Below, piece by piece: positions 1 to 24,434 of a stretch of 24,434 nt of DNA. Every line of letters begins with the position of its first letter. Position 1 is the first letter of the stretch. The stretch is from a virus. The translations under genes and the position numbers were made by a program. Where the stretch lies: positions 1-24,434 of IMG/VR virus record IMGVR_UViG_3300025289_000116; one strand, 5' to 3'. The notes below the pieces were generated by a model. The model saw only the letters and a list, made by a program, of their open reading frames with translations. It made no database searches and was not told the DNA's origin.

Positions 1-519
1 TAAAGGAATCTTGATTAAATTTCCTTTCGGTCGTGACCGATCCAGACGTTCTTGCTTAGGATAACATTCTACATGCGAGTCGCCGATTGAACTGAGACCT
101 TCTATTTCGCGAACCCAGTCAACTATCTTCTTAGCTTTCGTTGCTGACATTGGTTCGCTCAAAAAGATTAATATGTGATAACCCTTTCTTCCTGAGAACT
201 CTACAGCATGCGGCACATTCGTGAGATGACTCAAAATCTTTTGAGCCATGGATCTTGCATTCTTAAGATCTGTACTATCAACGTCCCAACCGAACCAACG
301 AACAACATTAGCTCCTTGAAGAAGCTGATATGCTCCAAGAGTCATTTGGCCTTCTACATGAGCCCTCATATTTTCAATGCTTAAAGGAACTTCAATAGGA
401 TGATATGTTATGTCTCCCCGGATTTCTTTTGCTCTGGAGTGATACGGATTGCCGCTAAAAATTTCTAGAAGAAGTTTAGCAACTTCATCTATGTATGCAG
501 GATCTCTACTCATGACCAT
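1..519 (-). CDS. AEP/PrimPol-type DNA primase, N-terminal part (3' end outside window)
   Basis: Frame stays open to the window edge, giving 173 codons without a stop. The catalytic core of an archaeo-eukaryotic primase is readable: a WFGWDVDS segment supplies the metal-binding DxD, SGRKGYHILIF about 30 residues later supplies the G-x-H motif, and HVECYPKQ followed by GNLIKIPL matches the third motif, most like the small-primase/TOTE-type and PrimPol groups. Such enzymes synthesise primers, and some also extend DNA. The gene follows the DNA polymerase by 17 bases and is probably cotranscribed with it. I chose ATG at 519 because an AGG lies about six bases upstream; an in-frame ATG at 513 is the alternative. 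Downstream domains (zinc finger, helicase) cannot be seen. The family call is fairly sure; the subgroup is not. Confidence 0.8.
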   Translation of the reverse strand, partial: MVMSRDPAYIDEVAKLLLEIFSGNPYHSRAKEIRGDITYHPIEVPLSIENMRAHVEGQMTLGAYQLLQGANVVRWFGWDVDSTDLKNARSMAQKILSHLTNVPHAVEFSGRKGYHILIFLSEPMSATKAKKIVDWVREIEGLSSIGDSHVECYPKQERLDRSRPKGNLIKIPL

Positions 520-536
520 AATGTACCTGCCCTACT

Positions 537-2471
537 CTAGGCATACGCCTCCTCACTTTCAGAGTCATCGTCAGCTGGCGAAATAAGTTCATCATTTTCG
601 AACTCTGCCTGCATTTCGGTAGCGGCAGTCTTGTATACAGTCTTACCGAATAACTTCTCCTGACTTCCGTATGTTTTTCCTGCTTTAGCATCCGTAAAGA
701 ACGGAATAGGAAACAGGTCTGGAACTTCCATTATTGCGCCGATTTCTTTACCCGATCGAATTACATCTTCTTCAGGAACTTCTATCATAAGCTCGTCGTG
801 AACAAAGTTTACGATTCTATGTTCACTGCCTTGTTTCTTGCACCATTCGTCAGTACGAATAGCGGCAATTGAAAGTATCTCAGCACAGCCACCCTGGATT
901 TTTGCATTCGCAGCTTTATAGTAATATACGGGATTATCTTCTCGCCAAATTTTACCATCCCAATAGCGAACCATGTTATTCTTGCCGCAGTCAAGAATTA
1001 CTTCGTTCATCCATGGCATAATTCGCGGAAATTCGCGAAGATAATCATTGCGGATTTTCTTAGCCTGAGCCATTGTTTGATTGAGCTTGAATACCAGAGA
1101 ACCAAGAGTCATTCCGTAGATTAATCCGAATCCAATAGTTTTGCTCCATTCTCTGTGCGTTTTATCTACGACTCCCCAGACTTTATTGGAGATCTCACCA
1201 TGAATATCAAGGCCATTGGCAAGAGCTCTCAGCATGAATTCGTCATTCGAAAGAATGCCAAACATGCGCATTTCCATTTGTTTGTAGTCAACGCTTAGGA
1301 GAACTTTACCCGGTCGAGCCATAAAAGCAGTTCTGAGATTATACTCGGCCAAACGTGAGGTGTCTCCAGAATAGACACTTTGAGTAAATCGTCCTCGAAC
1401 TTGACTAGGTACGTTTTGAAGGTTAGGATCAGAGCAGGATAGTCTGTGAGTTCGTGTTCGTGCCTGTTTAAAATTTGCATGGCAGTCGTTGTTTTGATCA
1501 ACCTGCTCTTCGTAACGCTGCAATGTTCGGTACATTCTATATGCTTCTCTGAGGTCTGCAATGACATCGGCAAGGGGATGATGTACCTTTTCTCGAAGTA
1601 GAAATGTGCTGGTGCAGTGGGACTTATAAAGTCCTTTATCGGCAAGTTTAGATCTATCAACTCCATCTGCGTCTGCAAATGGATTCTTAGGTTTCGGTAT
1701 TCCCATTCCTCCATAGATAGCCTCGCTCAATTGCTTAGGTGATCTCCAGTTAAAGTCGCGACCGCATGCATCCCAAAGATCGTTTTCAAAGATTTCTACA
1801 TGCTGTGCCTGTTTAGGAATGGATGAGTTTAGATAGTCTAGATCTAATTGTATACCCAGACGTTCTGCTCTCCATATGGTTTTCAAATACCGCATATCCT
1901 TGAGAAATAATCTCCACAACCCCAGTCCCTCAAGAATTGGCTTTAGAACTTCGAATAGCTGGTAAGTTACGAGAGCATCGTTGTATCCATAATCAGCTCG
2001 CACATCTGGAGGCCACTCCCAGACTTTACTGCGCTTTCCAGGAGCTTCAAACAAATGACGTCTTTTGCTATCTCTCTTCAGGTAAAGACGCTCAGCAAAG
2101 TCCAACGCTCTACGATGTTGCGGTCGACTATCAATATTAGAGAGCATAACCGGAACGTCATATATCTGCCAGCCAAGTTCGTCTGGGTCAGTTCCCAGAA
2201 AGTGTAAGTCGAACTTCGCATTGTGCATGATAACGTGTGTTCCAGGGCCAATCTTCTGCGCCTCTTCGTAAACCCACTGACGACGTCTGTCATCCATGCA
2301 ATGTATAAAGCCATGAATGTCAGCGTCAGGGCATTCAATAGACACCCCTATAACGTGAATACCCGGTCTATACCACAATAAACCAGTTGTTTCAGTATCA
2401 AGTGCAACTAAATGACCGCTTACTTTGGAGAGTATATCTGGATCGTAGATTTTGTACGGCTTATCATCCAT
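537..2471 (-). CDS. polA: Family A DNA polymerase with 3'-5' exonuclease domain
   Basis: A 644-residue replicative polymerase that should copy the phage genome. The N-terminal DnaQ-like proofreading domain is intact: Exo I D25/E27, Exo II N84 and D88, Exo III Y161 and D165. The polymerase domain has motif A at D395-Y396 with E400, motif B as R440, K444, F448 and Y452-G453, and motif C H558-D559-E560. Phenylalanine at 448 is the Klenow-type residue that discriminates against dideoxynucleotides. There is no 5' nuclease domain, as is usual for phage PolA. The last 20 or so residues are acidic and look disordered. A 134-base leader with unusual inverted repeats precedes it, and a primase follows, so the two probably form one replication unit. 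Confidence 0.96.
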   Translation of the reverse strand: MDDKPYKIYDPDILSKVSGHLVALDTETTGLLWYRPGIHVIGVSIECPDADIHGFIHCMDDRRRQWVYEEAQKIGPGTHVIMHNAKFDLHFLGTDPDELGWQIYDVPVMLSNIDSRPQHRRALDFAERLYLKRDSKRRHLFEAPGKRSKVWEWPPDVRADYGYNDALVTYQLFEVLKPILEGLGLWRLFLKDMRYLKTIWRAERLGIQLDLDYLNSSIPKQAQHVEIFENDLWDACGRDFNWRSPKQLSEAIYGGMGIPKPKNPFADADGVDRSKLADKGLYKSHCTSTFLLREKVHHPLADVIADLREAYRMYRTLQRYEEQVDQNNDCHANFKQARTRTHRLSCSDPNLQNVPSQVRGRFTQSVYSGDTSRLAEYNLRTAFMARPGKVLLSVDYKQMEMRMFGILSNDEFMLRALANGLDIHGEISNKVWGVVDKTHREWSKTIGFGLIYGMTLGSLVFKLNQTMAQAKKIRNDYLREFPRIMPWMNEVILDCGKNNMVRYWDGKIWREDNPVYYYKAANAKIQGGCAEILSIAAIRTDEWCKKQGSEHRIVNFVHDELMIEVPEEDVIRSGKEIGAIMEVPDLFPIPFFTDAKAGKTYGSQEKLFGKTVYKTAATEMQAEFENDELISPADDDSESEEAYA

Positions 2472-2605
2472 ATCAGTATTCTACTATGAAATTTGTATCC
2501 AGAATGCTACAGGCGCAAAACAAGTATTTCTAGAAGCACAACAGACCTCCCTGCGCTTCTATTTGCGTCTGTTTTACGGGTAGGCTACCTTTACTATACC
2601 AGCAA
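2472..2605 (-). promoter_or_regulatory. Leader region of the polymerase gene
   Basis: This is the longest gene-free stretch in the left half of the window. On the minus strand it begins with an extended -10-like TGGTATAGT at 2593-2601, with no convincing -35. Next come the palindrome GGTAGCCTACC, two interleaved 7-base inverted repeats and a GGGAGG that resembles a ribosome site. Six bases after it a GTG opens a 10-codon frame ending in TAG (2539 down to 2507). The polymerase ATG itself has only a weak ribosome site. The arrangement suggests post-transcriptional control of the polymerase, possibly with its own promoter, but none of these elements is certain. Confidence 0.35.
2531..2573 (-). 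other. Interleaved inverted repeats (pseudoknot or alternative hairpins)
   Basis: Two perfect 7-base inverted repeats interlock. AACAGAC (2573-2567) pairs with GTCTGTT (2546-2540), and TAGAAGC (2561-2555) pairs with GCTTCTA (2537-2531). The order is S1, S2, S1', S2', the topology of an H-type pseudoknot. The linkers are 5, 8 and 2 bases. A 2-base last linker is short for spanning a 7-bp stem, so two mutually exclusive hairpins are at least as likely. A GGGAGG lies in the 8-base linker. Confidence 0.4.
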
Positions 2606-2794
2606 TTACGTCGTAGGAGCAGGTGTAGGTTCAGATACCGTCGTAAGAAGATCCTCAGAAGGTGCTGACTGTATCCATACGGTCAGCATCTCCCAAAGAT
2701 GCAGATGTTTTCCGCAGTCCTGGCATTCTGCTTCGAAGTACCCTTTAGGAATCAAGCTCTTACTTTTGCAGAACTTACAGATTAAGGCAATCAT
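2606..2794 (-). CDS. Small zinc-ribbon protein
   Basis: A 62-residue protein whose first half carries two CxxC knuckles, CKFC near residue 6 and CQDCGKH near residue 24, about 15 residues apart. This is the pattern of a zinc ribbon. The remainder is short and ends in a Pro/Thr-rich tail. Its ATG overlaps the upstream gene's TGA (ATGA at 2791-2794), and an AGGG lies about eight bases before the start, which supports translation. The function is unknown; nucleic-acid or protein binding is the usual role of such small ribbons. An overlapping plus-strand frame was judged a shadow. Confidence 0.65.
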   Translation of the reverse strand: MIALICKFCKSKSLIPKGYFEAECQDCGKHLHLWEMLTVWIQSAPSEDLLTTVSEPTPAPTT

Positions 2795-3024
2795 CTGAAA
2801 GACCCTCGAGCTAGTTTATTCCATATCTGCTCTGCAATAGCGAATGTACCTCGACCTCCAGAAGACCATTGACGTATGCCAAGATTTTCGGCAACACGAT
2901 CCGCCCCTTCCCCATGCGCCATTATAACCTGACCGGTATCCGTAGTGATCGTGATATTGCTACCTTGAATGACATACGTTCCACCAACCAGTCCGGCAAT
3001 TCCGTCATACATACTATCGCTCAT
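2791..3024 (-). CDS. Hypothetical protein, 77 residues
   Basis: I do not recognise the family. The sequence is glycine-rich near the N-terminus (GIAGLVGGTYVI), has a beta-prone middle (NITITTDTGQVIMAHG), and ends with a basic, helical region. It shows no membrane segment or metal motif. The gene is joined to both neighbours by ATGA overlaps, has AAGGAG ten bases before its ATG, and sits in a run of four small proteins between the thymidylate synthase and the DNA polymerase. That position suggests a nucleotide-metabolism or host-takeover role, but no function can be assigned. Confidence 0.6.
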   Translation of the reverse strand: MSDSMYDGIAGLVGGTYVIQGSNITITTDTGQVIMAHGEGADRVAENLGIRQWSSGGRGTFAIAEQIWNKLARGSFR

Positions 3025-3296
3025 TGTAGAATCACTCCTTCGCAGGTATTCAATGGAATAAGATTCAGAACAAAAGTTTCGTCGTCGGAAGGACTAATGG
3101 CAATGAATGCCGTTCCAAAATCCAATGGCACTCCAAGCTCCTTCTGACACTCTTGTCTGACCGACTCAAACACTTCCCATATTTGGGGATTGACAGCTTC
3201 TACTTTGAAACGGTCAAGAACAACATAGAAACAACCGCCATCGGCAACAGAATGGGTCTTGATTCCTGCATCTTTTTCGTAATAGGGTATACTCAT
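3021..3296 (-). CDS. Hypothetical protein, 91 residues
   Basis: Unrecognised small protein, mixed alpha/beta by appearance. It has a hydrophobic strand CFYVVLDRF near residue 22, an acidic helix around residues 37-55 and a second pair of strands toward the C-terminus. The start has a well-placed GGAGG four to five bases upstream, and the ATG overlaps the TGA of the preceding gene. The stop overlaps the next ATG. The tight coupling and strong ribosome site support expression. No catalytic motif is visible. Confidence 0.65.
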   Translation of the reverse strand: MSIPYYEKDAGIKTHSVADGGCFYVVLDRFKVEAVNPQIWEVFESVRQECQKELGVPLDFGTAFIAISPSDDETFVLNLIPLNTCEGVILQ

Positions 3297-3547
3297 TCAT
3301 CCTCCAAAATAATCCCTTGACTGACCAAAAGTTTTTCCCAACCATGTTCAGTTGCAACGCCCTCAGGTAGAGCTATCCATTGTGTAACGTCAATTAGATG
3401 ACAGACACGACATACTCTCATCTGCGTGAAATTTACGGCTCCACCTGCGAAGGCTTGTGCAAGTCCATTTATCGTAACCACAGGTCTAGGATTAGACCAC
3501 AAAGTCCAATTGTGAATTCTAAATGCGTGAACAAATTTATGAAACAT
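3293..3547 (-). CDS. Small protein with CxxCH motif
   Basis: An 84-residue protein with one CRVCH motif near residue 47 and no partner cysteines, so neither a complete zinc ribbon nor a cytochrome can be claimed: there is no signal peptide, which a c-type heme protein would need. A longer in-frame start at 3667 exists but would overlap thyX by more than 100 bases. The ATG at 3547 is preceded by GGAAGGAG at ideal distance and overlaps the thyX end by 11 bases, so I chose it. Function unknown. It may be a partner of the thymidylate synthase because of translational coupling, which is only a positional argument. Confidence 0.6.
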   Translation of the reverse strand: MFHKFVHAFRIHNWTLWSNPRPVVTINGLAQAFAGGAVNFTQMRVCRVCHLIDVTQWIALPEGVATEHGWEKLLVSQGIILEDE

Positions 3548-4346
3548 TTTTCTCTCCTTCCTGCCAGACGCAGGGACGATCAAATGAGGCTCGATATCCG
3601 CAACTTTCACCACGCTCATAAGGAGCTTGAAGAAGCTGCTCAATTTCAGAACCCATTTTGTAAGCAATTTGACTACGCATTTCTCGAAGAATAGGTTGCC
3701 ATTCTCCTTGCTGAGCCTGGCAGCAGAGGCGCTGCGGAAAGATTCCTTGCAACGTTCTTAGAGAGCAATCAAAGAAAATGCTGGTGAGAATATTAGTCGG
3801 TAAAACTCCCCTTGCATCTTCGCTAGGAACACCACGGTCGAGCAAGGCAACGTAGGAACAAATAGCCTCGACTGCTCCGTTACAGTAGATATCCAAATTG
3901 CTGTCCAGATTAGGGTCGTCAGGGTGATTCTTTTCGCTGGCAGCGTCGTGCGTAATTAAGACTTTGAAAATTTTCTTCATTCCAAGAAAACGCATGCTCT
4001 CTTGTATGAAAGCTGTTCCAACACGGTAGCGAACAAGCTGATGGGTAAATGCTCGGGTTACATCATTCAGCAACCAGAGCATGTGAACCATTTCCAGAGG
4101 CGTTTGAAGTTTGGTCTTCTGGATATCGTCTAATGCCTTTGCAGAATCGTAGTCATCCTTGATTTGAGGAGATGCAGCATATATTCCCTTATATGCTCTT
4201 GTAGCGATGAACATGGTATTTACCGGATACATAGTAAACGATACAAGCTCCACTTTTGCCGCCGCAGGTTTTACGAACCAGATTTCATAGTCGCCAAATG
4301 TTCGCGAACGTTCTACTTGACCGTGAACTACAATTTGGTCTCTCAT
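3537..4346 (-). CDS. thyX: Flavin-dependent thymidylate synthase (ThyX), variant motif
   Basis: 269 residues, somewhat longer than the usual 220-250. ThyX uses FAD, NADPH and methylene-tetrahydrofolate to methylate dUMP to dTMP. The family core is recognisable: FTHQLVRYR at 100-108, QESMRF at 115-120, and the ARGVLPTN...R...F..R...AQ region at 178-212. The classical RHRxxSxNxxSxR signature is altered: histidine is tyrosine, the middle Ser/Asn are not conserved, and one residue is inserted before QESMR. The C-terminus adds three further cysteines-containing segments. It is coupled to the glycosyltransferase upstream through TAATG. It may be an ordinary ThyX variant, or it may act on a different one-carbon transfer such as hydroxymethylation; the sequence cannot decide. 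Confidence 0.85.
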   Translation of the reverse strand: MRDQIVVHGQVERSRTFGDYEIWFVKPAAAKVELVSFTMYPVNTMFIATRAYKGIYAASPQIKDDYDSAKALDDIQKTKLQTPLEMVHMLWLLNDVTRAFTHQLVRYRVGTAFIQESMRFLGMKKIFKVLITHDAASEKNHPDDPNLDSNLDIYCNGAVEAICSYVALLDRGVPSEDARGVLPTNILTSIFFDCSLRTLQGIFPQRLCCQAQQGEWQPILREMRSQIAYKMGSEIEQLLQAPYERGESCGYRASFDRPCVWQEGEKNVS

Positions 4347-5164
4347 TAGAATACTCTACCTTTGCTATCCGAATAGCCCATGTAGCCATGACTATTTATT
4401 GATCGAATAGTCATTTCATTGTAGTTATATCCTATGCGATATTTAAGATTGTCAGGATCTTTGTCATTGACGTTAAGAAATCTAAGTACCTGGTCATGAC
4501 CGCAAAAAGGTTGCATTTCTTCTATGGCCTGTTCCATACTGGCGTTTCTTTCTGAAATGTATTGACCGCCTTGCTCATTCGTCTTGCTCAACCTGGCTAC
4601 AAATGGAGAATGTGTTACACCTTCGCCAAGATGAAGGCGAACAACAGGATGACCAAGATGCCAAAGCTTGACCGAAAATCTAATATCCTCAAGAGCGTCG
4701 ATGTGGAACGGAGGTTCAAGGAATCTATCCATGACATTTGCCAATGCCGGTACTGATACCGCCCACAATTGACTGGCTACACCGGATATACGAAATTCCT
4801 TGTTGGCCTTCAAACTTTCGTTCCAATGAGCTCCAGCCCGGTAATCTGAGCTAATAGCTCCTAATTTTGGAAACTTTGCAAAATTTCGGAGTATCGCTTT
4901 GATGACTTCGTCGCTGAAGTTTACGTCATCATCAATTTGAAGTAGCAGATCGTAGTTACCTTGAATAGCCAGATCTGCAAGAAAGTTTCTGGGAGCGCAT
5001 ATTCCAAGCTCCTGTCGTTCAATAACCTCTCCGTTAGAAGGAATAGAGGTTATTTCTGCTTTTTGAGAAACAATGACAACTTTATCTACAAATGTAGATA
5101 CTTGCATCGCTGCTCTTCCAGCAGTAGATCTCCTTCTGGTAGGAATTCCTGCTAAGACTTTCAT
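4346..5164 (-). CDS. GT-A-fold glycosyltransferase, resembling TET-associated type
   Basis: 272 residues. The N-terminal strand MKVLAGIPTRR, the CAPRNFLADLAI helix and LLLQIDDDVNF with D78-D80 form the nucleotide-sugar and metal-binding half of a GT-A fold. A segment around residues 155-185 (FHIDALEDIRFS, then HLGEGVTH) probably supplies acceptor-side residues and a C-terminal metal-binding histidine. The layout resembles the TET-associated glycosyltransferases of phages that sugar-coat modified bases, as well as general family 2 enzymes. No membrane segment is present, which fits a cytosolic DNA or nucleotide acceptor rather than lipid. Neighbours are thyX and a DUF1599-like gene. GT fold is secure; DNA as acceptor is inference. 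Its ribosome site lies inside a hairpin. Confidence 0.85.
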   Translation of the reverse strand: MKVLAGIPTRRRSTAGRAAMQVSTFVDKVVIVSQKAEITSIPSNGEVIERQELGICAPRNFLADLAIQGNYDLLLQIDDDVNFSDEVIKAILRNFAKFPKLGAISSDYRAGAHWNESLKANKEFRISGVASQLWAVSVPALANVMDRFLEPPFHIDALEDIRFSVKLWHLGHPVVRLHLGEGVTHSPFVARLSKTNEQGGQYISERNASMEQAIEEMQPFCGHDQVLRFLNVNDKDPDNLKYRIGYNYNEMTIRSINSHGYMGYSDSKGRVF

Positions 5165-5169
5165 TTTTA

Positions 5170-5202
5170 CTCTCCGAAGAGAGGGGGGATTACTCCCCCC
5201 TC
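5170..5202 (-). promoter_or_regulatory. Tandem hairpins over stop codon and ribosome site
   Basis: Two hairpins overlap by three bases. The first pairs GAGGGGGG (5202-5195) with CCCCCCTC (5188-5181) around a 6-base loop holding the upstream stop codon. The second is CTCTC-TTCG-GAGAG (5183-5170), a 5-bp stem closed by a C(UUCG)G tetraloop, the exceptionally stable type. Its 3' arm contains the GGAGAG ribosome site of the glycosyltransferase. The two cannot form completely at once. No U-tract follows, so this is not a standard terminator. Confidence 0.6.
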
Positions 5203-5648
5203 CAGTTATTGTCCATCATCATCATGCCAGCGATAGTGGCATAATTATGAAGATCTTTAATCAGATCTTTAAGTTTATCAGCCTGCGATTCGCCAGCATC
5301 GGGTGATCGTAAAACTATTGCCTTAAGTCGCGCATTGATGCCAACGATGGCGACAACTGCACCAAGGACTCCAGTTTCAGCAATAGCATCCGAATAAACG
5401 GCGTTCTTTCTTTCAAAGAGCTCTTTGGCAGAAGCACAAATATCATCAAACTGCTCATTGCGCTTATGAAGTCGAATGTCCATTGTAGATGCCTGCAATG
5501 GTTCCTGCTCAAATCGAGCAGTCGCAGCCTGAATTTTTTCGTGAAGCAGATCAGCCTTTGCCTGTACTTCAGGATCAGTACTGACTCTAACAAATTTTTC
5601 AGACCTGTACGGTCTCTCTACGGTGGGTTCTGAGGGATCGGAACTCAT
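5190..5648 (-). CDS. DUF1599 / Nmad1-like nucleotide-modification-associated protein
   Basis: 152 residues from ATG 5648, chosen because AAGGAG lies ten bases upstream; an in-frame start at 5702 would overlap the previous gene more. The C-terminal two thirds follow the DUF1599 pattern: FDDICASAKELFERKN at 67-82, then VYSDA, a helix with NARLKAIVL, and a final DLIKDLHNYATIAGMMM helix at 128-145. This family is recorded as nucleotide modification associated domain 1 and is common in phages. Its exact reaction is not established as far as I know; an all-helical nucleotide-handling role fits. The first 50 residues are charged and probably disordered. Sits between the MazG-HAD fusion and the glycosyltransferase. 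Confidence 0.65.
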   Translation of the reverse strand: MSSDPSEPTVERPYRSEKFVRVSTDPEVQAKADLLHEKIQAATARFEQEPLQASTMDIRLHKRNEQFDDICASAKELFERKNAVYSDAIAETGVLGAVVAIVGINARLKAIVLRSPDAGESQADKLKDLIKDLHNYATIAGMMMMDNNWRGE

Positions 5649-6567
5649 TTTCAATACTCTCCTTAGCGTCGGAGAAATATCCGACAAAAGTGATTTTATC
5701 ATGATTTACTCCATTATTGTAGAGGTGCTTTCGGGCTATAACCCGAATTCCGCTACATGCTGCTCGTAGCATTAAACCAGGATCATCCTCCAACATTAGA
5801 GCATTTTCGCCTCCTATATTACCTGCTAACAGAATGCGGGAATCAGACCCAATTCGCAATTGATTGATTGCCAATCCATTGGACTTGATCCATTCCCAAG
5901 TATCTCCCCAAATTCTATGATACCGCTGCCACGGTCGAGCCGTATGTGCTATGATGTATGCGTTAAATTCATCGCGTAGCCAGTTAAGAAACTCTACGCT
6001 GTCTGGATAAACCAGAATATATTTATATTGACCACTGCTTTCAAACTCTTCTTTTAGTTTATAATAGTCAGCATACTGCATCGCTAAATCTGAATCTAGC
6101 TGCAAAGACGTCAATCCGTCGTTAACCGGTTCTACGCTATGCGTAGAATATGCCCAATGGATGAATGTTTTTCGCCAATCGCCGAGTGTTCCATCAAGGT
6201 CCGTTATGACGATCAATTTATCCGACGGTATCGGTTCAAATTCCTGGCGATATAATTCGTCTAGGATATCGCTTTTCTGCTTTACAAATTCCAGCATTTC
6301 TTCTGCTGTAAATCCCCACAATTCCCACAAAGACATTACATACTTGGTTATATCAGCAAATTCGTAACCAAGATTAATTACGTCAGGCTTTATGCCCTGT
6401 ATTTTACGATGCCGCTTCCATTGCATGCTATCTAAAATTTCGTTCATTTCGCTGACTAAACCTAAGAGATATGTCTCAGTCCACTCGCCGTTTGACCGTG
6501 GATCCAATAGACGTATTTTTCTATTGTACTGCTTCTGTTGCCAAAAGATATCGTTGAAATCGCTCAT
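5599..6567 (-). CDS. Fusion of MazG/dUTPase-like pyrophosphatase and HAD phosphatase
   Basis: 322 residues with two enzymatic halves. Residues 30-105 carry the all-alpha NTP pyrophosphatase signature, ExxE (E40, E43) followed by ExxD (E69, D72), the magnesium site of dUTPase-2/MazG enzymes that cut dNTP to dNMP and pyrophosphate. Residues 117-310 are HAD-like: ITDLDGTLGD with D123/D125, AHTARP with T209, and LEDDPG at 259-264, close to 5'(3')-deoxyribonucleotidases. Together they could take a dNTP to nucleoside in two steps. The gene is joined by ATGA to the oxidoreductase upstream and overlaps the DUF1599 gene downstream by 50 bases. The substrate base cannot be read from sequence. Confidence 0.85.
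   Translation of the reverse strand: MSDFNDIFWQQKQYNRKIRLLDPRSNGEWTETYLLGLVSEMNEILDSMQWKRHRKIQGIKPDVINLGYEFADITKYVMSLWELWGFTAEEMLEFVKQKSDILDELYRQEFEPIPSDKLIVITDLDGTLGDWRKTFIHWAYSTHSVEPVNDGLTSLQLDSDLAMQYADYYKLKEEFESSGQYKYILVYPDSVEFLNWLRDEFNAYIIAHTARPWQRYHRIWGDTWEWIKSNGLAINQLRIGSDSRILLAGNIGGENALMLEDDPGLMLRAACSGIRVIARKHLYNNGVNHDKITFVGYFSDAKESIENEFRSLRTHRRETVQV
5668..5685 (-). promoter_or_regulatory. Small hairpin before DUF1599-like gene start
   Basis: GTCGGA-TATTTC-TCCGAC is a perfect 6-bp stem with a 6-base loop, ending seven bases before the AAGGAG (5664-5659 region) of the DUF1599-like gene and lying inside the end of the MazG-HAD gene. It could influence coupling between the two genes. It is short enough to be chance, but it repeats the pattern of hairpins just ahead of ribosome sites in this window. 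Confidence 0.3.
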
Positions 6568-7370
6568 ATCAACTTCTCAATAATGCTTTTTGCTTTCTCA
6601 TAAGCATCATGTGAAAGAACTTTTCTATTCCATTCAGCATGACGACCGATAAGATAAACATTTTTCGCAGGTACGTCGGTCGGATCCCATTCCGGAGTAT
6701 CCGGTCGAGTGTCAGGAGCGTAGCACAAGATGCCGTCACCAATAATGTCCTGATTAATAATGTGATCGCTTGGATATTCAGTATGAAATCTTCCAAACAA
6801 ATAAGATATACGTACGAATTTTGACTCCATCGTTCCTACGTATAAACAGAAATTAGTGTCAGGTATGCGCTCGGGTTTGTTTGATTTGCTATATGATAAT
6901 ATAGGAAATTTCACTGCATATTTATTGAGGGCATTTCTGCTCTTTGAAGTTGGAAATGTCACAAAAACAACATCATTATCTTTTGCAATGTCTTTAATGT
7001 CGGCATCAGATATGTCAGAGCACATGAGTACAGAGCTATTTTTCCACATCTCCGTAAGAACTAGGGCGGGTTCATATATGAGCTCTGTTCTTGCCTGCGT
7101 TGGAAATGACGTTAAAACAGTTGATAAATCTATATCTCCCCACTGTTTTCTCAAATAGTTTTCAGAAGTACCATCTGAGTAAATATGCATAGATTGCTTT
7201 GGAATAGGAGCTCCGGTCGGGTTTAATCGCAACCAGAACGGACCTGGAAACATAACCGAAGGAGCACGATTGGTTATGATCTCTGCCTCAATGCCGTAAC
7301 TTCTGCATGCCGCTAGAGCGTATGCCGCTGATGGACCCGCTCCGAGAATTGCTACCGTCAATTTTTCCAT
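6564..7370 (-). CDS. FAD/NAD(P)-binding oxidoreductase
   Basis: 268 residues from ATG 7370; a TTG at 7388 would add six residues but deepen the overlap with the resolvase gene. The N-terminus is a Rossmann dinucleotide site, LTVAILGAGPSAAYAL, with the GxGxxA at residues 10-15, followed by an acidic residue after the second strand (IEAEIIT). The C-terminal VYLIGRHAEWNRKVL resembles the closing FAD-contact segment of UDP-galactopyranose-mutase-like and amine-oxidase-like flavoproteins. The protein is shorter than those enzymes, so the substrate domain is reduced. No membrane segment is present. Adjacent to nucleotide-processing genes, it may provide a redox step in base modification or reduced flavin, but the substrate is unknown. 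Confidence 0.75.
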   Translation of the reverse strand: MEKLTVAILGAGPSAAYALAACRSYGIEAEIITNRAPSVMFPGPFWLRLNPTGAPIPKQSMHIYSDGTSENYLRKQWGDIDLSTVLTSFPTQARTELIYEPALVLTEMWKNSSVLMCSDISDADIKDIAKDNDVVFVTFPTSKSRNALNKYAVKFPILSYSKSNKPERIPDTNFCLYVGTMESKFVRISYLFGRFHTEYPSDHIINQDIIGDGILCYAPDTRPDTPEWDPTDVPAKNVYLIGRHAEWNRKVLSHDAYEKAKSIIEKLI

Positions 7371-7780
7371 TCTATTTCCGATCCCCAATTTGTGAACAAA
7401 TAGAATCTAAGAATGTCAAGAGCATCTTTTTCATGTCGATTGGTAGTCTTTGAGCATTCTAATTTTCTAACCTTCATAATAGGCTTCCATTCACCAGGTG
7501 AAATTAAAATTACTTCCTGATGCAAAGAAAGCGTATTGTAAACTAAATCTACCGAGCTATCTACGCTAGACATATTTGGAAATCTTTCCAAAAGAATAAT
7601 GTCCGGTTTGTAGGCAGACAAAAGAAGAATGACCTGTTCGGGGTTAGTCAAAGATGAACATACTAGACTCCTGAAGCGTAACTCGTACATTGCTACTCCA
7701 GTAGTCTCTCCTAAGTCAATAGAGACAATGCGCAGAGGAAGATAGGGGAGACCGAAGTCTCCCCCCAACGTTTTGATCAT
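7358..7780 (-). CDS. RuvC-like Holliday junction resolvase
   Basis: 140 residues with an RNase H-type core. IVSIDLGETTG gives D22, IILLERFP gives E65, and RHEKDALDIL gives D119 and D122, three residues apart as in E. coli RuvC. These are the four metal-binding acidic residues that cleave branched DNA. The protein is shorter than the roughly 170 residues of cellular RuvC, which is usual in phages. The role is to resolve recombination or replication branches before packaging. The first 17 residues precede the usual start of the fold, and the ATG has no good ribosome site, so the true start is uncertain; a strong hairpin occupies codons 6-12. Neighbours are an SSB-like gene and the oxidoreductase. 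Confidence 0.8.
   Translation of the reverse strand: MIKTLGGDFGLPYLPLRIVSIDLGETTGVAMYELRFRSLVCSSLTNPEQVILLLSAYKPDIILLERFPNMSSVDSSVDLVYNTLSLHQEVILISPGEWKPIMKVRKLECSKTTNRHEKDALDILRFYLFTNWGSEIEWKN
7745..7764 (-). promoter_or_regulatory. UUCG-tetraloop hairpin in resolvase 5' region
   Basis: GGGGAGAC-TTCG-GTCTCCCC is a perfect 8-bp stem closed by C(UUCG)G, in codons 6-12 of the annotated resolvase frame. It carries no downstream U-tract. It is the second cUUCGg hairpin near a gene start in this operon (the other is at 5170-5183). It may limit translation, protect a processed RNA end, or show that the real start lies downstream. Confidence 0.6.
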
Positions 7781-7786
7781 ACTATG

Positions 7787-8263
7787 TTAGAACCGTCGAC
7801 GTCCAGAAGCTTCCTGCGGTTGCTCAGACTCATTTACAACGTCAGACGGTAAGGCTTGATCTGACGGAGCGGCAAGTTCTGAGTCCATAGAAAGTTGTTC
7901 ACCTTCCACCGGAGCTACAAATGCCTCGATAATGGACTTTAGTTTTCCATTGTAAGTATCTTGACCGATGGTGGCTCGAAACTTCTTGCCGATACATTGG
8001 TCAATAGACCACTTACCCCGCTTTGGAGCGCCAATACCGTCTAGAAATTCATCCATTTTCCATCTGGAAGGCTGACCGAGACTTACCGAATGCATCAGCT
8101 CTCTTCCCTGGTTCTCACCTGGACTGATGACTTTACAGATTACTTGCCAATACGGTTCACCTGATGGACCCATTTCTTCCTTAGAACGCTCGGTGATCTG
8201 AAATGTGTGCGTTCCTAAATCGATCAAACCTGAAGTTCTACTCAGATCTACTTGAGTTCCCAT
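7787..8263 (-). CDS. Single-stranded DNA-binding protein-like (phage SSB)
   Basis: 158 residues. The N-terminal 115 residues look like an OB-fold of the phage SSB/DUF669 kind: GTHTFQITERSKEEM, then GEPYWQVICKVISPG, then LDGIGAPKRGKWSID and IGKKFRATIG. The last 40 residues are acidic and Ser/Gln/Pro-rich, as in SSB tails. The final residues are GRRRF rather than the DDIPF-type acidic tip of bacterial SSB. The gene has AAGGAG at ideal spacing and lies directly after the Sak4-like ATPase, the usual partner for strand annealing. It probably coats single strands during replication and recombination. Family identity is likely but not certain because OB-folds diverge strongly. Confidence 0.7.
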   Translation of the reverse strand: MGTQVDLSRTSGLIDLGTHTFQITERSKEEMGPSGEPYWQVICKVISPGENQGRELMHSVSLGQPSRWKMDEFLDGIGAPKRGKWSIDQCIGKKFRATIGQDTYNGKLKSIIEAFVAPVEGEQLSMDSELAAPSDQALPSDVVNESEQPQEASGRRRF

Positions 8264-8277
8264 TTAAATATCTCCTT

Positions 8278-9078
8278 CTATTCTTGTTCGAATTGCTTCT
8301 GCCAGTGAGCATAGAGTTCACCGAAAGTTGGATTTATGATAGTATTCGGGAGTAAATCACTGCGGTCTTTTGTTACATGATTGACCGCATCAAACACCAT
8401 CACACGATTTTTCTTACGATCGCCAGTACCCTCTCCTCCTTCCTGTTTATAGAGATACCCAATGACGTCAACCATTCGGGCAACATTTCTAGAACTATGC
8501 TTACCGACCAGTTGTGGCTGAATGACATCAGTTTCGTATTGCTGTGGAGCAACCTGACAGATGAATACAACATGCATTGGAAGTCCCCGCAGTCTACGAA
8601 CTTCTTTATCGAAATCATCTAACATTTTTCCGTAGTCGGATTGACTGGCAAGATTCTTATACGGTCTACGAACCTCAGGAAATTTCTCGATAACATGATC
8701 CATTGCGATAACTTGCATTTCGTTGAGCGAGTCAACAACTACGGTTTTGAAGTCATGTAGGTCAGTACGCTCTAAATAATTTACTGCACGAACTAAGGAC
8801 TCCCAGGCAGTTTGTTTCATTGCGCTATTGATAGGAATTCTGTTTACCTTTCGAGTAATGGAAGACATGCCTTTATCAATGTCCAGAAACACGGTGTCAG
8901 GCCATGTAGATGCAAACACGGTCTTACCAGACCCGCTTTCGCCATAGACTAAGAATCGTACCTGATCAAGATTAAATAATCCCTCATGCTCTTCAAGCAC
9001 GATTCCGAATTCTTCAGCAATACTTCTATCAGTTACAATGTCCTTCGTAATATTAATATCTTCGACACTGTCAGTCAT
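8278..9078 (-). CDS. Sak4-like RecA-fold ATPase
   Basis: 266 residues. The P-loop is GESGSGKT at 46-53 and Walker B is TVVVDSLNE with D116, inside the compact RecA-like (AAA_24) fold typical of Sak4 phage recombinases. HVVFICQVAPQQ near residue 169 matches the sensor strand. Sak4 proteins promote single-strand annealing or strand exchange, usually with the phage SSB, which is encoded immediately downstream. Its start has AAGGAG directly upstream, overlapping the end of the nuclease gene. With the nuclease, SSB and RuvC-like genes it forms a recombination set. No second helicase domain is present, so a DnaB-like role is unlikely. Confidence 0.85.
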   Translation of the reverse strand: MTDSVEDINITKDIVTDRSIAEEFGIVLEEHEGLFNLDQVRFLVYGESGSGKTVFASTWPDTVFLDIDKGMSSITRKVNRIPINSAMKQTAWESLVRAVNYLERTDLHDFKTVVVDSLNEMQVIAMDHVIEKFPEVRRPYKNLASQSDYGKMLDDFDKEVRRLRGLPMHVVFICQVAPQQYETDVIQPQLVGKHSSRNVARMVDVIGYLYKQEGGEGTGDRKKNRVMVFDAVNHVTKDRSDLLPNTIINPTFGELYAHWQKQFEQE

Positions 9079-9079
9079 T

Positions 9080-9967
9080 TCACTCTCCTTCAGAAGAATC
9101 TGTTTCTGAACTCTTGTGTTCTTTCATAGGAATTAATTGAAGAGCCGGCTCAGGATTTCCATCATCATTAATAGCAAGGCAAGCGCCATAGAAACCACAA
9201 TCCCAACTACAATCTCGAGTAGGAGTTCGATATGCACGAATTCCACCATCTTCATGAAAGGCTTTCATATCTTCCATCTGAACAACCAGTTCTCGAATAA
9301 TCTGTTCAAGTCCTTCGTTGTTTCTGTATACCGGAAGACGAACAACTGGCTCATTTTCAGCTTTTCCTTTGATAGTAGTTCTAACTACATTATATAGAGC
9401 GCCTCTGACATCAAGTCCTAATGCTCTAGCAGCCATCATATAAATGCTAACCTGCGGATCCAGGTCTAAATGACCGGTCTGAACAGTTTTGTTGAATTTA
9501 TGCTCAAGAACCCATAATGTTCCATTATTTCTTTCAACGATGCCGTCAATATAACCTATGAGCGTAAATTCTCCTACTTTTAATTCAAATTCATATTCCA
9601 CCATTGGTACATCGCCAGTATAAGCGAGCTTAAAGTCATCATTCTTGAGTGCCCAATCATAATAACGAAGAAGAACAACAGAAGTATCATCCCAGATATC
9701 AGGCATTTCGTATCCATGCTGTTCTTCATATTCCATCAATTTTTCAGAGGCAGAGTTTATAGATTCAGCTTCTGCATCATTAGGGTCAGCACCGTCAGCA
9801 AGCATCTTATACCACATTCCAAGAGCTGCGTGACCGACACTGCCTACCATTTGACCTCTGGATGGCAAAGGGTCATAATTATTAATGTATGACCATTTAT
9901 ACCGCATTTTGCATCTGCGGAAAGATGCAAGACTTGTGTGTGATAGTTTTCTATCGAACGTTGTCAT
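9080..9967 (-). CDS. Cas4/RecB-family PD-(D/E)XK nuclease with iron-sulfur cluster
   Basis: 295 residues. It starts with the typical LSHTSLASFRRCKMRY, has GSVGHAAL with H46, then GYIDGIVERNNG with D141 and VLEHKF with E155 and K157, and Q172 two turns later: the complete RecB-type nuclease site. Cysteines C19, C253, C257 and C263 have the spacing of the 4Fe-4S cluster of Cas4, AddB and Dna2-like enzymes. It should process DNA ends to single strands for the neighbouring Sak4-like ATPase. There is no CRISPR array or cas1/cas2 in the window, so this is a phage recombination nuclease. The start overlaps the preceding hypothetical gene by 17 bases; the ribosome site is weak. Confidence 0.88.
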   Translation of the reverse strand: MTTFDRKLSHTSLASFRRCKMRYKWSYINNYDPLPSRGQMVGSVGHAALGMWYKMLADGADPNDAEAESINSASEKLMEYEEQHGYEMPDIWDDTSVVLLRYYDWALKNDDFKLAYTGDVPMVEYEFELKVGEFTLIGYIDGIVERNNGTLWVLEHKFNKTVQTGHLDLDPQVSIYMMAARALGLDVRGALYNVVRTTIKGKAENEPVVRLPVYRNNEGLEQIIRELVVQMEDMKAFHEDGGIRAYRTPTRDCSWDCGFYGACLAINDDGNPEPALQLIPMKEHKSSETDSSEGE

Positions 9968-10286
9968 TGATTACTCTGTCTAGTTCCGTGGGATAAACTT
10001 TCAGAAAACTGTACTTCTTGTCGGAATACACTCCGATATAAAAGTCCGAGAGCTCCCGCAGCATATATCCGAGAATAAAAGAGGCAATTACTCTGCCTGT
10101 AGGAATGATAACATCAAGTGACCGGTCAAACCCTGGCATAACCTTGGAAATAGAAATGGCTATTTCTTCATCCCGCTCATCACCCTTGAGAATATACATG
10201 ATATTTTCAGCATGAAATTTCAATGCTGACATATCGTGCAGCTTTCCTTGCTCTATGACAAATGCCGTTCTAAATGTCTTATCCAT
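9951..10286 (-). CDS. Hypothetical protein, 111 residues
   Basis: I do not recognise this protein. It begins with a charged alpha/beta region (FRTAFVIEQGKLHDM), has an acidic helix KGDERDEEIAISISKV near residue 34, a hydrophobic stretch VIASFILGYMLREL at about 66-79, and ends with a basic-acidic tail. The hydrophobic stretch contains an Arg and is too short for a confident membrane helix. It overlaps the helicase end by eight bases and the nuclease start by 17 bases, so it is translated within the recombination operon. It may be an accessory subunit of the helicase or nuclease, which is only a positional guess. Confidence 0.6.
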   Translation of the reverse strand: MDKTFRTAFVIEQGKLHDMSALKFHAENIMYILKGDERDEEIAISISKVMPGFDRSLDVIIPTGRVIASFILGYMLRELSDFYIGVYSDKKYSFLKVYPTELDRVINDNVR

Positions 10287-12255
10287 GAAGCACTTCTCGA
10301 ATCAGGCCCGTAGTTATTTGAACACTATTTTCTCTTTTGAAGCCTAGCACTCTATGAATGACATGATCAATCGTGGGTTTACCTATGAGCTCTCCGTCTA
10401 TATTTTCTGTCAGATTGGACAGAAGGATAATGACATGCGGTGATTGAGTAGTACCTATGCGTCTAACTCTGTGAAGACTTTGATAGTAATCATCGCCATT
10501 ATATGATCGTTCGGCATAGATGGCAGTTCTAGCAGCGGTCAAGGTGAGGCCGAACTTACCGACACCCGGATGAGCAATCATAGCATCTACTTTTCCTTCT
10601 TGGAAATTTCTGACTGCCAGATCTCTATCTACGGTGCTGGTCTCTCCGGTCAGCAATCGAGTCTCTAGTTTTGATTTCTGCAATAGAGCTCTAATTCCCA
10701 CAGCAGTTGGGATGAAATTAGTCCATATAATTGCCGGAAGTTGTTCGAATTCCAAGATATCCACTACAGAGTCCCACTTGGGAGCTTCATGCGGACCACC
10801 CACAAGAGCTGGATTGCTGGCAAGTTGATTGAGTCTTGTAATTTGCGCAAGGATATTTGCAGCAACTAAAACATCTCCCTCAGGTAACAAGGTCATAAAG
10901 TTCTCTTGCATCTCCCTATACATCTTTGACTGTTGACCGCTCATCGGAATTTCCATTACGTCAAATATCCAGTCGGGAAGACTAAGAACTTGATCTTGCG
11001 TTCGGGCAAAATAGATATCCCTAAAGTCTCTCTTTATTCGTTGCGCAGCATCTTGTTGATTGTTTACAATACTAGTTCCCCAGAAATTATCTTCCAGCAT
11101 GCAATAATTTCTGGCAAAATCCCAATAAGAAGGAAATCTGCCATGATCAATTACATGAAATTGATGCCATAAATCATCATAAAATTTAGTAGTAGGACTT
11201 CCGCTAAGAAGAAATACTCGCTTGACTCCTCGCATTTTATTGACAATAGTATCTATTGCTTTAGATCGATTAGCCTTTCTATTTTTGATGAGAACAGACT
11301 CGTCAACGATGATATTATCAAATTGAAATGGTTTAGAAAGTCTCCAGTTTACTCTGGTGTTCACTGTTTTACCGTTCTTGTTCTTTTTCTTCTTTTCGTC
11401 AAAAAGAATCATATAACCGAAGACAGTTTCATAATTTGCAATCACCCAATTTGTATCAACTCTGCCGGCAAAGCCATGCCAAATTCTAGACTCCTCGCCA
11501 ACCCATTTCGTTATCTCATGCTTCCAGTTATACATAAGAGATTTGGGGCAGACTACAAGTGTCCTACCGCCCATTTTCTTGATTGCCATAATAGAAACAC
11601 GGGTTTTCCCTAACCCAGGAGCAAGAGCCAACATTGACTTGTTAGACCTAATGAGAAATCCCTCTGCTTCAGTTTGAAAAGCAAAAGGATCTCCTTCATT
11701 CACGATCGTTGTTGCAGCGAGTAACTCAATCCTGCTTAACCAGCTCTGTACAGATTCGTCTAATTCGTACTTTGGAAACATTTCTCTCAATTGCTCAAAA
11801 CGAGACAGATTCAACTGAGCTCCCCAATGACCGGGTTCATGTCTTCCCCAGGTAAATCCAATACTCTTAATTTGCGTAGTTGGAAAAGTTACCGGCTTGA
11901 AAAGAATTACGTCACCATTAATCTTAATTATACCATCAATATCTTTATTGGCATCTCCATTTTTGCCATAGACTATTGCAGTCGCCGGCAGCGTAATCTT
12001 GTCAATACCAAATGTATTAATCTGCCGCTGATATTTCCTCAGTTTTACTTGGATAAGGTTGAGCTGCTTTTCAGATACACCTTTTCCCCGCACAAGCATC
12101 TGCTCAGCAACAGATGTCAAAAACTCAGCATCAGTTGCGTTAAAACCGACACCGTTATCTTCAACAGTTTGTTGAGATATGCGCTCATCTGAGGTTTGTA
12201 GTGAATAGAGTAGGGCTAAAGCTTTTAGAACGTCTGTTTCATTGTCCCAGTCCAT
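10279..12255 (-). CDS. SNF2-type superfamily 2 helicase/ATPase
   Basis: 658 residues. An N-terminal region of about 190 residues precedes motor lobe 1: ALAPGLGKT (Walker A, 212-218), TLVVCPKSLMYNW (Ia), NIIVDES (motif II, D318-E319), LLSGSPT (III). Lobe 2 has TRLLTGETS, AHPGVGKFGLTL and QSLHRVRRIGTT (motif VI with two arginine fingers). The order and the NW after motif Ia are typical of SNF2 enzymes, which in phages serve as replication or recombination helicases. The N-terminal KSIGFTWGRHEPGHW-like stretch suggests a HARP-like DNA-binding segment seen in SMARCAL1-type fork-remodellers, a tentative point. It is the first gene after the strong leftward promoter, with AGAGG five bases from ATG. 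Confidence 0.9.
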   Translation of the reverse strand: MDWDNETDVLKALALLYSLQTSDERISQQTVEDNGVGFNATDAEFLTSVAEQMLVRGKGVSEKQLNLIQVKLRKYQRQINTFGIDKITLPATAIVYGKNGDANKDIDGIIKINGDVILFKPVTFPTTQIKSIGFTWGRHEPGHWGAQLNLSRFEQLREMFPKYELDESVQSWLSRIELLAATTIVNEGDPFAFQTEAEGFLIRSNKSMLALAPGLGKTRVSIMAIKKMGGRTLVVCPKSLMYNWKHEITKWVGEESRIWHGFAGRVDTNWVIANYETVFGYMILFDEKKKKNKNGKTVNTRVNWRLSKPFQFDNIIVDESVLIKNRKANRSKAIDTIVNKMRGVKRVFLLSGSPTTKFYDDLWHQFHVIDHGRFPSYWDFARNYCMLEDNFWGTSIVNNQQDAAQRIKRDFRDIYFARTQDQVLSLPDWIFDVMEIPMSGQQSKMYREMQENFMTLLPEGDVLVAANILAQITRLNQLASNPALVGGPHEAPKWDSVVDILEFEQLPAIIWTNFIPTAVGIRALLQKSKLETRLLTGETSTVDRDLAVRNFQEGKVDAMIAHPGVGKFGLTLTAARTAIYAERSYNGDDYYQSLHRVRRIGTTQSPHVIILLSNLTENIDGELIGKPTIDHVIHRVLGFKRENSVQITTGLIREVLHG

Positions 12256-12283
12256 TATGACCTCTGTTAGTATACTTGGGTGT

Positions 12284-12321
12284 GGAGAGCGGCATCAGGT
12301 GTGAGCCAGATACCGCTCTCC
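12284..12321 (-). promoter_or_regulatory. Strong hairpin in helicase leader
   Basis: GGAGAGCGG (12321-12313) and CCGCTCTCC (12292-12284) pair perfectly. On the minus-strand RNA the stem continues through one G-U pair and AUC/GAU to 13 bp around a 12-base loop, while the plus-strand RNA would have a C-A mismatch at that point. The hairpin begins about 65 bases after the predicted transcription start and ends 28 bases before the helicase ATG. No U-tract follows, so a leader stabiliser or protein/RNase III site is more likely than a terminator. Confidence 0.65.
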
Positions 12322-12391
12322 TTTACCCTATGAAGGAGACCCACCGCACTTTTCTACCGCTAGGTTTCTAAGTTTTGGTTAGGTTGCCCCT

Positions 12392-12420
12392 ATTATAAGG
12401 TAGGGCAGCATCATTTGCAA
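12392..12420 (-). promoter_or_regulatory. Sigma-70-type promoter for replication/modification genes
   Basis: On the minus strand TTGCAA (12420-12415) is followed after exactly 17 bases by TATAAT (12397-12392), a perfect -10 with a 4/6 -35. Transcription would start near 12385 and run left, leaving a leader of about 130 bases before the helicase ATG at 12255. It lies in the largest intergenic gap of the window, exactly where structural genes end and replication genes begin, which makes it the probable early promoter. Confidence 0.75.
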
Positions 12421-12430
12421 GGGTGCAAAT
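12413..12430. promoter_or_regulatory. Palindromic operator candidate over the -35 box
   Basis: ATTTGCA-CCCT-TGCAAAT is a perfect 7-base inverted repeat with a 4-base centre, read on the minus strand. One arm contains the -35 hexamer, so a bound dimer would block RNA polymerase. A simple RNA hairpin is the other reading, but the palindrome lies upstream of the predicted start site. No second copy was seen in the window and no repressor gene is present here. Confidence 0.5.
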
Positions 12431-12447
12431 TTCAGCTAAGTTCGTGG

Positions 12448-12837
12448 CTAGGTCGTCGGCGGTATGCCAATCGACCGAAATGTGTCTTTTCCTGGAAGCA
12501 CACCCAATGCTAAAAGATGTCCAAGAACGCTGGTGATATACTTACCGCTGATAAATAGGAAAATCGCATTGCCGGTATATCCACTTAGGAGCTCAAGCAA
12601 TCCTGACAGATCCAGTCCGAGAAATGCCGGAAGAGCGGTCAAGAGCTCAATGGTAAACCATCCGAGTAAATAGCCAAATGCTTGGAGTAAGAACTCAGGT
12701 AATTTCTCCCACTTGAACTCCTTGAACTTTACGGCAACAAGAGCACCAGAAAGCATATCCAGAAATGCAATTGCCAAGAGAAAATATAGACTCGGCAAGA
12801 GTGAAACGAGAAATTCTAAAACAAGTTCGGTATCCAT
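12448..12837 (-). CDS. Phage holin-like membrane protein
   Basis: 129 residues. Four hydrophobic segments are visible, around 6-30 (EFLVSLLPSLYFLLAIAFLD), 48-68, 70-88 and 88-112, with short polar ends. The LDMLSGALVAVKFKEFKWEKL segment matches the D-x-x-x-G-x-x-x-A-x-K pattern after the first helix in the small holins of Gram-positive phages (holin 4-like). Such proteins open the membrane to release endolysin at lysis. It follows a second small membrane protein and ends the late gene block. AAGGAG lies eight bases before the ATG. The endolysin is not in the window, so the lysis role rests on topology and position. Confidence 0.75.
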   Translation of the reverse strand: MDTELVLEFLVSLLPSLYFLLAIAFLDMLSGALVAVKFKEFKWEKLPEFLLQAFGYLLGWFTIELLTALPAFLGLDLSGLLELLSGYTGNAIFLFISGKYITSVLGHLLALGVLPGKDTFRSIGIPPTT

Positions 12838-12847
12838 TTAAATCTCC

Positions 12848-13177
12848 TTATTTCGCTAGGATATAGTAGATCATTGCGCCGATTACGGTAGTTGCAACAG
12901 CGAACAGTAATCCTACGGTTGAAGTTATCATGAATATGAGAATTTTAGTTCCTGCTGCAAATACGTCATCGACTTTCTTTTCTATAACTGAAAATCTGGT
13001 CAACAAACCAGGTTCTCCGTCATAACCTCGTAATGCCCTATCACCTGCGTCAGTTACCTCCTTTAATTCTTCAACCTCTAACATTAGATGATTGAATCTT
13101 ATTGTTACGAAGTCTTTGAACCATTCCGGCGTGTCAGGGCCTAACCCCGACCGTTGCTTGGTTCTTTCTTCTGGCAT
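12848..13177 (-). CDS. Coiled-coil membrane protein, XhlA-like lysis accessory candidate
   Basis: 109 residues from ATG 13177, which has GGGAGG seven bases upstream; a longer frame to 13219 lacks this. The N-terminal 20 residues are charged, residues 25-75 look like an amphipathic helix or coiled coil (FNHLMLEVEELKEV, LTRFSVIEKKVDDV), and the C-terminal 30 residues (ILIFMITSTVGLLFAVA then VIGAMIYYIL) form one long or two short membrane helices. This is the arrangement of XhlA/hemolysin-type accessory proteins and of some holins. Its place right before the holin supports a lysis role or a tail-tip membrane function. Identity is by architecture only. Confidence 0.6.
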   Translation of the reverse strand: MPEERTKQRSGLGPDTPEWFKDFVTIRFNHLMLEVEELKEVTDAGDRALRGYDGEPGLLTRFSVIEKKVDDVFAAGTKILIFMITSTVGLLFAVATTVIGAMIYYILAK

Positions 13178-13196
13178 GTTCCTACCTCCCGCACAT

Positions 13197-13424
13197 CTAA
13201 GAACCTCCGTTGACCGCATTCATCCGTGAATGCGAGAGTCCCTCCCTCTTAGGAACTATAAGAAACCGAGATTGAACACTCCCTCCTTGAATTATAACCT
13301 GCGGAACAATCGTACAATTGTATTTATCAAGTACAGCCTCAAGTTCAAGACTGCATCTTGTAATATTATCTTGCTCAGCTTTTCTCAACGCTTCCGCCGC
13401 CTCTTGCAAGTTGATGTCGGACAC
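13197..13424 (-). CDS. Small hypothetical protein, 75 residues
   Basis: Starts with GTG at 13424 preceded by AGGAGG six bases away, the best ribosome site in the window, so a non-ATG start is well supported. The N-terminal half is a charged amphipathic helix (LQEAAEALRKAEQD...SLELEAVLDKYN); the second half has two beta strands (CTIVPQVIIQGG, SRFLIVPKRE). Similar short proteins with an EALRKAEQ-type helix and YNC-x-I strand occur near phage tail and lysis genes, but their role is not known to me. It overlaps the previous gene's end by 50 bases. Confidence 0.65.
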   Translation of the reverse strand: MSDINLQEAAEALRKAEQDNITRCSLELEAVLDKYNCTIVPQVIIQGGSVQSRFLIVPKREGLSHSRMNAVNGGS

Positions 13425-13725
13425 GATTAACCTCCTTTTTCTCTCTGATTTCCGCTTTCCGTTGTTCTACGTGGTCGCGGGTTTTCTGCTTCAGCAATCT
13501 CGCCCTGAGATTTCCCGTTACGAAATTATTGATCTCGTTCCAATCCTGTAACTGTTCATCGATTTGCAGGTGTTCCCTTTTCTTCTTAGATTTGCCGTCC
13601 AGGCCAAAATATTCTTTGATAAGCTTCTTGTATTCCTTACCGTCGATCACATCGTCCAAATCATCAATGGCTCTCCAAAAATCATCCAGCAAAATATCAG
13701 GAAGTAATTGGTCAAGGTTTCTCAT
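13375..13725 (-). CDS. Hypothetical protein, 116 residues, charged helical
   Basis: Starts at ATG 13725 in an ATGA overlap with the fibre gene; another ATG three codons upstream would overlap more. It is highly charged: an acidic first half (LLPDILLDDFWRAIDDLDDV), a lysine-rich middle (DGKSKKKREH) and a strongly basic C-terminal helix (LRARLLKQKTRDHVEQRKAE). No membrane segment or enzyme motif is seen. Coupling to the fibre gene suggests a fibre assembly chaperone or tail component, which is a guess. Base composition appears GC-richer than the tail genes to its right, like the adjoining end of the fibre gene. Confidence 0.65.
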   Translation of the reverse strand: MRNLDQLLPDILLDDFWRAIDDLDDVIDGKEYKKLIKEYFGLDGKSKKKREHLQIDEQLQDWNEINNFVTGNLRARLLKQKTRDHVEQRKAEIREKKEVNRVRHQLARGGGSVEKS

Positions 13726-15140
13726 GCGTGCCATCCCACTTCTACCGTATGTAATCGGAGCATAATATTGCAGTCGGTCGCGTCCGGCCCGGCAGTATCC
13801 CGGAACTGGAGCAACAGCCGGTCATTAGCATCATCGGCAGCAGCCTGCCATTCCTTTGTCACCACATCCCGGTAAATATTGGTGACGGTTTGGACTAGAA
13901 TAGTAGTAGTTCCACCGTCGTTCTCTACCACCCCTTCTACCTTCCAGGCGTAAGAGTTGGCGCAACCCTGCTCCGTCCCGGCAATGTACGCCTCAAAATG
14001 CCAGATACTATCTACGATAATCGGGAACTGGAACGCGGTCGTGAAGGCGGCGGGCCATGAAGTTACTTTATAATTCTGAAAGAAAATTGAATCCTGGTTG
14101 TAACCGTATATATGCGGTGATCCAGGGCCACCGACCTGTAAACCATTTGCCATCACGATTCGACCATTGTAATAAGCAGTCCCAGGTGTCGGGTTTACAG
14201 AAGATGCGAAATACCCGAAGGCAAAGTTGTTAAAGACATTCTTTAGGTAAGTGCTATATCCAACTTGTAAACTATTCCAGACTGAATTATCTGCAAGATT
14301 GTCACCACCATGTACTGTATGGGCTTCACCAAATTGATATGAATTAAATACATCACCAAACATCTCGTTTAGGATGCCAAAGCTACCAGAATATGTGGGG
14401 TAGTGGGAAACGGCAGTAACTTCGAAGTCATTTTGTTCACCCAGAGAGAACACACCGAATGTAGATTCTAATGCAATTCCGGGATTTATTGTCTGATGAC
14501 CTTGTCCAGCAAAAAATCCATAAACACAATCTTCGATGTTATGGCTCTCTCCTAACGCAAAAACTGCAAATGACTCTATACCATAAATTATGTTACTGGA
14601 TCCAACAGCATAACATTCATAAGGAGTTCCAGATGCAGCAGTAGCAATCCAGTTATATGCACCGATGGCTGCGGAATAATCCGCTCCAGAGTCAATCCGG
14701 TTATCTGTCCCCCCGGCGATAAAACTGCCTTCCGCTCCCGCAACCTCATTAGCATTCGTTCTCGCATGCTGTAAATCTACCGCATCTGCTCCCCGAACAT
14801 CTCCATCTGCATCTAACTGAAATGCCTCTTCATGAATAAGCGTTCTTACAGGATTACCACCGTATCCCCTCCATCCAGGAGATCCGCAAATAAATGTGAC
14901 ACATGCACTTCCTACAGGACTAAACTCCAATCCAGTCTCGTCAAGATTTACTCTAACGAAAAGACCAGCCTGCGCATCGTAGGTATCTTCATCTACATCT
15001 AACAATTGAAGAAATGTATTTGTATCTGAAGATACTGAGAGACGACTGAGAACTTCAACTTTACGAAGTCTCTTAGACATACCCTCTAAAGCATTTGCCA
15101 GAGTCTTTATCTCTGACCGAATTAGCTGAACAGCATCCAT
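13722..15140 (-). CDS. Tail fibre/adhesin with YadA-head-like repeats
   Basis: 472 residues. Residues 1-32 form a short coiled coil (IRSEIKTLANALEGMSKRLRKVEV). Residues 139-312 hold about ten imperfect repeats of 13-20 residues with the pattern hydrophobic-x-G-x-x-N/H-x-I: FIAGGTDNRI, AAIGAYNWI, YAVGSSNII, FALGESHNI, FFAGQGHQTI, FSLGEQNDF, YQFGEAHTV, LQVGYSTYL. This matches the left-handed helix of trimeric autotransporter (YadA-type) heads, found in many phage fibres. Residues about 360-472 form a separate beta-rich C-terminal domain. It probably binds the host surface. DNA for that last domain is clearly GC-richer (about 53% against 39% in the repeats, counted by hand), pointing to domain exchange. 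Confidence 0.8.
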   Translation of the reverse strand: MDAVQLIRSEIKTLANALEGMSKRLRKVEVLSRLSVSSDTNTFLQLLDVDEDTYDAQAGLFVRVNLDETGLEFSPVGSACVTFICGSPGWRGYGGNPVRTLIHEEAFQLDADGDVRGADAVDLQHARTNANEVAGAEGSFIAGGTDNRIDSGADYSAAIGAYNWIATAASGTPYECYAVGSSNIIYGIESFAVFALGESHNIEDCVYGFFAGQGHQTINPGIALESTFGVFSLGEQNDFEVTAVSHYPTYSGSFGILNEMFGDVFNSYQFGEAHTVHGGDNLADNSVWNSLQVGYSTYLKNVFNNFAFGYFASSVNPTPGTAYYNGRIVMANGLQVGGPGSPHIYGYNQDSIFFQNYKVTSWPAAFTTAFQFPIIVDSIWHFEAYIAGTEQGCANSYAWKVEGVVENDGGTTTILVQTVTNIYRDVVTKEWQAAADDANDRLLLQFRDTAGPDATDCNIMLRLHTVEVGWHA

Positions 15141-16345
15141 TATTGTGTACCTGTCGTGTAAGATGCAAGCTCTATTGAAACTTGCTCTCTATCGCCTTGA
15201 ATCTGAAGAGTTCCGCCCACAATTCGTTTGTGAAAAGTTTCATCCAAAGCCCTGACTGTTATACGATCTCCCAGAAAGTAATGCTTTCCGTATAGAGCTG
15301 ATGGTTGTTGCATCGGTGTCAGCGTAACATTCTCCTTCGCTCTTAATTCTGCTAAAACTTCATCTCCAGTTTGTTGCATGGAAAAGGTTTTCAATTCCGC
15401 AGCAGCTTCTTCACTTAGCCCAGGAATAGATGCAGTCTGAACCGGTCGGGCTACCTCGCACCTGTTCCAAGGACTGAATGATATAGCCGACTCATCACTC
15501 CTGTAAAGTACATCTCTTGTAGAACCTTCGCCTTCGCCGAGAACGATACATACATTGGCTTCAGCTAATCTGTCGTATTCATAAACCGAATCTTGCGCAC
15601 TTCCAAACTCTATGGATAAAATGACTGGAGAATTTCCAGCAGCATTCAATCCGGTATCAGTATTCAGTCCAATATTTGTGCGGTCAGCACCTTTAAGAAG
15701 ATTATATGTAACAAACGTAAACCAAGGATTGCCCGTTCTTAGCACGTCGAAGTCTAAATTGGCGTAATCGCTTATTCCTTTCAAGGTATCTAACAGATTT
15801 TCGAAGGCCCTACTTCCGGACCATTTAGGTCCTTTATTAGAAGCTGCCTGAACTGCGAAATGTGGAAACTTCTTTGGATAAATTCTACCTACGACTGTTT
15901 CGTCAGCAGCAGTAGGTCCACAGTTTTCTTCTACGTATTCTTTCATTACTCGGTCGGCATAATCATATTTGTCTGCCCGAATTGTACCTTCTTTATATGC
16001 GATGTTGGTTCTCTCTAGAAGACTATTGTAACCTACACCGATACTTTGAATTGTTCTGCGTTTATCCTGAGATCGGACATCCGCAAATTTTCGGTGAAAT
16101 CCTTCAAATTCAGGATACCAATCTACATCTGCTCCTGGTACTGCTCTATACACTTCTACTTGACCGTCTACTTCAAAGCGTCTCATTCGAACAACGCTCA
16201 GATCTTCAAACGATATTGTATACGAACCAACCCCATTGAGTTTATGATTTATTTCTATAGACGTAAACTTGTCAAAGATATCCACTTGGACACTTACTTG
16301 ACTAAGTAATCGTACATAGTAATCAGCAGCAATTGAAGCAACCAT
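15140..16345 (-). CDS. Tail hub protein, ReqiPepy6 Gp37-like
   Basis: 401 residues. The N-terminus (VDIFDKFTSIEINHKLNGVGSYTI) and the following strand-rich 100 residues fit the Siphovirus ReqiPepy6 Gp37-like family, baseplate-hub or tail-associated proteins that sit at the tail tip and are related to gp27-type hub folds. A middle region carries FENLLDTLKGISDYANLDFDV, and the C-terminal 60 residues (YFLGDRITVRALDETFHKRIVG) resemble the closing barrel of hub proteins. No lysozyme or peptidase motif is visible. The gene shares one base with its neighbour (TAATG) and is adjacent to two fibre genes, as expected for a tail tip cluster. It is a structural protein with fairly secure family assignment. 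Confidence 0.8.
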   Translation of the reverse strand: MVASIAADYYVRLLSQVSVQVDIFDKFTSIEINHKLNGVGSYTISFEDLSVVRMRRFEVDGQVEVYRAVPGADVDWYPEFEGFHRKFADVRSQDKRRTIQSIGVGYNSLLERTNIAYKEGTIRADKYDYADRVMKEYVEENCGPTAADETVVGRIYPKKFPHFAVQAASNKGPKWSGSRAFENLLDTLKGISDYANLDFDVLRTGNPWFTFVTYNLLKGADRTNIGLNTDTGLNAAGNSPVILSIEFGSAQDSVYEYDRLAEANVCIVLGEGEGSTRDVLYRSDESAISFSPWNRCEVARPVQTASIPGLSEEAAAELKTFSMQQTGDEVLAELRAKENVTLTPMQQPSALYGKHYFLGDRITVRALDETFHKRIVGGTLQIQGDREQVSIELASYTTGTQ

Positions 16346-17346
16346 TAGATCTTTAGGCAGTACAACTTGCAGTATCCGAAATTCGTATCGACAGAAGCCA
16401 AAGTAAATCCAGCAATGAGTCTTGCTCTTAGCTCGACTGTTTGTGTTCCTGAAATAGAAATATACCAGGTATATGAGATAGTTACTCTTGAAATGCCGCC
16501 AGCAGTAATGATAATATGATGTCTTGGTTCTCCTTGGACAATGACACCTGCTCGATACAAGTGGGTCTTAACTTCTCCCCACTGTCCGGTTGTTCCAGCT
16601 CCTTCCAGAACAGCAATACCTGTAATCAAATAGTTACCAGTCGTCAAGTTAGTGGTCAATCCTGGAATTAACGTTGGAGTATCGTTCAAAGATATATCGG
16701 AAGCTCCTGTCAAAGCAGTTACGTTATTGAGATATGAAGTTCCGTCAAGACCATCTAACAAATCAGCATCTACACCGCTGCCTGCTCCATCAATAAGTTT
16801 AGCAGATGGAATTGAGTTGTCAGGTATTTTGACAGCGGTGACAGAAGCATCTTCAAGCATTGCTGTGGATATATTTGTATTGTAATGAGCATAGACTCTA
16901 GCATCAGTAATCGTTACAACTCCGCCAGATGTTATCTGAACAGTCGCTATTGCTATTTCCCATGTTAATCCATCAGATTGCGTTACTGCCGGAGGAGCTC
17001 CAGCATCTGGTCCAATGAGAACGGCACGAACCTGCTGAGTCGCCCAAGTCTTCTGAATGACTACGGTATAATAATTTGACCCACCGCCAGGAACTGCTCC
17101 TGCTAAATCTACAACTGCTGTATTTCTATAAAATTTTCCATCTACAACTGCTGAACCTGTTCCTACACGAATGGTGGCTGCGGCAGGATTAGTTACAACC
17201 AATTCTGAAAGATAATTGGGCAAAACACCTTCCAGAGTTGAATCTCTCGTAAATAACTGTCGCCAGGTATCTGACCACTGATCATCAGTATACGGTCCAG
17301 CATCTCCAGTGACCGTTCCGCCCCAAGGAAGACTTGTTTGTGCCAT
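16345..17346 (-). CDS. Tail fibre-like / baseplate protein
   Basis: 333 residues. The N-terminal 150 residues (TDDQWSDTWRQLFTRDSTLEGVLPNY, then ATIRVGTGSAVVDGKFYRN) look like the baseplate-attachment beta domain seen in many siphovirus fibre proteins. Residues about 160-205 contain fibre linker repeats of the form VTAVKIPDNSIPSAKLID...DADLLDGLDGTSY. The last 110 residues are beta-rich (GNYLITGIAVLEG, HHIIITAGGISRV, CKLYCLKI) and resemble a jelly-roll or C1q-like head. It probably forms a trimeric fibre or upper baseplate part next to the hub. It lies three bases after the distal tail-like gene. Receptor specificity cannot be judged. Confidence 0.7.
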   Translation of the reverse strand: MAQTSLPWGGTVTGDAGPYTDDQWSDTWRQLFTRDSTLEGVLPNYLSELVVTNPAAATIRVGTGSAVVDGKFYRNTAVVDLAGAVPGGGSNYYTVVIQKTWATQQVRAVLIGPDAGAPPAVTQSDGLTWEIAIATVQITSGGVVTITDARVYAHYNTNISTAMLEDASVTAVKIPDNSIPSAKLIDGAGSGVDADLLDGLDGTSYLNNVTALTGASDISLNDTPTLIPGLTTNLTTGNYLITGIAVLEGAGTTGQWGEVKTHLYRAGVIVQGEPRHHIIITAGGISRVTISYTWYISISGTQTVELRARLIAGFTLASVDTNFGYCKLYCLKI

Positions 17347-17349
17347 GAT

Positions 17350-18273
17350 TTATATTCCTATATATCTAGTAAAATACGAGAGAACAACTCGGGTTGCTCC
17401 GCCTATTCCGGTAGCAATTACATTGATAGGATTTACGCCTCCAGCAGCTTCAGGAGCTGGAGCTAGATGAAACGTAGCAAGATCGCTATCTGGTGTTATA
17501 GAGCCGATAAGATTTTCTCCGAGATTGTTCGTAACGGACTTATTGCCGTATTGAAGAGATATTGTAACTGTATCACCTGGATTTACACTACCATTGAAGA
17601 TTATACGCTCCCCCGTAGCAGTATTTGTTATTAGAATTGCCGATGAAGGACCTGTTATTACTATCGTTGGATATGTAAGCCATGTTCCTAAATACGTAAT
17701 ATTGTTCGTTGCTGAAAATACAGATAATCCAAACTCTATTGGAAATGTTATTGGAAATTCTAGCTCGGTATTTGCAATGTCTGCATCTACAGCGAGAGAT
17801 GCACTTGTTGGATCATAGAATGTAGGATCTGGAGCTACGAATCGTATAGCCTCTGTGAAACCCCATTCATCCCAGAAACCGCTCGGAGACGAGAATATGG
17901 GTCCGAATTCTACATGAACATCTAGGTCACGCATAACTCCGGTCGGCAGCATTTTTCGGAGTTTGCCCGGACCGAAATTGTTGAACGTGTGACGATTAGG
18001 TCTAAGCACATCCAAAAATAAGGCTCGTTTTTCCCAATAATCCCATCTGCTGCATCCATTTTGCCGAACCGTCCATTGAACAATTCTCTTCTGAAGCTTG
18101 TAATCGTAAATGGTAACTCCGTCTTGAAGAGCTCCCTGTTGCTCAACGTACTTGATCGGCGACATTCCATATCCTTCGAATGACTGAATAAATTTATCAG
18201 ACAAACGGTCGAACGGCAATTCCGTTCCGTCAGGAGCTATATAGATGTCGTATTCAGGAAACATATTTGTCAT
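17350..18273 (-). CDS. Distal tail protein (Dit)-like
   Basis: 307 residues, directly after the tape measure gene, where siphoviruses encode the distal tail protein that joins tube and tip. The first 160 residues fit the Dit ring domain: an IYIAPDGTELPF strand, a KRIVQWTVRQNGCSRWDYWEKRALFLDVLRPNR belt, and FTEAIRFVAPDPTFYDPT, a phrase commonly closing this domain. The remaining 140 residues form a beta-rich second domain (YPTIVITGPSSAILITN, PGDTVTISLQYG), like the galectin-type domain of larger Dit proteins. The start is ATG two bases after the tape measure stop; the ribosome site is weak, suggesting coupling. Confidence 0.75.
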   Translation of the reverse strand: MTNMFPEYDIYIAPDGTELPFDRLSDKFIQSFEGYGMSPIKYVEQQGALQDGVTIYDYKLQKRIVQWTVRQNGCSRWDYWEKRALFLDVLRPNRHTFNNFGPGKLRKMLPTGVMRDLDVHVEFGPIFSSPSGFWDEWGFTEAIRFVAPDPTFYDPTSASLAVDADIANTELEFPITFPIEFGLSVFSATNNITYLGTWLTYPTIVITGPSSAILITNTATGERIIFNGSVNPGDTVTISLQYGNKSVTNNLGENLIGSITPDSDLATFHLAPAPEAAGGVNPINVIATGIGGATRVVLSYFTRYIGI

Positions 18274-18275
18274 GA

Positions 18276-21200
18276 TTATCTTTGAATATGAGCAAGAGCT
18301 GCTCGAACATCGTAGTAGATTCCAGCTTCAGACTGTACTTGAGCATACGTTGGATTAACTTCAACATTGATATTTCGTACATTCGTAAGATTAGGAGATG
18401 GTTGTGTCAGCAGTCTATTAGAGCCATTTGCCATCGGCTGAATAAGTTGTTGAGCATTGAAATTTGCTCCAAACGATCCTGCAGATCCGAAATCAGATAA
18501 AGATTTCAGTTTCTTTAGAATTTCGTCAACCGACGCATTTGACTCAGCAAACTCCATTCCAGCTGGAACTAGCATGAGATCTGAGAATACTTTTGCGATT
18601 GCTCTCTCGGTAGCCGAAGCTTCATCGCCTATTCCTAGGATAAATCCTTTCATCCAATCATGAGCCAATCGTCGAGTTCTTTTAGAGGCAGATTCGGCTT
18701 CGGACTCTTCTTCCGCTACGCCAAGAGCTTTTTTGATTATGCTTGTAACTTCATCATACAAAGCAACTGCCTTTTGTTTCAAACCCTCAATTAATCCTAA
18801 AATAATGTTTTTCCCTGCCTCAATGAAATCATCTTTCAGATTGGTGATCGTAGTTACCGTTTCTCCTATGAATGTTTTCACATTCTCGTAGACACCCTCA
18901 GCAGACTCAAACAATTCACGTATACCGTCCAATAAATTCTGTATAAGAACCTTTCCTGCCGCAAGATATAAATGAGCTAAGAGCTCAATATTCTTAACCG
19001 TTGTGCTGATGTATTCCTTAGCTTTTTCTATTAGACCGTTAGTACCAAATACTCTATCAGTAATGCCGTTGATAAGATTTTGGATGAAATCTTTGCCAGC
19101 TTGAACTGCATCTGTGAAATATTCTCCAATTTTAGCAATAACATCGCTGATCCAAGTACCGAATTGCGTTATAGTGTCCGCAAAGAATGTCGTAAAAGCA
19201 GTTACGATAGCTTGTAACATTTCGGGAATAATGGATTTTCCAATAAGTTGATCATACAAGTTAGCAAAAAATCCAATTACTCCTTCTACGAATCCTCCAA
19301 GAAAATCTGTTATGAAATTAAATTGTGCCATGAAGTTAGCAACTATGGAATTCAATAGTCCGGTAATAATATCTTTGATGCCAGAAACTAAAAGCTGAAA
19401 ACCAACCTTTATTCTAAGCGTGTCTCCGGTAAATAGACCGGCAATAATATTTATGAAACCAATAACAAAATTTCGGATACCAGTAACAATACGAGTAGCC
19501 TCTTGTGAAATTCTTTGCATTGAGGTCATCAATCCGGTAAATGCCGTAACGAATCCTCGAACAAGACCGGTAATCAAAGCCAGAACCGTAACAATTGCTG
19601 GAACAATTGAGAATAAAATGATGCCACCGATAATTTTCAGAACAGGAACTAGAAGAGCTCCGAGAGGAGCCAATTGCTCTCTAAGCTCTGCGAGAGCCGG
19701 TTGTAAATCTCTGAATGCTTGAATCAACGGCTCAAAGATACCGGATAGAGGGCCTTTCATTGCTTTGAACGAACTGACTATTATATCTCTAAATCCACCG
19801 ACATTAGTTTTAAGAGCTACGAATACTCCGGCAATTCCTAGAAGAATGAGAGCAACCGGTCCAAGGGCTGCAAGGACTGTGGCTTTTATTCCTTCGAATC
19901 CTCCAAGTATCAAAATAACTTGACCTGCTCCTTTAGCGAGTGCCAAAAGAGACGTTATTGCAGAACTTATTGCAGGAGCAGCAGCAATCAACTGAAGAGT
20001 TGTTCTAAACCCTAGGAAGGCAACTCCCAAAGCTCCAAGAATGGTCAAAATAAGTGGACCGTTAGCGACCAAAGCATCCACGAAAGTTAAGATGGAAGGA
20101 ATTACATCTTCTTTCAGAGATTTTCCAAAATCTTGAAGTTTTGGAATTCCCTCGTCGAATACCCAATCTACCCATCCCTGCAGAGACTCCTGAATTCGTG
20201 GGCCGTTTTCTACTAATTGCTCGCTCATGCGAACAAGAAAATCACCAAATTTTTCAATGCTTATTCCAACATTTATTAATGTTAATCCTAATGCTGGAGT
20301 TATAAGTTCGGACAATCTGGTAAAGAAATCTCCAACGGTCACTAGGATTTCGTCGCCGTTTTCATCCCAGAATGTCTGTAAATTTCCTAGAGCAACTGCA
20401 ACATCTTCGGCAAATAGTTTAAGAAGTTCTATGAATATTCCGATTGCAGGATTCTGTTGCGCAGCCGTAAAGATATCTCCAATGTCAGCGAGAAGACCTT
20501 CTAATCTTTCAGGAACTCCTTCAAATGGAGCAAAAATACCGTCAAGAAATTCTCTAATATTTCCTGCTATTTCATTTCGCAAATCTTGAATAGCCTGGGT
20601 AATTTCAGCTCTGCTATCCTCGAGAGAGCTTGCGAACTCGTCAATAAAACCTTCGAAATCAACGCCTGGAATTTCAAGCAACTCTTCTTTTTCAGCTTCT
20701 TTTGCCAGCCTTTCAAGAAGCTTCAATTGCTCCTGAATGAGCTGATTTGTCTCAATCTCCATTTGAACTCGCTCTTGGGCGATGGTCAACTGCTCTTTCG
20801 CAGCCGCCAATTGCTCCTCAGCAATTTGTTCAGCTAGTCTCTGCTGAAATTCCAGATTTGTTCTAACTGCCTCAGCAACTTCCTGCTCAGCAGATAATCT
20901 ATCTTCAGCAGCTCCAACAACTATATCACGCTCTGCTTCAACTGCTGCTATCTTATGCTCAAGCAAAATCTGCTCTTTTTCAAGCTCCAATCTCCGCTTC
21001 TCTTCTGCTGTCAGCAGTCCAGTCGCCAACGCCTCTTCGATATCCTTCAATCTACCGCTAGTGTCCTCTTCTTCACGAAATTGCTGCTGAAGAGCTCGCA
21101 AATCTCTAAGTTGCTTATCATATTTCTCAGTTACCCTATTTAGAAATTCTTGCGCCTCTGCAACTCTTTGATCTGCTGCGGCAACCTGAATAAGACTTTG

Positions 21201-23048
21201 AGCATAATCTTTCAACGCCTGACCGAGAGATCCTTTGAATTTATTGGCAACTCTGATCAAGTCTTCAAAAGTCTTAACGGTCACACCAAGGATTTTAGTG
21301 GGTATGAAGAACTCTACGTCGAAATCTAATAGTTTCTGAGCCTCCTCAATGCGAGTAGAGATACGAGCAAACTCAATAGTCTCGCGAATAAATTTCTTCA
21401 TAGGGCCAGAAACAATCCCCATTGCCTTAATGATCTTATTAATAGAGCCTTCTGTTATATCACCGAACTTGCGCACATCATTAATAACATTTTGAATTGC
21501 CTGACGACTTCCTAAAATTCGCGGAATGAGCTGCTTCTCTGGTATCTTGTGGGCAAGCGAACGAAGAAATGCCTCGACCGTTCCAGCAATATCGTCAAAG
21601 ATGCCAAAATCTGCTGAAGTCCATCCCTTCAGCCATGACTGCATCGCAGCTTTTCCCCACTCCGGTAGATCAGGCAACAGTCTTGGAGGACTAGATCCTC
21701 GAAGCCAGTAAGTAAAAATCTTAGCAATTTGAGTAAGAACTTGGATAACAACAGTCACAGCTTTTGCCATACCTTCGGCAAGAGCTCGAATGATATTGAA
21801 ACCCCATCCGGCAGCATTCTGAATGAGCTCGGCAAATGTCGTGTTGAATCTTTGAGACAGCGTATTTATGAAATTCGCGAGACCGCTGATTCCCCTGGAA
21901 AGCGCACGAATAAGTGTTCTAATTATTTCACTTAGATAAAGTAGAGCTGAAGCAAGAGTGAATACGGTCGGCGCACCAAATCCCAGGGACTTGAAAAAGT
22001 CTTGTATCGCCGGTATAAGTCTAAAACTGACAGCGGTACGAATTCCTTCAAAAGCCTTTAGAAGAACTTGACCAAGAGTAAAGAATCCTCGAAGAACGTC
22101 AGGCTGAAATGCCCTATCCAGAGCATCTGCCAATAGAGCAGCAACTCTCTCCATGACAGGTCCAAGAAGTTCTAAGCCAAGAAGAGTTCGAATGAAGTCT
22201 TTAATGTTTTGGCGAACACCTGTAATCGTCCTCGCCATTCTCTCCATTGCACCTGGAAAATCTTCTTCAGCAATTCGTATAAATGCACCGATGAATTGCT
22301 CAGCAGATACCCTGCCTTTGCTCATTGCTTTCTTCATTTCCTCAAACGGCATATCGACTTCATCAGCAAGAAGCTGTGTAATCTCTCGAATAGGAACGAA
22401 GTTGTTGGCAAGGTCTCGCAATTCTCGTCCTAATACACGGCCAGAGGCAAGCATTTGACCGAAGTTGTAAATGATACGCTGCATGTGTTCGTTAGTAAGA
22501 CCCATGCCAGCCGCGAAGTCTCCGGTCGCTAACGTCAATCGTTTAGCTTGTGCCACATTGAAACCAAACGCTTGACCGTATGCTAAAGCTCTTGCAAGAT
22601 TTTCTGGACTGAATGGTGTCGTTACTGCAACACGACGAACCCAACTAATAAGTTCTTGTGTCTTCTCAGTTACTTGACCTAATGCAACACCGACAGAAAC
22701 TCCAAATTCCTGCGCAAAATCTCTAGCCAGAATTGCCTGAAGTTGTATTTGAAGAGTTTGGAATTCAGCAGTAGCATCTAACGCATCTGCTACGACTGCT
22801 TTCAGAGCTCTGCTAATTTGACGAAATACGTCAATGACCGTAATGCCGGTAACTATATCTTTTACACGCTGCCAATTGACGCCAAGAAATCCGGCAGAGT
22901 CACCGGCAGATTTCGCAGCCGCCGCAGATTCTTTAGCGACTTTTGCGACTTCCTTATTCATATCTTGTATTGACTTCATGAAAGACTGGACACCAGCGTT
23001 GAACTGGACTAGATCCATTCTTCCGCGAAGACCAACTTCTTTAGACAC
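18276..23048 (-). CDS. Tape measure protein
   Basis: 1590 residues, by far the largest gene; it sets tail length. At the usual 0.15 nm per residue this predicts a tail near 240 nm (a rule of thumb). The N-terminal domain (roughly residues 60-300, with FSPENLARALAYGQAFGFN and LRDLANNFVPIREITQLL) is the conserved tape-measure N-terminal region. Residues 620-795 form a Glu/Gln-rich coiled coil. Hydrophobic stretches at about 996-1081 and 1128-1172 may enter the host membrane during DNA ejection. Residues 1317-1440 contain three copies of a 47-residue repeat beginning AGK. The start is GTG (23048) with GGAGG twelve bases upstream; an ATG at 23018 is an alternative. Confidence 0.95.
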   Translation of the reverse strand: MSKEVGLRGRMDLVQFNAGVQSFMKSIQDMNKEVAKVAKESAAAAKSAGDSAGFLGVNWQRVKDIVTGITVIDVFRQISRALKAVVADALDATAEFQTLQIQLQAILARDFAQEFGVSVGVALGQVTEKTQELISWVRRVAVTTPFSPENLARALAYGQAFGFNVAQAKRLTLATGDFAAGMGLTNEHMQRIIYNFGQMLASGRVLGRELRDLANNFVPIREITQLLADEVDMPFEEMKKAMSKGRVSAEQFIGAFIRIAEEDFPGAMERMARTITGVRQNIKDFIRTLLGLELLGPVMERVAALLADALDRAFQPDVLRGFFTLGQVLLKAFEGIRTAVSFRLIPAIQDFFKSLGFGAPTVFTLASALLYLSEIIRTLIRALSRGISGLANFINTLSQRFNTTFAELIQNAAGWGFNIIRALAEGMAKAVTVVIQVLTQIAKIFTYWLRGSSPPRLLPDLPEWGKAAMQSWLKGWTSADFGIFDDIAGTVEAFLRSLAHKIPEKQLIPRILGSRQAIQNVINDVRKFGDITEGSINKIIKAMGIVSGPMKKFIRETIEFARISTRIEEAQKLLDFDVEFFIPTKILGVTVKTFEDLIRVANKFKGSLGQALKDYAQSLIQVAAADQRVAEAQEFLNRVTEKYDKQLRDLRALQQQFREEEDTSGRLKDIEEALATGLLTAEEKRRLELEKEQILLEHKIAAVEAERDIVVGAAEDRLSAEQEVAEAVRTNLEFQQRLAEQIAEEQLAAAKEQLTIAQERVQMEIETNQLIQEQLKLLERLAKEAEKEELLEIPGVDFEGFIDEFASSLEDSRAEITQAIQDLRNEIAGNIREFLDGIFAPFEGVPERLEGLLADIGDIFTAAQQNPAIGIFIELLKLFAEDVAVALGNLQTFWDENGDEILVTVGDFFTRLSELITPALGLTLINVGISIEKFGDFLVRMSEQLVENGPRIQESLQGWVDWVFDEGIPKLQDFGKSLKEDVIPSILTFVDALVANGPLILTILGALGVAFLGFRTTLQLIAAAPAISSAITSLLALAKGAGQVILILGGFEGIKATVLAALGPVALILLGIAGVFVALKTNVGGFRDIIVSSFKAMKGPLSGIFEPLIQAFRDLQPALAELREQLAPLGALLVPVLKIIGGIILFSIVPAIVTVLALITGLVRGFVTAFTGLMTSMQRISQEATRIVTGIRNFVIGFINIIAGLFTGDTLRIKVGFQLLVSGIKDIITGLLNSIVANFMAQFNFITDFLGGFVEGVIGFFANLYDQLIGKSIIPEMLQAIVTAFTTFFADTITQFGTWISDVIAKIGEYFTDAVQAGKDFIQNLINGITDRVFGTNGLIEKAKEYISTTVKNIELLAHLYLAAGKVLIQNLLDGIRELFESAEGVYENVKTFIGETVTTITNLKDDFIEAGKNIILGLIEGLKQKAVALYDEVTSIIKKALGVAEEESEAESASKRTRRLAHDWMKGFILGIGDEASATERAIAKVFSDLMLVPAGMEFAESNASVDEILKKLKSLSDFGSAGSFGANFNAQQLIQPMANGSNRLLTQPSPNLTNVRNINVEVNPTYAQVQSEAGIYYDVRAALAHIQR
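18696..19100 (-). repeat. 47-residue repeats within the tape measure protein
   Basis: AGKDFIQNLINGI, AGKVLIQNLLDGI and AGKNIILGLIEGL begin at residues 1317, 1364 and 1411, each exactly 141 bases apart (codons starting 19100, 18959, 18818). A degenerate earlier copy, IGKSIIPEMLQAI, lies exactly 47 residues before the first. The period points to a tandemly duplicated helical unit in the tape measure C-terminal third. Confidence 0.75.
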
Positions 23049-23316
23049 GAGGTTTATTTGCCTCCGATTGCTTTCTTATTTCTTCGGCAGATAACTTGTC
23101 TTCATAAGACTGCATCTGTGATTTCACAACCACAGTCTGAATCAGCAGAGCACGTTTCTGAGCAGGCATAGCCCAGAATTCCTCAATATCGACTCCCCAG
23201 GCTAAAGCTGTCAGCGAGTCTCTAAGAACCTCCGAGTACTCCCAATTGCTCTCCGGTATCTTCAGCTGATCCAGTGGAGTTCCCTTCCCCGGTTCGTGGC
23301 TCGGATTCCACTTCAC
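23041..23316 (-). CDS. Tail assembly chaperone, second (frameshifted) part
   Basis: A 91-codon frame counted from GTG 23316, but open from 23331. It lies directly ahead of the tape measure gene and overlaps the first chaperone frame by about 100 bases, the classical lambda G/T arrangement. It has no ribosome site before its GTG, so it is most likely made only as an extension of the first frame by a ribosomal shift. The sequence (LTALAWGVDIEEFWAMPAQKRALLIQTVVV then a charged helical tail) is typical of T-type extensions that contact the tape measure protein. It ends eight bases inside the tape measure start. Confidence 0.75.
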   Translation of the reverse strand: MKWNPSHEPGKGTPLDQLKIPESNWEYSEVLRDSLTALAWGVDIEEFWAMPAQKRALLIQTVVVKSQMQSYEDKLSAEEIRKQSEANKPRV

Positions 23317-23869
23317 TAGGAAAGGAGTCTCTTACTGACGTCAGATCCTCCACCGAAACACCTGTAAGACCCATGACTACGGTTAGAATCTCACCGATGT
23401 CATCAGAGTCATGAAATACCTCTGTCTGCATGAAGTAAAACTTGTTTTCATCTTCATCTTCTGAAAGATCGATTCCTATCAATTTCTGCCGCTTTTTCCA
23501 AGCAACAAAACTATCCTCAAAATCTTTCAGCTCAACACATTCAAGAAGTACCGCATACAGAAGTTTTTCAGTCAGCTCTGTCTCTGCATCTTCCTGCGCT
23601 TCAAGATAATCAGCCCACACTTTCTTATCTTCTTCTGTAGTTAGCGTGGTCTCATCATGCTCGTAAATCTCGACATCTCCTGTAGCAGTATTTACTTCAT
23701 ACGTAGGCTTCGTAGGATAATCAATTGCCCGATTTACTTGCTGAGGAGTTAGCGGAGGAAGTCCTGTCAGTATAACCTGAAGACCGCTGCTAGTCGTATA
23801 AGGACGACTACGCTCCCTGCTTTCATCTTTCTTGTAAGCAGGCATCGTTCGTTTATTTCGCTTTGCCAT
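23222..23869 (-). CDS. Tail assembly chaperone, first part (G-like)
   Basis: 215 residues from ATG 23869 (preceded by GGGAG nine bases upstream; an earlier in-frame ATG falls inside the intergenic hairpin). The protein is acidic with a basic N-terminus (MAKRNKRTMPAYKK). The central region (KVWADYLEAQEDAETELTEKLLYAVLLECVEL) and VMGLTGVSVEDL helix resemble G-type chaperones that coat the tape measure protein during tail assembly and are absent from the virion. The C-terminal 40 residues are low-complexity Glu/Ser/Gly, which often marks the shift region. Position between the tail tube and tape measure genes supports the role strongly. Confidence 0.75.
   Translation of the reverse strand: MAKRNKRTMPAYKKDESRERSRPYTTSSGLQVILTGLPPLTPQQVNRAIDYPTKPTYEVNTATGDVEIYEHDETTLTTEEDKKVWADYLEAQEDAETELTEKLLYAVLLECVELKDFEDSFVAWKKRQKLIGIDLSEDEDENKFYFMQTEVFHDSDDIGEILTVVMGLTGVSVEDLTSVRDSFPSEVESEPRTGEGNSTGSAEDTGEQLGVLGGS
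23285..23326 (-). other. Candidate programmed frameshift region
   Basis: Passing from the G-like frame to the T-like frame needs a +1 (or -2) shift; the -1 frame meets TGA soon after. The shift must fall between 23331 and 23222. Two plausible +1 sites are TTT followed by C (codon 23323-23321, Phe-tRNA can re-pair with TTC) and GGG followed by G (codon 23290-23288 within ACC-GGG-GAA). Neither is proven. Confidence 0.4.
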
Positions 23870-23975
23870 TGAATGACTCTCCCTGTCCTGGATCAACGGG
23901 CTGAGGGGAGAGTAGCCTCAGGACACCGTTGATCCAGGACACATTCTCACTTGTGCAGTTATTGAACACTCTCCG
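23868..23975 (-). repeat. Imperfect direct repeats flanking the hairpin
   Basis: GGAGAGTGTTCAAT (23974-23961) and GGAGAGTCATTCAAT (23882-23868) lie on the two sides of the 58-base hairpin and differ by one inserted base and one substitution. The second copy is the working ribosome site and ATG entry of the chaperone gene. The first follows the tail protein's stop codon and leads to ATA instead of ATG, as if the original junction had been duplicated when the hairpin arose. Confidence 0.5.
23884..23941 (-). promoter_or_regulatory. Long intergenic hairpin before tail chaperone gene
   Basis: TGTCCTGGATCAACGG (minus strand, 23941-23926) pairs perfectly over 16 bp with 23899-23884; inside, CTGAGG (23921-23916) pairs with CCTCAG (23906-23901) around a 9-base loop. 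It is followed by the chaperone ribosome site, not by a U-tract. It occupies most of the 106-base gap and could attenuate read-through from the abundant tail-tube message, protect RNA ends or serve as a processing site. Confidence 0.7.
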
Positions 23976-24434
23976 TCAAGCCTCTGGCAGAATCTTCGCC
24001 AGCATGCCAGTACCACCAGTGACTACACCTGCGGCGTAAGCTAATTTAGAGTTCACCATCTTGGCATCACGGAAACCATTGTTAGAAATTGCATCCAATG
24101 GCATCCAGTCATGTCCGCCATTAATTGTGTGGTAGATGACTCCGCTTGCTGCATATCCCGCAGCAAGTCCCTGAAGTTCGTCCAAGAAATCTACAGCGCC
24201 AACTGAAAAGCTCTCTCGCTGCGCCCAAGTATCTCCGGCATCGTGCGTATACCACAGACCGTTACTACCAGACACCCAGACGAAGAATGGAGATATCGCA
24301 TGAATATCTGTAGCTGATGCAGCTCCAGAGGTCGGATCGACAGTAGCAGACCAGGAAGCACCAACCTGAGAACCATCAGTAGTCTTTGCAGTCTGACCGC
24401 CAGTATAAACTGCGAAACCAATATTCGAGTCAGT
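23976..24434 (-). CDS. Probable major tail protein with Asp-box beta-propeller, C-terminal part
   Basis: Open through the window edge for 152 residues plus stop; the true start is outside. The visible part contains Asp-box/BNR motifs typical of sialidase and sortilin-type propeller blades: WYTHDAGDTWAQ matches S/T-x-D-x-G-x-T-W exactly, with degenerate forms at KTTDGSQVGASW and HTINGGHDWMPL, spaced about 40 residues apart. Lying just before the chaperone pair, it occupies the place of the major tail tube protein, so the propeller may be a surface decoration on the tube. An independent minor structural protein is the alternative. No catalytic residues of a sialidase can be judged from this fragment. 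Confidence 0.65.
   Translation of the reverse strand, partial: TDSNIGFAVYTGGQTAKTTDGSQVGASWSATVDPTSGAASATDIHAISPFFVWVSGSNGLWYTHDAGDTWAQRESFSVGAVDFLDELQGLAAGYAASGVIYHTINGGHDWMPLDAISNNGFRDAKMVNSKLAYAAGVVTGGTGMLAKILPEA

Follow-up and report, generated by a model that had tools for sequence, protein, structure and literature searches.

Gene content and layout of the cassette

The window analysed here - the whole of a viral record of 24,434 bases (IMGVR_UViG_3300025289_000116) - has every clear gene on the minus strand. Tail genes, a holin, a helicase, a nuclease and AAA genes lead into a cassette (3537-7370, minus strand), which is followed by a family A polymerase and a primase. Five closely packed ORFs of the same orientation make up the cassette; they are given below in reading order, followed by the flanking genes.

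6564-7370 (-): FAD/NAD(P)-type oxidoreductase (FOX) of 268 aa in the phrog_8720 superfamily, opens the cassette; by profile, structure model and a 46% identical L002 protein
5599-6567 (-): MazG-like NTP pyrophosphohydrolase domain (about aa 1-100) and NT5C-like, deoxynucleotidase-like HAD domain (about aa 115-320); by profiles and motifs
5190-5702 (-): DUF1599-like protein (nucleotide modification associated domain 1-like; DUF); by family matches, real start possibly downstream of 5702
4346-5164 (-): soluble GT-A-type glycosyltransferase (GT) with DDD motif, accessory; by phrog_842 match (E 2.6e-4), missing in L002, TAGT-type GT in the same slot of L010
3537-4346 (-): ThyX variant (His53->Leu, His79->Tyr, Y91->Phe) with the conserved arginines present; by Thy1 match and alignment
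7358-7780 (-): RuvC-like flanking replication gene
7787-8263 (-): possible SSB, flanking replication gene
8278-9078 (-): AAA_24 flanking replication gene
9080-9967 (-): Cas4-like PD-(D/E)XK flanking replication gene
10279-12255 (-): SNF2-type helicase, flanking replication gene
537-2471 (-): family A DNA polymerase, downstream of the cassette

A preliminary description of this DNA saw five adjacent, overlapping genes. Their adjacency is borne out by the ORFs, all of which are present, and overlap holds at three of the four junctions: FOX and MazG-HAD share four bases, MazG-HAD and DUF up to 104 bases (the length varies with the DUF start assumed) and GT and ThyX a single base, but DUF and GT are separated by a gap of 25 bases. 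On actinophage maps, a replication gene set comparable to that at 7358-12255 stands ahead of FOX, and most relatives of the cassette encode DnaE. Since the place that DnaE has in other phages with the module is taken by a family A polymerase in the window lineage, the cassette has outlived a swap of the polymerase. Elsewhere in the window, a partial primase (1-519) matches the AEP-TOTE primase domain and a 62-aa zinc-ribbon-like protein is encoded between ThyX and the polymerase (2606-2794).

Conservation of the cassette in other phages

The closest relative is a viral contig (L002) whose ThyX is 68% identical to the window protein and which carries FOX, MazG-HAD, DUF and ThyX in the order of the window (46-68% identity), without a GT between DUF and ThyX. 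When one actinophage FOX was used as tblastn query, the gene was found in 120 phage records, all of them actinophages, with hosts from six genera (Streptomyces, Gordonia, Mycobacterium (cluster D type), Microbacterium, Arthrobacter and Nocardia), and searches for ThyX gave the same counts as those for FOX in Gordonia (46) and Microbacterium (36). In these actinophages FOX adjoins replication genes, HAD mostly comes next and DnaE and ThyX lie downstream. Single-sequence scans of viral contigs with FOX and GT as queries returned no relatives, tblastn of FOX, GT and DUF from the window against annotated phages gave no matches, and the genome contigs searched held no confirmed relatives of FOX or GT.

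We also collected 47 distinct viral contigs with FOX relatives from IMG/VR and scanned the neighbouring genes with HMMs, taking contigs with enough flank as denominators; the resulting counts come from phages that are related to one another and are not independent events. On these contigs, a deoxynucleotidase-like HAD follows FOX in 42 of 43, a DUF1599-like gene is present in 33 of 40 and ThyX in 24 of 26, and the remaining two (L055, L016) have ThyX elsewhere, as a search of the whole contig revealed. Judged by distance correlation, FOX and HAD form the tightest pair (0.85), ahead of FOX-DnaE (0.77) and FOX-ThyX (0.31). Part of this linkage may reflect inheritance of a replication block, yet conservation of the arrangement in other phages excludes that it arose by chance. 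The co-occurrence that the preliminary description proposed to look for is found for FOX, HAD, DUF and ThyX, which form a deeply conserved four-gene module; it is not found for the GT, an add-on that is missing from L002 and most other relatives.

MazG-HAD and DUF1599-like proteins

Assignment of the second gene as a MazG-like/HAD fusion is upheld for the HAD half and more tentative for the MazG-like half. The HAD half carries a DLDGT motif (window position 6201) and shows significant homology to actinophage HADs, while the putative MazG-like N-terminus has a weak phrog_173 match (E 0.004) together with an acidic motif (E40xxE43...E69xxD72). Against the NT5C family (PF06941) the window HAD scores E 0.06 and its homologue in Mycobacterium phage Gumball 32.1 bits (cut-off 24.8). 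MazG and HAD are fused in the window and separate genes in actinophages. As for the DUF1599-like protein, the window protein itself does not match DUF1599 (PF07659), but 3 of 31 relatives do (best E 9.7e-6). Streptomyces phage Rooney gp53, which an initial hint had suggested to be a 2OG-halogenase, proved to be DUF1599-like. A kinase that would act on a modified nucleotide was not found, which speaks against the pathway proposed below.

A ThyX clade altered in the folate pocket

That the last gene encodes ThyX or a variant of it is confirmed, and it is the variant that applies. The window protein matches Pfam Thy1 (E 6e-23; 82.1 bits, cut-off 24.8) but stays below the cut-off of the NCBIfam thyX equivalog (72.4 vs 87.9 bits) and fails the RHR-x7-S signature, having RYR and one additional residue ahead of the Ser. 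Using T. maritima ThyX numbering (from a computed alignment), we compared 33 distinct FOX-linked proteins with nine canonical ones (T. maritima, M. tuberculosis and seven phages). All 33 have lost S30 (Tyr/Thr), H53 (Leu/Ile; Leu in the window), H79 within RHR (Gln/Ser/Thr/Tyr/Asn; in the window protein, Tyr107) and Y91 (Phe/Ala/Ser), whereas all nine canonical enzymes have both H53 and H79. In reduced T. maritima ThyX, H53 bonds Y91 and forms a stack with the pterin of folate (PMC11940539). Shared with canonical ThyX, by contrast, are the fold family as well as Q75, R78, R80, S88, R90, R147, R165 and R174, which are retained in each of the 33. What sets the FOX-linked members apart is thus the uniform loss of four residues and the company of FOX. 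In a tree, in which several canonical branches are long, the altered ThyX proteins form a single clade (support 95/88).

FOX and its remote relatives

FOX opens with a Rossmann start at its N-terminus, and an AlphaFold model built from a 36-sequence alignment (pLDDT 88.6) has UDP-galactopyranose mutases as its nearest solved folds, followed by flavin monooxygenases and renalase (Foldseek; about 10-14% identity, TM about 0.55). With the best of the mutases (E 1.6e-9), TM amounts to 0.56 of the query and 0.43 of the target, and the match falls short of a full-length fold with the substrate domain. FOX shares with these and related FAD enzymes the fold and a C-terminal GRxxxW-like motif, but it is some 100 residues shorter (268 vs about 370 aa), and where beta-2 ends it lacks the usual acid: 33 of 36 sequences have Ser (Ser/Thr) there, followed by Lys/Arg. 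Because of this Ser and Lys/Arg, NADP(H) is as possible a cofactor as FAD. The earlier designation as a flavoprotein oxidoreductase stands as regards the Rossmann start and the nearest folds; FOX would be a dinucleotide-binding enzyme, probably of the flavin kind, with FAD as the putative cofactor.

A ThyX of the altered clade without a close FOX occurs in Pbunavirus EPa61, Burkholderia phage WTB and Rhizobium phage TM61, which might have been regarded as FOX-less members. However, a Pbunavirus protein came up when viral structures were searched for the fold of the FOX model, and 1-2 kb upstream of ThyX all three phages encode a phrog_4828 protein that has a Rossmann start and, at its C-terminal end, a GRFATW-like motif. 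Profile-profile comparison (hhalign) matched FOX to phrog_4828 at 96% (E 2.8e-9; E 1e-6 under other settings), while five other profiles, including a Rossmann SDR, gave no match in the same kind of comparison. Since a remote FOX relative precedes their ThyX, the Pbunavirus objection falls and turns into support. In EPa61 and WTB, a phrog_415 HAD, the family of the actinophage HADs, comes just after ThyX. Phages with canonical ThyX gave no FOX match in a profile search, the profile being one that also misses remote FOX. Proteins of phrog_4828 listed as 'unknown function' adjoin altered ThyX in Pbunavirus and other phages (L094:18339-19340, L008:8096-9070, L093:3132-4118).

The glycosyltransferase is accessory

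The sole PHROG match of the window GT, to phrog_842 (beta-glucosyl-HMC-alpha-glucosyltransferase), spans residues 7-175; against Pfam no family scored above cut-off, TAGT (PF20691) included. An HMM check for a TAGT relationship therefore came out negative on that profile and positive, albeit weakly, for a DNA glucosyltransferase family. Three other FOX-module contigs carry TAGT-like GTs matching phrog_842, two of which pass PF20691 (L010, 28.8; L054, 27.7; cut-off 27.5), and in L010 the TAGT-type GT sits between DnaE and ThyX, directly before ThyX, which is the slot of the window GT. When the window GT was compared by profile with the TAGT-like proteins of these three relatives, the result was insignificant (P 0.08), and its structure model was poor and too weak for a fold search. 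Most FOX phages are without a matching GT, and as L002 has the other four genes and no GT, we consider the gene an accessory of the window lineage. Of the earlier claim for a core gene that decorates the base, the decorating part retains support from the only significant match, a DNA-base glucosyltransferase family, and from the relatives' TAGT-type GTs; its place in the core is lost. A GT between DnaE and ThyX of a Krampusvirus (L066:21236-22312) was rejected as a TAGT, being of general GT2-type with a hydrophobic C-terminal stretch.

A proposed pathway and its alternatives

From gene content, order and conservation, from loss of the folate-site histidine and its partners, from the retained arginines and from the GT's nearest family we infer both the catalytic steps outlined here and thymine as the base. 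We lean towards reading the cassette as a nucleotide-level thymine-modification pathway, in which a 5-substituted deoxyuridine replaces thymine and sugar decoration is optional. MazG-like and HAD domains would strip a canonical (deoxy)nucleotide, most likely taking dTTP via dTMP to thymidine, dUTP to dUMP, or both, the ThyX-derived enzyme and FOX would convert dUMP to a 5-substituted deoxyuridylate, the phage polymerase would incorporate the modified triphosphate and, in some phages including the window virus, the GT may put a sugar on the base in DNA. The DUF1599-like protein may have a function in this pathway, too. The hypermodified base suggested by the preliminary description is partly supported by gene co-occurrence, the ThyX variant, the GT family and a search for TET and hydroxymethylase enzymes that found none (see below), although not with the GT as a core member. 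Intermediates of the canonical ThyX reaction can be trapped by acid as hydroxymethyl-dUMP (PMC4913046), which makes it plausible that a ThyX might release or redirect the carbon. More tentatively, and with rather less confidence than in the pathway as such, we suggest that the ThyX clade devoid of a folate pocket, together with its dedicated FOX, may add to dUMP a carbon unit other than the folate-derived methyl.

An ordinary thymidylate-supply operon, which we consider unlikely but worth taking seriously, would have the variant ThyX still make dTMP, with FOX as electron donor or flavin-handling helper, MazG and HAD cleaning the pool and the GT acting elsewhere. ThyX with MazG is common, as a matter of general knowledge, in phages without known DNA modification. 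Moreover, all conserved arginines, Q75 and S88 are retained in the variant, and the complete genomes searched have this ThyX alone, without ThyA. Such an operon is hard to square with the uniform loss of S30, H53, H79 and Y91, residues that order folate and flavin in canonical ThyX, or with a dedicated FOX family and a deoxynucleotidase that travel alongside; the lack of FOX in canonical-ThyX phages also speaks against it, albeit by an insensitive profile search. Even with dTMP as the product, it would be mechanistically surprising for a ThyX to function without the histidine that stacks on folate.

Two further readings dispense with an unusual base. Were FOX a UDP-galactopyranose-mutase-like enzyme, as its best Foldseek matches and the presence of a GT in the window might be taken to mean, the cassette could provide an unusual sugar nucleotide for the GT and decorate the virion or host surface, with ThyX being incidental. 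Given the shortness of FOX and its low identity to the mutases, the lack of a matching GT in most FOX phages and the constant association of FOX with a nucleotidase and ThyX, we find this quite improbable. Least probable of all to our minds is salvage or depletion, whereby the cassette reduces a pool of nucleotides that host defence senses; HAD and MazG domains do belong to nucleotide-degrading families, but the variant ThyX, FOX and the TAGT-type GTs of relatives would be left unexplained.

If the more tentative suggestion of another carbon unit is true, thymine would be replaced in a large set of phages whose enzyme is now annotated as an ordinary thymidylate synthase: besides the 120 records from actinophages, a few hundred of Pbunavirus type and numerous uncultured viruses. 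If thymine modification by the cassette is right, many cultured phages, mycobacteriophages among them, would have a modified thymine that standard sequencing overlooked, formed by a flavin route without a TET or ThyA-type enzyme, and part of their restriction behaviour could be explained. SP-15-like bases would also gain an origin that can be tested, and base modification a new toolkit. Our literature search found no nucleoside analysis or DNA-base experiment for any phage with the module; SacII cutting of JG024 (Pbunavirus) DNA is uninformative as evidence since the SacII site has no T.

Relation to known DNA modification systems

SPO1, PhiW-14 and T4 make their hydroxymethyl-pyrimidine with ThyA-fold hydroxymethylases. 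The proposed pathway would share their logic, i.e. a 5-substituted pyrimidine nucleotide is made, the competing canonical triphosphate is destroyed and DNA is then decorated, but differs in that a model for ThyA-type enzymes had no match in 36 records. Likewise, a TET_JBP model, which gave no signal in any control, found no match in these 36 records, and no C5-cytosine methylase was found in 13 records. Where searched, these results agree with the lack of a known hydroxymethylase noted earlier and, more weakly, with that of a TET/JBP oxygenase. With phages that hypermodify cytosine via TET and TAGT, the module has in common the TAGT-type GT of three contigs; it differs in that TET and C5-cytosine methylase were not found and in that the window GT does not match the TAGT model.

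Modified bases of PhiW-14 and SP-15 are synthesised at the nucleotide level, and PhiW-14 also loses dTTP (PMC5977210). SP-15 DNA contains 5-(4,5-dihydroxypentyl)uracil, for which gp130 was proposed as hmdUMP synthase (PMC5977210). In the SP-15 genome (L079:6026-7911), the SDR gene gp129 overlaps gp130, a very divergent Thy1 protein, and a nucleoside 2-deoxyribosyltransferase gene lies nearby. Among FOX contigs, 12 of 26 have SDR genes, one of which overlaps ThyX (L054). SP-15 thus resembles the module by partial, nucleotide-level replacement of thymine (known from the literature) and by a divergent Thy1 that overlaps an SDR as in L054, yet it has no FOX match, its gp130 is extremely divergent and its sugar genes are separate.

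As a separate observation, Gordonia and cluster D mycobacteriophages have two additional genes within the module, for a methyltransferase (phrog_6636) and for an SDR reductase (L005:8040-9921 and L006:9238-10959).
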